A stretch of DNA of 64,000 nucleotides from Rubrivivax sp. Its GTDB lineage: Bacteria > Pseudomonadota > Gammaproteobacteria > Burkholderiales > Burkholderiaceae_C. The stretch covers positions 1-64,000 of the forward strand of contig JAHBZS010000021.1 of NCBI GenBank assembly GCA_019635285.1. The letters run 5' to 3'. Positions 1-64,000 of this stretch are shown here, in pieces; the first letter of the stretch is position 1; the number at the start of each line of letters is the position of its first letter. Below the pieces are notes generated by a model. It did not search any database. It was not told the origin of the DNA and saw only the letters and a program-made list of their open reading frames with translations. The translations under genes were made by a program, and so were the position numbers.

Positions 1-158
1 CGCGAGCACCACAGTGCAGTCGTCGCGAAGCGGCGACCGCCGCAGCATGAGCCCGTGGCAGGTGCCGCCTGGCGCGATGCGCTGAACTCTCGCAGGGGCG
101 GCTGTTGCCGCCGACCGCTATGCGCGTATGCAGACCCTCCCAGCGTCGAGACCGCATG
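1..158. other. Left edge of window, no gene assigned
   Basis: This stretch lies downstream of the cytochrome gene stop and runs off the left end of the window. A short reading frame on the plus strand ends with a TGA near position 86 and could be the tail of a gene starting outside, but it is too short to recognise. I see no clear terminator hairpin here. Confidence 0.3.
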
Positions 159-2552
159 TCACGAACCGGCGCGCAGACGCTGCAGCAGCTGCGCTGCCTG
201 CGGGTTGCCCGGCTGCAGCTGCTGCAGCGCTTCGGCCACGCGCAGCGCGTCGGCGCGCCGCCCCTGCTGCGCGTAGAACACGGCCAGCGCATAGGCTATC
301 GCCGGGTCGGCGGGGGCCAGTTGGCGTGCCTTCTGCAAGGCCGCCTCGGCCGCCTTGGCCTGGCCCAGCTGCTGGCGGGCCAGGCCCAGGTTGTACTGGG
401 CGCGGGCACGCTGCGGCAGCAGCCGGGCGGCCTGCTCCAGCGCCTGCGCCGCCTCGGGCAGGCGCTGCTGTTCGGCCAGTAGCAGGCCCAGCGAATACTG
501 CAGCTCGCCGATGCCGGGCTGGCGTTGCAGGCCTTCGCGCAGCACCTTCTCGGCCTCGGGCAGGCGGCCGCGTTCCGCGTAGAACTGCGCCAGGTTCGCG
601 CGTGCGGGCGTGAAGTCCGGGTCGATCTTCAAGGCGGCGCGGTAGGCCGCTTCGGCCTCGGCATCGCGGCCGGTACGCGAGTACAGCACGGCCAGATTCA
701 GGTTGGGCCCGGGCATGTCCAGCGCCACCTTCTGCGCGGCCACGTACTCGGCCAGCGCGGCGTCGAAGGCCTGGCGCGTGGCGGTATCGAACTGCTCGTG
801 CGGCAGCGGCGCCAGGCTGCGCGCGGCGGCGATGCGCACGGCGCGCACCGGGTCGCGCAGCAGCGGCGCCAGCGTGGGCACGCGCAGCGAGGGCTCGGCA
901 TCTTCCAGGCTGGCGGCCGCTGCGGCCCGCAGCTCGGCGTCGGTATCGCGCGTCGCGGCGATCCGCGCGTCGAGGCCGGCCGCGCTGCCGCGCAGCATGT
1001 CCAGCGCGGTGGCGCGCACGATGCCCGGCTGCGCGGCGTCGGCCGCCAGCGCTGCCAAGGCCTGTGGCGCCTGCGGTGCGCCGGCCCGCGCCGCGGCCAG
1101 CACCTCGCCGTAGTGCGGCGGCCGCTTCGGCGTGCCGTACCAGCGGGTCACCGCGTCGGCGGCCCATTGCGCGCTCTTGTCGGCGTGGCACTGGTTGCAG
1201 GCGTTCGGCGTGCCCAGCGTCACCGACAGGTCGGGCCGGGGAATGCGCAGGCTGTGGTCGGGTCGCGGCTGCACGACCATGTAGTTCTTGGCCGGCATGT
1301 GGCAGGCGGTGCATTGCGCACCGGGCGAGCCGGCGGCGTGGTGATGGTGCTGCGGCGTGTCGTAGGCGCCGGCGGCGCTGGGGAAGGCCGGGTTGGCCGG
1401 GGCCTGATGGCACTGCAGGCACAGCGCGTTGCCCTGCAGCCGCGGCTTGGCGCTGTGCGGGTCGTGGCAGTTCGTGCAGCTCACGCCCATGCGGTACATC
1501 TTGCTCTGGCGGTACGAGCCGACAACGAACACCTCGTCCAGCTGCTGGCCGTCGGCGTGGTACAGGCCCTCGCGCAGCAGGCTGGGCAGGTAGTGGTCCA
1601 GGTGCGGCTGCCCCGGCACCGGCAGGGCACTGAGTTCGCTGCGCCGCGAATGGCAGGCTGCGCAGACCTCCACCTGCTTGTGCGGCGTCTTCAGGTCGGC
1701 CAGCTGGCCGCGCGCCGGTGCCTGCACATGCCGCGAGCCGGGTCCGTGGCAGGACTGGCAGGACACGTTGACTTCGTGCCAGCGCGAGTCGAAGCGGTCC
1801 GCTGCGGCGTCGTAGCGCTTGTCGAAGCCCGTGGTGTGACAGGCCACGCACATGGTGTTGGCCGTCTGGTAGCGGCCGGTCCAGTGCAGCACGTCGCCCG
1901 GCGGCGCCTTTTCCTGCGGCAGCAGGTGGAACCACTGCCGGGTCTGCGTGTTCCAGGCAATCTGCAGCGGCTGCAGCCGGCCGTCGCCGATGTCGATCAG
2001 GTACTGCTGCAGCGGCTCGTGGCCGAAGCTGTACTTGATCTCGAAGTCGGCCAGCTTGCCGTCGGGCCCGTCGGTGTGCACGAAGAACTTGTCGCCGCGG
2101 CGGAAGAAGCGCGTGGTGACCCCGCGATGGCGGAATTGCTTGTCGCCGAAATCGCCGCGCACCGTGTCGGCAGTGGCCGGCGCCATGGCCTGGGCATGGT
2201 GCGAGCCGGCCCAGCCCGCGGCCTGCGGGGCGTGGCAGCCCAGGCACTGCGTGTTGGCCACGTAGTGGGCCTCGGGCTGCGGCGCGGCCACCGGCGCAGC
2301 GGCTTTGCCCGATGCTTGAGCCGGTGCCGGTGCCGGTGCCGGTGCCGGTGGCGTCGTCGGTGCCGGGCCGCGGGCGGCCCACAGGCCCAGCGCCACCGCC
2401 AGCAACAGCAGCGCGCCCGCGACCCAGACGCCGCGCCGCGGCGAGGGTGTTGGGGTGGCGGCGTTGATCGGCGCGGCGGGCGCTGCGGGCGCTGCGGTCG
2501 CGTCAGGCCCTTCAGGCGCCGCCGCCGGCCGAGGCCGCCGCTTCTTGGCCAT
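159..2552 (-). CDS. Octaheme c-type cytochrome with HEAT-like and TPR repeats
   Basis: A 797-residue membrane-anchored multiheme cytochrome, expected to act in the periplasm in electron transfer; substrate unknown. After a basic, Ala/Pro-rich N-terminus there is one transmembrane segment at about residues 41-60, then a Pro-Ala linker. Eight CxxCH haem-binding motifs follow with first cysteines near residues 103, 235, 265, 297, 359, 378, 414 and 452, as in NrfA/HAO-like 'cytochrome c554 and C-prime' proteins. Roughly residues 480-590 look like HEAT repeats and 600-797 are TPR repeats, suggesting a protein-binding scaffold. The start is 15 bases after the serA stop, so it is probably co-transcribed with serC-serA, an unexpected partner for serine synthesis. 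Family confident, role unknown. Confidence 0.85.
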   Translation of the reverse strand: MAKKRRPRPAAAPEGPDATAAPAAPAAPINAATPTPSPRRGVWVAGALLLLAVALGLWAARGPAPTTPPAPAPAPAPAQASGKAAAPVAAPQPEAHYVANTQCLGCHAPQAAGWAGSHHAQAMAPATADTVRGDFGDKQFRHRGVTTRFFRRGDKFFVHTDGPDGKLADFEIKYSFGHEPLQQYLIDIGDGRLQPLQIAWNTQTRQWFHLLPQEKAPPGDVLHWTGRYQTANTMCVACHTTGFDKRYDAAADRFDSRWHEVNVSCQSCHGPGSRHVQAPARGQLADLKTPHKQVEVCAACHSRRSELSALPVPGQPHLDHYLPSLLREGLYHADGQQLDEVFVVGSYRQSKMYRMGVSCTNCHDPHSAKPRLQGNALCLQCHQAPANPAFPSAAGAYDTPQHHHHAAGSPGAQCTACHMPAKNYMVVQPRPDHSLRIPRPDLSVTLGTPNACNQCHADKSAQWAADAVTRWYGTPKRPPHYGEVLAAARAGAPQAPQALAALAADAAQPGIVRATALDMLRGSAAGLDARIAATRDTDAELRAAAAASLEDAEPSLRVPTLAPLLRDPVRAVRIAAARSLAPLPHEQFDTATRQAFDAALAEYVAAQKVALDMPGPNLNLAVLYSRTGRDAEAEAAYRAALKIDPDFTPARANLAQFYAERGRLPEAEKVLREGLQRQPGIGELQYSLGLLLAEQQRLPEAAQALEQAARLLPQRARAQYNLGLARQQLGQAKAAEAALQKARQLAPADPAIAYALAVFYAQQGRRADALRVAEALQQLQPGNPQAAQLLQRLRAGS
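2321..2350. repeat. Five tandem CCGGTG hexamers
   Basis: Five perfect head-to-tail copies of CCGGTG lie inside the cytochrome gene and encode part of the Pro-Ala linker after the membrane anchor. Because the unit is six bases, gain or loss of units would change linker length without shifting the frame. Confidence 0.9.
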
Positions 2553-2567
2553 GCACCGCCGCCGGCG

Positions 2568-3758
2568 TCAGCCCTGCGCCTGCGGCAGGTAGCGCACCGA
2601 CAACACGCCTTCGATGCGCCGCAGGCTGTCCAGCACCTCGTCGCCGACGGCGCTGTCCACGTCGACCAGCGTGTAGGCCATCTCGCCGCGCGACTTGTTG
2701 ACCATGTTGTGGATGTTCAAGCCGGCCTGGGCCATGGCGGTGGAAATCTGGCCCAGCATGTTGGGCACGTTGGCATTGGCGATGGCCACGCGGAAGGCCG
2801 ACTCGCGCCCCATGCTCACCTGCGGGAAGTTGACCGCGTTGATGACGTTGCCGTGTTCCAGGTAGTCGCGCAGCTGGTCGACCACCATCACGGCGCAGTT
2901 CTCCTCGGCCTCGCGCGTGGACGCGCCCAGGTGCGGCAGCGCGATGACGCGCGGCTTGCCGTGCAGCGCGGCGCTGGGGAAGTCGCAGACATAACAGCCC
3001 AGGCGCTCATCAGCCAGCGCGGCCAGCACCGCGGCGTCGTCGACCACGCCTTCGCGCGAGAAGTTCAGCAGCACTGCGCCGGGGCGCATCAGGCCGATGT
3101 TGTCGGCGTTGACCAGGTGGCGCGTGGCCGCCAGCAACGGCACGTGCAGCGTGACGAAGTCGCTGGCGCGCAGCACCTCGGCCACGCTGGTGGCGCGGCG
3201 CACCTGCGAGGGCAGGCTCCAGGCGGCGTCGACGGTGATCTCGGGGTCGTAGCCCAGCACCTGCATGCCCAGCTTGATGGCCGCGTCGGCGACCAGGCAG
3301 CCGATCTTGCCCAGGCCGACGATGCCCAGAGTCTGGCCCTGCAACTCGGCGCCGGCGAAGGCCTTCTTGCCGTCTTCCACCGTCTTGTCCAGGTCGGCGG
3401 CCTGGGGGTCGAGCGTGGCCACGAAGCGCAGCGCCTGCGGCAGGTGGCGCACGGCCAGCAACATGCCGGCCAGCACCAGCTCCTTCACCGCGTTGGCATT
3501 CGCGCCGGGCGCATTGAACACCGGCACGCCGCGCGCGCTCATCGCCGGCACCGGGATGTTGTTGGTGCCCGCACCGGCCCGCGCAATGGCCTGGACGCTG
3601 GCCGGGATGTCCATCTTGTGCATGTCCGCCGAGCGCACCAGCACCGCATCGGGCGCGGCCAGGTCCTTGCCGGTGACGTAGCGCTCGGCCGGCAGCCGCT
3701 GCAGGCCTTTGGGCGAGATCTGGTTCAGCACCAGGATCTGCAGGCGCGGCTCAGCCAT
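2568..3758 (-). CDS. serA: D-3-phosphoglycerate dehydrogenase
   Basis: First step of serine synthesis: NAD-dependent oxidation of 3-phosphoglycerate to 3-phosphohydroxypyruvate in the cytosol. At 396 residues it has a D-2-hydroxyacid dehydrogenase core with the Rossmann motif GLGKIG, the substrate/NAD arginine in FSREGVVDD, the catalytic histidine in LPHLGAST, and a C-terminal ACT domain (from [19 protein letters not shown]) that in the family binds serine for feedback inhibition. This is the shorter SerA type without the intervening domain. It overlaps the serC stop by 8 bases, so the two are translationally coupled. Confidence 0.93.
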
Positions 3759-4833
3759 GCCGCGCCTCGAACTCGCGCATGTAGCCGACCAGCGCGGTCA
3801 CGCCCTCGATGGGCATGGCGTTGTAGATCGACGCGCGCATGCCGCCCACCGAGCGGTGGCCCTTCAGCTGCAGCATGCGCCGCTCTTCGGCGCCCTTCAG
3901 GAAGGCGGCGTCCAGCGACTCGTCCTTCAGCTTGAAGGGCACGTTCATCAGCGAGCGGTCGGCCTTGGCCACCGGGCTGCTGTAGAAATCGGTCGCGTCC
4001 AGGTAGTCGTACAGCAGCGCGGCCTTGGCGCGGTTGTGCGCCTCCATGGCCGTCAGCCCGCCTTGCGCCTTGATCCACTTGAACACCAGGCCGGCGATGT
4101 AGATGCCGTAGGTGGGCGGGGTGTTGAGCATCGAGTCGTTGTCGGCCTGCTGCTTGTAGTCGAAGGCCGACGGCGTGACCGGCAGTGCCTGGCCGATCAG
4201 GTCGTCGCGCACGATGACGATGGTCAGCCCGGCCGGGCCGATGTTCTTCTGTGCGCCGCCGTAGATCAGGCCGTAGCGGGCCACGTCCACCGGCCGGCTC
4301 AGGATGTCGCTGGACATGTCGGCCACCAGCGGCACGTCGCCCACCTGCGGCGTCCAGTGGTACTCGACGCCGCCGATGGTCTCGTTGCTGCAGATGTGCA
4401 CGTAGGCGGCGTTTGGGTCCAGCTTCCAGCTGTCGCGCGGCGGGATGCTGGTGTAGCCGCCGTCCTTGCCGCTGGCGGCGACGTTGACCTTGCAGTACTT
4501 GCCGGCTTCCTTGATGGACTTCTTCGACCACTCGCCGGTGTCGATGTAGTCGGCCGACGCCTTGCCGCGCAGCATGTTCATCGGCACGATGGCGTTCTCG
4601 CCGATGGCGCCGCCCTGCATGAACAGCACCTTGTAGTGCGCCGGCACGGCCAGCAGCTCGCGCAGCAGGCTTTCGGCCTCGGCGTGGATGGCGATGAACT
4701 CCTTGCCGCGGTGGCTCATCTCCATCACCGACATGCCCGAGCCGTGCCAGTCGAGCATCTCCTCGGCTGCCTGGCGCAGCACGCTTTCGGGCAGCGCGGC
4801 CGGGCCGGCGCTGAAGTTGAAGGCACGGGTCAT
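3751..4833 (-). CDS. serC: Phosphoserine aminotransferase
   Basis: Second step of serine synthesis (3-phosphohydroxypyruvate plus glutamate to phosphoserine), and by family also used in pyridoxal phosphate synthesis. The 360 residues match the usual SerC length. The N-terminus [16 protein letters not shown] is typical, and the PLP lysine lies in [18 protein letters not shown] ribosome site lies about 8 bases before the ATG. First gene of the serC-serA-cytochrome operon; it diverges from the acyl-CoA dehydrogenase gene across about 50 bases. Confidence 0.95.
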
Positions 4834-4872
4834 CGGAAGATCTCCATTCGGGGGGCGGTGCAGTACTCACGC

Positions 4873-4878
4873 TATTCT
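4873..4878 (+). promoter_or_regulatory. Candidate -10 hexamer, leaderless start
   Basis: TATTCT lies six bases before the acyl-CoA dehydrogenase ATG at 4885. With usual -10 to start-site spacing, transcription would begin at or next to the A of the start codon. No good Shine-Dalgarno sequence is seen there. No strong -35 is visible. Confidence 0.4.
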
Positions 4879-4884
4879 CGCCTG

Positions 4885-6063
4885 ATGAGCAGACTCTTCG
4901 ACATCAACCCCCGTGGCGACTACTTCAGCGACGCGCACCACGATTTCCGGCGCAGCGTGCGCCAGTTCGTCGAACGCGAGATCGCGCCCTACGCCAACGA
5001 CTGGGACGAAGCCGGCACTTTCCCGCGCGAGCTGTACCGCAAGGCCGCCGACATCGGCCTGATCGGCGTCGGCTACCCCGAGGAATACGGCGGTACCCCG
5101 GCTGACCTGTTCTACACCATCGTCTATGCCGAGGAACTGGCGCGCGCCGGCTGCGGCGGCGTGCAGGCCAGCCTGGGCTCGCACGGCATCGGCCTGCCGC
5201 CGGTGGTGGCGCACGGCAGCGACGCGCTGAAGCGCCGCGTCGTGCCGCAGGTGCTCAGCGGCGAGAAGATCGCCGCGCTGGCCATCACCGAGCCCGGCGG
5301 CGGCTCCGACGTCGCGGCGCTGAAGACCACCGCGCGGCGCGATGGCGACCACTACATCGTGCACGGCGAGAAGACCTTCATCACCTCGGGCATGCGCGCC
5401 GACTTCCTCAGCGTCGCGGTGCGCACCGACCCGGCGAGCAAGGGGCCGAACGGCGTGTCGCTGCTGCTCATCGAAGGTGACACGCCGGGGCTGCAGCGCA
5501 CGGCGCTGAAGAAGATGGGCTGGTGGGCCAGCGACACCGCGCACCTGCGCTTCGACGGCTGCCGCGTGCCGGTGGGCAACCTGATCGGCGAGGAGGGCGC
5601 GGGCTTCAAGTACATCATGCACAACTTCAACCACGAACGGCTGCTGATGTCGGCGCTGGCCTGCGCCTATGCCGAGGCCTGCACCGAAGAGGCGCTGGAG
5701 TGGGCGCAACAGCGCAAGACCTTCGGCGCGGCGCTGTCCGAGCGCCAGGTGATCCGTCACAAGCTGGTGGACATGGCCACGCGCGTGGAAACCGCGCGCA
5801 GCTTCGTCTACGACCTGGCGTGGCGCCTGCAGCAGGGCCTGGGGCCGGCGTCGGCGATGGTGGCGCGCACCTGCATGGCGAAGATCGTGTCCACGCAGGC
5901 GATGCAGTTCTGCGCCGACCAGGCGGTGCAGATCCTCGGCGGCATGGGCTTCATGCGCGGCACCAAGAGCGAGCGCATCTACCGCGAGGTCAAGGTGATG
6001 ATGATCGGCGGCGGCTCCGAGGAGATCATGAAAGACCTGGCGGCGCGGCAGCTGGGGATCTGA
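4885..6063 (+). CDS. Acyl-CoA dehydrogenase
   Basis: FAD-dependent alpha,beta-dehydrogenation of an acyl-CoA, passing electrons to ETF. The 392 residues have the usual all-alpha N-terminal, beta middle and alpha C-terminal domains. Visible motifs are AITEPGGGSDVAALKT (FAD/substrate loop), QRKTFGAALSERQ, and QILGGMGFMRGTKSERIYR. The C-terminal GGGSEEIM carries the glutamate region used as catalytic base in many members. The ATG at 4885 was chosen because homology begins there and a TATTCT hexamer sits exactly six bases upstream, as for a leaderless mRNA. The chain length of the substrate cannot be read. Divergent from serC, probably monocistronic. Confidence 0.9.
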   Translation: MSRLFDINPRGDYFSDAHHDFRRSVRQFVEREIAPYANDWDEAGTFPRELYRKAADIGLIGVGYPEEYGGTPADLFYTIVYAEELARAGCGGVQASLGSHGIGLPPVVAHGSDALKRRVVPQVLSGEKIAALAITEPGGGSDVAALKTTARRDGDHYIVHGEKTFITSGMRADFLSVAVRTDPASKGPNGVSLLLIEGDTPGLQRTALKKMGWWASDTAHLRFDGCRVPVGNLIGEEGAGFKYIMHNFNHERLLMSALACAYAEACTEEALEWAQQRKTFGAALSERQVIRHKLVDMATRVETARSFVYDLAWRLQQGLGPASAMVARTCMAKIVSTQAMQFCADQAVQILGGMGFMRGTKSERIYREVKVMMIGGGSEEIMKDLAARQLGI

Positions 6064-6150
6064 CCAAGCGGGTCGACCCGGGCCGCCGGTCGCCCCCGGC
6101 ACATCGTGCCGCAGACGCTCGAGGACCCGCGCCGGCACCTGCCGGAACGT

Positions 6151-6564
6151 CTACGCGGCCAGGCGATGGGGCAGGGATGCAGGCAGGGCCTGCGTGGTCA
6201 GCACGCCGGCGCCGATGCCCTCCCACTTGCGCTCGACATCGCGGCGGAACTCCAGGTTGCTGACGAACAGCAGCACGAACCCGACCCCCAGGGCGATCGT
6301 CAGCACCCAGGCCAGCCGCGTCAGGTTGCGCAGCGCCTTGTTGGCGGCGGCAAAGGCGCCGTAGAACCAGTTGGCAATGCCCCACATCAGGACCAGCGCC
6401 AGCACCCACAGCACCTTGCCCGCGGTGCCGCGCTTCGGGTCGATCGCGCAGTCGACCAGGCTCCAGATCGGCTGCACCAGCACCATGAACAGCATCAGTA
6501 CGCCAAAGCCGGCGATGAAGCCCAGCACGGCCAGCGCGGCGAATCCGGTCAGAGTCTCTTGCAT
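6151..6564 (-). CDS. Small multi-pass membrane protein of unknown function
   Basis: A 137-residue hydrophobic protein. Membrane segments are visible at roughly residues 7-33, 50-70 and 83-103, followed by a short charged stretch (FRRDVERKWEG) and a variable C-terminal tail. A CAIDPKRG loop separates the first two segments. I do not recognise a family. It is convergent with the acyl-CoA dehydrogenase across about 90 bases. The 283 bases upstream (6565-6847) hold nothing I can identify. Confidence 0.6.
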   Translation of the reverse strand: MQETLTGFAALAVLGFIAGFGVLMLFMVLVQPIWSLVDCAIDPKRGTAGKVLWVLALVLMWGIANWFYGAFAAANKALRNLTRLAWVLTIALGVGFVLLFVSNLEFRRDVERKWEGIGAGVLTTQALPASLPHRLAA

Positions 6565-6847
6565 TGTTGATCCATGCGGTGCGCGCCAGAGGGCCTGGCG
6601 GCAGGTCGCTTCGCCGCGCGCGCTGGCTTCCCGTTCGCGCTGCCCCGCCTCGAGCCGGCCAGAGACCGCACGACAGGCCCATGGCGACGACGCTTGCTTG
6701 GGGGCGCATCATGCCATCGGCGCCGGCGTCGCCCGCTCAGGCGCATGGCTTGGCTTGCGCCGGCCGCAGGAACGTTGCTGTCCACGCCGCAGATTCGGTG
6801 CTGCACCGGCAAGGCGATGCAAGTCTTCGGCGGCGGTTCCGGGAGGG

Positions 6848-7993
6848 TCAAGACAGGCTGGGCGGCGCGGCGACCGGGCGCGTGGCCGGCGGCGCCGCCT
6901 TTCGTGCCGACGGCCGCTTCCAGGTGTACAGCGCCGTCAGCGCGTAGTTCCACACCGCGCCCACCAGCACGCCGGCAATGGCCGGCACGACCCAGCCGCC
7001 TTCGCGCTGGAACAGCCAGGTGGCGATGCCCACATTGGCCAGTCCGCCGATGCTGCAGGCCGCGACGAAGCTGAACCAGCCGCGCAGCAGGCCCATGCCG
7101 CGCAGGCGCATGTCGCGATAGGTCAGCAGGTTGTTCAACGCGAAGTTGCTGGTCATCGCCACCAGCGTGGCGGCGCTCTGCGCGACGACGAAGCCGAGGC
7201 CGAAGCCCTGCAGCAGCAGCGCCAGCACCGCCATGTGCACCACCAGCCCGAAGGCGCCGACCAGCGAGAAAGCGATGAAGCGGATCGGCACGACGCGGCC
7301 GCACAGCCGGTCCAGCAGCATCAGCAGGTATTCCCAGGCGACGTTGCTGTCGAGCTTGCTGGCGCCGGAATGGCGCTCGCGGAAGGTGTAGGGGATCTCG
7401 CGGAAGCGCAGCGGCGTGGGCGAACTGGCGAACAGGTCGAGCAGGATCTTGAAGCCCACGCCGGACGTGCCGGCGCGCACGCAGCGCAGCACGGCCTCGC
7501 GCTTCATCATGAAGAAGCCGCTCATCGGGTCGCGCAGGTCGGCCTTCAGCACGCTGCGCGCCAGCGAGGTGGCCAGCCGGCTGATCAGCGCGCGCGAGCG
7601 GCTCCAGTCGCCGATGCTGCCGCTGTCCACGTAGCGGCTGCCGACCACCACGTCCAGCTCCGGGTCGCGCAGCAGCTCGACCATGCGCGGCAGCTGCGTT
7701 TCGTCGTGCTGCAAGTCGGCGTCGATCACCGCCACCAGCGGCGACGACGCGGCCAGCAGCCCTTCGATGCAGGCGGAGGCCAGCCCGCGGCGCCCGATGC
7801 GCAGCATGCACCGCACGCGCCGGTCCTGCTGCGCCAGTGCCACCAGCTGCTCGGCCGTGCCGTCCGGCGAATCGTCGTCGACGTAGATCAGCTCCCAGTC
7901 GACGCCCGGCAACGCCGCGGCGATGCGGTCGCGCAACTCGGTGACATTGCCCAGCTCGTTGAAGGTGGGGACGACGATCGACAGCTGCGGCAT
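6848..7993 (-). CDS. GT2 glycosyltransferase fused to GtrA-like membrane domain
   Basis: Probably transfers a sugar from a nucleotide donor to polyprenyl phosphate on the cytoplasmic face of the inner membrane, supplying a lipid-linked donor. Residues 1-230 are a dolichol-phosphate-mannose-synthase-like GT-A fold (PTFNELGNV start, DDDSPDGT and DADLQHD metal/nucleotide motifs). From about residue 235 come four membrane helices of the GtrA family, which in O-antigen systems help flip the lipid-linked sugar. The 381-residue length fits such fusions. It begins directly after the stop of the next gene upstream with no gap, so the two form a pathway pair like ArnC-ArnT. Confidence 0.87.
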   Translation of the reverse strand: MPQLSIVVPTFNELGNVTELRDRIAAALPGVDWELIYVDDDSPDGTAEQLVALAQQDRRVRCMLRIGRRGLASACIEGLLAASSPLVAVIDADLQHDETQLPRMVELLRDPELDVVVGSRYVDSGSIGDWSRSRALISRLATSLARSVLKADLRDPMSGFFMMKREAVLRCVRAGTSGVGFKILLDLFASSPTPLRFREIPYTFRERHSGASKLDSNVAWEYLLMLLDRLCGRVVPIRFIAFSLVGAFGLVVHMAVLALLLQGFGLGFVVAQSAATLVAMTSNFALNNLLTYRDMRLRGMGLLRGWFSFVAACSIGGLANVGIATWLFQREGGWVVPAIAGVLVGAVWNYALTALYTWKRPSARKAAPPATRPVAAPPSLS

Positions 7994-9604
7994 CTACTCG
8001 CTCTCGGGTTCGGGGTCGTCGCCGGCCGGGCCCTGCGGCCCGTCGAGGCGCGGGTGGCCTTTGTAGCCGGTGCCGCGCCAGATTTCGACGCGGCGCGTGC
8101 GGCGGCCGAAGCCGCGGGTCTCGATCGTGTCCACCTTTTCCAGGGTGTCGAAATACGGCGCGACGCGTGCCGGGTTCAGCCGCGACTGCGCCTGGTCGGA
8201 CAGCACCAGGATGCCGGTGGCGCCTTTCAGGTCGCCGTCGAGGGGGAAGTAGTCGAACTGCAGCGCGCGTGCGCCGTAGATGTCCTGGGCATAGGTGCGC
8301 GGCTGGCCCGGCAGGTGAAAGCGCAGCAGCGAGCTGATCTTGTAGTTGGGCGCGAACACGAAGGCCTGCTCGCCGCGGGCCTGCGCGTCGTCCAGCTGGC
8401 GCTGCACGTGCTGCGCGGCCTGGTCCCAGCCGCTCCAGCTGTTCAGGTCGCGCAGCACCGGCAGGTTGGGGGTGAGCATGACGACCAGCGCCACCACCAG
8501 CACCGCGGCCGAGGAGCCGAGGCCCCAGGCCAGGCGGCGCGCGGAGATGCCGCGTTCGAGCACCGCCACCATGCCCAGCACGATCAGCGACCACCAGGCC
8601 GGCGCCAGCCAGTTGAGCTTGGCGTGCGAGCGCAGGCTGACCAGCGTGAACAGCAGCAGCGGCACCGCGGCGCTGGCCAGCAGCAGCCGCGTGCGCGCGT
8701 CGGTGCGGCCGGCGAAGCTGTCTCGCGTCGCCTGCCAGAACGCCTGCAGCGACAGGCCGAAGAGCCAGGGCGTGACCAGCAGCACTTGCGTCAGCAGCAG
8801 CAGGAAGAAGAAGCGCAGTTTGAAGCCGCCCATCTGGCCGACGCGCCGGCTGCCCTGGAAGGCGAACGACGCCCAGTCGTGCTGCGCGTTCCACCACACC
8901 ACCGGGGTGAACATCGCCGCGGCGATGAGCATCGCGACCCAGGGCCAGGGCGTGCGCAGCCAGCGACGCTGCGACGGCGTGACCACCAGGTACAGCAGCA
9001 GCGCCGGCCCCAGCAGCACGGCGGAATACTTGCCGAGCAGGGCCAGCCCGGCGAACACGCCCGCCAGCAGCCACCAGCGGCCCTGGCCGCTGCGCGACGC
9101 CTGCCACACCGCCCAGATCGTGCCGACCCAGCCCAGCAGCAGCGGCGCGTCCGGTGCCGGGCCGATGCCGAGGACCTGGTACAGCAGGGTCAGGTTCAGC
9201 GCCAGCAACGACCAGAAGGCCAGGCGCCGGTTGTCGTACATGTCCAGCACCAGCCGCGCCCACAGCAGGTTCAGCCCCAGCGACCAAAGCACCGCCGACA
9301 GTTTGATACCGAAGGTGGTGGAGCCGAAGATCGCCGTGGTCAACCCGATGCCGTAGCTGGCCAGCGGCGGGTGGTCGAAGTAGCTCAGCGCCGGATGCTG
9401 GCTCCAGCTCCAGTAGTAGGCCTCCTGCGGCAGCAACGGTGTCGTCGCCGCCAGCAGCAGGCGCAGCAGCGTGAAGCCGGCGATCAGTGTGGCCAGTGCC
9501 AGGCGGTGGACCGGCCAGTCGCGTAGGGCGGTGGGGTCGCCGGCGGGCTTGGGGGAGGGCAAAGAGGTGGGGTTCAGGCTGGTCACGTCGTTCCGACGCG
9601 CCAA
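7994..9604 (-). CDS. ArnT/PMT-type membrane glycosyltransferase (GT39/GT83-like)
   Basis: A 536-residue polytopic inner-membrane protein that in this family moves a sugar from a polyprenyl-phosphate carrier to lipid A, another glycan or protein on the periplasmic side. About ten hydrophobic helices are visible. The first periplasmic loop carries the signature EAYYWSWSQHPALSYFDHPP, with the acidic residue and DHPP typical of the family. The C-terminal soluble part is about 130 residues. The open frame begins at a TTG at 9604; a GTG at 9586 is an alternative start. Its stop abuts the start of the GT2-GtrA gene, which probably makes its lipid-linked donor. Acceptor unknown. Confidence 0.83.
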   Translation of the reverse strand: MARRNDVTSLNPTSLPSPKPAGDPTALRDWPVHRLALATLIAGFTLLRLLLAATTPLLPQEAYYWSWSQHPALSYFDHPPLASYGIGLTTAIFGSTTFGIKLSAVLWSLGLNLLWARLVLDMYDNRRLAFWSLLALNLTLLYQVLGIGPAPDAPLLLGWVGTIWAVWQASRSGQGRWWLLAGVFAGLALLGKYSAVLLGPALLLYLVVTPSQRRWLRTPWPWVAMLIAAAMFTPVVWWNAQHDWASFAFQGSRRVGQMGGFKLRFFFLLLLTQVLLVTPWLFGLSLQAFWQATRDSFAGRTDARTRLLLASAAVPLLLFTLVSLRSHAKLNWLAPAWWSLIVLGMVAVLERGISARRLAWGLGSSAAVLVVALVVMLTPNLPVLRDLNSWSGWDQAAQHVQRQLDDAQARGEQAFVFAPNYKISSLLRFHLPGQPRTYAQDIYGARALQFDYFPLDGDLKGATGILVLSDQAQSRLNPARVAPYFDTLEKVDTIETRGFGRRTRRVEIWRGTGYKGHPRLDGPQGPAGDDPEPESE

Positions 9605-9680
9605 GTCTGGTTAAGTTCGCGTCAACCCTACAGTGTCGAGGCCGCGCCTTAACGGTATATGAATGGCCGGGGCCGCGCGC

Positions 9681-10367
9681 TCAACGGCCCGACAGGATCG
9701 CCTTCTCATCGTCCTCGCGGTACGGACGGCCTTCGCAGTCGCCGCGCCAGTCCTGCAGGTCGGCGTCGAAGGCCTGGCTGGCGCGCTTGAACTGCGCGCT
9801 GCGCGCATTCCAGTCGTCGGCCGAGCGGTTGCGCTGGTCGACGCGCTCGTTGTAGGTCTTGCCCAATTGCTCGGCTTTCGGCTGGAAGCTGCTGCGTTCG
9901 GCGTCCAGTTCCTTGCTGCGCTTGTCCAGCGCCGCCTTGTCCCGTTCCAGGGCCTGCTGCTGGCGCTCGACCGCGGGCCCGGAGAGGCTGGCGCCCTGTG
10001 CCTGGAACTTGCTGGCGCGTTCGTTGTAGTCGGCGATCTGCTGCGTCAGCGCCTGCGAGCGGCGGTTCAGGTCCTCGGCCGAGGCCTTGAGCTTGTCGAT
10101 GGCCTCGCGGTCGGCGGCCAGCGCGGCCTCGTCGCGTTCGAACTGGTCGCGCTCGCCGTCCAGCTTGTCGCGCTCGGCCTGCAGCGTGGTCTTGCGGGCA
10201 CCCAGCGTCTTTTGCTGGTCGAGGCAGGTGCGCAGCTGCTCGCGGGTCAGCAGCTTGCCGCTGCCCTGCGCCGTGCCCAGCGATTTGGTGGCGCCGGTCT
10301 GGGCGGGCGCCGGTAGCGCGAGGGCGGTGGCGGCCAGGCAGGCCATCAGGCGATAGGGAGGCTTCAT
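9681..10367 (-). CDS. Exported coiled-coil protein of unknown function
   Basis: A 228-residue protein with a signal peptide (about residues 1-22, cleavage near PAPAQ). The mature part is almost entirely charged and helical from residue 45 to 190, rich in Glu, Lys, Gln and Ala with heptad-like spacing, so a long coiled coil is likely in the periplasm or envelope. A short C-terminal tail has one Cys (DWRGDCEGRPY), with a second Cys near residue 48 (LRTCLDQQKTLGARK), which could pair. No enzymatic motif. It stands alone, divergent from the exonuclease I gene. Confidence 0.7.
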   Translation of the reverse strand: MKPPYRLMACLAATALALPAPAQTGATKSLGTAQGSGKLLTREQLRTCLDQQKTLGARKTTLQAERDKLDGERDQFERDEAALAADREAIDKLKASAEDLNRRSQALTQQIADYNERASKFQAQGASLSGPAVERQQQALERDKAALDKRSKELDAERSSFQPKAEQLGKTYNERVDQRNRSADDWNARSAQFKRASQAFDADLQDWRGDCEGRPYREDDEKAILSGR

Positions 10368-10421
10368 CGGCAGCGCGAGTCGTGGGCGGCGCGCGCATCA
10401 TGCCATCGGCGGCGCATCGGT

Positions 10422-10427
10422 TATCTT
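10422..10427 (+). promoter_or_regulatory. Candidate -10 hexamer before the sbcB leader ORF
   Basis: TATCTT lies exactly six bases before an ATG at 10434 that opens a short frame leading into sbcB. This matches the hexamer-six bases-ATG pattern seen at other genes in the window. Confidence 0.35.
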
Positions 10428-10433
10428 GGCGGC

Positions 10434-10505
10434 ATGAGACTTCCCAGCGCATGTCGTGAGTGGTCCGCTATGGGTGCGTTCGGCACGGGCGGGCAATGCC
10501 GATGA
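10434..10505 (+). CDS. Possible 23-codon leader peptide coupled to sbcB
   Basis: A short frame starts with MRLPSACREWSAMG and ends in a TGA at 10503-10505 that overlaps the ATG of sbcB (ATGA). Its ATG has a -10-like hexamer six bases upstream, so it could be the first codon of a leaderless mRNA, with sbcB translated by coupling. No recognisable domain. Coding is unproven; the arrangement is the only evidence. Confidence 0.3.
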   Translation: MRLPSACREWSAMGAFGTGGQCR

Positions 10506-11956
10506 GCGAGCTGACTTTCTTCTGGCACGACTACGAGACCTTCGGCGCGGTGCCGCGCCGTGACCGGCCGGCGCAGTTCGCCGGCCTGCGCACCGACGCG
10601 CAGCTCGAGCCCATCGACGCGCCGGTGATGTGCTATTGCCGGCCCGCGCCGGACTTCCTGCCCGAGCCCGAGGCCTGCCTGCTGACCGGCATCCTGCCGC
10701 AGCACTGCCTGGAGCGCGGCATTGCGGAACACGCCTTTGCCGATGCCATCGAGCGCCAGCTGGCGCAGCCCGGCACGGTGGGCGTGGGCTACAACTCCAT
10801 CCGCTTCGACGACGAGGTCACGCGCTTCCTGTTCTGGCGCAACCTCATCGACCCCTATGCACGCGAGTGGCAGAACGACTGCGGACGCTGGGACCTGCTG
10901 GACGTGCTGCGCTGCGCCTGGGCGCTGCGCCCGGAGGGCATCGAATGGCCGCGGCACGAGGACGGGCGCCCGTCGTTCAAGCTGGAGCACCTGACACGCG
11001 CCAACGGCCTGGCCCACGAGGACGCGCACGATGCGCTGTCCGACGTGCGTGCCACCCTGGCGCTGGCGCGGCGGCTCAAGGCAAGCCAGCCGAAGCTCTG
11101 GGACTTCTGCCTGCGGCTGCGCAGGAAGGGCGCGGTGCTGGACGAGATCGCCGCGGCCCAGTCGCAGGGGCGGCCGTTCCTGCACGTGTCGGGCATGTAC
11201 GGTGCCGAACGCGGCTGCCTGGCGCTGGTCTGGCCGCTGGCGCCGCACCCCACCAACCGCAACGAGATCATCGTCTGGGACTTGGCGCAGGACCCTGCCG
11301 AACTGCCGCGCCTGGGCGTGGACGAGCTGCGCCAGCGCATGTTCACCCGCACCGACGAACTGCCCGAAGGCGTGACGCGGCTGCCCATCAAGACCATCCA
11401 CGTCAACAAGTCGCCGGTGGTCATCGCCAACCTGAAGACGCTGACGCCGCAGAGGGCGCAGCACTGGGGGCTGGACGTGGCGCAGGCGCTGCGCCATGCC
11501 GACACGGCCGCGCAGCAGGCCGGCAAGCTGGCCGGCATGTGGCCCGAGGTGTACCAGCGGCCGCAGGACGAGCGCGCGCGCGATGTCGATGAGGACCTGT
11601 ACGGCGCCTTCGTCGGCAACGAGGACCGGCGCACGCTGCAGCGACTGCGCAACCTGGATCCGCAGGCCCTGGCCGACAAGCGCCCGGCCTTTGCCGATGC
11701 GCGCCTGGACGAACTGCTGTTCCGCTACCGCGCGCGCAACTTCCCCGACACGCTGCGCGACGCCGAGCGCGCACAGTGGCAGGCGCATTGCGCCGAGCGG
11801 CTGTGCGACGACGCGGTGCCGGGCGTGCTGGGCTTGCGCGCCTTCGGCGAGCGCATCGCTGCACTGGAGCCCGGCGCCGATGCCCGCGCGCGGGCGCTGC
11901 TGGCGCAACTGCGTGACTACGCCCGGAGCATCACGCCCGAGGAGCCGTCGGCCTGA
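10502..11956 (+). CDS. sbcB: Exodeoxyribonuclease I
   Basis: Single-strand 3'-to-5' DNA exonuclease used in recombination and repair; in the family it binds SSB. At 484 residues it matches E. coli ExoI length. The DEDDh active site is visible: HDYETFG near the N-terminus (Asp and Glu), SIRFDDEVTRFLF, and HDALSDVRATLALARR (His and Asp). The SH3-like and C-terminal helical domains follow. ATG 10502 was chosen because homology starts at SELTFFWHDYE; an in-frame ATG at 10496 is the alternative. There is no strong ribosome site, which fits coupling to the short upstream frame. Confidence 0.93.
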   Translation: MSELTFFWHDYETFGAVPRRDRPAQFAGLRTDAQLEPIDAPVMCYCRPAPDFLPEPEACLLTGILPQHCLERGIAEHAFADAIERQLAQPGTVGVGYNSIRFDDEVTRFLFWRNLIDPYAREWQNDCGRWDLLDVLRCAWALRPEGIEWPRHEDGRPSFKLEHLTRANGLAHEDAHDALSDVRATLALARRLKASQPKLWDFCLRLRRKGAVLDEIAAAQSQGRPFLHVSGMYGAERGCLALVWPLAPHPTNRNEIIVWDLAQDPAELPRLGVDELRQRMFTRTDELPEGVTRLPIKTIHVNKSPVVIANLKTLTPQRAQHWGLDVAQALRHADTAAQQAGKLAGMWPEVYQRPQDERARDVDEDLYGAFVGNEDRRTLQRLRNLDPQALADKRPAFADARLDELLFRYRARNFPDTLRDAERAQWQAHCAERLCDDAVPGVLGLRAFGERIAALEPGADARARALLAQLRDYARSITPEEPSA

Positions 11957-11965
11957 GCCGAGGCG

Positions 11966-12505
11966 TCAGCGCTTGACGGTCGGCGACTGCGTCACCGCGA
12001 TGCCGCTGGTGTCCACCTGGCCGGGCAGGTTCATGCCCAGCGCGTTGGCTTCGGGGGCCGCCTGCTTGGCCTGCATTTCATTCACGCAGGCGTCGACGAT
12101 GCGACGCCCGCGCGCCGTATCCATGAGCATCGACTTGGCCGGAATCTGCACCATCAGCATCGGGCCATTGCCGACTTCCTCGAGGCGCAGCGCGCCGGTG
12201 GACGAGCGCACCGGCTTCATCGTGTAGGCCTTGGAGCTGAAGGTCACGACCACGTAGCCATCGATCGGGTGCCGCGTGACGCTGAGCGTCTGCTTGAATT
12301 CGCAGTCGTAGGGCCCGTAGTAGGCCTGCGACGCCGCGAGCAGCTGTTCCTGATCCGCCGGGCTCAGCGTGGGCAGCACGCTTTGTGCGCCTTGCACCGG
12401 CGTGGGCGCCTTCGCGGCCAGCCGGGTCGGCTTGTTCTGCGCGACGGCCGCACCGGCCATCGCAGCACAGGCGCAGATCAGCGCCAGCGATTGCACAAGT
12501 TTCAT
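11966..12505 (-). CDS. Small secreted protein of unknown function
   Basis: A 179-residue protein with a clear signal peptide (MKLVQSLALICACAAMAGAAVAQ, cleavage after about residue 22). The mature part has a YYGPYDCEFKQTLSV segment and a beta-rich pattern (YVVVTFSSKAYTMKPV), with two cysteines (about 68 and 140) that might pair. The family is not recognised. It converges tail to tail with sbcB, with 9 bases between stops. Confidence 0.6.
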   Translation of the reverse strand: MKLVQSLALICACAAMAGAAVAQNKPTRLAAKAPTPVQGAQSVLPTLSPADQEQLLAASQAYYGPYDCEFKQTLSVTRHPIDGYVVVTFSSKAYTMKPVRSSTGALRLEEVGNGPMLMVQIPAKSMLMDTARGRRIVDACVNEMQAKQAAPEANALGMNLPGQVDTSGIAVTQSPTVKR

Positions 12506-12561
12506 GGTGGCCTTGTGTCAGTGAGAGGGCGCCATTGTGCCGCGTCCGCCGGCCAAGCGGA

Positions 12562-12600
12562 AATCCGGAACTGCGCCCCATAGGGCCGCAATTCCGGATT
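12562..12600 (-). terminator. Stem-loop downstream of acnB
   Basis: AATCCGGAA (12562-12570) pairs with TTCCGGATT (12592-12600); the stem continues with TGCG/CGCA and a few inner G-C pairs around an ATA loop. It lies about 25 bases after the acnB stop. Only a short T run follows on the minus strand, so it may be a terminator or a 3'-end stabiliser. Confidence 0.55.
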
Positions 12601-12624
12601 CAAGGTATCAAGACGTGTCCCTCG

Positions 12625-15216
12625 TCACACCGCGACGGCCTTCGCGGCCTGCGCATATTCCTCGATCTGGTCGAAGTTCATGTAGCGGTAGACGCTGGCG
12701 GCATCCTTGTTGATGATGCCCATCGCCTCGTGGTATTCGGCCACCGTCGGGATCTTGCCCAGCTTGGATGCGATCGCCGCCAGCTCGGCCGAGGCCAGGA
12801 ACACGTTGGTGTTCTTGCCCAGCCGGTTGGGGAAGTTGCGCGTGCTGGTCGAGACCACCGTCGCGCCTTCGCGCACCTGCGCCTGGTTGCCCATGCACAG
12901 GCTGCAGCCGGGCATCTCGGTGCGCGCGCCGGCGGTGCCGAAGGCCGCGTAGTGGCCTTCCTTGATCAGCTCGCTCTGGTCCATCTTGGTCGGCGGCGCC
13001 ACCCACAGCTTGACCGGAATGTCGCGCTGTCCGCCCAGCAGCTTGGCGGCGGCGCGGAAGTGGCCGATGTTGGTCATGCAGCTGCCGATGAAGGCCTCGT
13101 CGATCTTCGTGCCGGCGACCTCGCTCAGCAGCTTGGCATCGTCCGGGTCGTTCGGGCAGCAGAGCACCGGCTCCTTCAGCTCGTCGAGGTCGATCTCGAT
13201 CACCGCCGCGTACTCGGCGTCCTTGTCGGCCTCCAGCAGCTGCGGGTTGGCCAGCCAGGCCTCGACCTTCTCGATGCGCCGCGCCAGCGTCTTGGCGTCG
13301 GCGTAGTCGTCGCCGATCATGTTCTTCATCAGCACGACGTTGCTCTTCAGGTACTCGATGATCGGTTCCTTGTTGAGCTTGATGGTGCAGCCGGCGGCGC
13401 TGCGCTCGGCCGACGCGTCGCTCAACTCGAAAGCCTGCTCCACCTTCAGGTCCGGCAGGCCTTCGATCTCGAGCACGCGGCCCGAGAAGATGTTCTTCTT
13501 GCCGGCCTTGGCCACCGTCAGCAGCCCGGCCTTGATGGCGTACAGCGGAATGGCATGCACCAGGTCGCGCAGCGTCACGCCCGGCTGCATCTGGCCCTTG
13601 AAGCGCACCAGCACCGACTCGGGCATGTCCAGCGGCATCACGCCGGTGGCCGCGCCGAAGGCCACCAGGCCCGAGCCGGCGGGGAAGCTGATGCCGATGG
13701 GGAAGCGCGTGTGGCTGTCGCCGCCGGTGCCCACGGTGTCGGGCAGCAGCAGGCGGTTCAACCAGCTGTGGATGACGCCGTCGCCCGGGCGCAGCGACAC
13801 GCCGCCGCGCGTGCTGATGAAGGCGGGCAACTCGCGGTGCGTCTTCACGTCCACCGGCTTCGGGTAGGCGGCGGTGTGGCAGAAGCTCTGCATCACCAGG
13901 TCGGCACTGAAGCCCAGGCAGGCCAGATCCTTCAGCTCGTCGCGCGTCATCGGGCCGGTGGTGTCCTGGCTGCCGACCGTGGTCATGTGCGGCTCGCAGT
14001 AGGTGCCCGGGCGGATGCCCTGGCCCTCGGGCAGGCCGCAGGCGCGGCCGACCATCTTCTGCGCCAGCGTGAAGCCCTTGCCGCTGTCCTTGGGTGCCAC
14101 CGGCAGGCGGAAGGCCGTGGACGCCGGCAGGCCCAGCGCCTCGCGCGCCTTGGCCGTCAGGCTGCGGCCGATGATCAGGTTGATGCGGCCGCCGGCGCGC
14201 ACCTCGTCGAGCAGCACGTCGCTCTTCAGCTGGAACTCGGCGACGGTGGTGCCGCCCTTGCTGATCTTGCCGTCGTAGGGGTAGATGTCGATGACGTCAC
14301 CCATCTCCAGCTTGGACACGTCTACTTCGATGGGCAGCGAGCCCGAGTCTTCCTGCGTGTTGAAGAAGATCGGCGCGATCTTGCCGCCCAGCGTGACGCC
14401 GCCGAAGCGCTTGTTCGGCACGAAGGGGATGTCTTCGCCGGTGGCCCAGATGACGCTGTTGGTGGCGCTCTTGCGGCTGGACCCGGTGCCGACGACGTCG
14501 CCGACGTAGGCGACCACGTGGCCCTTCTTCTTCAGGTCCTCGATGAACTGCATCGGGCCGCGCTTGCTTTCCTCCTCGGGCTTGAAGGCCGCGTCGGGGC
14601 GGCTGTTCTTCAGCATCGCCAGGTAGTGCAGCGGGATGTCCGGCCGGCTCCAGGCGTCGGGCGCCGGGCTGAGGTCGTCGGTGTTGGTCTCGCCCGGCAC
14701 CTTGAAGACGGTGACGGTGATCTTCTTCGCCACCTCGGGCCGCGAGGTGAACCACTCGGCGTCGGCCCAGCTCTTCATCACCTCCTGCGCCTTGGCGTTG
14801 CCGGCCTTGGCCTTGGCCGCGACGTCGTTGAAGTAGTCGAACATCAACAGCGTCTTCTTCAGGCCCTCGGCGGCGACGCCGGCCACTTCGGCATCGTCCA
14901 GCAGTTCGATCAGCGGATGCACGTTGTAGCCGCCGACCATCGTGCCCAGCAGCTCGGTGGCCTTGGCCTTGCTGACCAGGCCGACCTTCAGGTCACCGTG
15001 CGCCACGGCGGCCAGGAAGCTGGCCTTGACCTTGGCCGCGTCGTCCACGCCCGGCGGCACGCGGTAGGTGAGCAGCTCCAGCAGGAAGGCTTCCTCGCCC
15101 TTCGGCGGCGCCTTGATCAGCTCGATCAGTTCGGCCACCTGCTTGGCGTCCAGCGGCAGCGGGGGGATGCCGAGCGCGGCGCGTTCGGCGGCATGTTGGC
15201 GATAGGCTTGCAGCAT
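12625..15216 (-). CDS. acnB: Bifunctional aconitate hydratase 2 / 2-methylisocitrate dehydratase
   Basis: Interconverts citrate and isocitrate with a 4Fe-4S cluster. The 863 residues match AcnB, with the N-terminal HEAT-like domain first ([31 protein letters not shown]), then the swivel domain, then the cluster domains. Cluster ligands are visible in [19 protein letters not shown] and CSLCMGNQ, and substrate motifs in [10 protein letters not shown] and [11 protein letters not shown]. An AGAGGAG ribosome site precedes the ATG. A toxin-antitoxin pair lies immediately upstream on the same strand. In the family the apo-enzyme can also bind mRNA. Confidence 0.97.
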
Positions 15217-15252
15217 GAGGGCTCCTCTGGAAATTTAGGGAAGTGTGCGGGC

Positions 15253-15657
15253 CTAGGCTTGCGGCACGATGACCTTCAGGCCCTTGAAGTAGTCGCGGAA
15301 GAATCCGGCGTCGCGGGTGATCAGGGCCTGGCATTGAAGCAAGGCGTGTGCCCCGATCAGGAAGTCGGCGACCACGCGCTCGCGCCGGCCGCCGCGGTCG
15401 CGGAAGCGCCGCTGCATGAAGCCCGCCCGCACGGCAGCCTGCACGGTGGTGGACAGGTAGTGGATGCCGTACTCGTCGAGCACGTCCATCGCGCTTTCGT
15501 CGGTGGCCAGCATCGTCTGCACCTCGGCGACGACGGCGTCGCAGACCACCACGTCGCCGCTGGCCAGCGCCTGCTCGATCGCGTTGGCAGACGCGGCGGC
15601 GAACTTGCGGTCGTCGGTCAGCATGTCCAGCAACACGGACGAGTCGACGGCGATCAT
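15253..15657 (-). CDS. PIN-domain ribonuclease toxin (VapC-like)
   Basis: A 134-residue PIN protein expected to cleave RNA as the toxin of a type II toxin-antitoxin pair. The acidic metal-binding residues are in place: Asp5 in MIAVDSSVLLDML, Glu in AVVAEVQTML, and Asp in VADFLIGAHAL and ITRDAGFF. Its ATG overlaps the antitoxin stop by 4 bases (ATGA), the usual antitoxin-first order. It sits between acnB and the citrate-lyase-like gene, inside an otherwise metabolic cluster, suggesting an insertion. Confidence 0.87.
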   Translation of the reverse strand: MIAVDSSVLLDMLTDDRKFAAASANAIEQALASGDVVVCDAVVAEVQTMLATDESAMDVLDEYGIHYLSTTVQAAVRAGFMQRRFRDRGGRRERVVADFLIGAHALLQCQALITRDAGFFRDYFKGLKVIVPQA

Positions 15658-15917
15658 TCGCTGTCTTCGGGCGGCGGATACGGGTCGCCGGGCGCACGAC
15701 CGCGCAGCGCGCGCATGGCCTCGTCGGTCGACTTGAAGCCTTCAGCGAGCCTGAAACGGCCACGCAGCTTGCTGATCGCCGTGCCCACGTCCTTGCGCAG
15801 CACGATGCGCCCGCCTTCGAGCTCGACCTTCAGCTTGCTGCCCTTGGTCAGGCCGAGTGCGTCGCGCACCGCCTTGGGCAAGGTGATCTGTCCGCGTTCG
15901 GCAACGATGGCTTCCAT
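15654..15917 (-). CDS. AbrB/MazE-type antitoxin
   Basis: An 87-residue antitoxin. Residues 5-45 form a SpoVT/AbrB swapped-hairpin DNA-binding domain (AERGQITLPKAVRDALGL, then KGSKLKVELEGGRIVLRK). The acidic, Pro-rich C-terminus should bind and neutralise the PIN toxin. I take the ATG at 15917, which has GGGAG about eight bases upstream, over a TTG five codons earlier. The dimer probably represses its own promoter at the palindrome just upstream. Confidence 0.85.
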   Translation of the reverse strand: MEAIVAERGQITLPKAVRDALGLTKGSKLKVELEGGRIVLRKDVGTAISKLRGRFRLAEGFKSTDEAMRALRGRAPGDPYPPPEDSE

Positions 15918-15932
15918 CGAGGGCTCCCGCAA

Positions 15933-15957
15933 AAGTATGCATCAATTATACATACTT
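15933..15957 (-). promoter_or_regulatory. Toxin-antitoxin promoter and palindromic operator
   Basis: A perfect consensus TATAAT -10 on the minus strand (15945-15950) lies between the arms of an inverted repeat, AAGTATG (15933-15939) and CATACTT (15951-15957). A further CATACT half-site is at 15965-15970. Binding of the AbrB-type antitoxin here would block RNA polymerase; this is inference from position. Confidence 0.65.
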
Positions 15958-15968
15958 CGGATTGCATA

Positions 15969-16990
<1,022 letters not shown>

Positions 16991-16994
<4 letters not shown>

Positions 16995-17770
16995 GGGGCA
17001 GGGCGGCGGGCGACGACGAACAGGCGCGGAAAGTCCAGCAGCCGTTGTCCGTCGGCGCGCGCCGGGTAGGCGTCGGCGATGCGCGCGCGGTAGGCGCGCA
17101 GGTAGCCCTCGCGCTCAGGTTCGGGCAGCGGGTCGACGAAGACGCGCAGCCCGGTGCTGCGCAGCCAGTCGACGATGGCCTCGGGCGAGGCCATCGGGTG
17201 GCGGTAGACGGTATGCCAGACATCGACCGCCGCGGCGCGCGGCGCCAGCAGGTCGTAGTAGGCCGCGGCGGCCAGCGGTTTCTCGCGCAGCGCGGCGGCA
17301 TGCGGCAGCCAGGCGGACCAGGGCGGCTGCGCGGCCAGCTCGCGCATCGCGCGATGGCTCGGTTCGTCCAGGTTGTCGGGCATCTGCAGCGCCAGCACGC
17401 CGCCCGGGGCCAGGCTGTCGAACAGCCGCGGCAGCAAGGTGGCATGGTCGGGCAGCCACTGCAGCACGGCGTTGGCGAAGATCAGCGCCGGCGGGCGCGC
17501 CGGCCGCCAGGTGGCGATGTCGGCGAGTTCGAAGCGCAGCCCGGGCAGCCGCTCGCGTGCGCTGGCCAGCATCGCCTCGGAGGAATCGACGCCGACGATT
17601 TCAGCCTGCGCATAGCGCGCGGCCAGCAGTTCGGTGGAATTGCCGGGGCCGCAGCCGAGGTCGACCGCATAGGGCGCCTCGGCCAGCGGCACACGGGCCA
17701 GCAGCTCGATGGCCGGCCGCGTGCGCTCGCTCTCGAAACGGCGGTACAGCGCGGGGTTCCAGTCGGCCAT
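16991..17770 (-). CDS. tam: Trans-aconitate 2-methyltransferase
   Basis: SAM-dependent methyl esterification of trans-aconitate, a toxic by-product of aconitase. The 259 residues match Tam, starting at MADWNPALYRRFESERTRPA. The SAM site is VDLGCGPGNST, with VGVDSSEAML and the family segment FANAVLQWLPDHATLLPRLF. The start at 17770 was chosen by homology over an open frame extending 35 codons upstream. Its position beside the aldolase and mdh, and near acnB, fits a role in aconitate damage control. Confidence 0.88.
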
Positions 17771-17795
17771 CGCTGCGTGCCGTTCGCGTGGCGCG

Positions 17796-18782
<987 letters not shown>

Positions 18783-18900
18783 GGGGAACTCCGTAGGAAG
18801 ATGAAGAAAAGGGAAGGCGGCTGCCGCGCGCCGCGGCTGGGACGGCAAGTGTAGGCCAGCACGGCCCGGGGCTTAAGGGTTCACCCGGAGCCTGACACCA

Positions 18901-18923
18901 GTCTTATGTCTTATAGAAGATAA
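18901..18923. promoter_or_regulatory. Candidate GntR operator between mdh and gntR/sdh
   Basis: A direct repeat GTCTTAT-GTCTTAT (18901-18914) runs into an inverted repeat TCTT-ATAG-AAGA (18909-18920). It is an A/T-rich island in a very GC-rich segment, about 120 bases before mdh on one side and 50 bases before gntR on the other. A HutC-type GntR dimer would fit; binding is inferred. Confidence 0.5.
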
Positions 18924-18960
18924 ATGGTATCGCGACATGGACGCCCACCGCCGGCTGTGC

Positions 18961-18966
18961 TGCAAT
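18961..18966 (+). promoter_or_regulatory. Candidate -10 hexamer for the GntR gene
   Basis: TGCAAT lies six bases before the ATG at 18973. This spacing places the transcription start at or beside the start codon, as at other genes here. Confidence 0.35.
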
Positions 18967-18972
18967 CGGCGC

Positions 18973-19734
18973 ATGCCTGCCGTCCGGCCCCTGTCCACCG
19001 AAGCCGCCGGCGAGGCCGCGCCGGCCTTCAGCCCGCTGTACCAGCAGATCAAGGGCCTGCTGACGCGCAGCCTGAGCCTGAGCGAATGGAAGCCGGGCGA
19101 GGCGCTGCCGAGCGAGCCCGAGCTGGCGCAGCGCTTCAAGGTCAGCCAGGGCACGGTGCGCAAGGCGCTGGACGCGCTCACCGCCGACGGCGTGCTGGTG
19201 CGGCGCCAGGGCAAGGGCACCTTCGTCGCCACGCATGCCGAGGCGCAGGTGCAATACCGTTTCCTGCGGCTGATGCCCGACGCCGGCCCGCGCGAGGCCA
19301 TGCAGCGCCGCTTCCTCGAGCTGAAGCGGCTGCGCGCCGGCGCCGACGTGGCGCGTGCGCTGGACCTGAAGTCCGGCGACGGCGTGCTGCTGCTGCGCCG
19401 GCTGCTGCTGTCGGGCGGCGCGCCGGTGGTGCTGGACGACATCTGGCTGCCGGCGCGGCTGTTCAAGGGGCTGACGGCCGAACGGCTGGAGGCCTACCGC
19501 GGGCCGATGTACGGCATGTTCGAAGCCGAGTTCGGCGTGCAGATGATCCGTGCCGAGGAGCAGATCCGCGCCATCGCCGCGGCCGAGGCCGAGGCCGCGG
19601 TGCTGGGCGTCGCGCCGGGCGCGCCGCTGCTGCAGGTGGAGCGCCGTTCCTTCACCTATGCGGACCGGCCGGTGGAGCTGCGCCGCGGCCTCTACCGCAC
19701 CGATGCCCATTACTATCGCAACGAGCTGAGTTGA
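18973..19734 (+). CDS. GntR-family regulator with UTRA domain
   Basis: A 253-residue transcription factor. Residues 20-85 are a winged helix-turn-helix of the GntR type (SPLYQQIKGLLTRSL, LPSEPELAQRFKVSQGTVRKALDAL, GVLVRRQGKGTFVA). Residues 100-250 are a UTRA ligand-binding domain (HutC subfamily). The ligand is unknown; a TCA intermediate is plausible from the position between mdh and sdhCDAB. ATG 18973 was preferred because a -10-like hexamer sits six bases before it; an in-frame ATG at 18937 would add 12 residues. It precedes sdhC by about 90 bases in the same direction. Confidence 0.9.
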   Translation: MPAVRPLSTEAAGEAAPAFSPLYQQIKGLLTRSLSLSEWKPGEALPSEPELAQRFKVSQGTVRKALDALTADGVLVRRQGKGTFVATHAEAQVQYRFLRLMPDAGPREAMQRRFLELKRLRAGADVARALDLKSGDGVLLLRRLLLSGGAPVVLDDIWLPARLFKGLTAERLEAYRGPMYGMFEAEFGVQMIRAEEQIRAIAAAEAEAAVLGVAPGAPLLQVERRSFTYADRPVELRRGLYRTDAHYYRNELS

Positions 19735-19750
19735 GCGCGTCGGGCCAAGC

Positions 19751-19781
19751 TTCCTGTAAGGCCGATGCAGTGAAATAAAAT
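19751..19781 (+). promoter_or_regulatory. Candidate sdh promoter
   Basis: TAAAAT (19776-19781) is a good -10 in a locally A-rich patch 44 bases before sdhC. A weak TTCCTG 19 bases upstream is the only -35 candidate. This would give the sdh operon its own promoter after gntR. Confidence 0.4.
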
Positions 19782-19825
19782 CGATCGGCTCGGCATGCGG
19801 CGGGCGACGACAACCAGGACACCAG

Positions 19826-20254
19826 ATGGACAACACGCTGAAGCAACGCCCGGTCTACCGCAACATCCACGTGTCGCAGATCGTCACCTACCGGTTGCCG
19901 CCGGCCGGCATCGTCTCGATCCTGCATCGCATCAGCGGCGCGCTGATGTTCGTGCTGCTGCCCTTCGTCATCTGGCTGTTCGACAACAGCGTGAGCAGCG
20001 AGATCTCCTTCGACCGCTTCGCCAGCGTGTTCACCAGCGGCGCCGGCTTCCTGCCCGGCTGGTTCATCAAGCTGGTGTGCCTGGGGCTGATCTGGGCCTA
20101 CCTGCTGCACTTCATTGCCGGCCTGCGCCACCTGTGGATGGACATGACGCACCGCGTCAGCAAGGAGCAGGGCCGCAGCAGCGCGATCATCACGCTGGCG
20201 CTGAGCCTGCTGCTCACCGTGGCGCTGGGTGCCAAGCTGTTCGGACTGTTCTGA
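19826..20254 (+). CDS. sdhC: Succinate dehydrogenase cytochrome b556 subunit
   Basis: Membrane anchor of complex II, contributing to haem b and ubiquinone binding. The 142 residues begin with RPVYRNIHVSQIVTYRLP, then SILHRISGALMF, whose serine, arginine and histidine are the usual quinone/haem region. Three hydrophobic helices are visible (about residues 33-55, 83-103 and 120-140). It is the first gene of sdhCDAB and is followed by sdhD after 10 bases. Confidence 0.94.
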   Translation: MDNTLKQRPVYRNIHVSQIVTYRLPPAGIVSILHRISGALMFVLLPFVIWLFDNSVSSEISFDRFASVFTSGAGFLPGWFIKLVCLGLIWAYLLHFIAGLRHLWMDMTHRVSKEQGRSSAIITLALSLLLTVALGAKLFGLF

Positions 20255-20264
20255 GGGGGCGGGC

Positions 20265-20627
20265 ATGAGCACGAATTTCGGATCGAAGCGCCTCGTCGTC
20301 GGCGCGCACTATGGCTCGCGCGACTGGCTCAGCCAGCGCGTCACGGCGGTGCTGATGGCGCTGTTCACCGTGGTGCTGGTGGTGCAGGTGCTGTTGCCCG
20401 GCGAGATGGGCTACTACAAGTGGGCCGGCATCTTCGCGCCGCAGTGGATGAAGTTCCTGACCTTCGTGGTCATCGTCGCGCTGGCCTGGCATGCCTGGGT
20501 CGGCGTGCGCGACATCTGGATGGACTACGTCAAGCCCGCGGGTCTGCGCCTCGCGCTGCAGGTGTTCACCATCGTGTGGTTGCTGGGTTGCGCCGGTTGG
20601 GCGATCCAGGTCATTTGGAGACTCTAG
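20265..20627 (+). CDS. sdhD: Succinate dehydrogenase hydrophobic membrane anchor subunit
   Basis: Second membrane anchor of complex II, 120 residues, with three helices. RLVVGAHYGSRDWLSQRVTA is the conserved N-terminal region, and HAWVGVRDIWMDYVKP near the second helix carries the haem-ligand histidine and quinone-site Asp/Tyr region. Start at 20265 by homology. Its stop lies 2 bases before the sdhA ATG, so the operon is tightly packed. Confidence 0.93.
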   Translation: MSTNFGSKRLVVGAHYGSRDWLSQRVTAVLMALFTVVLVVQVLLPGEMGYYKWAGIFAPQWMKFLTFVVIVALAWHAWVGVRDIWMDYVKPAGLRLALQVFTIVWLLGCAGWAIQVIWRL

Positions 20628-20629
20628 AG

Positions 20630-22423
20630 ATGGCAGCGCCTTCGATTTCCAAGCGCCGGTTCGACGTGGTCATCGTCGGCGCCGGCGGCTCCGGCATGCA
20701 GGCCTCGCTGCGCCTGGCGCGTGCCGGCCTCAACGTGGCGGTGCTGAGCAAGGTGTTCCCGACGCGATCGCACACGGTGGCCGCGCAAGGCGGCATCGGC
20801 GCGTCCCTGGGCAACATGTCCGAGGACAACTGGCACTACCACTTCTACGACACCGTCAAGGGCAGCGACTGGCTCGGCGACCAGGACGCGATCGAGTTCA
20901 TGTGCCGCTCCGCGCCCGAGGTGGTCTACGAGCTCGAGCACTCGGGCATGCCCTTCGACCGCAACCCGGACGGCACCATCTACCAGCGCCCGTTCGGCGG
21001 CCACACCGCCAACTACGGCGAGAAGCCGGTGCAGCGCGCCTGCGCCGCGGCCGACCGCACCGGCCACGCGATGCTGCACACGCTGTACCAGCAGAACGTC
21101 AAGGCGCGCACGCACTTCTTCGTCGAATGGATGGCGCTGGACCTGATCCGCGACGCCGACGGCGACGTGCTCGGCGTCACCGCGCTGGAGATGGAGACCG
21201 GCGAGCTGCACATCTTCGAGGCCAAGACCACGCTGCTGGCCACCGGCGGTGCCGGCCGCATCTTCGCCGCCAGCACCAACGCCTTCATCAACACCGGCGA
21301 CGGCCTGGGCATGGCGGCGCGCGCCGGCATCCCGCTGGAGGACATGGAGTTCTGGCAGTTCCACCCGACGGGGGTGCACAACGCCGGCGTGCTGCTCACC
21401 GAAGGCTGCCGCGGCGAGGGCGCCATCCTGCGCAACGTCGACGGCGAGCGCTTCATGGAGCGCTACGCGCCGACGCTCAAGGACCTGGCGCCGCGCGACT
21501 TCGTCAGCCGCTGCATGGACCAGGAGATCAAGGAAGGGCGCGGCTGCGGCCCCAACAAGGACTACATCAACCTGGACATGACGCACCTGGGCCTGGAAAC
21601 CATCATGAAGCGCCTGCCCAGCGTGTTCGAGATCGGCCACAACTTCGCCAACGTCGACATCTCCAAGGAGCCGATCCCGGTGGTGCCGACGATCCACTAC
21701 CAGATGGGCGGCATCCCCACCAACATCCACGGCCAGGTGGTGGCGCCGAAGAACGGCGACCCGAACGCGGTGGTCAACGGCCTGTATGCGGTGGGCGAAT
21801 GCTCCTGCGTCAGCGTGCACGGCGCCAACCGGCTGGGCACCAACTCGCTGCTCGACCTGCTGGTCTTCGGCCGCGCGGCGGGCCTGCACATCGTCGACCA
21901 CGTGGGCAAGCACCGGGCGCACAAGCCGCTGCCCGCCGGCGCCGCCGAGCTGTCGCAGGCGCGCCTGGCGCGGCTGGACGCCAGCACGGACGGCGAATAC
22001 GCGCAGGACGTGGCCAACGGCATCCGCGCGTCGATGCAGAAGCACGCCGGCGTGTTCCGCACGCAGGCCAGCATGGACGAGGGCGTGGTGCAGATCGCCG
22101 CGCTGGCCGAGCGCGTCAAGGGCATCACGCTGAAGGACAAGAGCAAGGTCTTCAACACCGCGCGCATCGAGGCGCTGGAGGTCGAGAACCTGATCGAGGC
22201 CGCGCGCGCCACCATCGTCTCGGCGGCGGCGCGGCACGAGAGCCGCGGCGCGCACACGGTGGACGACTACGCCGACAGCCCCGAGTTCCCGCTCGGCCGC
22301 AACGACGCCGAATGGATGAAGCACACGCTGTGGTATTCGCAGGGCGACCGGCTGGAGTACAAGCCGGTGAAGCTGCAGCCGCTGACGGTGGACAGCGTGC
22401 CGCCGAAGGTGCGCACCTTCTAG
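20630..22423 (+). CDS. sdhA: Succinate dehydrogenase flavoprotein subunit
   Basis: Catalytic subunit of complex II: oxidises succinate to fumarate with covalent FAD. 597 residues. FAD motif VVIVGAGGSGMQASLRLA, the flavinylated histidine in RSHTVAAQGG, the active-site stretch TEGCRGEGAILRN, and HGANRLGTNSLLDLL are all present, with the usual C-terminal helical domain and final KVRTF tail. SdhE, encoded downstream, should attach the FAD. Confidence 0.97.
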   Translation: MAAPSISKRRFDVVIVGAGGSGMQASLRLARAGLNVAVLSKVFPTRSHTVAAQGGIGASLGNMSEDNWHYHFYDTVKGSDWLGDQDAIEFMCRSAPEVVYELEHSGMPFDRNPDGTIYQRPFGGHTANYGEKPVQRACAAADRTGHAMLHTLYQQNVKARTHFFVEWMALDLIRDADGDVLGVTALEMETGELHIFEAKTTLLATGGAGRIFAASTNAFINTGDGLGMAARAGIPLEDMEFWQFHPTGVHNAGVLLTEGCRGEGAILRNVDGERFMERYAPTLKDLAPRDFVSRCMDQEIKEGRGCGPNKDYINLDMTHLGLETIMKRLPSVFEIGHNFANVDISKEPIPVVPTIHYQMGGIPTNIHGQVVAPKNGDPNAVVNGLYAVGECSCVSVHGANRLGTNSLLDLLVFGRAAGLHIVDHVGKHRAHKPLPAGAAELSQARLARLDASTDGEYAQDVANGIRASMQKHAGVFRTQASMDEGVVQIAALAERVKGITLKDKSKVFNTARIEALEVENLIEAARATIVSAAARHESRGAHTVDDYADSPEFPLGRNDAEWMKHTLWYSQGDRLEYKPVKLQPLTVDSVPPKVRTF

Positions 22424-22474
22424 CGCCGCGCCACGCCCCAGTTTGAATCCGCACGCACCAATCGAGTCCAGGCC

Positions 22475-23179
22475 ATGACGCAACGCACGTTCCAGATCTA
22501 CCGCTACGACCCCGACAAGGACGCCAAGCCCTACATGCAGACGCTGCAGGTCGAGCTCGACGGCACGGAGCGCATGCTGCTCGACGCGCTGATGAAGCTG
22601 AAGGCGGTGGACCCGTCCTTGAGCTTCCGCCGTTCCTGCCGCGAAGGCGTGTGCGGCTCGGACGCGATGAACATCAACGGCAAGAACGGCCTGGCTTGCC
22701 TGACCAACATGCGCACGCTGCCGGACACGGTGGTGCTGAAGCCGCTGCCCGGCCTGCCGGTGATCCGTGACCTGATCGTCGACATGACGCAGTTCTTCAA
22801 CCAGTACGACTCGATCAAGCCCTACCTGGTCAACGACACGCCGCCGCCCGAGAGGGAGCGGCTGCAGTCGCCGGAGGAGCGCGACGAGCTCAACGGCCTG
22901 TACGAGTGCATCCTGTGCGCCAGCTGCTCCACCAGCTGCCCCAGCTTCTGGTGGAACCCGGACAAGTTCGTCGGCCCGGCCGGCCTGCTGCAGGCCTACC
23001 GCTTCATCGTCGACAGCCGCGACCTGGACACCGCCGCGCGCCTGGACAACCTGGAAGACCCGTACCGGCTGTTCCGCTGCCACACCATCATGAACTGCGT
23101 CGACGTGTGCCCGAAGGGCCTGAATCCGACGCGGGCGATCGGCAAGATCAAGGAAATGATTGTGCGGCGCACAATCTGA
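22475..23179 (+). CDS. sdhB: Succinate dehydrogenase iron-sulfur subunit
   Basis: Carries electrons from FAD to the quinone site. 234 residues with all three cluster motifs: the 2Fe-2S set in SCREGVCGSDAM and GLACL, the 4Fe-4S set in CILCASCSTSCP, and the 3Fe-4S set in CHTIMNCVDVCPKGLNP. Starts 51 bases after sdhA and ends 24 bases before sdhE. Confidence 0.97.
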   Translation: MTQRTFQIYRYDPDKDAKPYMQTLQVELDGTERMLLDALMKLKAVDPSLSFRRSCREGVCGSDAMNINGKNGLACLTNMRTLPDTVVLKPLPGLPVIRDLIVDMTQFFNQYDSIKPYLVNDTPPPERERLQSPEERDELNGLYECILCASCSTSCPSFWWNPDKFVGPAGLLQAYRFIVDSRDLDTAARLDNLEDPYRLFRCHTIMNCVDVCPKGLNPTRAIGKIKEMIVRRTI

Positions 23180-23191
23180 GCCAAGACGCTG

Positions 23192-23197
23192 CACAAT
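23192..23197 (+). promoter_or_regulatory. Candidate internal -10 hexamer before sdhE
   Basis: CACAAT lies exactly six bases before the sdhE ATG at 23204. A near copy, CACAATC, is at 23170-23176. This may give sdhE-gltA an internal leaderless promoter in addition to read-through from sdh. Confidence 0.35.
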
Positions 23198-23203
23198 CGA
23201 ACG

Positions 23204-23499
23204 ATGTCGCAGACGCTGCTCGATCCGCGCTCGCTGAGCCGCCTGAAGTGGGGCTGCCGCCGCGGGCTGCTGGAGAACGACCTGTTCATCGAGCGCTTCT
23301 TCGCCACGCACGAAAGCAGCCTCAGCATCGGGCAGGCCCGAGGATTGCAATGCCTGATGGATCTGCCCGACAACGACCTGCTCGATCTGCTGCTGCGGCG
23401 CAGCGAATTGCCCACCCGGCTCGACCGGCCCGAGGTGCGCGAGGTGCTGAGCCAGCTGCGCAGGCCGGCACCGCATTCAACCCCTGAAGGAAACGCGCC

Positions 23500-23503
<4 letters not shown>
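23204..23503 (+). CDS. sdhE: FAD assembly factor SdhE
   Basis: A small 99-residue protein (SdhE/YgfY, DUF339) that in the family promotes covalent flavin attachment to SdhA. The signature is visible as [18 protein letters not shown], with the RGxxE core. It lies directly between sdhB and gltA, and its TGA overlaps the first ATG of gltA, so citrate synthase translation is probably coupled to it. Confidence 0.92.
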
Positions 23504-24809
<1,306 letters not shown>

Positions 24810-24813
<4 letters not shown>

Positions 24814-25403
24814 ACGCCACCCTGCGCATCGCCCTGGCGCTGTCGGCGACGGCCGCGCTGGCCGGCTGCAACGCGCTGGTGGCGCAGAACCCCTCGTCGC
24901 CGATGCAGCCGGTCAACGCCGTGCATCGCGGCGACGAGATCCACCTCGCGGTGCGCGGCTACGACGTGGTGGCCTACGTCACGCAAGGCCGGGCCGTGCC
25001 CGGCTCGCCGAACTGGCGCAGCCAGTTCCAGGGCGTGTCCTACTACTTCGCCAGCGCCGAGCACCAGGCACTGTTCGAGCGCGAGCCGGCGCGCTACCAG
25101 CCCGCCTACCACGGCTACGACGCCACGCGCATGGTCTACGCCATCCCCGAGCTGGCCGACCCCGAGGTCTGGAGCCTGATCGACGGGCGGGTGTTCCTGT
25201 TCGCCGACGCCGACTCCAAGGCCGCGTTCGCGCTCGACCCCAAGGCCAACATCGCGCTGGCCGACCGCTACTGGAAGGACGAGGTGGCCGGCAGCAACTC
25301 GCTGTGGCAGGGTATCTGGCGGCGTGCCGACCGCGTGCCGCATTACCGCAGCCGCGACGACCTGTCGCGCGCGGTCGCCCAGGCGCAAGGCAAGCCGGGC
25401 TGA
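24810..25403 (+). CDS. YHS-domain lipoprotein
   Basis: A 197-residue predicted lipoprotein. The only in-frame start that leaves a good signal peptide is a TTG at 24810, overlapping the gltA stop (TTGA). That gives [20 protein letters not shown], with lipobox LAGC and lipidated Cys20. Residues 45-105 form a YHS domain ([20 protein letters not shown], then [19 protein letters not shown]), a fold often linked to metal handling, followed by a conserved segment ending near PHYRSRDDL. Function unknown. Coupling to gltA suggests shared expression with the TCA operon. Confidence 0.75.
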
Positions 25404-25427
25404 CCGGTCCGTAAGGCGCGGCGCTGC

Positions 25428-25433
25428 TACAGT
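25428..25433 (+). promoter_or_regulatory. Candidate -10 hexamer for egtD
   Basis: TACAGT is six bases before the egtD ATG at 25440. The local sequence around it (hexamer, CGGCGC, ATGCCTGC) is almost the same as at the GntR gene start. Confidence 0.4.
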
Positions 25434-25439
25434 CGGCGC

Positions 25440-26411
25440 ATGCCTGCGCAGCCCGCCGGCGCCGCACGCCGGCCCGAGTTCATCCAGGTCTCAAGGCCCG
25501 ACGCCACCGCACAGCGCGACGAACTGGCGCGCGGGCTGCTGCAGGACCGGCCGGCCATCGCGCCGAAGTTCTTCTACGACACGCTGGGCTCGAAGCTCTT
25601 CGAGGCCATCACCGTGCTCGACGAATACACCTCGACGCGCACCGAGGCGGCGATCCTCGATGAGCATCTGGACGCCATTGCCCATGCCTGCGGCGCCGGC
25701 CACACGCTGGTCGACCTGGGAGCCGGCAACTGCGCCAAGGCCGCACGGCTGTTTGGCCGGCTGAAGCCGCGGGCCTATGTGGCGGTGGACATCTCCGCCG
25801 ACTTCCTGCAGCAGGCGCTGCGCGACTTGCAGACGCGCCACCCCGACGTGCCGATGCTCGGCCTGGGCATGGACCTGGAGTGCCTGCCGGCGCTGCCGCC
25901 GCAGGTGGGCCAGGGCACGCGGCTGATGTTCTATCCCGGCTCGAGCATCGGCAACTTCACGCCCGAAGGCGCTGTCGACTTTCTGCGCCGCGTGCGCGCG
26001 GCCGCGCCCGATGGGGCGCTGCTCATCGGCGTGGACCTGCTCAAGCCGGCGCCGCAGCTGCAGCGCGCCTATGACGATGCGCTGGGCGTCACCGCGGCCT
26101 TCAACCTGAACGTGCTGCGCCATGTGAACCGCCTGCTCGGCAGCGATTTCGAGCTGGCGCAGTGGGGTCACGTGGCGCGCTTCGAGGCCGCGTCGGCGCG
26201 CGTCGAAATGCACCTGCAGGCGCGCAGCGACCTGCGTGTGCAGTGGCCGGGCGGCAGCCGTGCGTTCCGGGCGGGCGATCGTCTGCTGACCGAGATCGCC
26301 TGCAAGTACACGGTCGAAGGCTTCGACGCCCTGCTGCGCCGCGCCGGCTACGGGCAGGCGCACGCCTGGACCGACGCACTGCGCAGCTTCGCGATCTTCG
26401 TGGCGCGCTGA
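25440..26411 (+). CDS. egtD: L-histidine N-alpha-methyltransferase
   Basis: Trimethylates histidine to hercynine, the first step of ergothioneine synthesis. 323 residues. N-terminal KFFYDTLGSKLFEAITVLDEYT segment, SAM site LVDLGAGNCAKA, and MFYPGSSIGNFTPE match EgtD. The sulfoxide synthase EgtB, usually next door, is not in this window, so either it lies elsewhere or hercynine is the product here. Its TGA overlaps the ATG of the broken hydrolase that follows (ATGA-like overlap at 26411). Confidence 0.88.
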   Translation: MPAQPAGAARRPEFIQVSRPDATAQRDELARGLLQDRPAIAPKFFYDTLGSKLFEAITVLDEYTSTRTEAAILDEHLDAIAHACGAGHTLVDLGAGNCAKAARLFGRLKPRAYVAVDISADFLQQALRDLQTRHPDVPMLGLGMDLECLPALPPQVGQGTRLMFYPGSSIGNFTPEGAVDFLRRVRAAAPDGALLIGVDLLKPAPQLQRAYDDALGVTAAFNLNVLRHVNRLLGSDFELAQWGHVARFEAASARVEMHLQARSDLRVQWPGGSRAFRAGDRLLTEIACKYTVEGFDALLRRAGYGQAHAWTDALRSFAIFVAR

Positions 26412-27904
26412 TGGCCAGGCCGCTGCCACGCCTGCTGGGGCTGATGCTGCGTGGCCTCGGCGCGCTGCTCGTGCTGGCCCTGACCCTGGCGTTGGGCTTC
26501 ACCCTCTATGCGGTGGGCGCCTTGCCCGCGCTGCAGCCCTGGCATACCGAGCGGCTGCGCGAGGAGTTCGATGCCGACCGGCACAAGGACCTGGACTTCG
26601 CCGGCTACCAGCAGCTGGAAGACCGGCTCTTCGCGGAACTGCGCGCCAAGACCGACGCCTGGGCCGGCCGCGGCGACGCCGACGACGCGTTCCGCAACAG
26701 CCGCTTCCACGCCGGCGGCTGGCTGCAGCGGCTGGCCGATGGGGCGCCCCTCAATCGCAGCTTCCGGCTGTCGCCGCCGCAGCCGCAGGGCCAGGCGCTG
26801 CTGGTGCATGGGCTGACCGACTCGCCGTATTCGATGCACGCCCTGGCGCAGGCGCTGCGGGCCAGCGGCTTCGAGGTGACGGTGCTGCGCCTGCCTGGCC
26901 ACGGCACCTTGCCGTCGATGATGGCGACGATGAGCGCGCGCGACTGGACGGCCGCGGTGCGCATCGCCGCACGCGACGTCGCGGCGCGCGCCAGGCCCGG
27001 CCAGCCCTTCTACGTCGGCGGCTAATCATCGGGCGGCACGCTGGTGCTGCAGTACACGCTGGACGCGCTGCAGGACGACACGCTGCGCCGCCCGGACCGC
27101 GTGCTGCTGGTCTCGCCGGCGATCGCGCTGACGCCGGTGGCTACCTTGGCGGAGATCATCGACGTCTTCAGCCTGGTGCCCATTCCCGTGCTCGACAAGG
27201 TGCGCTGGCAGGCCATCGCGCCGGAGTTCGACCCCTACAAGTTCAACTCCTTCCCGGTGAACGCCTCGCGCCAGATCAACCGCGCGACGCGCGCGCTGCA
27301 GCGCTCGCTGCGCGAGGCCGAGGCCGCCGGCCGGCTGGCGCAGCTGCCGCCGGTGGTGGCCTGGCAGTCGGTGGTCGATGCCACGGTCGGCTCCCACGGG
27401 CTGGTCGACGAGGTCTACGCGCGGCTGCACAGCCCGGCGCACCGGCTGGTGATGTTCGACGTGAACCGCATGCCCGAGCTGGCCGGCTTGACGCGACCGC
27501 AGACCGGCGCGCTGATCGCCCAGCTGGAGCGTGCCCGCCGCGGCTACACGCTCGACCTGGTGGGCCATGCCGGCGGCGGGCAGCCGCGCATCGGCGTGCG
27601 CCGGCTGTGGCCCGACGGCCGCGTCGACACGACGAGCACCACGCTGGACTGGCCGGCCAGCCTGGTGTCGCTGGGCCATGTGGCGCTGCCGTTTCCGGCC
27701 GACGACCCGGTCTACGGCTTCGTGCCCGGCAGCGGCCGCGACGGCATTCCGAGCTTCGGCTCGTGGCTGCTGCGCGGCGAGAACGGGGCCATCAGCATCT
27801 CGCTGGGGTCGCTGACGCGGCTGCGCAGCAATCCGTTCTGGCCGCTGATCGATGCCGACGTGAGACGCCTCGCCGGGCAGGACCTGGCGGCGCGCGGGCG
27901 CTGA
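26411..27904 (+). pseudogene. Alpha/beta hydrolase interrupted by an in-frame stop at the nucleophile elbow
   Basis: Reading through one TAA (27023-27025) gives a single 497-codon frame. It starts with an N-terminal membrane helix (about residues 11-33) and an alpha/beta hydrolase core (LVHGLTDSPYSMHALAQALR, then VLRLPGHGTLPS). The stop falls at the position just before the catalytic serine: the codons are Gly-Gly-stop-Ser-Ser-Gly-Gly, where relatives have an aromatic residue such as Tyr. The frame on both sides is otherwise intact, with no other lesions, so the event is recent, a sequencing error, or read through. If real, the 204-residue product lacks its active site. The family resembles bacterial membrane-anchored esterase/lysophospholipases. 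Confidence 0.8.
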
Positions 27905-27916
27905 ACCGGCCCGGCC

Positions 27917-29014
27917 TCAGCGCGGCTTCCAGCCGAGCACGCCGAGGTGCAGGTTCTGGATGTACAGCCGGTCGGCGGTTTCGGTGACGCCGGTGGTCTG
28001 CGGGTAGCGGCCGCTCGGGTCCTGCAGGTCGGCGACCACGCGGCCGCTGTCGTCGAAGGCGAAGACATGGCCGTAGGGCACCGGCAGCGGCCACAGCGCG
28101 CGCGGCAGGCGCAGCGTCAGCGCGCGCAGGAAGGGCTTGCCGGCCATGTCGTCCACCTTGGCGCTGCGCGGCCCCGAGAGGCCCACCCAGATGCGCCCGT
28201 CGGCGCCGCGCATCAGGTTGTCTGGGTAGCCGGGCAGGTTGTCGAGCAGCACCTGCGCTTGTGCCGAGCCGCTGCCGGCATCCAGGTCGTGGGCGTCCAC
28301 CGCCACCTTCCAGACGCGGTAGCGGCCGGTTTCGGCCACGTACAGATGGCGCTCATCGGGACTGAAGGCCACGCCATTGGGGAAGCTCAGCCCGCGCGCG
28401 ACCACGCGCGTCTGCCGTGTGGCCGGGTCGTATTCGAGAATGCGGCCGGTGGCGCGCTGCTCCAGGATGTCGAGCACCGCCGCTTCGAAGGTGCCGCCCC
28501 ATTCGGCGGGCGCGAAGCGGCGCGAGGCGTCGCTGAAGTAGATCTTGCCGTTGCGCGCCACGACCACCGCGTCGGCATAGCGGATCGGGTCGCCCGCCAC
28601 CTGGTCGGCCAGCACGGTGACGCGCCCATCCGGTGCCACGGCCAGCAAACCCTTGATCGCATCGGCGGCGATCAGGCGGCCGCCGGCGTCGAAATCGAAG
28701 CCCAGCACGCGCCCGCCGGTGTCGGCGTAGATCGCCGCCGCGCTGCCGTCCGGCTGCATGCGCAGGATGCGGCCGCTGGCCATCGCCGCGTACAGCTTGC
28801 CGTCGCGCAGCACGACGTGCTCCGGCCCGGTCTCGCCCTGCGGCAGCTGGATCAGCGTCAAGCCCGCCAGCCGGTCGTTCACGGCGTGCGCGCCCTGGTA
28901 GCCTGGCGATGCCGGCGCGGCCCAGGCCACTGGCTGCACCGGCACGGGCCAGAACAGCAGGTATGCCGCCAGCGCCGCCAGCAGCACCAGGGCCGCCACG
29001 AGAATTTTCTTCAT
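27917..29014 (-). CDS. SMP-30/strictosidine-synthase-like six-bladed propeller protein
   Basis: A 365-residue protein with an N-terminal signal anchor (MKKILVAALVLLAALAAYL). The rest is a beta-propeller of the SMP-30/gluconolactonase/strictosidine synthase-like type, with repeated blade patterns such as VLRDGKLYAAMASGRILRM, FPNGVAFSPDERHLYVAETG and GYPDNLMRGADGRIWVGLSG. Proteins of this type are lactonases or arylesterases that bind calcium; the substrate here is unknown. Start at 29014 by homology and signal peptide. It converges with the broken hydrolase by 12 bases and follows metG on the same strand. Confidence 0.8.
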   Translation of the reverse strand: MKKILVAALVLLAALAAYLLFWPVPVQPVAWAAPASPGYQGAHAVNDRLAGLTLIQLPQGETGPEHVVLRDGKLYAAMASGRILRMQPDGSAAAIYADTGGRVLGFDFDAGGRLIAADAIKGLLAVAPDGRVTVLADQVAGDPIRYADAVVVARNGKIYFSDASRRFAPAEWGGTFEAAVLDILEQRATGRILEYDPATRQTRVVARGLSFPNGVAFSPDERHLYVAETGRYRVWKVAVDAHDLDAGSGSAQAQVLLDNLPGYPDNLMRGADGRIWVGLSGPRSAKVDDMAGKPFLRALTLRLPRALWPLPVPYGHVFAFDDSGRVVADLQDPSGRYPQTTGVTETADRLYIQNLHLGVLGWKPR

Positions 29015-29057
29015 CGGCCTTCTCCCGTGCGGCGCCGGCCACGCTGCCTGCCGGAGC

Positions 29058-31085
29058 TCAGCGCACGCGCAGCCCCGGCACCGCACCGGGCCAGGGTTCG
29101 AGCACATACAGCCCGGGGTGGGCCTTTTCGTCGGCATGGCTGGCGGCCAGCACCATGCCTTCGCTGAGCCCGAACTTCATCTTGCGCGGCGCCAGGTTGG
29201 CGACCATCACCGTCAGCTTGCCGGCCAGGTCTTCCGGCTGGTAGGCGCCGGCGATGCCGCTGAACACGTTGCGGGTCTTGCCTTCGCCGACGTCCAGCGT
29301 CAGCCGCAGCAGCTTGCTGCTGCCTTCGACGCGCTCTGCGGCGACGATCTTGGCGATGCGCAGGTCGACCTTGGCGAAGTCGTCGATGCCGATCTCTGCC
29401 GCCAGGGCCTCGCCGCCCGGCGTGGGTGCCGGCGGCGCGGCCGGCGGCTCGAACAGCGCGTCCAGCAGCTTGGTGTCCACGCGCTGCATCAGGTGCTGGT
29501 AGGCGCCGATGGTGTGGCTGCCCAGCGCGCGCGCGGCGTCGTGCCACTGCAGCGGCTCGATCTGCAGGAAGGCCTCGACCTTGGCGGCCAGCGCGGGCAG
29601 CACCGGCTTGAGGTAGACGGTGAGCACGCGGAAGGCCTCGATGCACACGCTGCACACGTCGTGCAGCACGGCATCCTCGCCGGGCTGCTTGGCCAGCTCC
29701 CAGGGCTTGTGCTGGTCCACGTAGCCGTTGACGCGGTCGGCCAGCGCCATGATCTCGCGCAGCGCCTTGCCGTACTCGCGTGCCTCGTACAGCTCGGCCA
29801 CGGTGTCGCGGTGGGCGCGCAGGCCGTCGAGCAGCGTGCGGCCTTCCACGCCCAGGTCGGCCGACAGGCGGCCGCCGAAGCGCTTGGCAATGAAGCCGGC
29901 CGCGCGGCTGGCGATGTTGATGTACTTGCCCACCAGGTCGCTGTTGACGCGGGCGACGAAGTCCTCGGCGTTGAAGTCGATGTCCTCGACGTGCGCGTTC
30001 AACTTGGCGGCGATGTAGTAGCGCAGCCACTCGGCGTCCAGCCCCAGCTCCAGGTAGCGCAGCGGGCTGATGCCGGTGCCGCGGCTCTTGCTCATCTTCT
30101 CGCCGCTGACGGTGATGAAGCCGTGCACGAAGATGTGGTCGGGCACCTTGCGGCCGCTGAACTTGAGCATCGCCGGCCAGAACAGCGTGTGGAAGGTGAC
30201 GATGTCCTTGCCGATGAAATGCACCTGCTCGACGTCAGGGTCGGCCAGGTAGGCGTCGAAGTCCAGGCCCAGCCGGCCGAACAGGTTCTTCAGCGACGCC
30301 AGGTAGCCCACCGGCGCGTCCAGCCAGACGTAGAAGTACTTGCCCCGCGCGTCGGGGATTTCAATGCCGAAGTAGGGCGCGTCGCGGCTGATGTCCCAGT
30401 CGTCCAGGCCGTCGCCGGAGAACCATTCCTTGACCTTGTTGGCCACCTCCGGCTGCAGCCGGCCGTCCTGCGTCCAGCCTTGCAGGAACTCCACGCAGCG
30501 CGGGTCCGACAGCTTGAAGAAAAAATGTTCGCTGCTGCGCAATTCGGGTGTGGCGCCGGACAGCACCGAATACGGGTTCTTCAGGTCCGTGGGCGCGTAG
30601 ACCGCGCCGCAGACCTCGCAGTTGTCGCCGTACTGGTCTTTGGCGCCGCACTTCGGGCATTCGCCCTTGATGTAGCGGTCGGCCAGGAACATGCCCTTCA
30701 CCGGGTCGAAGAACTGCTCGATGCGGCGCGTGGCGATCAGCCCGTTGGCGCGCAGCGCCAGATAGATCTCCTTGGCCAGCGCGTGGTTCTCCGGCCCGTC
30801 GGTGGAGTGCCAGTTGTCGAAGCCGATGTGAAAGCCCTGCAGATAGGGCTTGCGGCCGGCGGCGATGCGGCCGACGAATTCCTGCGGCGTCAGCCCCGCC
30901 TTGTCGGCGGCGATCATGATCGGCGCGCCGTGTGCGTCGTCGGCGCAGACGAAGTGCACCTCGTGCCCGAGCATGCGTTGCAGGCGCACCCAGATGTCGG
31001 CCTGGATGTACTCCATCATGTGCCCGATGTGGAACGCGGCGTTGGCGTAGGGCAGGGCGGTGGTGACGAAGAGCTTGCGGGTCAT
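29058..31085 (-). CDS. metG: Methionyl-tRNA synthetase
   Basis: Charges initiator and elongator tRNA-Met. 675 residues. Class I HIGH-like motif [15 protein letters not shown], zinc knuckle with CPKCGA and CEVCGA, KMSKS loop [10 protein letters not shown], anticodon-binding helical domain, and a C-terminal tRNA-binding (Trbp111-like) domain from about residue 565 ([20 protein letters not shown]). Start at 31085, with TACAAT at 31095-31100 on the minus strand as a likely -10, nine bases before the ATG. A frame extending to 31175 has no support. Confidence 0.96.
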
Positions 31086-31094
31086 GGTGGCGGC

Positions 31095-31137
31095 ATTGTA
31101 GGTAGCCCCTTCCGCACCCCCGCGCTGGCCGCACAAT
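31095..31137. promoter_or_regulatory. Divergent promoter region, metG and AhpD-Rieske gene
   Basis: Two -10-like hexamers face away from each other: TACAAT on the minus strand (31095-31100), nine bases before metG, and CACAAT on the plus strand (31132-31137), nine bases before the ATG at 31147. Both would give very short or absent leaders. Confidence 0.4.
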
Positions 31138-31146
31138 CGGGCCGAC

Positions 31147-31773
31147 ATGAGCGACGCACTGGAATACCTGGTCAAGGCCCGCCCGGAGGCGATGGGCCAC
31201 TATCTGGCTTTCCTGAAGGCCAGCGGCCGCAGCCTCGACCCGAAGACGCGCGCGCTGATCAGCGTCATCACCAAGGTGCACGCGCAGACCGAACGCGGCC
31301 TGCGCCAGTACCTGAAGCGTGCGCTGCGCGAGGGCTGCACGCCCGACGAGGTGCTGGACGCGCTGCTGGTGGCCTTCCCCGCGCTGGGCCTGAGCCGCAT
31401 CGTCTGGGCGGTGGACGTGATCCTGGCCATGGATCTGCCAGCGTTCCGCCTCGGCCCCCCGGCCGCGGAGCCGGCCTGGCACGACGCCCTGGCCACGCGC
31501 AGCCTGCGGGCCGGCATGGCCAGGCGCGTCGATTGCGACGGCCGCGGCCTGCTGGTGTTCCGCGACGCGCAGGGCTGGCGGGTCTACGACAGCCGCTGCC
31601 CGCACCAGGGCACCGAGCTGCAGGCCTCGGCGCTGGCCGGCTGCACGGCTGCCTGCCCGCAGCACGGCTGGACCTTCGACCTGCGCAGCGGCGCCTGCAC
31701 CGCAGTGGGCGACCGGCCGCTGCAGGCGCTGCCGCACCGCGTCGAGCGCGGACGCCTGCTGGTGCAGTGGTGA
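31147..31773 (+). CDS. AhpD-like helical domain fused to a Rieske 2Fe-2S domain
   Basis: A 208-residue two-domain protein. Residues 1-95 resemble the carboxymuconolactone decarboxylase/AhpD helical fold ([40 protein letters not shown]) but lack the paired CxxC redox cysteines of AhpD. Residues 110-208 form a Rieske-type ferredoxin: CPH and CPQH, 16 residues apart, provide two Cys and two His ligands for a 2Fe-2S cluster. A small electron carrier partnered with an oxygenase or reductase is possible, but no partner gene is nearby. It precedes apbC by about 70 bases, a gene for iron-sulfur cluster delivery. Confidence 0.8.
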
Positions 31774-31840
31774 TGCCGGCCGCGGCCGGGGCGCTGGGCT
31801 AGACTGCCCGCCCGTCCCAGCCTGCCGTCCGTAGCCGCTC

Positions 31841-32932
31841 ATGCAAGCCACCGAATCCGCCCTGCTCGAGGCGCTGAAGTCCGTCGTCGATCCCAACACC
31901 GGCCAGGACCTGGTGTCCACCAAGCAGTTGAAGAACCTGCGCATCGACGGCGCCGACGTGTCCTTCGACGTGCAGCTGGGCTATCCGGCGCGCAGCCAGC
32001 TGCCGGCGCTGCGCAGCGCGCTCATCGCCGCGGCGCGCGGCGTGCCCGGCGTGGGCAACGTCAGCGTCAACCTGGGCTGGAAGGTCATCGCGCACGAGGT
32101 GCAGCGCGGCGTGGCGCTGCTGCCCAACGTGAAGAACATCGTCGCCGTGGCTTCGGGCAAGGGCGGCGTGGGCAAGAGCACCACCGCAGTGAACCTGGCG
32201 CTGGCGCTGGCCGCCGAAGGCGCCACGGTGGGCATCCTCGATGCGGACATCTACGGCCCCAGCCAGCCGATGATGATGGGCATCGAAGGCCGCCCCGAAA
32301 GCAGCGACGGCAAGACCATGCAGCCGATGCGCAACCACGGGGTGGAGGTGATGTCGATCGGCTTCCTGATCGATGCCGACAACCCGATGATCTGGCGCGG
32401 CCCGATGGTCACGCAGGCGCTGGAGCAGCTGCTGCGCCAGACCAACTGGGGCGAGCTGGACTACCTGATCGTCGACATGCCGCCGGGCACCGGCGACATC
32501 GCGCTGACGCTGAGCCAGCGCGTGCCGCTGACCGGTGCGGTGATCGTCACCACGCCGCAGGACATTGCGCTGCTCGACGCCAAGAAGGGCCTGAAGATGT
32601 TCGAGAAGGTCGGCGTGCCGATCCTCGGGCTGGTGGAGAACATGGCCGTCTACGTGTGCCCCAACTGTGGCCACAGCGAACACATCTTCGGCGCCGACGG
32701 CGGGCGCAAGATGGCGGCCGAGTACGGCGTCGACTACCTGGGCGCGCTGCCGCTGAACCTGTCGATCCGCGAGCAGGCCGATTCGGGCCAGGCCACGGTG
32801 GTGGCCGAGCCCGAAGGCGAGATCGCCGGGCTGTACAAGTCGATGGCGCGGCGCGTGGCGGTGAAGATCGCGCAGCGCGCCAAGGACTATTCGTCCAAGT
32901 TCCCGACCATCACGGTGTCGAAGAACACCTGA
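31841..32932 (+). CDS. apbC: Iron-sulfur cluster carrier ATPase (Mrp/ApbC)
   Basis: P-loop NTPase that delivers Fe-S clusters to apoproteins. 363 residues: an N-terminal MIP18/DUF59-like domain (residues 1-85), then the deviant Walker A SGKGGVGKSTTAVNLALAL, ILDADIYGPSQ, VDMPPGTGD, and the cluster-binding CPNCG motif. Usual length. It ends in a stem-loop facing the convergent hydrolase gene. The preceding gene encodes an Fe-S protein, a reasonable client. Confidence 0.95.
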   Translation: MQATESALLEALKSVVDPNTGQDLVSTKQLKNLRIDGADVSFDVQLGYPARSQLPALRSALIAAARGVPGVGNVSVNLGWKVIAHEVQRGVALLPNVKNIVAVASGKGGVGKSTTAVNLALALAAEGATVGILDADIYGPSQPMMMGIEGRPESSDGKTMQPMRNHGVEVMSIGFLIDADNPMIWRGPMVTQALEQLLRQTNWGELDYLIVDMPPGTGDIALTLSQRVPLTGAVIVTTPQDIALLDAKKGLKMFEKVGVPILGLVENMAVYVCPNCGHSEHIFGADGGRKMAAEYGVDYLGALPLNLSIREQADSGQATVVAEPEGEIAGLYKSMARRVAVKIAQRAKDYSSKFPTITVSKNT

Positions 32933-32946
32933 GCGCCCCGCGCTCA
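32930..32946. terminator. Hairpin between apbC and the convergent hydrolase
   Basis: TGAGCG (32930-32935, containing the apbC stop) pairs with CGCTCA (32941-32946) around a five-base loop. The 12-mer CGCTCAGCCCTG is repeated directly at 32941-32952 and 32971-32982, the second copy containing the stop of the opposing gene. No T run follows, so this is a weak terminator call. Confidence 0.4.
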
Positions 32947-32973
32947 GCCCTGGTACCCGAGCGCTCGGCGCGC

Positions 32974-33705
32974 TCAGCCCTGCGGCGTGGCGGCGGCCGC
33001 ATGTGCGCGCATCCAAGCGGCCGTCGTGTCGAGCATCGACTGCAAGGTGTCTGCATCGCTGCGGCCGCTGCGTGCGCGCACATGGAATGAGTGGTCGGCG
33101 TCCTCGAACCACGCCAAGGTGGCGCGGTCGCCCAGGCGCTGCAGCAGCGGGCGCAGCAGCGCGGGTTCGGCCAGCGCGTCGCGCGTGCCCTGCAGAAAGA
33201 GCATCGGCACGCCGATCTCGAACAGATGCGCGGCCCGCGTGTCCGACGGCTTGCCGGCCGCATGCAGCGGGAAGCCGACGAACACCAGCCCCCGCACCAC
33301 CGGCATGGCTGACAGCGCCTGGGCTTGCGAGCTCATGCGACCGCCAAAGGACTTGCCGCCGGCGAACAGCGGCACGCCGGGCAGCCGGCGCGCGGCTTCG
33401 GCCACCGCGGCGCGCACGGTGGCCTGCGCCACCGCCGGCGTGTCCGGCCGCTTCGAGCCGCGTTCCATGTACGGAAACTGGTAGCGCAGCGTGGCGATGC
33501 CGCGCTCGGCCAGGCCGGTGGCGAAGGCGGCCATGAACGCATGCGTCATGCCGGCACCGGCGCCATGGGCGAACACGTAGCCCGCCCAGGCGATTGCGGG
33601 CACGCACAGCAGCGCCGACACGCTGCTGGCGGCCTCGACCTCGAGGCTCAGGCTGACGGTGGCGGGGGCAGTCACGGGGTTGGCGGGAATCCAGGTGCGC
33701 AGCAT
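32974..33705 (-). CDS. Alpha/beta hydrolase, KANSL3/Tex30-like (dienelactone hydrolase superfamily)
   Basis: A serine hydrolase of 243 residues from the ATG at 33705; a GTG at 33741 would add 12. The oxyanion loop FAHGAGAGMTHAFM, nucleophile elbow GGKSFGGRM (Ser), acid in FLQGTRDALAEP and His in EDADHSFHVRARSGRS are all in place, so the triad looks complete. The FAHGAGA and GGKSFGG motifs mark the small KANSL3/Tex30 hydrolase family of unknown substrate. It converges with apbC and diverges from ku. Confidence 0.82.
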   Translation of the reverse strand: MLRTWIPANPVTAPATVSLSLEVEAASSVSALLCVPAIAWAGYVFAHGAGAGMTHAFMAAFATGLAERGIATLRYQFPYMERGSKRPDTPAVAQATVRAAVAEAARRLPGVPLFAGGKSFGGRMSSQAQALSAMPVVRGLVFVGFPLHAAGKPSDTRAAHLFEIGVPMLFLQGTRDALAEPALLRPLLQRLGDRATLAWFEDADHSFHVRARSGRSDADTLQSMLDTTAAWMRAHAAAATPQG

Positions 33706-33832
33706 GCCAGCGTCGCGTGTAACCCACAAATGGGGTGGCACGGCCCGCCCGGCGTGCGGCGAGGGGCGTTTGCACGCTGCGCGAACGGGGGCGTAGCGCT
33801 ACCATGACCGTCCCCTTGTGTCGAGGTGCCTT

Positions 33833-34738
33833 ATGGCCGCAGCAAGATCGATCGCGTCGCTGACCCTGGGCTTCGGCCTGGTGTCGATTCCGGTGAAGCT
33901 GTATTCCGCCACCGAAAGCGCGAGCGCCGTGCGCTTCAACATGCTGGCCAAGGACGGCTCGCGCCTGAAGCAGCAATACGTGTCGGAGAAGGACCAGCGC
34001 GTGGTCGCCCGCGCCGACATGGTCAAGGGCTACGAGTTCGAGAAGGACCGCTTCGTGCTGTTCTCGCCCGACGAGCTGAAGGCGCTGGAAGAAGCCAGCA
34101 GCCCGGCCATCGAGATCATGGCCTTCATCCCCGAGAAGTCGGTCGACCCGCTGTACTACGACAAGGCCTACCTGATCGCGCCCGACAAGCGCGGCGGCAA
34201 GCCCTATGCGCTGCTGGCCGAGGCCATGCGCCAGAGCGGCCGCTGCGCGCTGGCCAAGTGGGCCTGGAAGGCGCGGCAGGTGGTGGTGCAGGTGCGGCCG
34301 GTGGAAGACGGCCTGGTGCTGCAGCAGCTGCTCTATGCCGACGAGGTGCGTTCGCTGAAGGACCTGCACATCGAGCCGGTGGCGGTGACGCAGGGCGAAC
34401 TGCAACTTGCGCTGCAACTCATCGACCAGATCTCCCAAGACGGCTACGACCCGACGCAGTACGTCGACGAAGAGAAGCAGCGCATCCTGGCGGCCATCGA
34501 CGCCAAGATCGCCGGCAAGCAGGTGGTGGCCTCGGCGCATGCCGAAGAGCCCAGCAGCGCGCAGGTCATCGACCTGATGGAGGCGTTGCGCGCCAGCCTG
34601 GGCAAGAAGGCCGCGCCGGCCCAACCGGTGGTCGTGGCACCGGCGGCCGCAGCCAAGCAACCCAAGGAACGCAAGGGGGCCAAGCGCGCCACGGCGCCCA
34701 AGGAAGCCGCCGCCGCCCCGGCCCGCGCCAGAAAGTGA
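33833..34738 (+). CDS. ku: Ku DNA end-binding protein
   Basis: Homodimeric ring that binds double-strand DNA ends and recruits LigD for non-homologous end joining. 301 residues. The bacterial Ku core is clear: SLTLGFGLVSIPVKLYSATE at the start, KGYEFEKDRFVLFSPDEL, and LLYADEVRSL. The C-terminal 40 residues are rich in Lys, Ala and Pro, the extended basic tail that in relatives aids DNA binding and LigD stimulation. Its stop overlaps the GTG start of the next gene (GTGA), so ku, the MerR/TPR gene and ligD form one translationally coupled operon. Confidence 0.95.
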   Translation: MAAARSIASLTLGFGLVSIPVKLYSATESASAVRFNMLAKDGSRLKQQYVSEKDQRVVARADMVKGYEFEKDRFVLFSPDELKALEEASSPAIEIMAFIPEKSVDPLYYDKAYLIAPDKRGGKPYALLAEAMRQSGRCALAKWAWKARQVVVQVRPVEDGLVLQQLLYADEVRSLKDLHIEPVAVTQGELQLALQLIDQISQDGYDPTQYVDEEKQRILAAIDAKIAGKQVVASAHAEEPSSAQVIDLMEALRASLGKKAAPAQPVVVAPAAAAKQPKERKGAKRATAPKEAAAAPARARK

Positions 34739-35568
34739 CGCCCGTCGACGACGACCGCGCGACCTACACCCTGAGCCGCGTGCAGGCGATGCTGGGCCTG
34801 TCGCGCCGCATCGTCTCCGCGTTGATTGCCGAAGGTTTTGTCACGCCGACGCGCGGCAAGCGCAACGAGTGGCGCTTCACCTTCCAGGACCTGATGCTGC
34901 TGCGCACCGCACACGCGCTGCAGCGCTCGAACATTCCGCCGCGCCGCATCCTGCGCTCGCTGGCGCGGCTGAAGGCCACGCTGCCGCAGGAGCTGCCGCT
35001 GAGCGGCCTGCGCATCACCGCCATCGGCGCCGACGTGGCGGTGCGCGACCGCGACGGCCGCTGGCAGGCCGACAGCGGCCAGCTGCTGATGGACTTCGAC
35101 GTGGCGCCGCAGGCCGGCCGCGTGGCCTTCCTGGAGCGCCGCGCCGCGCCGCCGGGCCCGGCCAGCGCCGAGGCCAGTTTCGAGCAGGGCGTGGCGCTCG
35201 AAGCCAGCGATCCCGCGGCGGCCGAGGCCGCCTACCGGCAGGCGCTGGAGCTGCAGCCCGACCACGAGGCGGCCTACCTGAACCTGGGCGCGCTGCTCAG
35301 CGAGGCCGGCCGCTACACGGAGCTGGCCGCGTTGTCCGACGCGGCGGTGCAGCACTGCCCGGCGTCGGCGCTGGCGCACTTCAACCGGGGCGTGGCGCTG
35401 GACCACCTGGAGCGGCTGGACGAAGCGGCACGCAGCTACGAGCGCAGCCTGGCGCTGGATCCGTCGCTGGCCGACGCGCACTACAACCTCGGCCGGCTGC
35501 GCGAGCAGCTCGGCGACAAGCGGGGCGCGCTGCGGCACTTCAACGCCTACAGGCGCCTGCCGCACTGA
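34735..35568 (+). CDS. MerR-type helix-turn-helix protein with TPR repeats, in the NHEJ operon
   Basis: 277 residues from a GTG overlapping the ku stop. Residues 10-80 look like a MerR winged helix (YTLSRVQAMLGLSRRIVSAL, GFVTPTRGKRNEWRFTFQDL, NIPPRRILRSLARLKATLP). A middle beta-rich stretch (residues 85-140) is followed by three TPR-like repeats from about 155 to 277 (AEAAYRQALELQPDHEAAYL, ARSYERSLALDPSLADAHYN). No metal-binding MerR cysteines. It ends five bases before the ligD ATG. Position and coupling imply a role with Ku and LigD, as regulator or adaptor; this is inference. The frame is also open far upstream through ku, but only because of GC bias. Confidence 0.8.
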   Translation: MTPVDDDRATYTLSRVQAMLGLSRRIVSALIAEGFVTPTRGKRNEWRFTFQDLMLLRTAHALQRSNIPPRRILRSLARLKATLPQELPLSGLRITAIGADVAVRDRDGRWQADSGQLLMDFDVAPQAGRVAFLERRAAPPGPASAEASFEQGVALEASDPAAAEAAYRQALELQPDHEAAYLNLGALLSEAGRYTELAALSDAAVQHCPASALAHFNRGVALDHLERLDEAARSYERSLALDPSLADAHYNLGRLREQLGDKRGALRHFNAYRRLPH

Positions 35569-35573
35569 CCGCC

Positions 35574-38159
35574 ATGCCGGCGCAGCCGCCTGCAGACCGC
35601 CTGGCCCGCTACTGGTCCAAGCGCGACTTCGGCGTCACCGGCGAGCCGCGCGGCGATATCGGCGCCTCGGGCAGCGAGCTGGCCTTCGTGGTGCAGAAGC
35701 ACCATGCCAGCCGCCTGCACTACGACTTCCGTCTCGAACTCGACGGCGTGATGCTGTCGTGGGCGGTGCCCCGCGGGCCGAGCTACGACCCCGCCGACAA
35801 GCGCATGGCGATCCACGTCGAAGACCATCCGCTGTCCTACAACCGCTTCGAGGGCACCATCCCGCGCGGCCAGTACGGCGCGGGCACGGTGATCGTCTGG
35901 GACCACGGCCGCTGGCAGCCGCAGGCCGACCCGCACCAGGGGCTGAAGGACGGCAAGCTGGTCTTCACCCTGCATGGCCACAAGCTCTTCGGCCTGTGGG
36001 AGCTGGTGCGCATCGCCAAGCCCGGCGACAAGCAGGAGGCCTGGCTGCTGTTCAAGAAGCGCGACCGCTACGCGCGGCCGCAGCGCGAGTACGACGTCGT
36101 CAGCGCGCTGCCCGACAGCGTGATCGCCAAGCCGCTGAAGGCCGAGCCGGCCGTGGGCGCGCCCGGCCCCACGGGCGCGGTGCGCGCGCCGCTGCCGGCG
36201 ACGCTGGCGCCGCAGCTGGCCAGCCTGGCGGCCGCGGCGCCGACCTCGGGGGACTGGAGCTGGGAAATCAAGCTCGACGGCTACCGCCTGATGGCGCGCA
36301 TCGAAGGCCCCCAGGTGCGGCTGGTGACGCGCGGCGGGCACGACTGGACGGGCCGCATGCCCGCGCTGGTGGAGGCGCTGCGCAGCCTGCCGCTGACCAG
36401 CGCCTGGCTCGACGGCGAGATCGTGGTCATGGGCGCCGACGGCCTGCCGGAGTTCCATGCGCTGCAGAAGGCCTTCGACGGCAGCCGCACCGAGGCCATC
36501 GACTATTTCCTCTTCGACCTGCCGTACTTCGAGGGCTGGGATCTGCGCGCCGCGCCGCTGGTGCAGCGGCGCCAGCTGTTGAAGCGGCTGCTGGCGGAGC
36601 ATCCGCATGCGCGCCTGCGCTTCAGTGCCGACTTCGAGGCCGACGCCGCGGCCATCCTCGAATCGGCGCGGCGCATGGGGCTCGAAGGCGTCATCGCCAA
36701 ACGCAAGGACGCGCCCTATGAGTCACGCCGCACCGAGACCTGGCTGAAGCTGAAGAACAAGCTGCGCCAGGAGTTCGTCATCGCCGGCTACACCGACCGC
36801 GCCAGCGGCGAGGCCGAGATCGGCAGCCTGCTGCTGGGCGTGCACGACGACGGCGGGCAACTGGTCTATGTCGGCAACGTCGGCACGGGCTGGAACGCGG
36901 CCACCGCCGCGCAGCTGAAGGCCCGCCTGAAGAAGCTCGAAGTCACGGCCTCGCCCTTCGGCACGCAGCCGCGGCACCGGCATCGCTGGGCGGTGCGCGA
37001 CCCGGCCGCGCAGCATTTCGTGCAACCCAGCCTGGTGGCCGAGATCGAGTTCTCGGGCTGGACGCCCGACAGCCAGATCCGCCATGCCAAGTACCTGGGC
37101 CTGCGCAGCGACAAGGCGGCGCCGGCGGTGCAGCGCGAAAGCGCCGTGATGCCGCAGGGCCCGGCGCTGCTGCCCGCGGGCGGCAGCGTGGTCGGCGGCG
37201 TCAAGGTCTCGCACCCCGAGCGGGTCATCGACGCCAGCAGCGGCATCACCAAGCTCGAACTGGTGCGCTACTACGCGTCGGTGGCCGACTGGATGCTGCC
37301 GCACCTGAAGGGGCGGCCCTGCTCGCTGGTGCGCGGCCCCAGCGGCGTGGGCGGCGAGCTGTTCTTCCAGAAGCACATCGAGTCGCTGCAGATCACCGGC
37401 ATCAAGGAGCTGGACGCCGCGCTGTGGCCCGGCCATGCGCCGCTGCTCGAGGTGCCGTCGAAGAAGGCGCTGGTGGCGGCGGCGCAGATGAACGTCATCG
37501 AGTTCCACACCTGGAATGCGCGGGTGCGCCGCATCGAGCGCCCGGACCGCGTGATCTTCGACCTCGACCCCGGCGAAGGCGAACGCTGGGAGCGCGTGCA
37601 GGAGGCGGCCGTGCTGGTGCGCGGCCTGCTGCAGGAGCTGGGCCTGCGCAGCTGGCTCAAGACCAGCGGCGGCAAGGGCCTGCACGTGGTGGTGCCGCTG
37701 ACGCCGCGCGACGACTGGGACACGGTGAAGGCCTTCGCGCAGGCCCTGGTGCAGCACCTGGCCCAGGTGATCCCCCAGCGCTTCGCGGCCAAGATGGGCG
37801 CCGCCAACCGCGCCGGCCGGCTGTTCGTCGACTACCTGCGCAACAACCACGGCGCGACCACCGCGGCGGCCTTCTCGGCGCGCGCGCGGCCCGGGCTGGG
37901 CGTGTCGATGCCGCTCGCCTGGGACGACTTGGCGGCGCTGAAGCGCAGCGACCAGTGGACCGTGCGCACGGCGCGCGAGCACCTGTCGTTCCAGGGCGCC
38001 GACCCCTGGGCGGACTACTGGGGCTGCAGGCAGACGCTGAGCGCGGCGCTCAGGACGCTGGGGATCACGCCGACGGCGACGGCGGCGACGAGGTCGCCGG
38101 GGGCGCCAGCCGCGCCAGCAGCGCCGCCGCGTAGCCGGGCGCGGTCGGCTCGTGCATGA
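35574..38159 (+). CDS. ligD: Multifunctional ATP-dependent DNA ligase D
   Basis: Processes and seals double-strand breaks with Ku. 861 residues in the order 3'-phosphoesterase, ligase, polymerase, as in Pseudomonas LigD. Phosphoesterase about residues 30-160 (FVVQKHHASRLHYDFRLELD, HVEDHPLSYNRFEGTIP). Ligase about 210-500, with nucleotidyl lysine near residue 233 in EIKLDGYRLMAR. Polymerase/primase from about 545 with HPERVIDASSGITKLELV, the catalytic DLD in VIFDLDPGEGERW, and DYLRNNHGATTAAAFSARA. The start is by homology, five bases after the MerR/TPR stop. Its last 95 bases overlap the convergent DUF72 gene. Confidence 0.96.
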   Translation: MPAQPPADRLARYWSKRDFGVTGEPRGDIGASGSELAFVVQKHHASRLHYDFRLELDGVMLSWAVPRGPSYDPADKRMAIHVEDHPLSYNRFEGTIPRGQYGAGTVIVWDHGRWQPQADPHQGLKDGKLVFTLHGHKLFGLWELVRIAKPGDKQEAWLLFKKRDRYARPQREYDVVSALPDSVIAKPLKAEPAVGAPGPTGAVRAPLPATLAPQLASLAAAAPTSGDWSWEIKLDGYRLMARIEGPQVRLVTRGGHDWTGRMPALVEALRSLPLTSAWLDGEIVVMGADGLPEFHALQKAFDGSRTEAIDYFLFDLPYFEGWDLRAAPLVQRRQLLKRLLAEHPHARLRFSADFEADAAAILESARRMGLEGVIAKRKDAPYESRRTETWLKLKNKLRQEFVIAGYTDRASGEAEIGSLLLGVHDDGGQLVYVGNVGTGWNAATAAQLKARLKKLEVTASPFGTQPRHRHRWAVRDPAAQHFVQPSLVAEIEFSGWTPDSQIRHAKYLGLRSDKAAPAVQRESAVMPQGPALLPAGGSVVGGVKVSHPERVIDASSGITKLELVRYYASVADWMLPHLKGRPCSLVRGPSGVGGELFFQKHIESLQITGIKELDAALWPGHAPLLEVPSKKALVAAAQMNVIEFHTWNARVRRIERPDRVIFDLDPGEGERWERVQEAAVLVRGLLQELGLRSWLKTSGGKGLHVVVPLTPRDDWDTVKAFAQALVQHLAQVIPQRFAAKMGAANRAGRLFVDYLRNNHGATTAAAFSARARPGLGVSMPLAWDDLAALKRSDQWTVRTAREHLSFQGADPWADYWGCRQTLSAALRTLGITPTATAATRSPGAPAAPAAPPRSRARSARA

Positions 38160-38802
38160 AGTACGCGTGCACCTGCTGCCAGTGCGTGGCCGCCAGCCGC
38201 TCGGCCCAGCCGTCCAGGTCGGCGTCGCTGTAGGTCTCCAGCCGCAGCCGCAGGTAGCCCCAGGAGGCCGTTTCCACCAGCGGCGGCGGCAGGGCGTCCT
38301 CGCGCTCCGACAGGCACAGCGCCGCGCCGGCCGAGCGCAGCAGCGCGTACACGTCGTCGTCGAACCAGCTGTCGTGGCGGAACTCGAAGGCGGCGCGGTG
38401 GTCCGTGGGCAGCAGCGCCAGAAACTCCTGCAGCCGCGCCGTGTCCTTCTTCAGGAAGGGCGGCAGCTGGAACAGCACCGGCCCGCGCTTGGCGCCCAGT
38501 GCGCCCAGGTTGCCGTAGAGATAGGCCAGCGGCTGCGCCGCCGCGTCCGCAGCCAGCCGCGCGTCGTGCGTGATGCGTTTGGAGGCCTTGATGGCGAAGC
38601 GGAAGGCCTCGGGCGTGGCCTGCGCCCAGCGCTCCAGCACCTCGACCTTGGGCATGCGGTAGAAGCTGTTGTTGATTTCCACCGACGGCAGGCGCTCGGC
38701 ATACCAGGCGAGCATGGCGTCCGCTGCGATCTTCTCGGGGTAGAAGCTGCCTTCCCAGGCCTTGAAGGCGTAGCCGCTGGCGCCGGCCCAGAGCGTGGGC
38801 AT
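38065..38802 (-). CDS. DUF72 (YecE-like) TIM-barrel protein
   Basis: 245 residues of the DUF72 family, a TIM barrel of unknown activity. Typical elements: GASGYAFKAWEGSFYPEKI, LPSVEINNSFYRMPK, FRFAIKASKRITHD, FEFRHDSWFDDDVYALLR, and SWGYLRLRLETYSDADLDGW. It starts 3 bases after the mobA stop, so the two are likely co-transcribed. Its 3' end runs 95 bases into the ligD coding region on the other strand. Confidence 0.85.
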   Translation of the reverse strand: MPTLWAGASGYAFKAWEGSFYPEKIAADAMLAWYAERLPSVEINNSFYRMPKVEVLERWAQATPEAFRFAIKASKRITHDARLAADAAAQPLAYLYGNLGALGAKRGPVLFQLPPFLKKDTARLQEFLALLPTDHRAAFEFRHDSWFDDDVYALLRSAGAALCLSEREDALPPPLVETASWGYLRLRLETYSDADLDGWAERLAATHWQQVHAYFMHEPTAPGYAAALLARLAPPATSSPPSPSA

Positions 38803-38805
38803 CGC

Positions 38806-39432
38806 TCAGGCCTTGGGGGCGGCGGAGGACTGCAGCTGCTGCAGCTCGGCCAGGGTGTTGGCGTTGGCGAACGCCGCGGCGTCGTCGAAGTCCACGCGCA
38901 CGCAGCGGTGCTGCGCCGTCCAGCGGTCCACCTTGCGCTGCCCGCTGCGCAGGAAGTCGTGCAGGCTGGGCAGCAGCTGGCAATCCAGCAGGCAGAACAC
39001 CGGCTGCGTGCGCAGCGCGCCGTCCTCGAAGCACGCCGCCATGGCGATCTGCGCCTGCTGCTGCACCAGCGCGTCCGCCAGCCGCGCCACCAGGTCGTGC
39101 GGGAAGTTCGGGCTGTCGCAGGGGACGCTGACCAGCCAGGGCGTCTGGCAGTGCGCCATCCCTGCAGCCAGGCCGGCCAGCGGGCCGGGGTAGTCGGCCA
39201 GCGTGTCGGCATAGACCGGCACGCCCATCGCCGCGTAGGCCTCCAGGTGGCGGTTGGCGTTGATCATCAGCGTGCCGACCTGCGGCGCCAGGCGCTGCAG
39301 CGCATGCTGCGCCAGCGGCTGGCCGCCGTGCAGCTGCAGCCCCTTGTCCACGCCGCCCATGCGGCTGCCGCGGCCGCCGGCCAGCACCAGTCCGGTGATC
39401 TGTTCCCTGGTCAACGCCGTCATGTCGCGCAC
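38806..39432 (-). CDS. mobA: Molybdenum cofactor guanylyltransferase
   Basis: Adds GMP to molybdopterin to make the bis-MGD cofactor. 208 residues; the nucleotide motif [19 protein letters not shown] is diagnostic, with [18 protein letters not shown] (metal Asp) and NANTLAELQ at the C-terminus. The start is at 39432, or 39423 if the second Met is used. No other molybdenum-cofactor genes are in the window. Same strand as the DUF962 gene upstream (13-base gap). Confidence 0.93.
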
Positions 39433-39445
39433 CGGCGGGCGGCGC

Positions 39446-39991
39446 TCAGCCCATCGGGTGGGCCATGTTGCGCAGCACGGCGGGGCCGACGCGGCGCTCG
39501 ATCTCCTGCGCTAGCGACCGTGCCAAGCCCAGCGAGAACAGCAGCTCGGCGGTGACGAACATCGGCCCGACCAGCAGCCCCACCAGGTCGTCGGCGAAGG
39601 CCGGCTTCTTGCCTTCGTAGTAGTGGCCGACGAACTGCACGAGCCAACCGACGGCGAAGAAGCCCAGGCCCCAGCTGAGCCACTGCGCCACCGTGCCGGC
39701 CGAGGCCAGGTGCGCCAGCGCGAAGAGCAGCGCGTTGGCCAGGCTGACGGCCGCGCCCAGCAGCAGGTGGCCGCGGCTCAGGTACCACAAGGTGGCCAGC
39801 GTCCACACCACCCAGGCCAGGCTGGGCCCGGCGTCGCCGGGGGGCAGCTGCGCGCGCGACAGCAGCACGCCCAGGCCGAAGACGATCATCGGCACGCCGA
39901 CCAGGTGCGTGGCGATGTTGCGCTCGTCGCGGTGGTAGCGCGCATAGCGCACCATCAGTTCGTCGGCGGGTAGGAACAGGCTGCTGGCCAT
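39446..39991 (-). CDS. DUF962/Mpo1-like membrane protein
   Basis: 181 residues with the Mpo1/YGL010w family hallmarks: an N-terminal [20 protein letters not shown] segment with the conserved His residues, and [17 protein letters not shown]. Four or five membrane segments. The yeast relative is an Fe-dependent 2-hydroxy fatty acid dioxygenase; whether the bacterial protein shares this is unknown. The start at 39991 has GGAGA about ten bases upstream. Confidence 0.85.
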
Positions 39992-40144
39992 GCGGGGGTC
40001 TCCGGACGCGGTGCGCTCGCGCCCGGTCAAGCATATCGCTTGCGCAGCAAGGCCGCGCAGCCGGCGCGGGCATGCGTGCCAGAATTGGCGCCGGAGCCGG
40101 CAGCCTGCATCCGTTGCGGGGGCGTGCGGCGCGGAGGGCAGTGT

Positions 40145-40714
40145 TTGAGCATCAAGAGCGACCGATGGATCCGCCGCATGGCCGAGGGGCACGGCATGAT
40201 CGAGCCATTCGAGCCCGGCCAGGTGCGCCAAGCGCCGGACGGCAGCCGCATCGTCAGTTACGGCACCAGCAGCTACGGGTACGACATCCGCTGCGCGCGG
40301 GAGTTCAAGGTCTTCACCAACATCTTCAGCACGGTGGTCGACCCGAAGCACTTCGACGAGCGCAGCTTCGTCGACATCGAGGCCGACGTGTGCACCATCC
40401 CGCCCAACAGCTTCGCGCTGGCGCGCACGATGGAGTACTTCCGCATCCCGCGCAACGTGCTGACCATCTGCCTGGGCAAGAGCACCTACGCGCGCTGCGG
40501 CATCATCGTCAACGTCACCCCCTTCGAACCCGAGTGGGAAGGCTACGTGACGCTGGAGTTCAGCAACACCACGCCGCTGCCGGCGCGCATCTACGCGGGC
40601 GAGGGCTGCGCGCAGGTGTTGTTCTTCGAAAGCGACGAGCCCTGCGAAACCAGCTACAAGGACCGTGGCGGCAAATACCAGGGCCAGCGGGGCGTGACCC
40701 TGCCCAAGGCCTGA
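40145..40714 (+). CDS. dcd: dCTP deaminase
   Basis: Converts dCTP to dUTP for thymidylate synthesis. With the TTG start at 40145 the protein is 189 residues beginning (M)[20 protein letters not shown], which matches beta-proteobacterial Dcd in length and N-terminus. Catalytic and binding motifs include [33 protein letters not shown] (catalytic Glu follows) and [13 protein letters not shown]. No ATG gives a full-length protein: the first in-frame ATGs are internal. The metallopeptidase gene follows after 25 bases. Confidence 0.93.
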
Positions 40715-40739
40715 AACCCCAGCCGCCGGAGGAGACAGC

Positions 40740-41630
40740 ATGAAGTGGGAAGGCAACCGGCAGAGCGACAACGTCGAAGACCGGCGCGGCAGCGGGGGCG
40801 GTGGCTTCGGCGGTGGCATGGGCCCGCGCATCGGCGGGCGCGGCATCGGCATCGGCACGATCGTCATCGCGCTGGTGGGCGGCTGGATCCTCGGCATCAA
40901 CCCGCTGACGCTGCTCGGCGCTTTGAGCGGCGGCGGCTCGGTGGCGCCGCCCGCGCAGCAGGCGCCGGCGCAGGCGCCGCCGGCCAACGACAAGATGGCC
41001 GCCTTCGTCTCCACCGTGCTGGCCAGCACCGAGGACGTGTGGACCGAGCAGTTCCGCGCCGCGGGCGGCGCCTACCGGCCGCCGGGGCTGGTGCTGTTCC
41101 GCGGCGCCACGCGCACCGGCTGCGGCGTCGGGCAGTCGGCGATGGGGCCGTTCTACTGCCCCGCCGACCAGAAGGTCTACATCGACCTGAACTTCTTCGA
41201 CACGCTGGACCGGCAGCTGGGTGCGCCGGGCGACTTCGCCCAGGCCTATGTGGTGGCGCACGAGGTCGGCCACCACGTGCAGAAGCAGCTGGGCATCACC
41301 GACAAGGTCGACGGCATGCGCGGCCGCGTGCCCGAGGAGCAGATGAACGCGCTGTCGGTGCGGCTGGAACTGCAGGCCGACTGCCTGGCCGGCGTCTGGG
41401 CGAACCATGCCAACAAGGCCAAGGCGTGGCTCGAGCCCGGCGACGTCGAAGAAGGGCTCAACGCCGCCGCGAAGATCGGCGACGACACGTTGCAGCGCCA
41501 GTCGCAGGGCGTGGTGGTGCCCGAATCCTTTACCCACGGCAGCAGCGCGCAGCGCGTGAACTGGTTCAAGCGCGGGCTGAGCAGCGGCAACATGTCGCAG
41601 TGCAATACCTTCGAATCGAGGCAACTCTGA
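40740..41630 (+). CDS. Neutral zinc metallopeptidase (YpfJ family)
   Basis: 296 residues. A Gly-rich N-terminus with one membrane helix (about residues 36-60), a Pro/Ala/Gln linker, and a zinc protease domain with VVAHEVGHHVQKQLG (HExxH) and the downstream ligand region RLELQADCLAGVWAN. Four cysteines in the domain may form disulfides in the periplasm. Substrate unknown. A GGAGGAGA ribosome site lies just before the ATG. It ends 11 bases before the WS/DGAT gene. Confidence 0.9.
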   Translation: MKWEGNRQSDNVEDRRGSGGGGFGGGMGPRIGGRGIGIGTIVIALVGGWILGINPLTLLGALSGGGSVAPPAQQAPAQAPPANDKMAAFVSTVLASTEDVWTEQFRAAGGAYRPPGLVLFRGATRTGCGVGQSAMGPFYCPADQKVYIDLNFFDTLDRQLGAPGDFAQAYVVAHEVGHHVQKQLGITDKVDGMRGRVPEEQMNALSVRLELQADCLAGVWANHANKAKAWLEPGDVEEGLNAAAKIGDDTLQRQSQGVVVPESFTHGSSAQRVNWFKRGLSSGNMSQCNTFESRQL

Positions 41631-41641
41631 ACACCGACACG

Positions 41642-43213
41642 ATGAGACAACTCAGCGCCCGCGATGCCGGCTTCCTGTATTCGGACACCAGCCATTCCAA
41701 CGCCAACGTCACGCTGATCCAGATCTACGACCAGAGCACCGCGCCCGGCGGCAAGGTGCGCTTCAAGAGCATCCTGGCGCACATCGAGAGCCGGCTCGCC
41801 GGCCTGCCGATCTTCCGCAGCAAGCTGCAGCGCGTGCCGCTGGACCTGGACCATCCGTACTGGGTCGACGACCCGAACTTCGACCTCGAATACCACGTGC
41901 GCCACATCGCGCTGCCCAAGCCGGGCGATTGGCGCCAGTTCTGCATCCAGGCCTCGCGCATCCACGCGCGGCCGCTGGACCAGAACCGCCCGCTGTGGGA
42001 GATCTACGTGGTCGAGGGCCTGGACAGCCTGCTCGAGCTGCCGGCCGGCAGCTTTGCGCTGCTGACCAAGATCCACCATGCGGCGGTCGAGGCCGAAGGC
42101 GGCAACCGCATCGCCATGCTGCTGCACGACCTGACGCCCCACGCGCTGCCGCCGGCGCCGCCGAAGCCGTGGTTCCCGCAGCGCACGCCCGGGGCGATGG
42201 AGCTGCTGCTGCGCGGCGCCGTCAACTCGGTGCTGTCGCCGCTGCAGCTGCGCACGCCGCTGGCGCGCCGGCTGGCCGACAACGCCGAAGCCGCCTGGAC
42301 CTTCGCCAACGACCTGCTGGCGCGGCCCGAGCAGCTGCTGGCCACGCGCTTCAACTCGGTGGTCTCGGCGCACCGCGTGTTCGACACGCGGCGCTTCATG
42401 CTCGAGGAGTTCGAGGCCATCCGCGGCCTGGTGCCCGGCGCCAGCGTCAACGACGCGGTGCTGGCGGTCTGCGGCGGGGCGCTGCGCGCCCACCTGCAGT
42501 CGCTGGGCGAGCTGCCCGGCCCCAGCCTCAGCGCCGTCACGCCGCTGCGCCTGCCCGGGCGCGACAAGCCCGGCAGCAGCTCCGGCTCGATGACCTGGCT
42601 GCGCGTGCAGCTGGGCACCGACGAGGCCGACCCGGTGCAGCGCCTGCGCCGCGTGCAGGAGCAGACCGCCGCGGCGCTCGGCCCGGAGGCCGCCCATGCC
42701 GACCCGCAGAGCGTCGACGGCAGCCACCAGGCGGCCTCGACCTTGGCGCTGAGCAGCCGCATGCAGAGCCTGCTGAGCCTGGGCAACGTGCGCCGCTCGC
42801 CGGCCGCGGCCTGCACCATCACCAACGTGGCCGGGCCGTCGGCGCCGCTGTACCTGAACGGCGCGCGCATGACCTACTTCTCGGCCATCATGCCCATCGC
42901 CGACGGCATGGGCCTGGTGATCGCCGTGACCAGCTACGACGGCCGCATCATCATCTCGCCGACCTCGTGCCGCGAACTGCTGCCCGACCCCGAGGCCTTC
43001 ACGCAGCGGCTGCGCGACAGCTTCCAGGAATACCTGGCGCTGGCGCGCGCGCCGCGCCCGGCGGCGGCGGCCGCCAAGCCGGCTAGATCGGCACGGCCTC
43101 GTGCGTCAGCGCGCGGTGCAGCATCCCCAGCATCCCCGAAGGCTCGTAGGGCTTCCACTGCCCCTCGGGCTGCGCGAGCCGGTCGGCCACGATCTGCAGC
43201 ACCAGCGGGTTGA
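41642..43213 (+). CDS. Wax ester synthase / diacylglycerol acyltransferase homologue
   Basis: WS/DGAT-type O-acyltransferase for storage lipids, 523 residues. The condensation-domain fold is recognisable: MRQLSARDAGFLYSDT, RPLWEIYVVEGL, NDAVLAVCGGALRAHL, and a WS/DGAT C-domain (CTITNVAGPSAPLYLNGARM). The catalytic HHxxxDG box is altered to HHAAVEAEGG (from about residue 145): both His remain, but Asp is Glu and the following Gly is Ala. The last 45 or so residues are a low-complexity Ala/Arg/Pro/Ser tail that overlaps the convergent esterase by 131 bases. Activity is therefore uncertain. Confidence 0.82.
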   Translation: MRQLSARDAGFLYSDTSHSNANVTLIQIYDQSTAPGGKVRFKSILAHIESRLAGLPIFRSKLQRVPLDLDHPYWVDDPNFDLEYHVRHIALPKPGDWRQFCIQASRIHARPLDQNRPLWEIYVVEGLDSLLELPAGSFALLTKIHHAAVEAEGGNRIAMLLHDLTPHALPPAPPKPWFPQRTPGAMELLLRGAVNSVLSPLQLRTPLARRLADNAEAAWTFANDLLARPEQLLATRFNSVVSAHRVFDTRRFMLEEFEAIRGLVPGASVNDAVLAVCGGALRAHLQSLGELPGPSLSAVTPLRLPGRDKPGSSSGSMTWLRVQLGTDEADPVQRLRRVQEQTAAALGPEAAHADPQSVDGSHQAASTLALSSRMQSLLSLGNVRRSPAAACTITNVAGPSAPLYLNGARMTYFSAIMPIADGMGLVIAVTSYDGRIIISPTSCRELLPDPEAFTQRLRDSFQEYLALARAPRPAAAAAKPARSARPRASARGAASPASPKARRASTAPRAARAGRPRSAAPAG

Positions 43214-43895
43214 AGCCCAGCCCGACGTGGCTGCCGGCCACGCGGATGTTCTCGCGCAGCGTGGGGTCGCCGTCGATGGTGGCTTCCTGCGGCGGCACGA
43301 CGCCGTCGCTCAGCGAGTAGAGGCAGCTGATCGGCACCGGCAGGGCGCGGCCTTCGCGCAGCGTCTTGGCGCGCGGCTGCATCGCGTGGGCGGCCGAGCC
43401 CATCGGGTGGGCCACCAGCCGGTACAGCGCGCGCAGCAGCGGCGGCACGGCGCTGCCCGAGGAATCCAGCGAGATCGGGCTGCCCAGCGTGATGACGTTG
43501 CGCACGCATTCCGGCGCCTGGTGCGCGCCGTAGAGCGCGAACACGCCGCCCAGGCTCCAGCCCACCAGGCTGACGCGGCGACCGGTCTCGTGCTGCAGGT
43601 AGCGGATCTTCTGCTCCAGCGCCGACGCATGCCCGGGCCGGAAGCCGACATTGCGCCCCAGCCCCCAGGTCTGCACCTGGTAGCCGCGGTTGCGCAGGAA
43701 CAGCTCCAGCGCGATCAGCGAGCCTTCGCTGCCCATGAAGCCGGGCAGCAGCAGCACCGGGTGGCCGTCGCCCTCGGGCGTCTGCATGAGCATCGGCAGC
43801 GCGTAGGGCAGCGAGGCGATTTCGAAGAACACACGCGCCTCGAGCATCGAGCTCAGGGCGCTGGGCTGGCCGGTGTGGGGGTGTCGGGTTGCCAT
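43083..43895 (-). CDS. Alpha/beta hydrolase (esterase/lipase)
   Basis: 270 residues with LLLPGFMGSEGSLIALELFL, nucleophile elbow GWSLGGVFALYGAH, acid region YSLSDGVVPP, and His in VAGSHVGLGFNPLVL: a complete triad. Esterases of this kind often accompany wax ester synthase genes, so a role in neutral lipid turnover is plausible. Its 3' end overlaps the WS/DGAT gene on the other strand. A 16-base palindrome lies 15 bases before its ATG. Confidence 0.82.
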   Translation of the reverse strand: MATRHPHTGQPSALSSMLEARVFFEIASLPYALPMLMQTPEGDGHPVLLLPGFMGSEGSLIALELFLRNRGYQVQTWGLGRNVGFRPGHASALEQKIRYLQHETGRRVSLVGWSLGGVFALYGAHQAPECVRNVITLGSPISLDSSGSAVPPLLRALYRLVAHPMGSAAHAMQPRAKTLREGRALPVPISCLYSLSDGVVPPQEATIDGDPTLRENIRVAGSHVGLGFNPLVLQIVADRLAQPEGQWKPYEPSGMLGMLHRALTHEAVPI

Positions 43896-43909
43896 GCGCT
43901 CGCTTTAAA

Positions 43910-43925
43910 CAGAGCGGTTGCTCTG
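43910..43925. promoter_or_regulatory. Perfect 16-base palindrome before the esterase gene
   Basis: CAGAGC-GGTT-GCTCTG is an inverted repeat in an A/T-rich island between two GC-rich genes. It sits 15 bases upstream of the esterase start and beside AATATT (43927-43932), a possible -10. Size and symmetry suit a TetR-type operator; the regulator is not next to it. Confidence 0.5.
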
Positions 43926-43960
43926 CAATATTCGAACCATAACACGCGACCCAGGCGTCT

Positions 43961-45112
43961 TTACTGAGGGAAGGTCCCCGGACGCAGGATGGAACGGTCT
44001 ACGTTCACGAGTTGCGTGTGGCCGCAGAAGGCCATGGTCACGTCCAGCTCCTTGTGCAGGATCTGCAGCGCCTTCAGCACGCCGGCTTCGCCCATCGCGC
44101 CCAGGCCGTAGACCATGGCGCGGCCGATCATCGTGCCGCGCGCACCCAGCGCCCAGGCCTTGAGCACGTCCTGGCCGCTGCGGATGCCGCCGTCCATCCA
44201 CACCTCGAGCCTGGAGCCCACCGCGTCGACGATCGCCGGCAGCGCCTCGATGCTCGACGGCGCGCCGTCCAGCTGGCGCCCGCCGTGGTTGCTGACGACG
44301 ATGGCGTCGGCGCCATGCTCGGCGGCCAGCCGGGCATCTTCCACTTCCATGATGCCCTTCAGGATCAGCTTGCCGCCCCACTGCTTCTTCACCCATTCCA
44401 CGTCCGGCCAGGACAGGCGCGGGTCGAACTGCTCGTTGGTCCAGGCCGCCAGCGAGCTCATGTCGCTGACGCCCTTGACGTGGCCCACCAGGTTACCGAA
44501 GCTGCGCCGCCGGGTGCCGGCCATGCCCAGGCACCAGCCGGGCTTGGTCATCAGGTTCAGGATGTTCCTCAGCGTCGGCTTGGGCGGCGCGGTCAGGCCG
44601 TTCTTCAGGTCCTTGTGGCGCTGGCCGATGACCTGCAGGTCCAGCGTCAGCACCAGCGCGCTGCAGTTCGCGGCCCGGCAGCGCTCGATCATGCGCGCCA
44701 TGGCATCGCGGTCGCGCATCATGTACAGCTGGAACCAGAAGGGCGCCTGCGTGGCCGCGGCGATGTCTTCGATCGAGCAGATGCTCATCGTCGACAGGGT
44801 GAACGGGATGCCGAAGGCCTTGGCCGCCTTGGCCGCCAGGATCTCGCCGTCGGCATGCTGCATGCCGGTCAGCCCCACGGGCGCGATGGCCACCGGCATC
44901 TTGGCGTCGACCCCCACCATCTTCACCGCGGTGCTGCGGTTCTCCATGTTCACCGCCACGCGCTGGCGCAGCTTGATCGTCTGGAAGTCCGCTTCGTTGG
45001 CGCGGTAGGTGCCTTCGGTCCACGAGCCCGAATCGGCATAGTCGTAGAACATGCGCGGCACGCGCTTCTCGGCCAGCACGCGCAGGTCTTCGATGTTCGT
45101 GATCACGGGCAT
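43961..45112 (-). CDS. lldD: FMN-dependent L-lactate dehydrogenase / alpha-hydroxy acid oxidase
   Basis: Oxidises L-lactate (or a related 2-hydroxy acid) and feeds the respiratory chain. 383 residues. FMN/substrate residues: Tyr in RMFYDYADSGSWTEGTYRAN, QLYMMRDRD, Lys in LILKGIMEVEDA, catalytic His with Arg in VVSNHGGRQLDGAPSS, and DGGIRSGQDVLKA. The family includes mandelate and glycolate oxidases, so lactate is the best but not the only reading. A LysR regulator is encoded directly upstream on the same strand. Confidence 0.85.
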   Translation of the reverse strand: MPVITNIEDLRVLAEKRVPRMFYDYADSGSWTEGTYRANEADFQTIKLRQRVAVNMENRSTAVKMVGVDAKMPVAIAPVGLTGMQHADGEILAAKAAKAFGIPFTLSTMSICSIEDIAAATQAPFWFQLYMMRDRDAMARMIERCRAANCSALVLTLDLQVIGQRHKDLKNGLTAPPKPTLRNILNLMTKPGWCLGMAGTRRRSFGNLVGHVKGVSDMSSLAAWTNEQFDPRLSWPDVEWVKKQWGGKLILKGIMEVEDARLAAEHGADAIVVSNHGGRQLDGAPSSIEALPAIVDAVGSRLEVWMDGGIRSGQDVLKAWALGARGTMIGRAMVYGLGAMGEAGVLKALQILHKELDVTMAFCGHTQLVNVDRSILRPGTFPQ

Positions 45113-45184
45113 GCGGGTCTCCGGTGTTTCGATGTGTTGGGCGCCATGCTAGCGACGCGGCCGCCGGCACTGGCGGAAGAATCG

Positions 45185-46096
45185 TCAGCGGCGGCGCGAA
45201 AGTTCTTCCTCGGCGGCGGCCAGCTCGTCCGCGCACAGTGCGCGCAGCCAGTCGGCGAAGGGCCGCACCGCGTCGGCGTCGCCGTGGGTGAGCAGCTGGT
45301 AGTGCTGCGTCGGCCAGGCGCGCTGCGCCAGCGGTGCCAGCAGGCTGCCCGCGGCCAGCCAGGGCCGCGCCAGCGCCGGCCGCGCGAGGGCGATGCCCTG
45401 GCCGCTGACCGCCGCCTCCAGCGTCAGGCCCAGGTCCAGCAGCTTGGGGCCTTCGGCCGGCTCGGGCCAGTCCAGCCCGGCCGCGCGGAACCAGGGCGTC
45501 CACGGCTGCAGCGGCGTGCGCAGCAGCGGGGCCCGCGCCAGGTCGGCCGGGCGGCGCAGCGGCGGCAGCCGCGCCAGCAGCGCCGGCGCGGCCAGCGGCA
45601 GCACCTGTTCGCACAGCAGCACCTGCGGCGCGGCGGCGTCGACCTCACCGTAGCGCACCTCCACGTCGGCCTGCGCCGTGGCGGGTTCGGCATAGGGCAC
45701 CGACAGCTGCAGCTCCAGCTCGATCTGCGCATGCGCCGCGCTGAAGGACGCCAGCCGCGGCACCAGGATCTGCCGCGCGAAGGTGGGCGGCGCCAGCACG
45801 CGCAGCCGCTGGCTGCGCTGCACGGCGCGGCGGTGCAGCGGCATCGCGGCCAGCAGCTGCAGGGCGCCCTTGACCTGCTGCAGGTACTCGCGGCCGCTGG
45901 GCGTCAGCTGCAGCGGCTTGGTGCCGCGGGCGAACAGCGCCGTGCCCAGCAGCTCCTCGACGGTGGCCACGCGCTTGGCGATGGCGCTGGCGCCCAGGTC
46001 CAGCTCGTCCGCCGCACGCTCGAAGCTGCCCAGCCGCGCGCTGGCCTCGAAGGCCCGCAGGCCGTCGATCGAAGGAAGCCGAAGGTCCTGCGCCAT
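45185..46096 (-). CDS. LysR-family transcriptional regulator
   Basis: 303 residues: winged helix-turn-helix at the N-terminus (PSIDGLRAFEASARLGSFERAADEL, GASAIAKRVATVEELLG, LFARGTKPLQLTPSG), then a LysR effector domain. This is the GcvA-like subtype by its N-terminus. Start at 46096 by homology; TAGACT on the minus strand (46105-46110) is a likely -10 only eight bases before it. It lies 72 bases before lldD in the same direction and may control it. Confidence 0.88.
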   Translation of the reverse strand: MAQDLRLPSIDGLRAFEASARLGSFERAADELDLGASAIAKRVATVEELLGTALFARGTKPLQLTPSGREYLQQVKGALQLLAAMPLHRRAVQRSQRLRVLAPPTFARQILVPRLASFSAAHAQIELELQLSVPYAEPATAQADVEVRYGEVDAAAPQVLLCEQVLPLAAPALLARLPPLRRPADLARAPLLRTPLQPWTPWFRAAGLDWPEPAEGPKLLDLGLTLEAAVSGQGIALARPALARPWLAAGSLLAPLAQRAWPTQHYQLLTHGDADAVRPFADWLRALCADELAAAEEELSRRR

Positions 46097-46141
46097 CGCG
46101 GGGCAGTCTATGCCAGCGTGCCCCGCGCGCGCCGTGGCACC

Positions 46142-46555
46142 ATGCGGCCGATGCTGCCCGCCGACGCCCCGCCAAACCCGCGCCCGCGCTGGCAGCGCGG
46201 GCTGTGGCTGCTGGCCGGTGCCGTCAGCCTGGCGACCGGCATCGTCGGCATCTTCCTGCCGCTGCTGCCGACCACGCCCTTCGTGCTGCTGGCGGCCTTC
46301 TGCTTTTCGCGCGGCAGCCAGCGTTGCGAGACCTGGCTGCTGCAGCACCCACGCTTCGGGCCGATGGTGCGCGGCTGGCGCGCCAACCGCGCGGTGCCGC
46401 TGCGTGCCAAGCAGCTGGCCACCGTGATGATGGTGGTCGGCTCGGCCTGGGCCTGGTGGAGCTTGCCGCCGAGCGTGTGCTGGCTGCCGACGCTGTTGTG
46501 CGCCGCGACGGCGCTGTGGCTGTGGCGGCTGCCGACGGCCGCGCCGCAGGCCTAG
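46142..46555 (+). CDS. DUF454 (YbaN-like) inner-membrane protein
   Basis: 137 residues, two or three membrane helices. The family motif is visible as GIFLPLLPTTPFVLLAAFCFSRGS (split by the membrane), then CETWLLQHPRFGPMVRGW. Function unknown. A second in-frame ATG at 46151 is an alternative start. The gene diverges from lysR and converges with dinB, and its stop codon lies inside the shared terminator stem. Confidence 0.85.
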   Translation: MRPMLPADAPPNPRPRWQRGLWLLAGAVSLATGIVGIFLPLLPTTPFVLLAAFCFSRGSQRCETWLLQHPRFGPMVRGWRANRAVPLRAKQLATVMMVVGSAWAWWSLPPSVCWLPTLLCAATALWLWRLPTAAPQA

Positions 46556-46607
46556 GAGCCTGGGCGGCAGAAATCCGCAGTCGCGCCCGGGCGTCCCAGG
46601 CTCCTAG
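46552..46607. terminator. Bidirectional terminator with both stop codons in its arms
   Basis: A perfect 13-base inverted repeat, CTAGGAGCCTGGG (46552-46564) and CCCAGGCTCCTAG (46595-46607), encloses a 30-base loop. The DUF454 stop TAG (46553-46555) and the dinB stop (TAG on the minus strand, 46604-46606) occupy mirror positions in the two arms. Confidence 0.75.
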
Positions 46608-47833
46608 CCGAAGGGCAGCTCGGCGCTGTCTTCTTGCGGTGCGGGCGCGGACGCCGGCGCTGCACGGCGCGGCGTGTCGGCCGCGGGCACCCGTCCCGCC
46701 CGCGCCAGGCTGCCCACGCGCACGCCCAGCAGCCGCAGGCGCCGCTGCAGGTCCACGCGCTTCAGGCATTCGCCGGCGGCGCGGCGGATGGCCGTGGCGT
46801 CGGCCACCGCGTCGGGCAGGGTGAGGTCGCGTGTCACCGTGCGGAAGTCGTCGAAGCGCAGCTTGATGCCCACCGTGCGGCCCACGTAGCCCTTGCGCTG
46901 CAGGTCGGCGGCCACCTGCGTGCACAGCCGGGTGAAGACCGCGGTCAGCTCGGCGCGGTCGGCCTTGGCATGCAGGTCGCGCTCGAAGGTGGTCTCGCGG
47001 CTCATCGACACCGGCTCGCTGTGCGTCACCACCGCGCGCTCGTCGCGCCCATGCGCGGCGTCGTGCAGCCAGGCGCCGTAGCTGCGGCCGAAGCGCTCGA
47101 TCAGGTCGGCGCGCGGCCAGGCCGCCAGTTCGCCGACGCGGGTGATGCCCATCGCCGCCAGCTTGGCGCCCGCCTTCGGGCCGATGCCGTTGATGCGCCG
47201 CACCGGCAGCGGCCAGATGCGCGTGGGCAGGTCGGCCAAGGTGAGGATGGTCAACCCGTCGGGCTTGTCCAGCTCGGAGGCGATCTTCGACAGCAGCTTG
47301 TTCGGCGTCACGCCGATCGAGCAGGTGAGCCCGGTGGCGCGCTTCACGCTGTTGCGGATCTCCTGCGCCACCGCGCGCACGCCGCCCAGCGGGTCGTGGC
47401 CCAGCGGCTCGTGCACGCCGGGCACGGCGCTCAGGTCGATGTAGATCTCGTCGATGCCGCGGTCCTCGATCTGCGGCGTGACCTCGGCCACCGCCGCCTT
47501 GAACAGGCGCGAATAGCGGCGGTACTCATCGAAGTCGGTGGGCAGCAGCACCGCATCGGGCGCGCGCAGCGCGGCCTTCATCAACCCCATCGCCGAGAAC
47601 ACACCCAGGTCGCGCGCGGCGTAGGTGGCGGTGGTGGCCACACCGCGGCCCACGTAGTCGCGCAGCCGCGCGAACTGCCGGCGGCCGTCGGCCTGCAACT
47701 GCGGCTGGTGGCGCCGGCCGCCACCGATGACCACCGGCAGGCCCTGCAGTTCGGGATAGCGCAGCAACTCGACGGACGCATAGAACGCGTCCATGTCCAG
47801 GTGCGCGATCCAGCGCGGCGGCGGGGGCTGCAT
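46604..47833 (-). CDS. dinB: DNA polymerase IV (translesion, Y family)
   Basis: Error-prone translesion polymerase. 409 residues. Metal-binding acidic residues in AHLDMDAFYASVE and DRGIDEIYIDLS, GVTPNKLLSKIASELDKPDG, HhH region INGIGPKAGAKLAAMGI, little-finger domain, and a C-terminal PQEDSAELPFG that could be a beta-clamp binding peptide. Relative to E. coli it has about 20 extra residues after VVIGGG, rich in Gln and Arg. The ATG at 47833 has CAGAAT six bases upstream on the minus strand, again a leaderless-type start. Confidence 0.93.
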   Translation of the reverse strand: MQPPPPRWIAHLDMDAFYASVELLRYPELQGLPVVIGGGRRHQPQLQADGRRQFARLRDYVGRGVATTATYAARDLGVFSAMGLMKAALRAPDAVLLPTDFDEYRRYSRLFKAAVAEVTPQIEDRGIDEIYIDLSAVPGVHEPLGHDPLGGVRAVAQEIRNSVKRATGLTCSIGVTPNKLLSKIASELDKPDGLTILTLADLPTRIWPLPVRRINGIGPKAGAKLAAMGITRVGELAAWPRADLIERFGRSYGAWLHDAAHGRDERAVVTHSEPVSMSRETTFERDLHAKADRAELTAVFTRLCTQVAADLQRKGYVGRTVGIKLRFDDFRTVTRDLTLPDAVADATAIRRAAGECLKRVDLQRRLRLLGVRVGSLARAGRVPAADTPRRAAPASAPAPQEDSAELPFG

Positions 47834-47839
47834 GCAGGC

Positions 47840-47845
47840 ATTCTG
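47840..47845 (-). promoter_or_regulatory. Candidate -10 hexamer for dinB
   Basis: On the minus strand CAGAAT is followed by exactly six bases and then the dinB ATG. No LexA-type box (CTGT-N8-ACAG) was noticed in the 260-base space between dinB and the divergent transporter. Confidence 0.35.
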
Positions 47846-48095
47846 CGTCCGATGGCGGTGGCGGGGCACCACGCCTTCGTGGACAAGCGCCGACCTCGGC
47901 GCGCGGACGAGCCCGGCGCGGCGAGAGGCGGTCTCAGGCCGGCGACCTCCGCCGCATGGCGCAAGCTGTCGCGCCGGTTGGACGGCGCGGGCATGCGCAT
48001 CGTGGGCCGTGAGCGTCGCCCATCTTCGGCCCTGTCGGCGCCAGCGCCGGGCCCGGGCCGATGCGACAATCGCGCCCCACTGGAGCACGCTGTCG

Positions 48096-49205
48096 ATGCC
48101 CGCCCCCGAACGCACCCCCGAACACGTTCCCGAACACGTCCCCGGGCGCGACCTGCCCCGTACCACCCTCGGCGTGCTGTTCATCGGCCTGCTGATCGTG
48201 GCCACGCTGTGGATCCTGCGGCCCTTCCTCGCGCCGATGATCTGGGCGGTCATGATCGTGGTGTCCACCTGGCCGATGATGACCTGGCTCCAGGCGCGGC
48301 TGTGGGGCAAGCGCGCGCTGGCGGTGCTGGTCATGTCGCTGCTCATCCTGACGCTGCTGGTGGTGCCGCTGATGCTGGCCATCGGCACCATCGTGCGCCA
48401 TGCCGACGACATCGTCGCGCAGGCGGCCATCCTGTCGGGCTACGTGATGTCGCCGCCACCGCCGTGGGTGGCCGGCCTGCCGCTGATCGGCGACAACCTG
48501 GCGCGCTTCTGGGAGCAGGCCGCCGCGGCCGGCTCCAGCGGGCTGGTGTCGCGCATCCTGCCCTACGCCGACGACATCGCCAAATGGTTCGTCTCGCAGG
48601 CCGGCAGCCTGGGCATGGTGTTCGTGCAGTTCCTCATCATGGTGGGGCTGGCGGCGATCATGTATGCCGGCGGCGAACGCGCCGCGCGGGCCGTGCAGCG
48701 CTTCGGCTGGCGCCTGGCCGGCACGCAGGGCGAGAACGTGGTCAAGCTGGCCGGCCAGGCGATCCGCGGCGTGGCGCTGGGGGTGGGGGTCACGGCGGTG
48801 CTGCAGTCGGCGGCGGGCGGTATCGGCCTGGCCATCGCCGGTGTGCCCTTTGCCGGCCTGCTGACCGCGCTGATGCTGATGCTGTGCATCGCGCAGGTCG
48901 GGCCGTCGCTGGTGCTGTTCCCGGCGGTGGCCTGGGTCTACTGGAGCGGCGACACCGCCTGGGGCACCTTCCTGCTGGTGTGGTCGCTGGTGGTGTCGAC
49001 GATGGACAACATCATCCGCCCGGCGCTGATCAAGCTGGGCGCCGACCTGCCGCTGCTGCTGATCTTCGGCGGCGTCATCGGCGGGTTGCTGGCCTTCGGG
49101 ATGATCGGCATCTTCGTCGGCCCGGTGGTGCTGGCCGTGGCCTACACGCTGGTGGACGCCTGGATCACCGCCGGCGAAGACGCCGACAAGGCCGGCACGC
49201 CGTAG
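48096..49205 (+). CDS. AI-2E/YdiK-family membrane transporter
   Basis: 369 residues of the AI-2E (PerM/YdiK) family, proteins with about eight membrane helices and varied substrates (autoinducer-2, sodium or unknown). Conserved features: ATLWILRPFLAPMIWAVMIV near the N-terminus, GVALGVGVTAVLQSAAGGIG, and MDNIIRPALIKLGADLPLLL. Start at 48096; a longer open frame upstream has no support. The short cytosolic N-terminus is built from three 12-base repeats. Divergent from dinB, convergent with argH. Confidence 0.87.
   Translation: MPAPERTPEHVPEHVPGRDLPRTTLGVLFIGLLIVATLWILRPFLAPMIWAVMIVVSTWPMMTWLQARLWGKRALAVLVMSLLILTLLVVPLMLAIGTIVRHADDIVAQAAILSGYVMSPPPPWVAGLPLIGDNLARFWEQAAAAGSSGLVSRILPYADDIAKWFVSQAGSLGMVFVQFLIMVGLAAIMYAGGERAARAVQRFGWRLAGTQGENVVKLAGQAIRGVALGVGVTAVLQSAAGGIGLAIAGVPFAGLLTALMLMLCIAQVGPSLVLFPAVAWVYWSGDTAWGTFLLVWSLVVSTMDNIIRPALIKLGADLPLLLIFGGVIGGLLAFGMIGIFVGPVVLAVAYTLVDAWITAGEDADKAGTP
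48105..48140. repeat. Three tandem 12-base repeats in the transporter N-terminus
   Basis: Consensus CCCGAACACGTT, the first copy being more divergent. They encode PER TPEH VPEH VPG-like residues (Pro-Glu-His/Arg-Val). Copy changes would stay in frame. Confidence 0.6.
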
Positions 49206-49280
49206 CGCCGGCCGGCGCGCGCCCCGGGCACCGCCATCGGCCCACGGCGCGGGCCGTGACGTCGGTGACGGGCATACGCC

Positions 49281-50678
49281 TCAGCCCAGCCGCGCGCGGT
49301 GCGCGTCGATCTGCGCATGCACCTGCACCGGCGCGGTGCCGCCGATGCTCTGGCGCGAATCCAGCGAGCCGCGCAGCGACAGCCGCTCGAACACCTCCGG
49401 GCCGATCTTCGGGTGAAAGCCCTGCAGCGTGGCCAGCGGCAGCTCGGCCAGGTCCTGCCCCATCTGCATGGCCACCTTCACCGCATGCGCCACCACCTCG
49501 TGCGCGTCGCGGAAGGGCAGGCCCTGCTGCACCAGGTAGTCGGCCAGGTCGGTGGCCGTGGCATAGCCGCGCAGGGCCGCGCGTTCCATCGCCTCGGGCT
49601 TGACCGTGATGCCGCCGACCATCTCGGCCATGATGCGCAAGGTGTCGCGCAAGGTGTCCACGCTGTCGAACAGCGGCTCCTTGTCTTCCTGGTTGTCCTT
49701 GTTGTAGGCCAGCGGCTGGCCTTTCATCAGCGTCAGCAGGCCCATCAGGTGGCCGACCACGCGGCCGGTCTTGCCGCGCGCCAGCTCGGCCACGTCGGGG
49801 TTGCGCTTCTGCGGCATGATCGACGAGCCGGTGCAGTAGCGGTCGGCCAGGTCGATGAAGCCGAAGTTCTGGCTCATCCACAGCACGATCTCTTCCGACA
49901 GGCGCGACACGTGCACCATGCAGATCGACGAGAACGCGGCGAACTCCAGCGCGAAGTCGCGGTCGCTGACGGCGTCCAGGCTGTTGTTGCACAAGCCTTC
50001 GAAGCCCAGCGTCGCGGCCACGCGCTTGCGGTCGATGGGGTAGCTGGTGCCGGCCAGCGCGGCCGCGCCCAGCGGCAGCCGGTTGACGCGGCGGCGTAGG
50101 TCGGCCAGGCGTTCGGCGTCGCGCGCGAACATCTCCACATAGGCCAGCAGGTGGTGCGCAAAGCTCACCGGCTGGGCCACCTGCAGGTGCGTGAAACCGG
50201 GCATCACGGTTTCGGCGTGCCGGGCGGCCAGCTCGACCAGCGCGCGCTGCATCTGCAGCAGCAGCTCGGCCAGGCCGTCGATCTCGGCGCGCAGCCACAG
50301 GCGCACGTCGGTGGCCACCTGGTCGTTGCGGCTGCGCCCGGTGTGCAGCCTTTTGCCGGCATCGCCGACCAGCTGCGTCAGGCGCGCCTCGATGTTCAGG
50401 TGCACGTCTTCCAGGTCCAGCTGCCAATCGAAGCGGCCGGCTTCGATCTCTTCGGTGATCTGCGCCATGCCGCGGCGGATGTCGGCCAGGTCCTGCGCGG
50501 CGATGATGCCTTGCGCCTGCAGCATCTCGGCATGGGCCAGGCTGCCTTCGATGTCGGCGCGCCACAGCCGCTGGTCGAAGCCGACGCTGGCGGTGTAGCG
50601 CTTGACCAGCTCGCTCATCGGCTCGCTGAACAGGGCCGACCAGGCCTGGGCTTTGTTGTCTAGCGGGTTCGCGGACAT
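49281..50678 (-). CDS. argH: Argininosuccinate lyase
   Basis: Last step of arginine synthesis: argininosuccinate to arginine and fumarate. 465 residues. Fumarase/aspartase superfamily signature [16 protein letters not shown] with the catalytic serine, [18 protein letters not shown], and [20 protein letters not shown]. The start at 50678 is by homology; the frame extends farther upstream only by chance. No other arginine genes are present. Divergent from the histidine kinase gene. Confidence 0.96.
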
Positions 50679-50720
50679 CGGCGGTTGACAATGAGATACG
50701 ACGCGTGCGCCGGGAGTCCT

Positions 50721-50726
50721 TATTAT
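50721..50726 (+). promoter_or_regulatory. Candidate -10 for the two-component operon
   Basis: TATTAT lies ten bases before the kinase ATG at 50737. A consensus TTGACA is at 50685-50690, but 30 bases away, too far to be its -35, so the full promoter is unclear. Confidence 0.4.
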
Positions 50727-50736
50727 CGACGGGGCC

Positions 50737-51966
50737 ATGTCACGCACGCCGGTCAGGAGGGCGCCGGGCCGCCCCAGGTTCTCCGATGCCTCGCTGCGTC
50801 TGCGTGATGCCGCCGCGCCGGCCCCCGCGGACAGCGACCCCGCCGGCAGCGAGACGCGCCCGGCCAGCGTCTGGCCGGCCAGCACGCGCCCCGCCGGCCT
50901 GGACTCGGTGTCCTTCGTGCCCACGCACTTCGATCCGCTGCTCGAACAGAAGGCGCGCGACACGCAGCACGCCGGCGTGGCGCTGGACATGTGCCACCCG
51001 ATGCTGGCGCTGCGCGTGGTGCTGGGCGTGCAGGCGGTGCTGGCCGTTGGCGCGCTGGTTGGCGCGGCCGGTGCCGGCGACTGGCTGGCGCGCCAGTCCA
51101 CCGCCATGTTCGTCGGCCTGGCCGGCACCTTGCTGTGGCTGGTGTCGGTGTGTGCCTGCAAGAGCGTGCTGGCGCGCCGCCCGCCCGCGCTGCGCCTGGC
51201 CGGCTTGCTGGCGCTGGGCGCGGCTGCGGCGCTGCTGGCCTGGTGGCCGCTGGGCTGGGCCGGCCTGGCCGGCGGGGCCGGTGGGGCCGGCGGGGCGCCG
51301 GGCCTGACGCTGCTGGGCATCGGCCTGGCCGGCGCCGGGTTGGCCGGCGCGGCCTGGGCCTGGCTGGAATGGCGCGCGAGGCTGTGGCAGCCGGTGGACG
51401 CCAGCGTGCGCCTGGCCGAGCTGCAGTCGCGCATCCGCCCCCACTTCCTTTTCAACGCGCTGAACACTGCGCTGGCGCTGGTGCGCGTGGACCCGGCGCG
51501 CGCCGAGCGCGTGCTCGAGGACCTGGCGCAGTTGTTCCGCGTGGCCCTGGCCGATGCCGGCGAGTCGGTGTCGCTGGACGAGGAGATCCACCTGGCGCAG
51601 CGCTACCTGGCGATCGAGCAGATCCGCTACGGCGACCGGCTGCAGCTGCATTGGGACATCGACCCGCGCGTCGGCCGCGCGCGCGTGCCGCCGCTGGTGC
51701 TGCAGCCGCTGGTGGAGAACGCGGTGCGCCACGGCGTGGAGCCGTCGCTACAGGGCGCGCAACTGTGGGTGCAGGCCGAAGCCAGGCGCGGGCAGGCGGT
51801 GGTGCTGGTCAGCAACACGGTGCCCGACGCGCCGTCGCAGCCCGGCCACGGCATGGCGCTGCACAACGTGCGCGAGCGGCTGCGCCTGCTGCACGACGTG
51901 GCCGGCCAATGCGACGTGTGGCGCGAAGGCGAGCTGTTCCGCGCGCGCATCATCGTGCCGTTGTGA
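50737..51966 (+). CDS. LytS/AlgZ-type sensor histidine kinase
   Basis: 409 residues. A Pro/Ala-rich cytosolic N-terminus (about 85 residues), four closely spaced membrane helices (about 90-215, the last pair Gly/Ala-rich) with no sizeable external domain, then a His_kinase domain: phosphoacceptor His in [15 protein letters not shown], and ATP-binding N and G boxes in [12 protein letters not shown] and [16 protein letters not shown]. This is the AlgZ (FimS) class, which senses from within the membrane and pairs with a LytTR response regulator, encoded next. Signal unknown. Confidence 0.9.
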
Positions 51967-52042
51967 ACGAGCCCCTACGCGCTTCGCGCGCCAGCCAGCC
52001 TGCATGCCGACTGGCCCTCGCCTACGAGCGCCAACAGCGTCC

Positions 52043-52089
52043 CCGCTGCGGGCACCGCTGGCGGCCCAGCAGAGCCGGTCCCGCGGCGG
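52043..52089. repeat. Stem-loop in the kinase-regulator spacer
   Basis: CCGCTGCGGG (52043-52052) and CCCGCGGCGG (52080-52089) form a 10-base stem with one mismatch. It lies in the 181-base gap between kinase and regulator genes. It could attenuate transcription, stabilise the kinase mRNA, or be a dispersed intergenic repeat. Confidence 0.4.
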
Positions 52090-52147
52090 TCGCTTGGTTC
52101 CCCCGTTTGCGCTCATGCCGTCGTGCGGCCCCGAGCAGCGCCTGCTT

Positions 52148-52924
52148 ATGACGCCGCCTCTTCGGATCCTGCTGGTCGACGACGAGCCGCTGGCGCGGCT
52201 GCGCCTGCGCGCGCTGCTGCAGGAGTGCGCCGACCCCGCCAGCGACATCGTCGGCGAGGCCGGCGACGCCGACACGGCGCTGGCGCTGCTGCGCGAGCGC
52301 GGCTGCGACCTGTTGCTGCTGGACATCGGCCTGCCCGGGCGCAGCGGCATGCAGCTGGCCGCCGGCTTGCGTGCGCTGGCACCGCCGCCCAGCGTGGTCT
52401 TCGTCACCGCGCATGCCGAGCATGCGCTGCAGGCCTTCGAGCTGGATGCCGTGGACTACCTGACCAAGCCGGTGACGCGCGAGCGCCTGCGCTCGGCGCT
52501 GCAGCGCGTGGCGCAGCGCCGCCGCAGCGTGGACGCGCCGGTGGCCGCGGGCGCGTCGAGCGTGCTGGTGGTGCACGACCGCGGCCGCGTGCTGCGCCTG
52601 CCGCTGGCCGACGTGCTGTACCTGAAGGCCGAGTTGAAGTACGTCACCTTGCGCACCGCCGTGCACAGCTATGTGCTGGACGACCCGCTGAGCGAGCTGG
52701 AGCAGCGCCTGGGCGACGGCTTTCTGCGCGTGCACCGCAACGCGCTGGTGGCGCGCTGGGCGGTGCGGGCGCTGCAACGCCGCCGCGGCGACGGCCCCAG
52801 CGGCGCCGGCGGCGACGAGGGCCATGCCGAGCACTGGGCGGTGCAAGTGGCGCCCACCGGTGAATGGCTGGCCGTGTCGCGGCGGCAGCTGGCGGCGGTG
52901 CGGGAGGCGCTGAGTGGGAGCTGA
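52148..52924 (+). CDS. LytTR-family response regulator (AlgR-like)
   Basis: 258 residues. Receiver domain 1-120 with the acidic pair in LLVDDEPLAR, phosphoacceptor Asp in LLLLDIGLPGRSGMQ, and Lys in AVDYLTKPVTRERL. A LytTR DNA-binding domain follows (residues 135-255; LADVLYLKAELKYVTLRT, DGFLRVHRNALVARWAV), with an acidic/Gly-rich insertion. Such regulators act on direct-repeat sites upstream of target promoters. Partner of the kinase upstream; targets cannot be read from here. Confidence 0.92.
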   Translation: MTPPLRILLVDDEPLARLRLRALLQECADPASDIVGEAGDADTALALLRERGCDLLLLDIGLPGRSGMQLAAGLRALAPPPSVVFVTAHAEHALQAFELDAVDYLTKPVTRERLRSALQRVAQRRRSVDAPVAAGASSVLVVHDRGRVLRLPLADVLYLKAELKYVTLRTAVHSYVLDDPLSELEQRLGDGFLRVHRNALVARWAVRALQRRRGDGPSGAGGDEGHAEHWAVQVAPTGEWLAVSRRQLAAVREALSGS

Positions 52925-53339
52925 AGTCGCTTTGACTGGGTGCTAGCAGGGCTGCCGTTGTATTGCTGTTTGGCGCAGCGTCGAAGGACAGCGAAAGACT
53001 GGACTGAGACATTCGCGTTGGCGGGCCGAAAGTCAGCACCGGCCGAGACCGGTCCTTCGCGCCGGCTCGCCCCGAAGGACCGCTGCAATCACAAAGCGAT
53101 CGCTACCTGCCAAGTTGCAGCGCCTGGACGACCGCTTCCACTTCGGACGAACTCACCAAGCCGACCCAATGCAGCCGCTCGGTCGCTCGCCAAGCCGTCG
53201 GTCAGGCCTTCGGTAGGTCACAAGGCACGACTCGAACCCAGGCCGCTGAACCCGTTGGGGCGAGCCCACCGTGAGCAACAGGTCGACCGGCGCCACTGGG
53301 ACGGAGAGATTGCTCGCTGATTTCTGCGCGCACTGAAGC
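52925..53339. other. 415-base intergenic stretch, no gene recognised
   Basis: The composition is less GC-rich than the genes around it. Short frames exist on both strands but none has a ribosome site or recognisable motif. The minus-strand text from about 53088 to 52930 reads like the scraps often left by dispersed intergenic repeats, but I cannot identify one. It marks the left border of the rearranged region. Confidence 0.4.
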
Positions 53340-54413
53340 TCAGTCGGCGCTCGGCGACGCGGCTCCGGCCCGGTATTCGCCGGGGGTGCGGCCCGTCCAG
53401 CGCTTGAAGGCATGGCGAAAGCTCGCGGCGTCGCTGAAACCCAGGGCGGCGGCGATGTCGTCGACCTCGAGGAACGAGGTCGACAGGTAGTCGACGGCCA
53501 AGGCTTGGCGCACGCTCGCCAGCAGTTCCTTGTAGGTCGTCCCCTCCTCGTCGAGCCGTCGCCGCAGCGTCCGGGCGGTGATACACAGCACCGCCGCGAT
53601 CTCGTCGATGCCGGGAAAGCGGCCCGGTGTTCGCGTCAGTTCGGCGTATACCCGGCGGCTCGTGCCCGAGTTCCACTTGTGGTCCTCCAACAACTTGGCG
53701 CAGGCTGCCGAGACCTGGGTCGCGGCGATGGGGTTCGCGAATTGGGGTGGCCGGTCCAGCCACTCGACTGGGTAGTCCACTTGCGTGCGAGGCTGATCGA
53801 AGGCGACGGTGCATTCGAGCACCCGTTCCAACAGGCCGGCATGCCTCGGACGCGGCAACGCGAAGCCCGCGCGCGCGGGCACGCACCAGGCGCCCATCAC
53901 GTGCTTCGTAAGGCTGACGTGCGTGCCGAGCTGCATTTCCAGCAGCGCGCGAAACAGATCGGTATCGACGTCGGGCAGCGCGGCTTCGTCGAGGGTCGGG
54001 AGAACCCATGAGGCCACGTCGTGCTCCACCTCGAAGGCAATCCGCATGACCGGTGTGGCAAGTGCGTGATAGCGCACGGCGAGTTCGCAGGCACTGCGCA
54101 TCGACTCGGCGCACGCCAACGCATAGCCGTACATGCCGTAGTCGGTGAGGCGCATCCCGCCCCCCACGAGTGCGGCCCACCCCGCCTTTGGCGACAGCCT
54201 GCCGGCGTTACGGCACACCACGAGGAACTGATGGACCGAGATCCGAGTGTGGGCACTCGAGGCTTCGGCCTGCGACAGACTGGAGCCGGCCAGCAGCAGC
54301 TTGGTGTCCACCCCCAGTTCACTCAGGGCGCGCATGACGGCGTGCACCTTGAACGGCGCGTACCGCCTTTCGTGTAGCGCAAGCGCCGTGTTCGGTCTCG
54401 GTGTCGTACTCAT
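53340..54413 (-). CDS. AraC-family regulator with OruR/ArgR-type N-terminal domain
   Basis: 357 residues. An N-terminal Arabinose_bd-like domain (residues 20-220; SELGVDTKLLLAGSSLSQAE) and two C-terminal helix-turn-helices (PGIDEIAAVLCITARTLRRR, then EVDDIAAALGFSDAASFRHA and FKRWTGRTPGEYR). This layout is common beside lipid or amino acid catabolic genes. Its first 24 codons and about 55 upstream bases are repeated at 56484-56607. It probably controls the lipase or the acyl-CoA/PHA operon to its right; this is inference. Confidence 0.88.
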   Translation of the reverse strand: MSTTPRPNTALALHERRYAPFKVHAVMRALSELGVDTKLLLAGSSLSQAEASSAHTRISVHQFLVVCRNAGRLSPKAGWAALVGGGMRLTDYGMYGYALACAESMRSACELAVRYHALATPVMRIAFEVEHDVASWVLPTLDEAALPDVDTDLFRALLEMQLGTHVSLTKHVMGAWCVPARAGFALPRPRHAGLLERVLECTVAFDQPRTQVDYPVEWLDRPPQFANPIAATQVSAACAKLLEDHKWNSGTSRRVYAELTRTPGRFPGIDEIAAVLCITARTLRRRLDEEGTTYKELLASVRQALAVDYLSTSFLEVDDIAAALGFSDAASFRHAFKRWTGRTPGEYRAGAASPSAD

Positions 54414-54467
54414 GACGTGTCCTTAAGTCGCACTGTCGCCTTCCGCATTCTCCACACGGAGAACCCG
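54103..54467. repeat. Parent copy of a duplicated regulator segment
   Basis: Two parts of this segment, 54103-54155 (inside the AraC gene) and 54343-54467 (its 5' end and upstream region), recur almost identically at 56432-56484 and 56484-56607. The 187 bases between the two parts are missing from the second copy. Confidence 0.85.
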
Positions 54468-54480
54468 GGGCGGTTCAATC

Positions 54481-54651
54481 GGCTACCTCACGCCGCCGGT
54501 GGGCCTGAACCTGATCGTCGCCATGGCGGCCTTCAAGGTGGCCTTCGGCACCATCGTCAGGTCGGTGATCCCGTTCATCACCATCATGCTGATCTGGCTG
54601 GTGATCGTGATCGTCTACCCGACCCTGTCGCTGGGCTTGCTGGGCAGATGA
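54481..54651 (+). pseudogene. C-terminal fragment of a TRAP transporter large permease (DctM)
   Basis: 57 codons that begin abruptly at GYLTPPVGLNLIVAMAAFKV and run to a stop, with two membrane helices (up to LGLLGR). This is the extreme C-terminus of a DctM-type permease; the preceding 370 or so residues are absent and the sequence upstream is the AraC promoter region. Its TGA overlaps the ATG of the aminotransferase remnant, the arrangement expected of an old operon. Confidence 0.82.
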
Positions 54652-55304
54652 ACACCGACGCCGCGCTGCGCGAGCGCGCGGCGCGCGTCATCCCCGGCGG
54701 CCTGTGGGCCACACGCGCGCGCAGGGCCTGCCGGCCGGCTATCCGCAGTTCTTCTCGCGCGCCGATGGCTGCCGGCTGTGGGATGCCGACAGGCCGCGAG
54801 TACATCGACTTCATGTGCAGCTGGGGCCCGGTGATGCGGGGCCATCACGATGCCGACGTGGATGCCGCTGCCGCTGCCCAGGCACGTGCAGGCGATGTGA
54901 TGAACGGCCCGGCCCCGGTGCTGGTGGACCTGGCCGAGTTCTTCACCGCCTTGGTCGCGCATGCCGACTGGGCGCTGTTCGCGAAGAACGGCACCGACGC
55001 GACGACGATTGGCGTGACCACCGCGCGCGCCGCGACGCGCAAGCGCAAGCTGCTGCTGGCGCGCGGCGCCTGCCACGGCGCGGCGCGCGCGCGAGGCCGC
55101 GGCGTCGATCTTCGTCACCAGCTCGTTCTGGCGCGGCGCCGTGGCCATGGCCTCGGCACTGGCCACCTTGCGCAAGCTGCAGGCGCTGGACGGCATCACC
55201 CACATGCAGGCGATGGGCCAGCGGCTGCGCAATGGCCTGGACGCGCAGGCGAGGGCCATAGCTTCGACATCCGCCAGAGTGGCCCGCCGCAGATCGGCGC
55301 ATAG
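54648..55304 (+). pseudogene. Degraded class III aminotransferase (glutamate-1-semialdehyde aminomutase-like)
   Basis: Starts as MNTDAALRERAARVIPGGLW, switches frame near 54704 (GHTRAQGLPAGYPQFFSRAD), returns near 54790 (REYIDFMCSWGPVMRGHH), loses a large middle part near 55080 (the PLP lysine region is not visible), resumes in a third frame (IFVTSSFWRGAVAMASALAT) and ends with SFDIRQSGPPQIGA. At least three frame changes plus an internal deletion leave about 215 of an expected 430 or more codons. Clearly non-functional. The next 200 bases (55305-55504) are unassigned. Confidence 0.8.
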
Positions 55305-55504
55305 GATTCCCAAACGCTCCCTCGAAATCCCCGACGCGGGAGCCGAGGTCGGCCAGGCTCGCGGGCGAACTGGCCGACGCGTTGCACCAGCACCTGTTGG
55401 CGCAGCAGCGGGTGCGGCGCGGGATGAGGCGGGATGTGGTGATCACGCCTGTGGGGCAGCAGGCCCTGCGCTTCCGTTGTCGGCGCCGTGAGGCGGCGCG
55501 GCGC

Positions 55505-56380
55505 CTACCCCGCGTGCGCGCGCAGCCAGGCCACGATGTCGGCGGTGACCTCGTCGCGGTTGGTCTCGTTCAGGATTTCGTGGCGGCCACCCGGGTACAG
55601 CTTCACCGTCACATCGGCCAGGCCGGCATCGTGGTAGCGCTGGCCCAGCAACTGGATCAGCGCGCCGCCGCCGGCCAGCGGGTCGGCGTCGCCCGACGCG
55701 ATCAGCACCGGCAGGTCACGGCGGATGCCGGCCAGCCGCGCCGGGTCGGCCACCCGGGGTGCGGGTTCGAACAGGGCGGGAATCACATCGGCCGGCACGT
55801 CCCAGCCGCACCAGGGGTTCGCCACGTAGGCGTCCACCTCGGCGGGGTCGCGGGACAGCCATTCGTAGCCCGTGCGGTGCTCGAAGCCCGCGTTGAAAGC
55901 TTCGAGACCGGCGGGGGCGTCGGCGGGAGCGTTGGCCATGGCGGCGGCGAATGCGTCCAGCGCGGTCGAGCCGGACAGCACTACGCCCGCCCAGGGGGCG
56001 GCGTGGTCGAGCAGGGCCGCCTGCGCGGCGAACGAGCCCATCGAATGCCCGAAGAGGAACAGCGGCAGGCCGCCGTGCCGCGCGCGAAGCGCGGCGCCGA
56101 ACTGGACCACATCGGCGATCAGGCCGCCGAACCCGGCGGCACCGAAGTCGCCCAGCCGTCCGTTGGCGGTGCGTCCGTGCCCGCGGTGGTCGACCGCGTG
56201 GACCACGAAGCCGGCGGTGTTCAGCGCGTGGGCAAAGCGGTCGTAGCGCTCTCCGTGTTCGGCCAGCCCGTGGGCGATCTGCACCACGCCGGCGGGCTGG
56301 TCGTCCACGTCGGACCAGGTGTAGGTCACCACGCGGGTGCCGTCGGCGTCGGAGAGGAAGGAGGAAGTGGAGGTCGTCAT
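55505..56380 (-). CDS. Alpha/beta hydrolase, monoacylglycerol lipase/lysophospholipase type
   Basis: 291 residues of the serine aminopeptidase S33/lysophospholipase family. Motifs: VVQIAHGLAEHGERYDRFA, VVHAVDHRGHGRT, nucleophile elbow FLFGHSMGSFAAQAALLD, acid in LIASGDADPLAGG, His in YPGGRHEILNETNRDEVTA, so the triad is complete. It likely releases fatty acids from glycerides. The frame is open back to the AraC-remnant ATG at 56554, giving a possible 349-residue fusion; the ATG at 56380 is the natural start by homology. Confidence 0.87.
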   Translation of the reverse strand: MTTSTSSFLSDADGTRVVTYTWSDVDDQPAGVVQIAHGLAEHGERYDRFAHALNTAGFVVHAVDHRGHGRTANGRLGDFGAAGFGGLIADVVQFGAALRARHGGLPLFLFGHSMGSFAAQAALLDHAAPWAGVVLSGSTALDAFAAAMANAPADAPAGLEAFNAGFEHRTGYEWLSRDPAEVDAYVANPWCGWDVPADVIPALFEPAPRVADPARLAGIRRDLPVLIASGDADPLAGGGALIQLLGQRYHDAGLADVTVKLYPGGRHEILNETNRDEVTADIVAWLRAHAG

Positions 56381-56431
56381 CGTTTCATTCTCGGTTCGCT
56401 GTGGTGCTGCACGACCCAGGGAAAACGGCAA

Positions 56432-56554
56432 GACTCGGCGCACGCCAACGCATAGCCGAACATGCCGTAGTCGGAGAGGCGCATGCACCTTGAACGGCGC
56501 GTACCGCTTTTCGCGCGGCGCAAGCGCCGTGTTCGGTCTCGGTGTCGTACTCAT
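56432..56554 (-). pseudogene. Remnant of a second AraC-type regulator gene
   Basis: The ATG at 56554 opens MSTTPRPNTALAPREKRYAP, nearly identical to the N-terminus of the intact regulator at 53340-54413. After 25 codons the sequence jumps across a 187-base deletion into a distant part of the gene in the wrong frame, which then stops resembling it at 56432. The reading frame continues without a stop into the lipase gene. The upstream region of the regulator is also duplicated, to 56607. Confidence 0.85.
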
Positions 56555-56607
56555 GACGTGTCCTGGAATCGCACTGTCGCCTTCGGCAATCTCCACACGG
56601 AGAACCC
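56432..56607. repeat. Second, deleted copy of the regulator segment
   Basis: Matches 54103-54155 and 54343-54467 with few differences. Both copies have the same orientation, so they are direct repeats about 2.1-2.3 kb apart that bracket the lipase and the decayed genes and could recombine. Confidence 0.85.
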
Positions 56608-56665
56608 AGGGAAACTCCTTAGCCACTGTCCTCGGCGATGCGCATCCTGTCCTCGCCCGACATTT

Positions 56666-56677
56666 ACGCTGAAGCGT
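56666..56677. promoter_or_regulatory. Small palindrome before the acyl-CoA/PHA operon
   Basis: ACGCT-GA-AGCGT lies about 70 bases before the acyl-CoA ligase ATG, within the only candidate promoter region for the six-gene operon. A possible operator; the protein that binds is unknown. Confidence 0.3.
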
Positions 56678-56747
56678 TCAGACCCGACAGTCCTGCTCCA
56701 GCAAGCCACCTCGCAGAGCGCGGTGTCAACACAAGCAGGAGACATGC

Positions 56748-58379
56748 ATGGGCACTCGCCACTGGACCCAGTCGTACGCCGACATCCCCGCCGAGATCGA
56801 TGCCGATCGCTACGCGTCAATGGTCGATCTGTTGGACGCCGCGCTCAAGCGCCACGCCTCGCGTCCCGCGTTCAAGGCGTTCGGCCAGACCTTGAACTAC
56901 GCCGACGTCGACCGGCTGTCGCGCTCGTTCGCGTCCTACCTGCAGACCAAGCTGGGCGTACGCCAGGGCGACCGCGTCGCGGTGATGATGCCGAACCTGC
57001 TGGCGTTCCCGGTCACGCTGCTGGGCATCATGCGCGCCGGCGCGGTGCAGGTGAATGTGAATCCGTTGTACACGCCGCGCGAACTCGAGCACCAGCTCAA
57101 TGATGCCGGCGTCGAGACGATCGTCGTCTTCAACGGTTCGACGCCGACGCTGGCCGAGGTGCGCGCCAACACCGGCCTGAAGACGGTCATCACGGTCGGC
57201 GTCGGCGACGCCAGCGGCGCCACGCTGCCGAGCCCGCCGGTTGATGCACGGCTCGGCGAGTCGGTCTCCTTCGCCGAGGCGCTGGCCCAGGGCGGCGGGC
57301 TGCCGCTGCGGCCTGTGGCGCTGACCGGCGACGACCTGCTGTTCCTGCAATACACCGGCGGCACGACCGGGCTGTCCAAGGGCGCCGCGCTGTCGCACCG
57401 AAATCTCGTCGCCAACACCGAGCAGTTCAAGGCCTTCATGCCGGTGGCGGTGAAAGAGGGCGAGGAGGTGCTGGTGACGGCGATCCCGCTGTACCACATC
57501 TTCGCGCTGATGGTGTCGCTGAGCTATCTGTCGGTGGGCGCCGAGAACTGGCTCGTCGCCAACCCGCGCGACATGGATGGCTTCGTCGGCGTGTTGGCGC
57601 AGGCCAGGCCGACGGTCTTCATGGGCGTCAACACGCTGTACGGCGGGCTCGTGCAGCACCCCAAGCTCGGCGAAGTGGACTGGTCACGCCTGAAGATCGC
57701 GATCGGCGGCGGCGCTGCCGTGGTCGGGGCGGTGTCCGACCGCTGGAAGGCCATCACGGGCCACTTCATTCGCGAGGGCTACGGCCTGTCGGAAACCTCG
57801 CCGGTGGTGTCGTTCAACCCGGCCTACATCACCGAGTTCACCGGCACGACCGGCCTGCCGATGCCGTCGACCGACGTCAAGCTGCTCGACGACAAGGACC
57901 TCGAAGTGGGGCTGGGGCAGCCGGGAGAGATCTGCGTCAAGGGGCCGCAGGTGATGCGCGGCTACTGGGAGAAGCCCGACGCGAACGCCACCGCGTTCAC
58001 GAGCGACGGCTACTTCCGCACCGGCGACATCGGCGTCTTCGACGACAAGGGCTTCCTGAAGATCGTTGACCGCAAGAAGGACATGATCATCGTCTCGGGC
58101 TTCAACGTCTATCCGAACGAGGTCGAGGCCGTGGTCGCCAACTGCCCCGGCGTGGCCGAGGCGGCGTGCATCGGCGTGCCGCATGCGAAAACCGGCGAGG
58201 CCGTCAAGCTGTTCGTCGTCCGCCTGCCGGGCGCCGGCGTGACGGAGGCCGAGGTGATCGCGCATTGCCGTGCCGGCATGACCGGCTACAAGGTGCCGAG
58301 CGTCGTGCGCTTCGTCGACGCGCTGCCGAAATCCAACGTCGGCAAGATTCTCCGGCGCGAGCTGCGCAACGTCGATTGA
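56748..58379 (+). CDS. Fatty acyl-CoA ligase (AMP-forming)
   Basis: Activates a fatty acid to acyl-CoA with ATP, at the membrane or in the cytosol. 543 residues of the ANL superfamily: P-loop-like YTGGTTGLSKGAALSHRNL, EGYGLSETSPVVSFNP, hinge motif DGYFRTGDIGVFDDKGFLKI, and the C-terminal catalytic Lys in PKSNVGKILRREL. FadD-like by length and layout; chain-length preference unknown. An AGGAG ribosome site is present. First gene of the operon with PhaZ, MaoC and PhaC genes; the next starts 7 bases after its stop. Confidence 0.9.
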   Translation: MGTRHWTQSYADIPAEIDADRYASMVDLLDAALKRHASRPAFKAFGQTLNYADVDRLSRSFASYLQTKLGVRQGDRVAVMMPNLLAFPVTLLGIMRAGAVQVNVNPLYTPRELEHQLNDAGVETIVVFNGSTPTLAEVRANTGLKTVITVGVGDASGATLPSPPVDARLGESVSFAEALAQGGGLPLRPVALTGDDLLFLQYTGGTTGLSKGAALSHRNLVANTEQFKAFMPVAVKEGEEVLVTAIPLYHIFALMVSLSYLSVGAENWLVANPRDMDGFVGVLAQARPTVFMGVNTLYGGLVQHPKLGEVDWSRLKIAIGGGAAVVGAVSDRWKAITGHFIREGYGLSETSPVVSFNPAYITEFTGTTGLPMPSTDVKLLDDKDLEVGLGQPGEICVKGPQVMRGYWEKPDANATAFTSDGYFRTGDIGVFDDKGFLKIVDRKKDMIIVSGFNVYPNEVEAVVANCPGVAEAACIGVPHAKTGEAVKLFVVRLPGAGVTEAEVIAHCRAGMTGYKVPSVVRFVDALPKSNVGKILRRELRNVD

Positions 58380-58386
58380 GGCGCAC

Positions 58387-59295
58387 GTGACCGACGTTGC
58401 CATGGGCGCCGTCCCCGCGCCGCGTGCAGGCTCGCCCGAATCGCCGGTGGGCCGCAGCGAAGCCGTCGCCCACACCGCTGAGGCCGGCGGACATGCGCTC
58501 GAGATCCAGATGCTGCGGGTGGGCGCCCAGCTGCTGCGCGTCGGGCGCCAGGCGGGTTCGCGGCGCGGCGCAACGCCGTTGCTGATGTTCAACGGCATCG
58601 GCGGCAGCATCGAACTGCTCGAGCCGCTTGCACGCGCGATGCCCGCGCGCGAGGTCATCGTGTTCGATGTCCCGGGCGTCGGTCATTCGCCGATGCCGCG
58701 CCGGCCCTACCGGCTGCGCACGCTGGCGCGCTGGGCGCTCGGCGTGCTCGATCACTTCGGGCACGCGCAGGCGGACGTGCTCGGTGTCTCATGGGGCGGC
58801 GTGGCGGCGCAGGAATTCGCACGCACTGCGGGCGAGCGCTGCCGGCGGCTGATCCTGTGCGCGACGACCTCGGGCATGTTCATGCTGCCGGGGCATCCGA
58901 AGGCGATCGCGCGCATGGTCACGCCACGGCGCTACATGAGCAAGGCCTACGCAACCCAGGTCAGCGGCGACATCTACGGCGGCGACTTCCGCCGCCGGCC
59001 CGAGCTGGCGGCCGAGTTCATGAAGCACGTCAAGTGGCAGTCGCGCTGGGGCTATTACCTGCAGATCGGCGCCGCGACGGGTTGGACCAGCGTGCATTGG
59101 TTGTGCCGCCTGAAGCAGCGCACGCTGGTGATGGCCGGCCGTGACGACCCGCTGATCCACACCTTCAATGCCCGGCTGATGCGATCACTCATTCCGAACA
59201 GCGAACTCAAGCTGTTCGACTGCGGCCACCTTTTCTTGATGACGCGCCAAGAGGAGTCGGTACGCGCCATCAATGAATTCCTCGACGAAGCCTGA
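58387..59295 (+). CDS. PHA depolymerase-like alpha/beta hydrolase (PhaZ family)
   Basis: 302 residues from a GTG at 58387 (an ATG at 58402 is the alternative). It has the features of intracellular medium-chain PHA depolymerases: PLLMFNGIGGSIELLEPLAR, VIVFDVPGVGHSP, nucleophile elbow DVLGVSWGGVAAQEFA, CATTSGMFMLPGHP, acid in MAGRDDPLIH and His in FDCGHLFLM. It should release hydroxyacids from stored PHA, for reactivation by the ligase encoded just before it. A relative acting on other esters cannot be excluded. Confidence 0.82.
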   Translation: MTDVAMGAVPAPRAGSPESPVGRSEAVAHTAEAGGHALEIQMLRVGAQLLRVGRQAGSRRGATPLLMFNGIGGSIELLEPLARAMPAREVIVFDVPGVGHSPMPRRPYRLRTLARWALGVLDHFGHAQADVLGVSWGGVAAQEFARTAGERCRRLILCATTSGMFMLPGHPKAIARMVTPRRYMSKAYATQVSGDIYGGDFRRRPELAAEFMKHVKWQSRWGYYLQIGAATGWTSVHWLCRLKQRTLVMAGRDDPLIHTFNARLMRSLIPNSELKLFDCGHLFLMTRQEESVRAINEFLDEA

Positions 59296-59322
59296 ACACC
59301 TCTTCGAACCAGGAGACTCAAC

Positions 59323-59787
59323 ATGAGCACTGCACCCATGGGCCCCGCCGAGCTGGCGGACAAGGCCGGCCAAGAGATCGGCGTTTCATCGTGGATCGAA
59401 GTCGGCCAGCAGCGCATCGACGAATTCGCGCACTGCACCGAAGACCGTCAATGGATCCACGTTGATGTCGAACGCGCGGCCAAGGAGAGTCCGGCCGGCG
59501 GCACGATCGCGCACGGCTACCTGGTGCTCGCGCTGCTGGCGCCCACCGGCATGGAGATTCTCGTGCCGCGCGTGCGCGCCAAGCAGATCCTCAACTACGG
59601 CCTCGACAAGGTGCGATTCCCAGCGCCGGTGCTGGCGGGCAAGCGGGTGCGCAACCGCATCAAGCTCGCCGCCGCCGAGGACAAGGGCGGCGGCCGCTGG
59701 CTGCTTTCGCTCGAGAACACGGTCGAGATCGAGGGCGGCGACAAGCCGGCGCTGGTGGCCACCACGCTCGCGATGGTGTTCGGCTGA
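59323..59787 (+). CDS. MaoC-family (R)-enoyl-CoA hydratase-like protein
   Basis: 154-residue hot-dog-fold protein. The active-site segment is IDEFAHCTEDRQWIHVD (with Asp and His) followed by GGTIAHGYLVLALL. Family members such as PhaJ hydrate enoyl-CoA from beta-oxidation to (R)-3-hydroxyacyl-CoA, the monomer for PHA synthase. Position directly before phaC supports that role; it is closer to the NodN/MaoC-like set than to short PhaJ, so substrate range is open. Confidence 0.85.
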   Translation: MSTAPMGPAELADKAGQEIGVSSWIEVGQQRIDEFAHCTEDRQWIHVDVERAAKESPAGGTIAHGYLVLALLAPTGMEILVPRVRAKQILNYGLDKVRFPAPVLAGKRVRNRIKLAAAEDKGGGRWLLSLENTVEIEGGDKPALVATTLAMVFG

Positions 59788-59807
59788 GCGGCGAAGGACG
59801 ACCCACC

Positions 59808-61763
59808 ATGGCCACCAACACCGCCTCCGCGGGCCGCGCCCGCACCACCGCCGCGGCAGGCGCCAAGCGTGCCGCCGGCAAGACGGCTGCCGCCACCACC
59901 GCTGCCGTCCGCACCAAGGCCGCGGCGGGCGCCAGGCGCGTTGTTGGCAAGACCGCCACCACCGCCACCGCCGCCGCCACGCGCGTCGCGAAGAAGGCGC
60001 GCAGCGCCGCGGATACCGCCGCCAAGCTGGCCGGCAGCGCGAGCAAGGCCGGCCTGTCTGCGCTCGGCACGGCCAGCGATCTTGGTGGCCTCGTCGCCGA
60101 GGCCAGCCGCAACACGCTCGCGATCAACCCGCTGATCGGCTTGAACAAGCGCGACGTCGCAAGCGCGGCCGGCTCGCTGCTCAAGGCCGTCACCAGTACG
60201 CCGCGGCGGGCCAGCACGCACCTGGGCCGCTACGTGAAGGAGCTGGGCCAGGTCGCGAAGGGGAAGTCCGAGCTGGTGCCCGACCCCAAGGACCGGCGCT
60301 TCGCCGATCCGGCGTGGAAGAGCAACGCCCTGTACGCGCGCCTGATGCAGTCGTACCTGGCGACGCAGAAGGAGCTGTCGCACTTCATCGAACAGTCGGC
60401 ATTGAACAAGCTCGAGAAGGGTCGCGCGCACTTCTTCGCCTCGTTGATCACCGACGCGCTTGCGCCGAGCAACTGGGTGCTCGGCAATCCGGCGGCGGTG
60501 CGCAAGATCGTCGACACCGGCGGCGACAACCTCGTCAAGGGGCTGAAGAACCTGATCCACGACGCGCGCCACAACCACATGCTGCCTTCAATGGTCGACG
60601 CCACGCCGTTCAAGGTCGGCGAGACCATCGCCACCTCGCCCGGCCAGGTGGTGCTGCGCCACGAGATGTTCGAGCTGCTGCAGTTCGCTCCGACGACGCC
60701 GCAGGTGCACGCCCGCCCACTCGTGATGTCGCCGCCGCAGGTCAACAAGTACTACGCCATCGACCTGACGCCGGACAAGAGCCTCGTCAAGTGGGCGACC
60801 GACTCGGGCGTGCAGCTGTTCGTCGTCAGCTGGCGCAACCCGACGGTCGAGCACCGGCACTGGGGCCTGGACGACTACGTGCGTGCCCTCGATGCGGCGG
60901 TCGACGCGACGTGCAAGATCACCGGCAGTCCCGACGTCAACATGTGGGGCACGTGCTCGGGCGGCATGACGCTGGCGGCCTATCTGGCGTGGCTGGCTGC
61001 CACCGGCAAGCCCAAGGTCGCCAACACCACCTGGGCGGTGTGCGTGCTCGACACCGAGGCGGCGATCGAGGATTCGACGCTGGGCCTGTTCAACTCCCCG
61101 GCGACGATCCGTGCCGCCAAGGCGCGCTCGCAGCGCAAGGGCTTCGTCGATGGCGCGGAGATGGCGTCGATGTTCGCCTGGCTGCGCCCGAACGACCTGA
61201 TCTGGAACTACTGGGTCAACAACTACCTGCTCGGCAACCGCCCGCCGGCCTATGACGTGCTGGCCTGGAATGCCGACACCACCCGGCTGCCCGGCCAGTT
61301 CCACTGCGACCTGCTCGAGATGGTCGAGAAGAACCCGTACATCAACGCCTGCACCCTCGAAGTGCTCGGCGTGCCGGTCGACATGGGCCAAGTCAAGCTT
61401 GGCGCGTACGTGATCGCCGGCATCACCGACCACATCACGCCCTGGCGCGCGTGTTACGGCACGGCGCGGCTGTTCGGGCCCGAGACGACGTTCGTGCTGG
61501 CCAACGCGGGCCACCTGCAAAGCATGATCAACCCGCCGGGCGTGCCCAAGGCCTTCTTCTTCAGCGGCCCGGCCGCTACGGACGACCCGATGGCCTGGGC
61601 CGAGGGTGCCCAGCCGAGCAAGCAGGAAGGCAGCTGGTGGCCGCACTGGCGCGAGTGGATCAAGGGCAAGTCCGGCGAGCTGAAGCCTGCGCCCGCGAAG
61701 CTCGGATCGCGCAAGTACCGGCCCCTGGCGCCAGCACCTGGGACCTACGTGATGGAGCGCTGA
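59808..61763 (+). CDS. phaC: PHA synthase with a histone-H1-like N-terminal extension
   Basis: Polymerises (R)-3-hydroxyacyl-CoA into PHA at the granule surface. 651 residues. From about residue 90 it resembles class II (Pseudomonas-type) PhaC, with GKSELVPDPKDRRFADPAW. The lipase-like box is WGTCSGGMTLAAYLAWL with catalytic Cys383; Asp541 lies in GITDHITPW and His569 in NAGHLQSMI. Residues 1-80 are an extra segment almost wholly Ala, Lys, Arg, Thr and Gly in short repeats (AAAGAKRAAGKTAAATTAA), like histone H1 or the PhaF phasin tail, suggesting DNA or granule binding. About 90 residues longer than typical class II enzymes. No phasin or phaR gene is visible. Confidence 0.92.
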   Translation: MATNTASAGRARTTAAAGAKRAAGKTAAATTAAVRTKAAAGARRVVGKTATTATAAATRVAKKARSAADTAAKLAGSASKAGLSALGTASDLGGLVAEASRNTLAINPLIGLNKRDVASAAGSLLKAVTSTPRRASTHLGRYVKELGQVAKGKSELVPDPKDRRFADPAWKSNALYARLMQSYLATQKELSHFIEQSALNKLEKGRAHFFASLITDALAPSNWVLGNPAAVRKIVDTGGDNLVKGLKNLIHDARHNHMLPSMVDATPFKVGETIATSPGQVVLRHEMFELLQFAPTTPQVHARPLVMSPPQVNKYYAIDLTPDKSLVKWATDSGVQLFVVSWRNPTVEHRHWGLDDYVRALDAAVDATCKITGSPDVNMWGTCSGGMTLAAYLAWLAATGKPKVANTTWAVCVLDTEAAIEDSTLGLFNSPATIRAAKARSQRKGFVDGAEMASMFAWLRPNDLIWNYWVNNYLLGNRPPAYDVLAWNADTTRLPGQFHCDLLEMVEKNPYINACTLEVLGVPVDMGQVKLGAYVIAGITDHITPWRACYGTARLFGPETTFVLANAGHLQSMINPPGVPKAFFFSGPAATDDPMAWAEGAQPSKQEGSWWPHWREWIKGKSGELKPAPAKLGSRKYRPLAPAPGTYVMER

Positions 61764-61822
61764 AGCCAGCGCACCCGGCCCACGCACGCGACACGTACAC
61801 AACACGCACGGAGACACCCATC

Positions 61823-63619
61823 ATGAGCACCTACACCGCCCCGATGAAGGACATGCAGTTCGTGCTGCACGAACTGGCGGGCCTCGACGCGATTGCCCGG
61901 CTGCCCGGCTACGGCGACGTGAGCACCGAACTCGTCGATGCGGTGCTCGAAGGCGCCGCCACCTTCTCCGGCGAGGTCTGGGGGCCGCTGAACAAGGTCG
62001 GAGACCAGCAGGGCCTGAAGCGCCACGACGACGGCCGCGTCACCACGCCCAAGGGCTTCGTCGAGGCGTATGCCAAGTTCGTCGAGTCGGGCTGGAACGG
62101 CCTGCGCTTCGACCCCGCCTTCGGCGGCCAGGGGCTGCCCAAGCTGGTCGACACCGCGGTGATGGAGATGTGGAACGCGTCGAACATGGCGTTCTCGATG
62201 GCGCCGCTTCTGACCCAGGGCGCGATCGAGGCGGTCTTCCTGCGCGGCAGCGACGCGCAGAAGCAGCGCTACCTGCACAAGATGGTCTCGGGTGAGTGGA
62301 CCGGCACGATGAACCTGACCGAGCCGCAGGCCGGTTCCGACCTCGGGCTCATCCGCAGCAAGGCCACGCCCGAGGGCGATCACTACCGGATCCAGGGCCA
62401 GAAGATCTTCATCAGCTTCGGCGAGCACGACCTCACCGACAACATCGTCCACCTGGTGCTCGCGCGCACGCCCACGGCGCCGGAGGGCGTCAAGGGCATC
62501 TCGCTGTTCCTGGTGCCCAAGTTCCTCGTCAACGACGACGGCTCGCTCGGCGAGCGCAACGACGTGCGCTGCGTGTCGATCGAACACAAGATGGGCATCC
62601 ACGCCAGCCCGACCGCGGTGCTCGCGTTCGGCGACGGCCCGGGCGCGATCGGCTACCTGATCGGCGAGGAGAACCGCGGTCTCGAATATATGTTCATCAT
62701 GATGAACGAGGCGCGCTTCGGCGTCGGCGTGCAGGGGCTGGGCGTGGCCGAGCTCGCCTACCAGCAGGCCCTGGCCCATGCCAAGGATCGCGTCCAGGGC
62801 AAGGACGCCACGGCGCCCAAGGGCCCGAGCGTGCCGATCATCCGCCACCCCGACGTGCGGCGCATGCTGATGAGCATGAAGTCGCGCGTCGAAGCGATGC
62901 GCGCGCTGGCCTATGTGGTGGCGGCGATGTTCGACCAGGCGCACCGTGCCAGCGACGACGCGGAACGCAACGCAGCGCATGCCGGCGTCGACCTGCTGAT
63001 CCCGATCCTCAAGGGCTGGTGCACCGAGACCGGCGTCGAGGTGGCTTCGACCGGTATCCAGATCCACGGCGGCATGGGTTTCATCGAGGAGACCGGCGCG
63101 GCGCAGCACCTGCGCGACGCGCGCATCACCACGATCTACGAAGGCACCACGGGCATCCAGGCCAACGACCTGATCGGGCGCAAGGTGCTGCGCGACGGCG
63201 GGCGCTCGATGCAGGCGCTGGTGTTGCAGATCGACGCCGTGTGCGAGCAGCTCGAGGCCGGCGACGACGCTCAGCTTCACGCGATCGGCGCACGCCTGCG
63301 CGAGGGTTCGAAGAGCCTCGCCGACAGCGTGCGCTGGATTCTGGCGACCGGCATGCAGGACCTCAACGCGGTGCTGGCTGGCGCGGTGCCGTTCCTGCAC
63401 CTGTGCGGCGTGGTGTGCGGCGGCTGGCAGATGGGGCGCGCCGCGCTGGCGGCGCAGCGCAAGCTTGCGGCCGGCGACGGTGATGCGGCCTTCTACCGCG
63501 CCAAGGTCGCCACCGCGCGCTTCTTCGCCGACCAGGACCTGTCGCGGGCGCGCGGGCTCGCCGAGGCGACCATGCACGCCGGCGCCAGCACGATGGCGCT
63601 CGCCGAAGAACAGTTCTGA
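61823..63619 (+). CDS. Acyl-CoA dehydrogenase, long (FadE/DmdC-like) type
   Basis: 598 residues, longer than classical acyl-CoA dehydrogenases because of N- and C-terminal additions (the Acyl-CoA_dh_N and C-terminal DUF type found in DmdC and bacterial FadE5-like enzymes). Motifs: NLTEPQAGSDLGLIRSKA, IFISFGEHDLTDNIVHLVLA, EENRGLEYMFIMMNEARFGV, QIHGGMGFIEETGAAQHLRD and catalytic Glu in TTIYEGTTGIQANDLIGRK. It should oxidise acyl-CoA and reduce ETF, whose beta subunit is encoded next. Start at 61823 by homology. Confidence 0.9.
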   Translation: MSTYTAPMKDMQFVLHELAGLDAIARLPGYGDVSTELVDAVLEGAATFSGEVWGPLNKVGDQQGLKRHDDGRVTTPKGFVEAYAKFVESGWNGLRFDPAFGGQGLPKLVDTAVMEMWNASNMAFSMAPLLTQGAIEAVFLRGSDAQKQRYLHKMVSGEWTGTMNLTEPQAGSDLGLIRSKATPEGDHYRIQGQKIFISFGEHDLTDNIVHLVLARTPTAPEGVKGISLFLVPKFLVNDDGSLGERNDVRCVSIEHKMGIHASPTAVLAFGDGPGAIGYLIGEENRGLEYMFIMMNEARFGVGVQGLGVAELAYQQALAHAKDRVQGKDATAPKGPSVPIIRHPDVRRMLMSMKSRVEAMRALAYVVAAMFDQAHRASDDAERNAAHAGVDLLIPILKGWCTETGVEVASTGIQIHGGMGFIEETGAAQHLRDARITTIYEGTTGIQANDLIGRKVLRDGGRSMQALVLQIDAVCEQLEAGDDAQLHAIGARLREGSKSLADSVRWILATGMQDLNAVLAGAVPFLHLCGVVCGGWQMGRAALAAQRKLAAGDGDAAFYRAKVATARFFADQDLSRARGLAEATMHAGASTMALAEEQF

Positions 63620-63634
63620 CCTGGGGGCCCTGCC

Positions 63635-64000
63635 ATGAAGATCCTCGTCGCCGTCAAGCGGGTCGTCGACTACAACGTCAAGGTGCGCGTCAAGGCCGAC
63701 GGCACCGGCGTGGACATCGCCAACGTCAAGATGAGCATGAATCCCTTCGACGAGATCGCCGTCGAGGAGGCGGTGCGGTTGAAGGAAAAGGGCGTGGCGA
63801 GCGAGATCGTCGCCGTCTCGTGTGGCGTGGCGCAATGCCAGGAGACGCTGCGCACCGCGATGGCGATCGGCGCCGACCGCGGCATCCTGGTCGAGACGGG
63901 CGACGAGCTGCAGCCGTTGGCGGTGGCCAAGCTGTTGAAGGCACTGGTGGAGCAGGAGAAGCCCGCGCTGGTGATTCTCGGCAAGCAGGCGATCGACGAC
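63635..64000 (+). CDS. etfB: Electron transfer flavoprotein beta subunit (partial)
   Basis: The first 122 codons of etfB, cut by the window end. [20 protein letters not shown] is the typical N-terminus, followed by [18 protein letters not shown] and [13 protein letters not shown]. The beta subunit binds AMP and, with EtfA, FAD, taking electrons from acyl-CoA dehydrogenases to ETF-quinone oxidoreductase. It starts 15 bases after the dehydrogenase stop. etfA is expected just outside the window. Confidence 0.93.

Follow-up and report, generated by a model that had tools for sequence, protein, structure and literature searches.

Several proteins have been described that connect storage granules to the nucleoid or carry domains suited to that purpose. 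The PhaC2 synthase of Cobetia is a class I enzyme with a 380-aa basic, disordered C-terminal extension that gives HC2 hits and, in some sequences, contains AAKP motifs; its authors speculated that the extension may attach to DNA and could perhaps substitute for PhaM as the anchor of the carbonosome (PMC8686332). In Pseudomonas, PhaF (PF05597) is a granule protein with a disordered DNA-binding domain and a role in granule placement (PMC3574117), and its AAKP-bearing tail sits at the C-terminus of a phasin (PMC8686332). In Ralstonia eutropha, PhaC and the granule are connected to DNA by PhaM, a phasin-like protein distinct from the synthase to which it binds (PMC3556143), while the histone H1-like, disordered Lys/Ala tail of Pseudomonas aeruginosa AlgP is needed for granule spacing (PMC9239181). 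The granule tethers named in a 2025 review, PhaM, PhaF, PhaH and AlgP, are all non-synthase proteins (PMC13052382).

The window analysed here, a DNA stretch of 64,000 nucleotides, encodes a PhaC with a basic segment at its N-terminus. Throughout, G000 denotes the genome to which the window belongs, C14 the window's contig, and other G and L numbers the genomes and loci compared. Like Cobetia PhaC2, the window PhaC is a synthase bearing a long disordered basic extension, but it is class II-like, its tail is shorter and N-terminal, and the tail has neither AAKP motifs nor a Pfam hit; it does not belong to the Cobetia type, which combines a class I core with a C-terminal basic extension. It differs from PhaF in that the synthase itself carries the tail, at the N-terminus and with another composition, and from PhaM in that the basic segment is fused on. 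AlgP differs in acting on polyphosphate granules, in having KPAA repeats and in not being a synthase.

A preliminary description of this DNA spoke of a new way of partitioning storage granules, which is too strong, since Cobetia PhaC2 had already prompted this idea in 2021 (PMC8686332). The general idea is thus already in print, the Cobetia paper alone dealing with a DNA-binding synthase extension in the literature searched (titles, starts of abstracts and some passages). A PhaC with a basic N-terminal tail, as found in the class II-like clade described below, was not found in print in that literature, preprints and most subscription journals lying outside the search.

Pseudomonas umsongensis GO16 has been reported to possess an extra class II PHA synthase without PHA genes nearby, in contrast to the window phaC, which lies within a PHA cluster (PMC8601165). 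This extra synthase probably belongs to the same clade as the window PhaC: P. umsongensis DSM 16611 carries a clade member (L062) in which 47 residues precede the conserved anchor (residue 102 of the window PhaC). The word 'N-terminal' has 0 occurrences in the main text of the GO16 paper (PMC8601165).

A class II-like synthase preceded by a basic tail

The synthase gene and its parts are as follows.

59808..61763, + strand: phaC, class II-like PHA synthase, 651 aa (PF07167 1.4e-59, PF00561; TIGR01839; structure matches)
59808..60077, + strand: basic Ala/Thr/Lys/Arg-rich N-terminal tail of PhaC, residues 1-90, predicted disordered (charge, pLDDT, no Pfam); 59808-60047, residues 1-80, is the stretch named in the preliminary description
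60111..61760, + strand: conserved PhaC core, beginning at the NTLAINPL anchor (residue 102) and including C383, D541 and H569 (28-sequence alignment)

Both PhaC_N (PF07167) and an alpha/beta hydrolase domain (PF00561) with a Cys-Asp-His triad are present. The catalytic residues Cys383, Asp541 and His569 were placed correctly by the preliminary description and are invariant across the 28 aligned homologues. The class II model TIGR01839 scored best of three, with 688.9 bits against a curated NCBIfam cut-off of 855.4, compared to 498.9 bits for the class I model (cut-off 622.65) and 80.8 for class III; since the TIGR01839 score lies under its cut-off, 'class II-like' is the right wording. TIGR01839 covers PhaC residues 94-651 (profile positions 8-560 of 560), and because its alignment begins at residue 94, about 90 PhaC residues precede what the model describes. 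Pseudomonas PhaC1 and PhaC2 are 44-49% identical to the window PhaC, which falls in its own 57-row clade beside them in a tree built without a class I outgroup. The AlphaFold model, made from an alignment of 28 sequences, had a mean pLDDT of 71.2 and matched the solved PhaC structures 9knj, 6k3c, 5t6o and 5xav (Aeromonas, Chromobacterium, Cupriavidus); sequence alignment with the PDB PhaCs begins only at residue 153. PhaC may polymerise medium-chain monomers, to which the adjacent TIGR02240 depolymerase (over its cut-off) and the MaoC-like gene point only indirectly.

The phaC open frame begins at 59466, and ATG 59808, with AAGGA 9 bases upstream, is the only ATG, GTG or TTG ahead of the conserved core; a wrong start codon was rejected on this ground. 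The next in-frame starts, TTG 60141 and GTG 60234, both lie within the conserved N-terminal region. GC content by codon position was 0.66/0.79/0.88 for residues 1-93 and 0.62/0.48/0.94 for the core, both peaking at position 3. Measured against L050 and L092 (97-98% core identity), dN/dS was 0.62 for residues 1-85, 0.05 for residues 86-150 and 0.11-0.14 for the core. The tail thus behaves as a quickly evolving coding stretch attached to one under very strong constraint, and the case for its translation in vivo is good but indirect.

Composition and predicted disorder of the tail

PhaC residues 1-85 comprise A34 T14 K8 R8 G7 S5 V4 L2 D1 N1 M1, with no Glu and no Pro, for a net charge of +15. The Lys/Arg-bearing extension that had been noted ahead of a complete PhaC is therefore real, with 8 Lys and 8 Arg compared to one acidic residue. 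Its make-up of Ala, Thr, Lys, Arg and Gly was likewise confirmed, while the AAKP-type likeness was not, as AAKP, KPAA and PAKKA each occur 0 times in the tail and in the whole PhaC protein. Residues 1-101 hit no Pfam family at E<=1, DNA-binding families, HC1/HC2 and linker histone included, and PhaC has no PF05597 phasin domain at E<=0.01. The term 'histone-H1/PhaF-like' thus expresses a likeness of composition, not homology, and Pfam-level homology of the tail to histone H1 was ruled out. AlphaFold gave a pLDDT below 50 over residues 1-90, a value that partly reflects the shallow alignment of 28 sequences, some core loops being low too; residues 59-89 were drawn as a low-confidence helix.

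A strict basic-tail filter was applied to 203 called proteins of at least 100 aa (309 kb of G000, window included), obtained with a crude gene caller that skipped the phasin genes downstream (L136). Four proteins passed, namely the window PhaC, Ku (PF02735), an HU/IHF-family protein (PF00216) and one probably spurious ORF, such that two of the three other passers (Ku and HU/IHF) are DNA-binding. Ku, encoded at 33833-34738 of the window, has a Lys/Ala-rich C-terminal tail. Charge alone is not rare: ~5% of the 202 other called proteins reach at least +14 in residues 2-86, and 19 of 164 called proteins contain, anywhere, an 85-aa stretch that basic, figures that miscalled starts inflate to some extent. 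The tail is distinctive for its Lys and near lack of acidic residues within an Ala/Thr-rich terminus, and for its conservation.

Distribution and evolution of the tail

Relatives were gathered by the PhaC core, not by the tail. Sources were a scan of named contigs (53 loci), which used two core peptide patterns and so favours close relatives, 60 genomes of the genus, 299 of the family, 349 of the order and 369 of the class, and nine genomes from which named loci came. Within the genus, 6 of 60 genomes, G000 included, had a PhaC relative at least 80% identical. At E<=1e-150, relatives were found in 10 of the 299 family genomes (including G197, whose sole relative is tail-less and 50% identical), in one of the 349 order genomes, which was G000 itself, and in 2 of the 369 class genomes, G000 and one with a tail-less 47-48% relative. 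Duplicate removal left 86 distinct proteins, 72 of them at 43.5% identity or more; the 14 below 43.5% were dropped before tails were counted.

Homologue starts were picked by an ATG/Shine-Dalgarno score. Among 58 distinct relatives whose core identity was 55% or higher, 55 had at least 30 residues ahead of the anchor, compared to 0 of 14 remoter PhaCs at 43.5-55% identity. The three exceptions were L040, which is cut by a contig end, L097, which has 23 residues, and L107, whose start is ambiguous and whose basic open frame runs on upstream of that start. The clade comprises Variovorax, Roseateles, Ideonella, many MAGs, an additional kind of Pseudomonas PhaC and one Steroidobacteraceae MAG, with tails of 31 to 102 residues before the anchor. 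Five of the Pseudomonas genomes with a clade member also yielded other class II PhaCs; these, which we take to be PhaC1 and PhaC2, have 15 residues before the anchor. Most Pseudomonas clade tails are short (~30 residues, net +4 to +9), and their DNA binding may be weak. L096 has 34 residues before the anchor with a net charge of 0. G000 also holds a second PhaZ-MaoC-PhaC set (C10:58947-60617; L004, L137), whose PhaC is 72% identical to the first, has 61 residues (net +5) before the anchor and fails the strict tail filter.

On the core tree the tailed group forms one clade (57 rows, SH-aLRT 100, L040 left out), and tail presence or absence requires two changes, L107 not counted; the tree was built by a quick method, leaves 23 of its 68 inner branches unsettled and joins long branches in places. 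Because the short-tailed L097 branches at the base of the clade, one gain plus a loss and two gains are indistinguishable. As judged from this tree, the tail is an inherited trait of the clade, apparently gained at or near its base.

Leaving out the initial Met and the 16 residues adjoining the anchor, the 55 tails amount to 2332 residues with a composition of Ala 24.2%, Arg 13.5%, Thr 13.3%, Lys 10.4% and Asp+Glu 5.0%, with no Phe, Trp, Tyr or Cys. All 55 tails carry a net positive charge, which falls below +4 in just one. At a GC content of 62-72%, random coding predicts 13-16% Arg and just 1.0-1.9% Lys, so that base composition alone does not explain the tails, and GC drift as their sole cause was rejected. 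Charge is kept while the letters of the tail turn over fast.

The PHA gene cluster and its phasins

The genes around phaC, and two further genes on contig C14 past the window, are listed below.

56748..58379, + strand: long-chain acyl-CoA ligase, FadD-like (PF00501 1.3e-88; NF005463 and NF006523 both under cut-off)
58387..59295, + strand: PhaZ, intracellular poly(3-hydroxyalkanoate) depolymerase (TIGR02240 269.7 bits, over the cut-off of 250.6)
59323..59787, + strand: MaoC-like hydratase directly upstream of phaC, by inference PhaJ-type (PF01575 4.3e-19)
61823..63619, + strand: acyl-CoA dehydrogenase directly downstream of phaC, 598 aa with the MSTYTAPMKDMQF methionine as its presumed start (PF12806, PF00441, PF02770, PF02771)
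63635..64000, + strand: first part of etfB (ETF beta), which runs past the window end (PF01012 3.1e-42 on L136)
contig C14 67716-68279, + strand: Phasin_2, 187 aa (PF09361 4.2e-8, over cut-off)
contig C14 69469-70002 (L136 5970-6503), + strand: 177-aa protein with a Lys/Arg-rich C-terminal tail that passes the tail filter

The cluster reads as a route from fatty acids to PHA, judging by its gene content. PhaZ, MaoC and PhaC occur in this order at 15 of the 17 non-Pseudomonas loci with PhaC examined; in L043 and L045, PhaZ adjoins PhaC and MaoC lies elsewhere on the other strand. The acyl-CoA ligase (at least 67% identity) and ETF genes are found in some non-Pseudomonas loci. Seven of eight Pseudomonas loci have none of these neighbours, and L054 has distant acyl-CoA dehydrogenase and ligase matches. 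The 64-kb window contains no tRNA genes. Upstream of the cluster, two stretches of ~131 bases, 54340-54470 and 56481-56611, each match the other's counterpart in relatives at ~91-92%. The former extends across the 5' end of an AraC-type gene, and the latter, situated toward the 5' end of the hydrolase ORF 55505-56626, reads like the AraC N-terminus; the pair is probably a duplicated fragment.

The window ends at 64000, within etfB and 2.2 kb past phaC, and the genes of C14 continue in the same direction. Up to 71014 these encode ETF-QO, EtfA, an HTH protein, Phasin_2, PPase, dodecin, the basic-tailed 177-aa protein, a PhaI-like protein and a TetR regulator, the last placed like PhaD. The impression in the preliminary description that no phasin gene lay nearby was therefore an artefact of the window edge, as the Phasin_2 gene begins 6 kb downstream on the same contig. 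Its GTG start overlaps the stop of the HTH gene, and its product has a Lys/Ala/Pro-rich N-terminus and passes the tail filter. The 177-aa protein, which had no Pfam or NCBIfam match and is encoded between dodecin and the PhaI-like phasin, is possibly an undescribed granule protein. The PhaI-like protein matches PF05597 just under cut-off (5e-6) and TIGR01837 weakly; its N-terminus is basic but fails the tail filter. Elsewhere in the same genome, C28 encodes a PhaF-type phasin (TIGR01837 over cut-off) with a Lys/Ala/Pro-rich C-tail and C56 a second Phasin_2 with a Lys-rich N-tail.

A PF05597 phasin over cut-off was present in all 17 other clade-bearing genomes tested, the phasin searches having left out four (G254, G1063, G1064 and G1067). 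In 15 of the 17 this phasin has a basic C-tail, as scored by a filter that reaches slightly further from the C-end than that used for the 203 proteins; in G1066 it has a basic N-tail, and G283 has a basic-tailed Phasin_2 instead. G255, which carries the neutral-tailed L096, is one of the 17. The proposal that the synthase tail replaces a phasin was accordingly refuted for the genomes tested, G000 and the 17 others. The tailed phasins of clade genomes instead make the synthase tail an addition to phasins, and their presence in the same genomes means that any tether role of the synthase tail could be redundant.

A putative mobile PHA island

From 53162 to 71425, past the window end, runs a block that contains the entire PHA cluster and matches L039, a locus of another species (G017), at 99.4% identity, compared to just 78.8% identity between the PhaF loci of G000 and G017. 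The left end of this block falls at the same base, within two, in G000, G017, G046 and G283. The flanks gave no BLAST match where compared (L039 vs L081, L039 vs C14) and differ by eye for G283. The assemblies of G000, G017 and G046 are fragmented; the G283 stretch lies within a 4.1-Mb contig, and there a DDE transposase is found just beyond the right end of the match. The two island ends share no direct or inverted 12-mer within 300 bases. In G283, which is of another genus, C1:2914442-2951300 (L198, L199) contains two partial or fuller copies of the cluster ~21 kb apart; their PhaCs, both tailed, share 98% and 80% identity with that of the window. The PHA cluster looks to have moved horizontally as a unit of ~18.3 kb and is a likely mobile PHA island.

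We also considered an extended version of this idea, which we regard as unlikely. The 18.3-kb transferable island would bring its own nucleoid attachment, in the form of basic tails on the synthase and on two to three small proteins, and would ride the recipient chromosome without a host PhaF or PhaM; such tails would be recurrent, having arisen independently here (N-terminal) and in Cobetia (C-terminal).

Proposed role of the tail

We propose, as a tentative reading that we hold to be somewhat short of probable, that PhaC is a functional-looking class II-like synthase whose tail gives affinity for a polyanion, DNA being the likeliest, and that granules are thereby kept on the nucleoid alongside phasins. 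The tail would confer on the granule-starting PhaC a loose, sequence-independent affinity, most probably for chromosomal DNA, and from the moment of initiation this affinity would hold the enzyme and its nascent granules at the nucleoid. The tail would work together with PhaF-type and other basic-tailed phasins, not instead of them. An in-frame, strongly basic tail that is predicted to be disordered and is basic clade-wide fits polyanion (DNA) binding. Nucleoid tethering is plausible by analogy, the composition and disorder of the tail being what points to DNA binding and granule positioning, and since PhaM, PhaF and AlgP, whose domains are likewise histone-like or basic, are believed to work in this manner, the nucleoid is the most probable target (PMC3556143, PMC3574117, PMC9239181, PMC13052382).

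The tail might instead work by its charge away from the nucleoid, by setting granule surface charge, by binding polyphosphate or RNA, or by aiding solubility of the enzyme or its clustering at the granule. Tail composition, disorder and missing aromatics are all compatible with a role involving any polyanion, several granule proteins of G000 have basic ends, and both polyphosphate and surface charge are discussed as possibilities for the KPAA tail in the AlgP paper (PMC9239181). However, the known granule proteins with such tails, PhaM and PhaF, are reported to bind DNA, and our Pfam scans gave no polyphosphate-specific domain; we consider this alternative rather unlikely, if a serious one. 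Less is to be said for a regulatory or docking segment that engages an acidic partner, a phasin or a regulator, and tunes the synthase as PhaM does PhaC1 in Ralstonia eutropha, where PhaM binds PhaC1 (PMC3556143) and PhaC is activated by PhaM (PMC13052382). The very conserved tail-core junction (residues 86-150, dN/dS 0.05 vs two close relatives) would suit such a function, but the tail letters turn over fast (dN/dS 0.62) and tail lengths vary from 31 to 102 residues. Docking segments usually retain some sequence, and we judge this explanation quite improbable.

The fast evolution and variable length of the tail, and the fact that stretches basic by net charge alone are not rare among called proteins, would also be expected if the tail were functionless low-complexity drift of a GC-rich genome. 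Drift, however, predicts ~13-16% Arg and 1-2% Lys, compared to the observed 10.4% Lys and 24% Ala, and the tails are net positive in 55 of 55 cases across Burkholderiales and Pseudomonas, making this account very unlikely. It is extremely unlikely, finally, that translation begins near the core and that the tail is never made. The Steroidobacteraceae relative (L085/L107) lacks an ATG before its basic stretch, and the agreement among homologue starts is partly circular, given the scoring used to choose them, but the window gene offers no start other than ATG 59808 before its core, TTG 60141 and GTG 60234 being inside the conserved region.

If the granule-starting enzyme is itself bound to the nucleoid through its tail, then both the birthplace of granules and their inheritance could be set at initiation. 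The clade supplies natural tail variants, 31 to 102 residues long, and, should the proposed role hold true, adding a tail to a synthase or removing it would be an easy way to control how many granules form in bioplastic strains and where they lie.
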